This document shows positions 1 through 6,211 of a stretch of 6,211 nucleotides of DNA, in pieces. The DNA is from Gemmatimonadota bacterium (GTDB taxonomy: Bacteria > Latescibacterota > UBA2968 > UBA8231): the NCBI GenBank assembly GCA_002712305.1, contig PATE01000044.1, positions 2,496 through 8,706 on the forward strand, in the 5' to 3' direction. The notes below the pieces were generated by a model. That model saw nothing but the letters and a program-made list of their open reading frames with translations. It did not search any database and was not told the origin of the DNA. Position 1 is the first letter of the stretch. The number at the start of each line of letters is the position of its first letter. A program made the position numbers and the translations under genes.

Positions 1-1158
1 ATCTCCATCGACGAGTACCGGCAGAAGATCGGCCGTGATCCGGTCGGCGCAGACCTGTTGTACATCCAAGCGAACCTGATGCCAGTTGGGCAGGGGGTCG
101 CTGACGGAGAATCACCCTCGTCTGATTTCGAGCCGCCGCAGTTGTCAGAGCCGGACGCTGTGCCGACTGTCATGCCGCAACCAAGCACCGTTCCCCCGAT
201 TAGCGAACCTGTTCCAGAGGCGGCCTCCCTGAATGGTCAAACCGAGGCCAAGGGGGATAAGGAGTCGGCCCCTTTACCTGAATCCCCATGGGGGTTTCAG
301 TTCGGCGATCTTTGGATCGACGAGAAAGCCGTTGATGAGATAAAGGCCCGCCGAGACGACCAAATGGTGCGTTTGGCGGACTCGGTGGCGTTACAGATGA
401 CGGCCTTCTTCCAGAGGCAGCGCCGTGTCGTTCTGGAGAAGTGGAGTTCACGCAAGATCCGCGAGAAGGTCAATAAGGGTGTGTCGGTCGGGGTGAACGA
501 CATCTTTGACACCCCCACTTGGGATAAGCAACTCATCGCTGACGCTAAGTCTTTCTTGACAGCGGCCATCATGGATGGTGGGAATGACATCGCTTTGATG
601 ACGAAGAAGGCCCTTGACCTAGATGAAGAAGAGGTCGCTATGGCGATCGTTGCTGGGTTGGCTATGTTCCCCGAGATCAACGCGACAACCCGGCGTCAAT
701 TGGAGAAGAAGATCATCGATGGTATGGGCGATGGGATGTCTGTTGACAACATCGCTGACGAGTTGAAGAGTGTCTTCGACAAGTCGATCAAGTCTCGGGC
801 GCGGCTTGTTGCCACGAACACCGTTGTCTTCGGTGTGAACGAGGGCCAGATGGCGGTGGCTAAGAAGCAGGGTTACCGGTACAAGGTTTGGATGTCGCAG
901 CGGGATGAGAAGGTGCGTGCCACGCACACCCATGCTGATGGTCAGGCACGCCCGATTATGGATCCGTTTCTTGTCGGCGGCTATCTAATGATGCACCCCG
1001 GTGCGTTCACGGCGTCTATCAAGGAAACGGCTAACTGCCGTTGCACGTTGGTCTTCACGAATGCCCCCTCTCAGACGGGTTTGCTTGAGTTCGGGCTCAC
1101 TCAGGCTGATATTGACGCCGTTCGGATGGGGCAGGTAATCCAAGCCATCAACCTGTAG
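1..1158 (+). CDS. Portal protein C-terminus fused to MuF-like head morphogenesis domain (5' truncated by window edge)
   Basis: The frame is open from base 1 to the TAG at 1156-1158, giving 385 visible residues; the true start lies upstream. Residues 1-31 look like the end of a portal protein, with a helix ISIDEYRQKIG followed by DPVGADLLYIQANLMPVG, the usual closing segment of HK97/SPP1-type portals. Residues about 32-95 are a Pro/Ser/Glu-rich linker. Residues about 95-260 are mostly helical and charged. Residues about 260-350 match the MuF (phage Mu gpF-like) pattern: an Arg/Asn-rich helix, Trp297, Asp302, Arg306, His309 and His311, an Asp-Gly turn, then the closing NCRC with Cys346 and Cys348. 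Portals form the dodecameric DNA entry vertex, and MuF proteins are minor head proteins at or near it. Such portal-MuF fusions are known in actinophages. The TTG at 58 is internal and not a credible start. Confidence is high for MuF and good for portal, since only its tail is seen. Confidence 0.85.
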   Translation: MSIDEYRQKIGRDPVGADLLYIQANLMPVGQGVADGESPSSDFEPPQLSEPDAVPTVMPQPSTVPPISEPVPEAASLNGQTEAKGDKESAPLPESPWGFQFGDLWIDEKAVDEIKARRDDQMVRLADSVALQMTAFFQRQRRVVLEKWSSRKIREKVNKGVSVGVNDIFDTPTWDKQLIADAKSFLTAAIMDGGNDIALMTKKALDLDEEEVAMAIVAGLAMFPEINATTRRQLEKKIIDGMGDGMSVDNIADELKSVFDKSIKSRARLVATNTVVFGVNEGQMAVAKKQGYRYKVWMSQRDEKVRATHTHADGQARPIMDPFLVGGYLMMHPGAFTASIKETANCRCTLVFTNAPSQTGLLEFGLTQADIDAVRMGQVIQAINL

Positions 1159-1207
1159 CCGTATAGGAAGCCTGAACGCTCCGACACAGAGGCGCCTACA
1201 CGACCTA

Positions 1208-1236
1208 TTCTGGGCGCAGGACGCTCAGGAGGCATC
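1208..1236 (+). promoter_or_regulatory. Ribosome binding site of the protease gene, partly inside a small hairpin
   Basis: AGGAGG at 1227-1232 stands 4 nt before the GTG at 1237 and fixes that start. Bases 1210-1216 (CTGGGCG) pair with 1222-1228 (CGCTCAG) with one G-U pair and a 5-nt loop. Bases 1208-1209 can extend the stem to 1229-1230, which would cover AGGA of the Shine-Dalgarno. The stem is short, so an effect on translation is only a possibility. The rest of the 78-nt gap (1159-1236) shows no promoter or terminator that I can support. Confidence 0.6.
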
Positions 1237-2748
1237 GTGGAACTTGAGTCAAAGCAGGCACAGGTAGAAGCAAAGGCCCTCAACGACGCCGAAGGCACCG
1301 TTGAGGCTGTTGTTTCTGTAACGAACATTGTGGACAACGTCAACGATGTGATTGAACCCGGCGCGTATTCGGACACCTTGCAGAAGCGCATCCCCAAGGG
1401 GGTGTGGTCGCATGACACGACGATCCCTGTTGCACGCACTCTCGCAGCGATCGAACTTGAACCCGGCGACGACCGCCTCCCGAAGCATCTGCAAGAAGCA
1501 GACGCTGGCGGTGTGCTGGTCAAGATGCAGTTCAATCTCAACACCACCCGGGGCCGTGAGGCTTACGAGGACATCAAGTTCTTCGGTGGGGAGCAGGAGT
1601 GGTCGATCGGCTACTCAGTCCCCGAGGGCGGCTCGGAGATGAAGGGTGAGACAGGCGTTCGCCACATCAAGCGCCTTGAGTGGTACGAGTATTCACCCGT
1701 GCTGTTCGGTGCTGCTCCGGGCACGGCCACCGTTTCCGTGAAGGAAACACCTATCGGCGACCCTGAGGAAGAGAAGGGTCCGATCGCTGGTCACGCTGTT
1801 GGATTCGCTGACGACCGTCCGTGGAAGCCATCGATGTACAAGAACGTGCGCTCCCCGGCCGACAAGGCTTACTACTCAAAGATCTTTGCCTTCTTGAAGA
1901 ATGGGGAGGACCCCACCTTCAAGACGAACTATTCCTTCATCCACCACTACGTCAGTAGTGATGGGTCACCCGGGGCTGCTGCCCTAGGCGGCCTTCGGGA
2001 AGGCATTGGAAGCCTCAATGGTGCCCGTGGGGGCAGCGTGTTGCGAGGTAGCGACAGGAAGGGCGTGTACAACCATCTCGCCCGTCACTATCGCGAGAGT
2101 GGCGAGAAGCCACTTGACTTGAAGTCAGATGAGGAAATGGAAGAGATTTTGGAGTTGAAGGCTTCTCTGGCTGGCTTTGACTTCACTGAAATAGACGCAC
2201 TCATTGACGAGGGCGCCGACATAACCGAAATCAAGTCCACTTTGGAGGACATCATGGCTAATGACGCCGAAAGCACCGAGACGACTGAGGCCGAAGTAGC
2301 CGATACCGGCGTCATCAGCACCCAGTCAGTTATCAACGAGGCCATCATGGCCCTGAACACCTTGTCGGAACGACTTTCCGATCTGGAAGAGAAGGCAGGC
2401 GACACCCCCGGCTTTTCGAACACGGCTCCCGATTCATCGGAGAGGGCCGAGGGCGCGGGTGCTGATGCACCGGAGGTCGTAGAAGACCTCAGCCACGGTG
2501 GGACCCTGACGCCAGATGAAATGGCTGTCGCAGGTTCCCCGGCAGGCGGCGACGCCAAGCCAGCCAAGGCTCCGAAGGTTGAGGAGGCCCCAGCCGAGGA
2601 AGAGGCTGAGAAGGCCGCCGAGACGGTCGAAGAGACCGCCACAGAAGACGGTGAAGAGGAGAAGGCCGCTGATCCGATCGACGGCTTGAACCTTTCGGAA
2701 CTGCGTGAGTTCCACGACCTCATCACCTACTCCGACTTGGGCGAGTAA
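1237..2748 (+). CDS. Capsid maturation (prohead) protease, peptidase S78 type, with long C-terminal extension
   Basis: 503 aa. Residues 10-169 are the HK97 gp4-like serine protease that trims capsid delta domains and scaffold during head maturation. The putative triad is His59 in the WSHD motif, Ser123 in EWSIGYS, and Glu151 in the E-x-S-P-V-L motif (Glu148 is an alternative). The segment ending GAAPGTATV matches the usual close of this domain. Residues about 190-296 form a second module with FIHHYVSSDG, LNGARGG and a YNHLARHYRESGEKP tail, a pattern I recall trailing other phage proteases. Residues 297-503 are Glu/Asp/Ala-rich, with a likely coiled coil at 364-386, low-complexity stretches, and a more ordered end (484-503). 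This tail looks like scaffold and is probably also made alone from Met340. The GTG start is set by AGGAGG four bases upstream. The protein is much longer than simple S78 proteases (about 200 aa). The family call is firm; the roles of the extension are inferred. Confidence 0.9.
   Translation: MELESKQAQVEAKALNDAEGTVEAVVSVTNIVDNVNDVIEPGAYSDTLQKRIPKGVWSHDTTIPVARTLAAIELEPGDDRLPKHLQEADAGGVLVKMQFNLNTTRGREAYEDIKFFGGEQEWSIGYSVPEGGSEMKGETGVRHIKRLEWYEYSPVLFGAAPGTATVSVKETPIGDPEEEKGPIAGHAVGFADDRPWKPSMYKNVRSPADKAYYSKIFAFLKNGEDPTFKTNYSFIHHYVSSDGSPGAAALGGLREGIGSLNGARGGSVLRGSDRKGVYNHLARHYRESGEKPLDLKSDEEMEEILELKASLAGFDFTEIDALIDEGADITEIKSTLEDIMANDAESTETTEAEVADTGVISTQSVINEAIMALNTLSERLSDLEEKAGDTPGFSNTAPDSSERAEGAGADAPEVVEDLSHGGTLTPDEMAVAGSPAGGDAKPAKAPKVEEAPAEEEAEKAAETVEETATEDGEEEKAADPIDGLNLSELREFHDLITYSDLGE
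2244..2256 (+). promoter_or_regulatory. Internal Shine-Dalgarno and in-frame ATG within the protease gene
   Basis: GGAGG at 2244-2248 is followed by a 5-nt spacer and ATG at 2254-2256, in frame with the protease (codon 340). Its quality equals that of the protease's own ribosome binding site. It sits at the junction between the conserved modules and the acidic tail, where a nested scaffold start would be expected. A second, weaker candidate follows: GAGG at 2338-2341 with ATG at 2347 (codon 371). Confidence 0.6.
2254..2748 (+). CDS. Candidate nested scaffold protein (in-frame C-terminal product of the protease gene)
   Basis: Starting at Met340 of the protease frame, this would be a 164-aa protein sharing the protease stop. 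It is strongly acidic and Ala/Glu-rich. It has a likely coiled coil near its residues 25-47, a disordered Pro/Ala/Glu-rich middle, and a C-terminal helix-like segment LNLSELREFHDLI. This composition is typical of tailed-phage scaffold proteins, which fill the prohead and are lost or digested. The precedent is lambda Nu3, made from an internal start in the protease gene C. The sequence shows the start signal and composition directly; the scaffold role is inferred. Against it, the capsid protein here already has a delta domain, which serves as scaffold in HK97, so the tail may act only as part of the fused protease. Confidence 0.5.
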   Translation: MANDAESTETTEAEVADTGVISTQSVINEAIMALNTLSERLSDLEEKAGDTPGFSNTAPDSSERAEGAGADAPEVVEDLSHGGTLTPDEMAVAGSPAGGDAKPAKAPKVEEAPAEEEAEKAAETVEETATEDGEEEKAADPIDGLNLSELREFHDLITYSDLGE

Positions 2749-2755
2749 CAAGGCT

Positions 2756-2779
2756 CCACAGCCGCTGAGTTGGCTGTGG
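2756..2779 (+). repeat. 8-bp perfect hairpin after the protease gene
   Basis: CCACAGCC (2756-2763) pairs perfectly with GGCTGTGG (2772-2779) around an 8-nt loop, starting 8 nt after the protease stop. No T-tract follows, so it is not a standard intrinsic terminator. CTGTGGG occurs twice, at 2774-2780 and 2786-2792, so the left arm could pair with either copy. It may attenuate transcription, mark an RNA processing or stability boundary, or be incidental. Confidence 0.45.
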
Positions 2780-2819
2780 GTTAGACTGTGGGGGTAGCCG
2801 GTGACGACTGGGGAACCCC

Positions 2820-3047
2820 GTGGATCTATATGCACAAATGCAGGGCGGCGCCAAGCCGACTCAGCGTTTCAAGTTAGATGTCATCCTTGAGAAACTCCCT
2901 GACGACGAGGCCGCATCGGTTCTCGCCGCCCTCCACGATTCTGCTGTTCTAAGCACCAAGATCGCTGAGGTTCTCTCCAACCACGGGCACCCTCTTTCCC
3001 CCAACGCGGTACGCAACTATCGGCTACACAAGATCGATAAACCGTGA
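2820..3047 (+). CDS. Small helix-turn-helix protein
   Basis: 75 aa. Residues 17-40 are helical (RFKLDVILEKLPDDEAASVL). Residues about 44-70 read as a helix-turn-helix: helix LSTKIAEVLSNHG, a turn at HPLS, and recognition helix SPNAVRNYRLHK. The pattern resembles small DNA-binding proteins of actinophages and the N-terminal domain of small terminases, but a packaging role is not shown. The GTG at 2820 is chosen because GGGGA at 2810-2814 can act as a weak Shine-Dalgarno; the in-frame ATG at 2838 has none. The stop overlaps the next gene's GTG by 4 nt (GTGA, 3044-3047), so the two proteins are probably made in step and may work together. Alternatives are a regulator of the head genes or a DNA-targeting partner of the phosphoesterase. 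Confidence 0.65.
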   Translation: MDLYAQMQGGAKPTQRFKLDVILEKLPDDEAASVLAALHDSAVLSTKIAEVLSNHGHPLSPNAVRNYRLHKIDKP

Positions 3048-4198
3048 AAGGCGATCTCCAGAAGGAGTTAGCCAAATCACGACTCGGCAAGATCGCCGAT
3101 CTTCTAGAGCGTTCAGGGATCGAACCTGAAGAGATCGGGACCATTGAGAAGGTCCGTATCTCCGAGTGGCAGGGGATCACCAAGAACGAAGAGGGTGAAG
3201 CCGAGATACACGACCTCGGTGGCATATCGGTTGTTATCGCTCCCGCATGGGCGGAGGGGCCACAGTGGCCCGTGGTTCAACAAGCGGCACCGATCACGAT
3301 CAAGCCTGCCCCAAAGGGGAAGAAGGCTAAGTCCAAGTTCAAGACCGCTGTGATCCTCCCTGATCCTCAAATCGGGTATCGGATGTACGACGACGGCACC
3401 ATGGATGCGTTCCACCATGAGGAGTCCATGAACGTCGCCTTACAAATCACCCGAGCGGTAGACCCTGACCTGATCGTCAACCTTGGGGACTTCCTTGACT
3501 TCGCTGAGTTTGGCAAGTTCGAGCAGGAACCAGCATTCGCAAAGACCACTCAGACAACCATCGACCGTGGTCATCAGTTCCTATGTGAGCAGAGGGCGAA
3601 TTCACCCGATGCCCACATCGTTCTGTTGGAAGGCAACCACGACCGGCGACTCCAGAAGTCGATTACGGCTAACACGGCTGCTGCTCTACACCTGAAGCGG
3701 GCTGAGGTGCCCGAGGACTGGCCGGTGATGTCGGTTCCATTTCTACTCCGGTTGAATGAGCCCCACCTGAACATCGAATACGTTGGCGGGTACCCGGCGG
3801 GGATCTACTGGGTCAACCAGAACCTCGCCTGCATCCACGGGCACATCACCAGAAGCCGCGGTTCAACGGTTGCAGCGGTGGTGGACGACGAACGAACGTC
3901 TGTGATCCACGGCCACATCCACAGGATCGAATTGCAGCACAAGACCCGGCGTACCTTTGAAGGGGCGAAGCGGAGTCTCGCGGCCTCACCCGGCTGCTTG
4001 TGCAGGATCGACGGTGCGGTACCATCTACGAAGGGGTCAACGGACCCTCATGGCAGGCCTGTGAACGCAGTGGAAGACTGGCAGCAGGGTATGGCTGTGG
4101 TCACTTACGAGGAAGGCGACGGAAACTTCGATGTCGAACTCATCCCCATCTCCCGAGGGGAGTCAATCTTCCGAGGCGACTACTTCTCCGCTTCCTGA
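3044..4198 (+). CDS. Calcineurin-like metallophosphoesterase
   Basis: 384 aa. The dinuclear-metal phosphoesterase motifs are in order: Asp107-Pro-Gln109 (motif I, Gln where most members have His), Gly148-Asp149-x-x-Asp152 (II), Gly197-Asn-His199-Asp200 (III), His265-Gly-His267 (IV), and Gly290-His291-x-His293 (V). Such enzymes cut phosphomono- or diester bonds, often in nucleic acids or nucleotides; the substrate here is unknown. Residues 1-66 form an extra N-terminal domain (leucine-rich start, then a segment with EWQGITKNEEGEAEIHDLGG), joined by a Pro/Lys-rich linker at about 82-99. No signal peptide or membrane segment is seen, so it should be cytoplasmic. The GTG start overlaps the HTH gene's stop by 4 nt and lacks a clear Shine-Dalgarno, which points to translational coupling. 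The fold call is firm; nuclease versus phosphatase activity cannot be decided. Confidence 0.88.
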   Translation: MKGDLQKELAKSRLGKIADLLERSGIEPEEIGTIEKVRISEWQGITKNEEGEAEIHDLGGISVVIAPAWAEGPQWPVVQQAAPITIKPAPKGKKAKSKFKTAVILPDPQIGYRMYDDGTMDAFHHEESMNVALQITRAVDPDLIVNLGDFLDFAEFGKFEQEPAFAKTTQTTIDRGHQFLCEQRANSPDAHIVLLEGNHDRRLQKSITANTAAALHLKRAEVPEDWPVMSVPFLLRLNEPHLNIEYVGGYPAGIYWVNQNLACIHGHITRSRGSTVAAVVDDERTSVIHGHIHRIELQHKTRRTFEGAKRSLAASPGCLCRIDGAVPSTKGSTDPHGRPVNAVEDWQQGMAVVTYEEGDGNFDVELIPISRGESIFRGDYFSAS

Positions 4199-4481
4199 AG
4201 ACGGCAAAGCACCTTTGTTCGATGAGGGGATTCCGCAAGCCCGTCATTTCCCGGTTATCACGATTGTTCTCTCGTTGGACGACCCCGGCGAACCGAACCA
4301 TGTTGATTTAGGGTCGGTCCCTCCTCAGATCGCTGCGGGCGCACTTGAGGGCATCGCTAATCATCTGAAGAAGTTGACGTGGCCGAGTCGTGTCACCTAT
4401 GCGGGGCACACCATTTTTGACCCTGAACAAATGATGCCGAATATGGATGACGATGACTTCGGCGATGGAGATATGTGCTGA
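4131..4481 (+). CDS. Hypothetical acidic protein
   Basis: 116 aa, not recognised. The N-terminal 30 residues are Ser/Pro/Glu-rich and probably disordered. Residues 40-98 look folded: a strand (FPVITIVLSLDD), a helix (PQIAAGALEGIANHLKKL), and a strand pair (RVTYAGHTIFD). The tail is very acidic (MDDDDFGDGD) and ends in Cys. The ATG at 4131 lies 68 nt inside the end of the phosphoesterase gene. Its only upstream signals are GGA at 4121-4123 and a distant GAGGAAGG at 4109-4116. The overlap means the Ser/Pro-rich start could be an artefact of reading a second frame; a TTG at 4215 would give about 88 aa and still keep the folded part. The position suggests co-expression with the HTH and phosphoesterase genes. 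Confidence 0.6.
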   Translation: MSNSSPSPEGSQSSEATTSPLPEDGKAPLFDEGIPQARHFPVITIVLSLDDPGEPNHVDLGSVPPQIAAGALEGIANHLKKLTWPSRVTYAGHTIFDPEQMMPNMDDDDFGDGDMC

Positions 4482-4533
4482 CCCTCCGTCACTTACACGG
4501 GGACTTCTGACAGCATTATCTTCATCGGGGTGC

Positions 4534-4572
4534 TTACCTCGTGTACATCTATTCACCTACAACACGAGGTAA
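4534..4572 (+). promoter_or_regulatory. Hairpin sequestering the capsid gene ribosome binding site
   Basis: TTACCTCGTGT (4534-4544) and ACACGAGGTAA (4562-4572) are a perfect 11-bp inverted repeat with a 17-nt loop. The right arm contains CGAGGT (4565-4570), the only Shine-Dalgarno for the capsid ATG at 4579, so the folded RNA would hide it. A second CACCT in the loop (4554-4558) could also pair with AGGT. No T-tract follows, so it is not a terminator. It may control capsid translation, be an RNase III-type processing or stability element, or act in DNA as a protein-binding site. Confidence 0.7.
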
Positions 4573-4578
4573 ACCAAA

Positions 4579-5847
4579 ATGGCGATTCAGGATTCCCATC
4601 TTCGGGAACTGAAGACCGCCCTTCGCGACACCCTGAGCGAGAACGACGCAATTGTCGATCACGCTGAGGCCGGTCGTGAAGAGGGCGGTCCAGACATTCA
4701 GGTTGAGGGTAAGCACCTTCAGGGCTTTCGTGCCAACCTTTCCAAGGCTCGGGATCTGCGCGAGCAGATCGAAGCCTTGGAGGGCCAGAAGGAGATGCAG
4801 GACTGGGCTTCTGCATCGACTGAACAGCCTGAGGTTGTTACAGAAGCCAAAGAGGCTTTTCCGGGTTCCGTTGGTCAGGGCTTCATCGATTCAGATGAAT
4901 TCAAGTACCTGAACGGCGGCGCTAACGGCCTGACCATGCACGTCCCCTACACCGTCAAGGGCGACCTTGGCGGCATGTGGCAGCGCAAGGACGTCTACAC
5001 GACGCTTCCTTCGGGCACTCCTTCACAGTTCGGCACGCCTCAGCGTGACGCGATCGTGGAGAGGGCTCACCGCGCTGCACGCGTGAGGGACCTGTTCAAC
5101 GTCCAGCAGACCAGCACAAACTTGGTGGAGTACTTCCGGGTCACCGGATTCACCAACAACTCGGCTACCACGACGGAGCGCTCAGGTTCACCTGAGACCT
5201 TCACGTCGTACCCACAGTCGACGCTGACCATCGCTGGCGCGCAGGCTCCGGTCCGCAACATCGGTCACTACGAGGTTGCTCACCGGAACGTGCTTGCTGA
5301 TGAGCCCGCAATGCGGGGCATCATCGACAACGAGTTGCTGTACGGCCTCCGTCTCACCGAGGATGATCAGATCCTCAACGGTGACGGTACCGGCACCAAC
5401 CTGACCGGCATCACCAACGCGGGCGTTTCCGTGCAGGCGCTGGGTTCGGACACACGGATCGATGCGATCCGTAAGTCCATCACCAAGATTGCTCTCGCTT
5501 ACTACGAGGCAACAGGGATGGTCGTCCACCCGACTGACATGGAGCAGATCGAACTTGAGAAGGACGGCGACAACCGTCACATGCTCACTGCTTCGATTGC
5601 CCTTGGTCCCGAGGCACGCATTTGGCGTCTTCCGGTTGTTGAGTCCGCTGCGATCACTGTAGGAACCGCTCTTGTCGGCTCCTTCGGTATCGGTGCGACG
5701 CTCTATGACCGCATGGAAGGCAACATTCGCATCTCCGAGAACCACTCTGACTTCTTCGTGAGGAACGCCATTGCGATCCTCGCCGAGGAGCGGATTGCTC
5801 TCGCTGTGAAGCGGCCCGAGTCCTTCTGCATCGTGACGGGCATCTAG
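4579..5847 (+). CDS. Major capsid protein, HK97 fold
   Basis: 422 aa, close to the size of HK97-type major capsid precursors. Residues 1 to about 90 are a helical, charged delta domain with a likely coiled coil at 45-76 (LSKARDLREQIEALEG). This region normally guides assembly inside the prohead and is cut off by the protease. The mature part probably begins between about 85 and 100, before the segment GFIDSDEFKYL. The rest follows the family layout: an extended-loop region, FRVTGFTNN and the Ser/Thr-rich strands around 185-215, the backbone helix ending in NELLYGLRLTEDDQILNGDG (251-270) with TNLTGI, the VVHPTDMEQIE segment (315-325), and the C-terminal NHSDFF...RIALAVKRPESF. The start is set by CGAGGT 8 nt before the ATG. 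A terminator follows at once, so it ends this transcript. The call is firm; the exact cleavage site is inferred. Confidence 0.93.
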   Translation: MAIQDSHLRELKTALRDTLSENDAIVDHAEAGREEGGPDIQVEGKHLQGFRANLSKARDLREQIEALEGQKEMQDWASASTEQPEVVTEAKEAFPGSVGQGFIDSDEFKYLNGGANGLTMHVPYTVKGDLGGMWQRKDVYTTLPSGTPSQFGTPQRDAIVERAHRAARVRDLFNVQQTSTNLVEYFRVTGFTNNSATTTERSGSPETFTSYPQSTLTIAGAQAPVRNIGHYEVAHRNVLADEPAMRGIIDNELLYGLRLTEDDQILNGDGTGTNLTGITNAGVSVQALGSDTRIDAIRKSITKIALAYYEATGMVVHPTDMEQIELEKDGDNRHMLTASIALGPEARIWRLPVVESAAITVGTALVGSFGIGATLYDRMEGNIRISENHSDFFVRNAIAILAEERIALAVKRPESFCIVTGI

Positions 5848-5865
5848 TCCGGCACTAAGTAGTAC

Positions 5866-5909
5866 CGTTAAGGGCCGGATCCTTCGGGGTCCGGCCCCTA
5901 ACGCGTTTT
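5866..5909 (+). terminator. Strong intrinsic terminator after the capsid gene
   Basis: Bases 5866-5882 pair with 5887-5903 over 17 positions, with one A-C mismatch (5871/5898) and one G-U pair (5880/5889). The GC-rich stem closes on the very stable C(UUCG)G tetraloop (5883-5886), and TTTT follows at 5906-5909. It lies 18 nt after the capsid stop and should end or strongly reduce transcription. Confidence 0.9.
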
Positions 5910-5919
5910 GGGGTTCTTG

Positions 5920-5934
5920 TGGTATTCTTCCTTC
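5920..5934 (+). promoter_or_regulatory. Extended -10 promoter for a leaderless transcript
   Basis: TGG at 5920-5922 directly precedes TATTCT at 5923-5928, an extended -10 of TGnTAnnnT form. Six bases later comes the ATG at 5935, so transcription would begin at or next to the start codon. No Shine-Dalgarno and no convincing -35 box are present. This geometry is typical of actinobacterial leaderless genes, and it makes sense right after a terminator. Confidence 0.55.
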
Positions 5935-6168
5935 ATGGAAGACACCCGTAAGACCGTCGTCCTTGATCGTGACCTCTACGAGGAAGCGAAGGACGGATCG
6001 AAGTTTCTCTTGGCGCGCAAGGGTGAGCGAGTAACGCCCGCTATTGCCAAGAAGTTCGGCGTTCTGCCGATTGAGTCGGCTGCTGGCATTCCGGTGCTGG
6101 AGTCGAAAGTGGTTGGTGCTACGGAACGAAGCGTTCTGTCAGCGTCGGCGCATAAGAGGGCTCACTAA
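5935..6168 (+). CDS. Hypothetical small protein downstream of the capsid gene
   Basis: 77 aa from the ATG at 5935. It is charged and without membrane segments or a signal peptide. Residues about 22-40 read FLLARKGERVTPAIAKKFG, a 'lysine-glycine then helix ending in Gly' pattern that I have the impression of seeing in small proteins after actinophage capsid genes, but no function is known to me. The C-terminal 30 residues are Ser/Ala/Val-rich. The position between capsid and the expected head-tail connector genes would fit a head accessory or connector-region protein; that is inference from place only. No Shine-Dalgarno precedes the ATG, which fits the leaderless promoter. The TTG at 5908 lies within the terminator T-run and is not a plausible start. 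Confidence 0.65.
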   Translation: MEDTRKTVVLDRDLYEEAKDGSKFLLARKGERVTPAIAKKFGVLPIESAAGIPVLESKVVGATERSVLSASAHKRAH

Positions 6169-6175
6169 CCCTCTT
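6154..6175 (+). repeat. Short hairpin across the stop codon of the small gene
   Basis: AAGAGGG (6154-6160) pairs with CCCTCTT (6169-6175) around an 8-nt loop that contains the TAA stop. One further T follows, then a C-rich run. It could be a weak terminator or stability element, but the T-tract is poor. The remaining bases to 6211 hold no callable gene or signal. Confidence 0.3.
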
Positions 6176-6211
6176 TCCCCTTCTGGCTGTCGCGTGTAAG
6201 CGTTTGGTCAG

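Follow-up and report, generated by a model that had tools for sequence, protein, structure and literature searches.

The window, i.e. the complete stretch of 6,211 nt of DNA that was analysed, contains on its forward strand the gene of a capsid maturation protease and, downstream of it, that of a major capsid protein. The sequences suggest that, in a family of uncultured phages, this gene for a head-building protease also contains the start of a second, shorter protein. The features are as follows.

1237-2748, + strand: open reading frame of the capsid maturation (prohead) protease, 503 aa, with a GTG start codon and AGGAGG upstream
About residues 13-166 of the protease, + strand: S78 domain (PF04586 Peptidase_S78, E = 1.1e-12)
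2235-2250, + strand: possible small hairpin over the Shine-Dalgarno (SD) sequence, the stem pairing 2235-2238 with 2247-2250 as (G/A)UCC-N8-GGA(C/U)
2236-2274, + strand: region of translation initiation under constraint, from -18 to +21 relative to the internal ATG, where synonymous variation is lowest in the gene
2244-2248, + strand: SD-like GGAGG, in the Leu-Glu-Asp codons TTG GAG GAC
2254-2256, + strand: internal ATG (Met340), in frame with the GTG at 1237 and invariant in homologues
2254-2748, + strand: predicted nested product of 164 aa, 17.0 kDa, pI 4.05
2320-2397, + strand: predicted long helix, product residues 23-48, a candidate coiled coil (pLDDT about 88-94)
2692-2739, + strand: conserved C-terminal helix, product residues 147-162, a candidate capsid- or delta-docking peptide (pLDDT about 71-81)
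4579-5847, + strand: major capsid protein of the HK97 family (PF05065, E = 2.3e-40; HK97 gp5 and related chains matched in the PDB)

Peptidase_S78 is the sole Pfam match of the protease, with none to the S49 type that would make it a homologue of lambda C. The initial annotation had assigned the protein to S78, a family other than that of lambda C, and was right in this. Its PHROG match is phrog_80, head maturation protease. The full-length AlphaFold model has a mean pLDDT of 50, and served solely to assess the N-terminal fold and to give a hint of helix at residues 329-350. The N-terminal model, which is of low confidence, matches the T4 gp21 capsid protease with Z = 8.8 and 3.4 Å over 130 residues, the next match having Z = 3.4. 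No herpes assemblin chain was in the list of fold matches for the N-terminal domain, which does not exclude such a likeness.

Beyond the S78 domain there is a conserved middle domain (1840-2110, residues about 200-295; YSFIHH..DGSPGAA..LNGARGG..DRKGVYNHLARHY) that has no Pfam or PHROG name. In two distantly related contigs, L048 and L049, a second copy of it is found on a separate downstream ORF. The protease ORFs of these contigs are longer (81-2549, 822 aa in L048; 3974-6262, 762 aa in L049), with large insertions between the S78 and middle domains. Just past the protease stop codon in the window is a perfect 8 bp inverted repeat, CCACAGCC/GGCTGTGG (2756-2779), with no run of T.

The sequence at the internal start is 5'-TTTGGAGGACATCATGGCT-3' (window letters). 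The GGAGG is separated from the ATG by the 5 nt spacer ACATC (2249-2253), and the predicted product contains 43 D/E and 9 K/R residues; its N-terminal peptide would be MANDAESTETTEAEV or ANDAESTETTEAEV. The arrangement of GGAGG, 5 nt spacer, in-frame ATG and 164 aa product described in the initial annotation is thus borne out by the sequence. When the seven ORFs of the window were scanned, ATG 2254 was the only in-frame ATG, GTG or TTG preceded by GGAGG, AGGAG or AAGGA at 4-10 nt. A scan for sigma-70-like sites found no such promoter within 1100-2900. An unstructured start region was considered as added support and set aside, the region being not clearly unstructured (a median of 38% of positions in the rest of the gene are less structured).

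GGAGG could come from the Leu-Glu-Asp codons alone, and therefore conservation is the test. Two scans of viral contigs supplied the homologues. Most share 64-100% identity in the best segment over the full length, and 45 distinct sequences cover the internal start site. All 45 retain the ATG at 2254, preceded by (T/C)TG GAG. The full GGAGG is present in 41 of the 45 and GGAG in the other four (L012, L017, L018 and L034), where Asn replaces Asp. The spacer is 5 nt in every homologue except L036 and L037, in which one extra codon before the methionine extends it to 8 nt. In L013, L019 and L038 two codons are missing directly after Met340, while the methionine is kept. The flanking residues are variable, with Ile, Thr or Val preceding Met340 and Asn, Asp or Glu following it.

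The initial annotation had pointed to homologues that keep the acidic tail and lose the internal start as the cases that would speak against it; no homologue of this tail without the internal start was seen. The more distant S78 proteases of the Brevibacterium phage Cantare and of Gordonia phages have acidic tails and no internal SD-ATG. Cantare, the sole distant tail compared, has no detectable homology to the tail studied here. Candidate internal starts in the Cantare and Gordonia S78 proteases, and in the tail ORFs of L048 and L049, were rejected since no convincing SD-ATG was present. A scan of a genome collection for relatives of the protease gene found none, and the gene is absent from 24 relatives of the host assembly.

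Synonymous differences were compared column by column with an expectation based on the overall synonymous divergence of each pair of sequences and on the amino acid, for 33 non-redundant sequences whose synonymous difference averages 0.53 and whose pairwise nucleotide identity averages 0.69. The lowest synonymous variation in the 503-codon gene is at residues 332-346, at 0.16-0.33 of expectation, and windows of 5, 8, 10, 12 and 15 codons all agree. The comparison of homologues proposed in the initial annotation thus came out in favour of the internal start, with the ATG in 45/45, GGAGG in 41/45 and the minimum of synonymous variation at this site. Leaving aside Met and Trp, only three of the 205 residue-invariant columns are also codon-invariant, namely Ser334 (TCC), Glu337 (GAG) and Ala344 (GCC), all within six codons of Met340. 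Codons 335, 339, 342 and 343 vary freely and are interspersed in the constrained patch, which is therefore not a stretch of recently recombined or shared DNA. The probability of finding GAG in all 33 sequences is about 1e-14 given the codon use of each, and 7e-5 in nine representatives of less than 75% nucleotide identity; both values ignore shared ancestry. The constraint spans about residues 334-346, beginning some 8 nt ahead of the position given in the initial annotation (2244). An initiating ribosome covers a stretch of mRNA about as wide as that from -18 to +21. The start signal is under strong selection at the nucleotide level.

Met371, which is also preceded by GAGG at a spacing of 5 nt, serves as a negative control. 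It is not conserved, being T, A, V or R in other homologues, and was rejected as a second internal start. As a positive control, the lowest windows of the metallophosphoesterase gene fall near residues 361-366, the place at which the following ORF starts in another frame (ATG 4131). In the major capsid protein, portal-MuF and 75 aa genes every 15-codon window stays at 0.60 or above; the protease reached 0.40 in the same run. The dip in the portal-MuF gene falls in a variable linker for which few pairs can be compared; for linker residues 78-94 (232-282) synonymous variation is reduced to 0.42-0.60. Within the protease gene, codon 329 (2221-2223) is ATA, TTA or CTA in 31 of the 33 sequences despite the switch between Ile and Leu, and its conserved TA is some 31 bases ahead of the internal ATG.

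Could the motif have arisen by chance, as a GGAGG supplied by the Leu-Glu-Asp codons of an acidic protein next to a methionine conserved as a helix residue? The AlphaFold helix at residues 329-350 of the full-length protein would lead one to expect some conservation of residues. The absence of synonymous change is not explained by constraint on the protein, and we regard a chance origin as hardly credible; an SD arising from Glu and Asp codons is largely refuted by the conservation at the codon level.

The conserved bases might alternatively form an RNA element, either a small hairpin or a protein-binding site, regulating translation of the protease or stability of the mRNA rather than acting as a start. 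The codon-invariant Ser334 TCC and Ala344 GCC lie outside the SD, and can pair with GGA and GGC. The possible hairpin has four pairs. Across 23 distinct sequences the outermost reads GC 19 times and AU 4 times, and one inner pair is broken in three of them. It could account for the fixed TCC and GCC, a suggestion that draws on few independent events. RNAalifold favours a shifted stem, without covariation. Any hairpin here is, we infer, weak at best, and could be opened by a translating ribosome. With four pairs, one of them changed and a mismatch in the GGAG-only group, the hairpin argues poorly for such an element. The constrained bases are instead exactly the SD, spacer and ATG, and span as much as an initiating ribosome covers; Met340 is kept despite adjacent insertions and deletions. 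An RNA element in place of a start is very improbable. It is very likely, from the pattern of conservation, that the in-frame ATG at 2254 is used as an internal start of translation in vivo.

The tail that would be translated from this start has the long helix, then an acidic linker, disordered at residues 93-140 in the tail model, and then the conserved C-terminal helix. Identity to the majority residue falls from 0.72-0.84 in the rest of the tail to 0.54 in the linker. Searches for a PHROG or Pfam scaffold match or a PDB fold match for the tail, which is mostly disordered, gave nothing reliable. In L048 and L049 the motif at its C-terminus, LxLxELREFxDL, ends another ORF, which follows shortly after that of the protease; hhalign gave E-values of 1.1e-5 and 1.6e-7, in single comparisons. 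The protease ORFs of L048 and L049 end without LxLxELREFxDL, and that part is therefore encoded apart from the protease there. A search with the L048 tail ORF matched only itself.

The major capsid protein has about 80 strongly conserved N-terminal amino acids followed by a variable linker, and is delta-like by this layout. Lys91, at the delta junction, is present in 28 of 31 sequences. In the tail Lys47 and Lys120 are invariant (35/35), the latter within the variable acidic linker. Tail Lys47 and Lys120 and capsid protein Lys91 could be shared sites for the protease, which would make the tail a substrate in the prohead; cleavage of the nested product by the protease is speculative.

Between the protease and major capsid protein genes (2820-4481) are a small HTH-like ORF, the metallophosphoesterase and a 116 aa ORF. 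In L048 the small HTH-like ORF and the beginning of the phosphoesterase are likewise found 3', as is the phosphoesterase in L049. The start of the 116 aa ORF overlaps the phosphoesterase gene, which is read in another frame, and there is near-zero synonymous variation in both genes at 4131-4198; at the level of sequence this indicates a real overlapping gene.

We consider next what the nested product might do. The initial annotation had proposed that it is a scaffold. The acidic and helical character of the tail and the separately encoded motif in L048 and L049 favour this, while the delta-like domain of the major capsid protein, which the annotation had missed, counts against it. The structure and composition of the tail and its separate encoding in L048 and L049 fit with an assembly protein, and a role in prohead assembly is likely; that it is a scaffold in the strict sense has about even chances. 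The name scaffold is plausible, on the strength of composition, predicted helices and analogy. We put incorporation into the prohead together with a scaffold-like role at slightly better than even.

With a delta-like domain present in the major capsid protein itself, there is no obvious need for a separate scaffold, and the nested product may serve as an accessory scaffold, or as a regulator or targeting partner of the protease. It is possible, if on the unlikely side, that the internal start is real and that the short product has a task other than scaffolding, acting as a partner or decoy that sets the number of protease molecules per prohead, or as an internal head protein. An HK97-type system has no need of a separate scaffold (PMC12749128), and a tail shared with the protease could heterodimerise with it through helix 23-48. 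Against such a role are the scaffold-like composition and architecture of the tail, and the fact that known nested protease genes give rise to scaffolds (PMC4378225, PMC4498786).

The explanation that we favour, and hold as a whole to be reasonably probable, is that one protease gene gives two proteins with a common C-terminus. Ribosomes starting at the GTG at 1237 would make the 503 aa protease including the tail, and an independent start at ATG 2254 with its own GGAGG would make the 164 aa tail alone. The tail, comprising helix, acidic disordered linker and C-terminal helix, probably targets the protease to the assembling prohead. The free tail probably goes into the same inner core of the prohead, acting as an accessory scaffold that outnumbers the protease, and is probably destroyed or lost on maturation, the delta-like domain of the capsid protein probably being the main scaffold. 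A more elaborate version is tentative and rather doubtful; in this the delta domain and an S78-nested scaffold would act together, with the hairpin partly covering the start so that output is coupled to translation of the protease.

Gene finders would list a single protease at this locus and overlook an additional assembly protein that is probably abundant. The nesting, if confirmed, would occur in a phage whose capsid protein already carries a delta-like domain of the HK97 type, and it would become testable why some HK97-like phages would need a second scaffold. The test of codon constraint is applicable to other capsid protease genes, and could reveal hidden nested products.

Lambda C is an S49-type protease, and the lambda major capsid protein has no delta domain. 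By contrast, the present system has an S78 protease and a delta-like domain in the major capsid protein. What the two have in common is an in-frame start inside the capsid protease gene, in its 3' part; in lambda the Nu3 scaffold is made from such a start (Shaw and Murialdo 1980, as cited in PMC8508860). The precedent of C/Nu3 invoked in the initial annotation is joined by those of Mu-like phages (PMC4378225) and herpesviruses (PMC4498786).

Mu and the Pseudomonas Mu-like phage PaMx73 share with the present gene an internal SD and an in-frame start inside the protease gene. The Mu protease gene belongs to a different family from that found here. In Mu these signals lead to a scaffold, and in gene 27 of PaMx73 the counterpart start, which is only predicted, is at a valine codon (Val177) (PMC4378225).

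The herpesvirus UL26 and UL26.5 genes encode protease and scaffold in frame and 3'-co-terminally, with a C-terminus that binds the capsid protein (PMC4498786). The in-frame, 3'-co-terminal layout is common to both systems, the short C-terminal form being predicted here. The herpesviruses differ in being eukaryotic viruses with overlapping genes, and for cytomegalovirus the title of a reference in PMC4498786 speaks of separate 3'-co-terminal transcripts for the UL26/UL26.5 family; here there is a bacterial SD, and no sigma-70-like promoter was found.

HK97 and D3 are alike in that their major capsid protein, of the HK97 family, has a scaffold-like domain at its N-terminus and is accompanied by a dedicated maturation protease. 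The HK97 maturation protease is of the S78 family. In HK97 and D3 the N-terminal delta domain of the major capsid protein is the scaffold (PMC12749128) and none is separately encoded, whereas here a nested tail product is predicted. Our search of the open-access literature found no report of a scaffold nested in an S78 protease gene, which does not prove that there is none. In-frame nesting of protease and scaffold is thus already known from lambda, Mu and the herpesviruses, and what would be new here, if confirmed, is its extension to the gene of an S78 protease.
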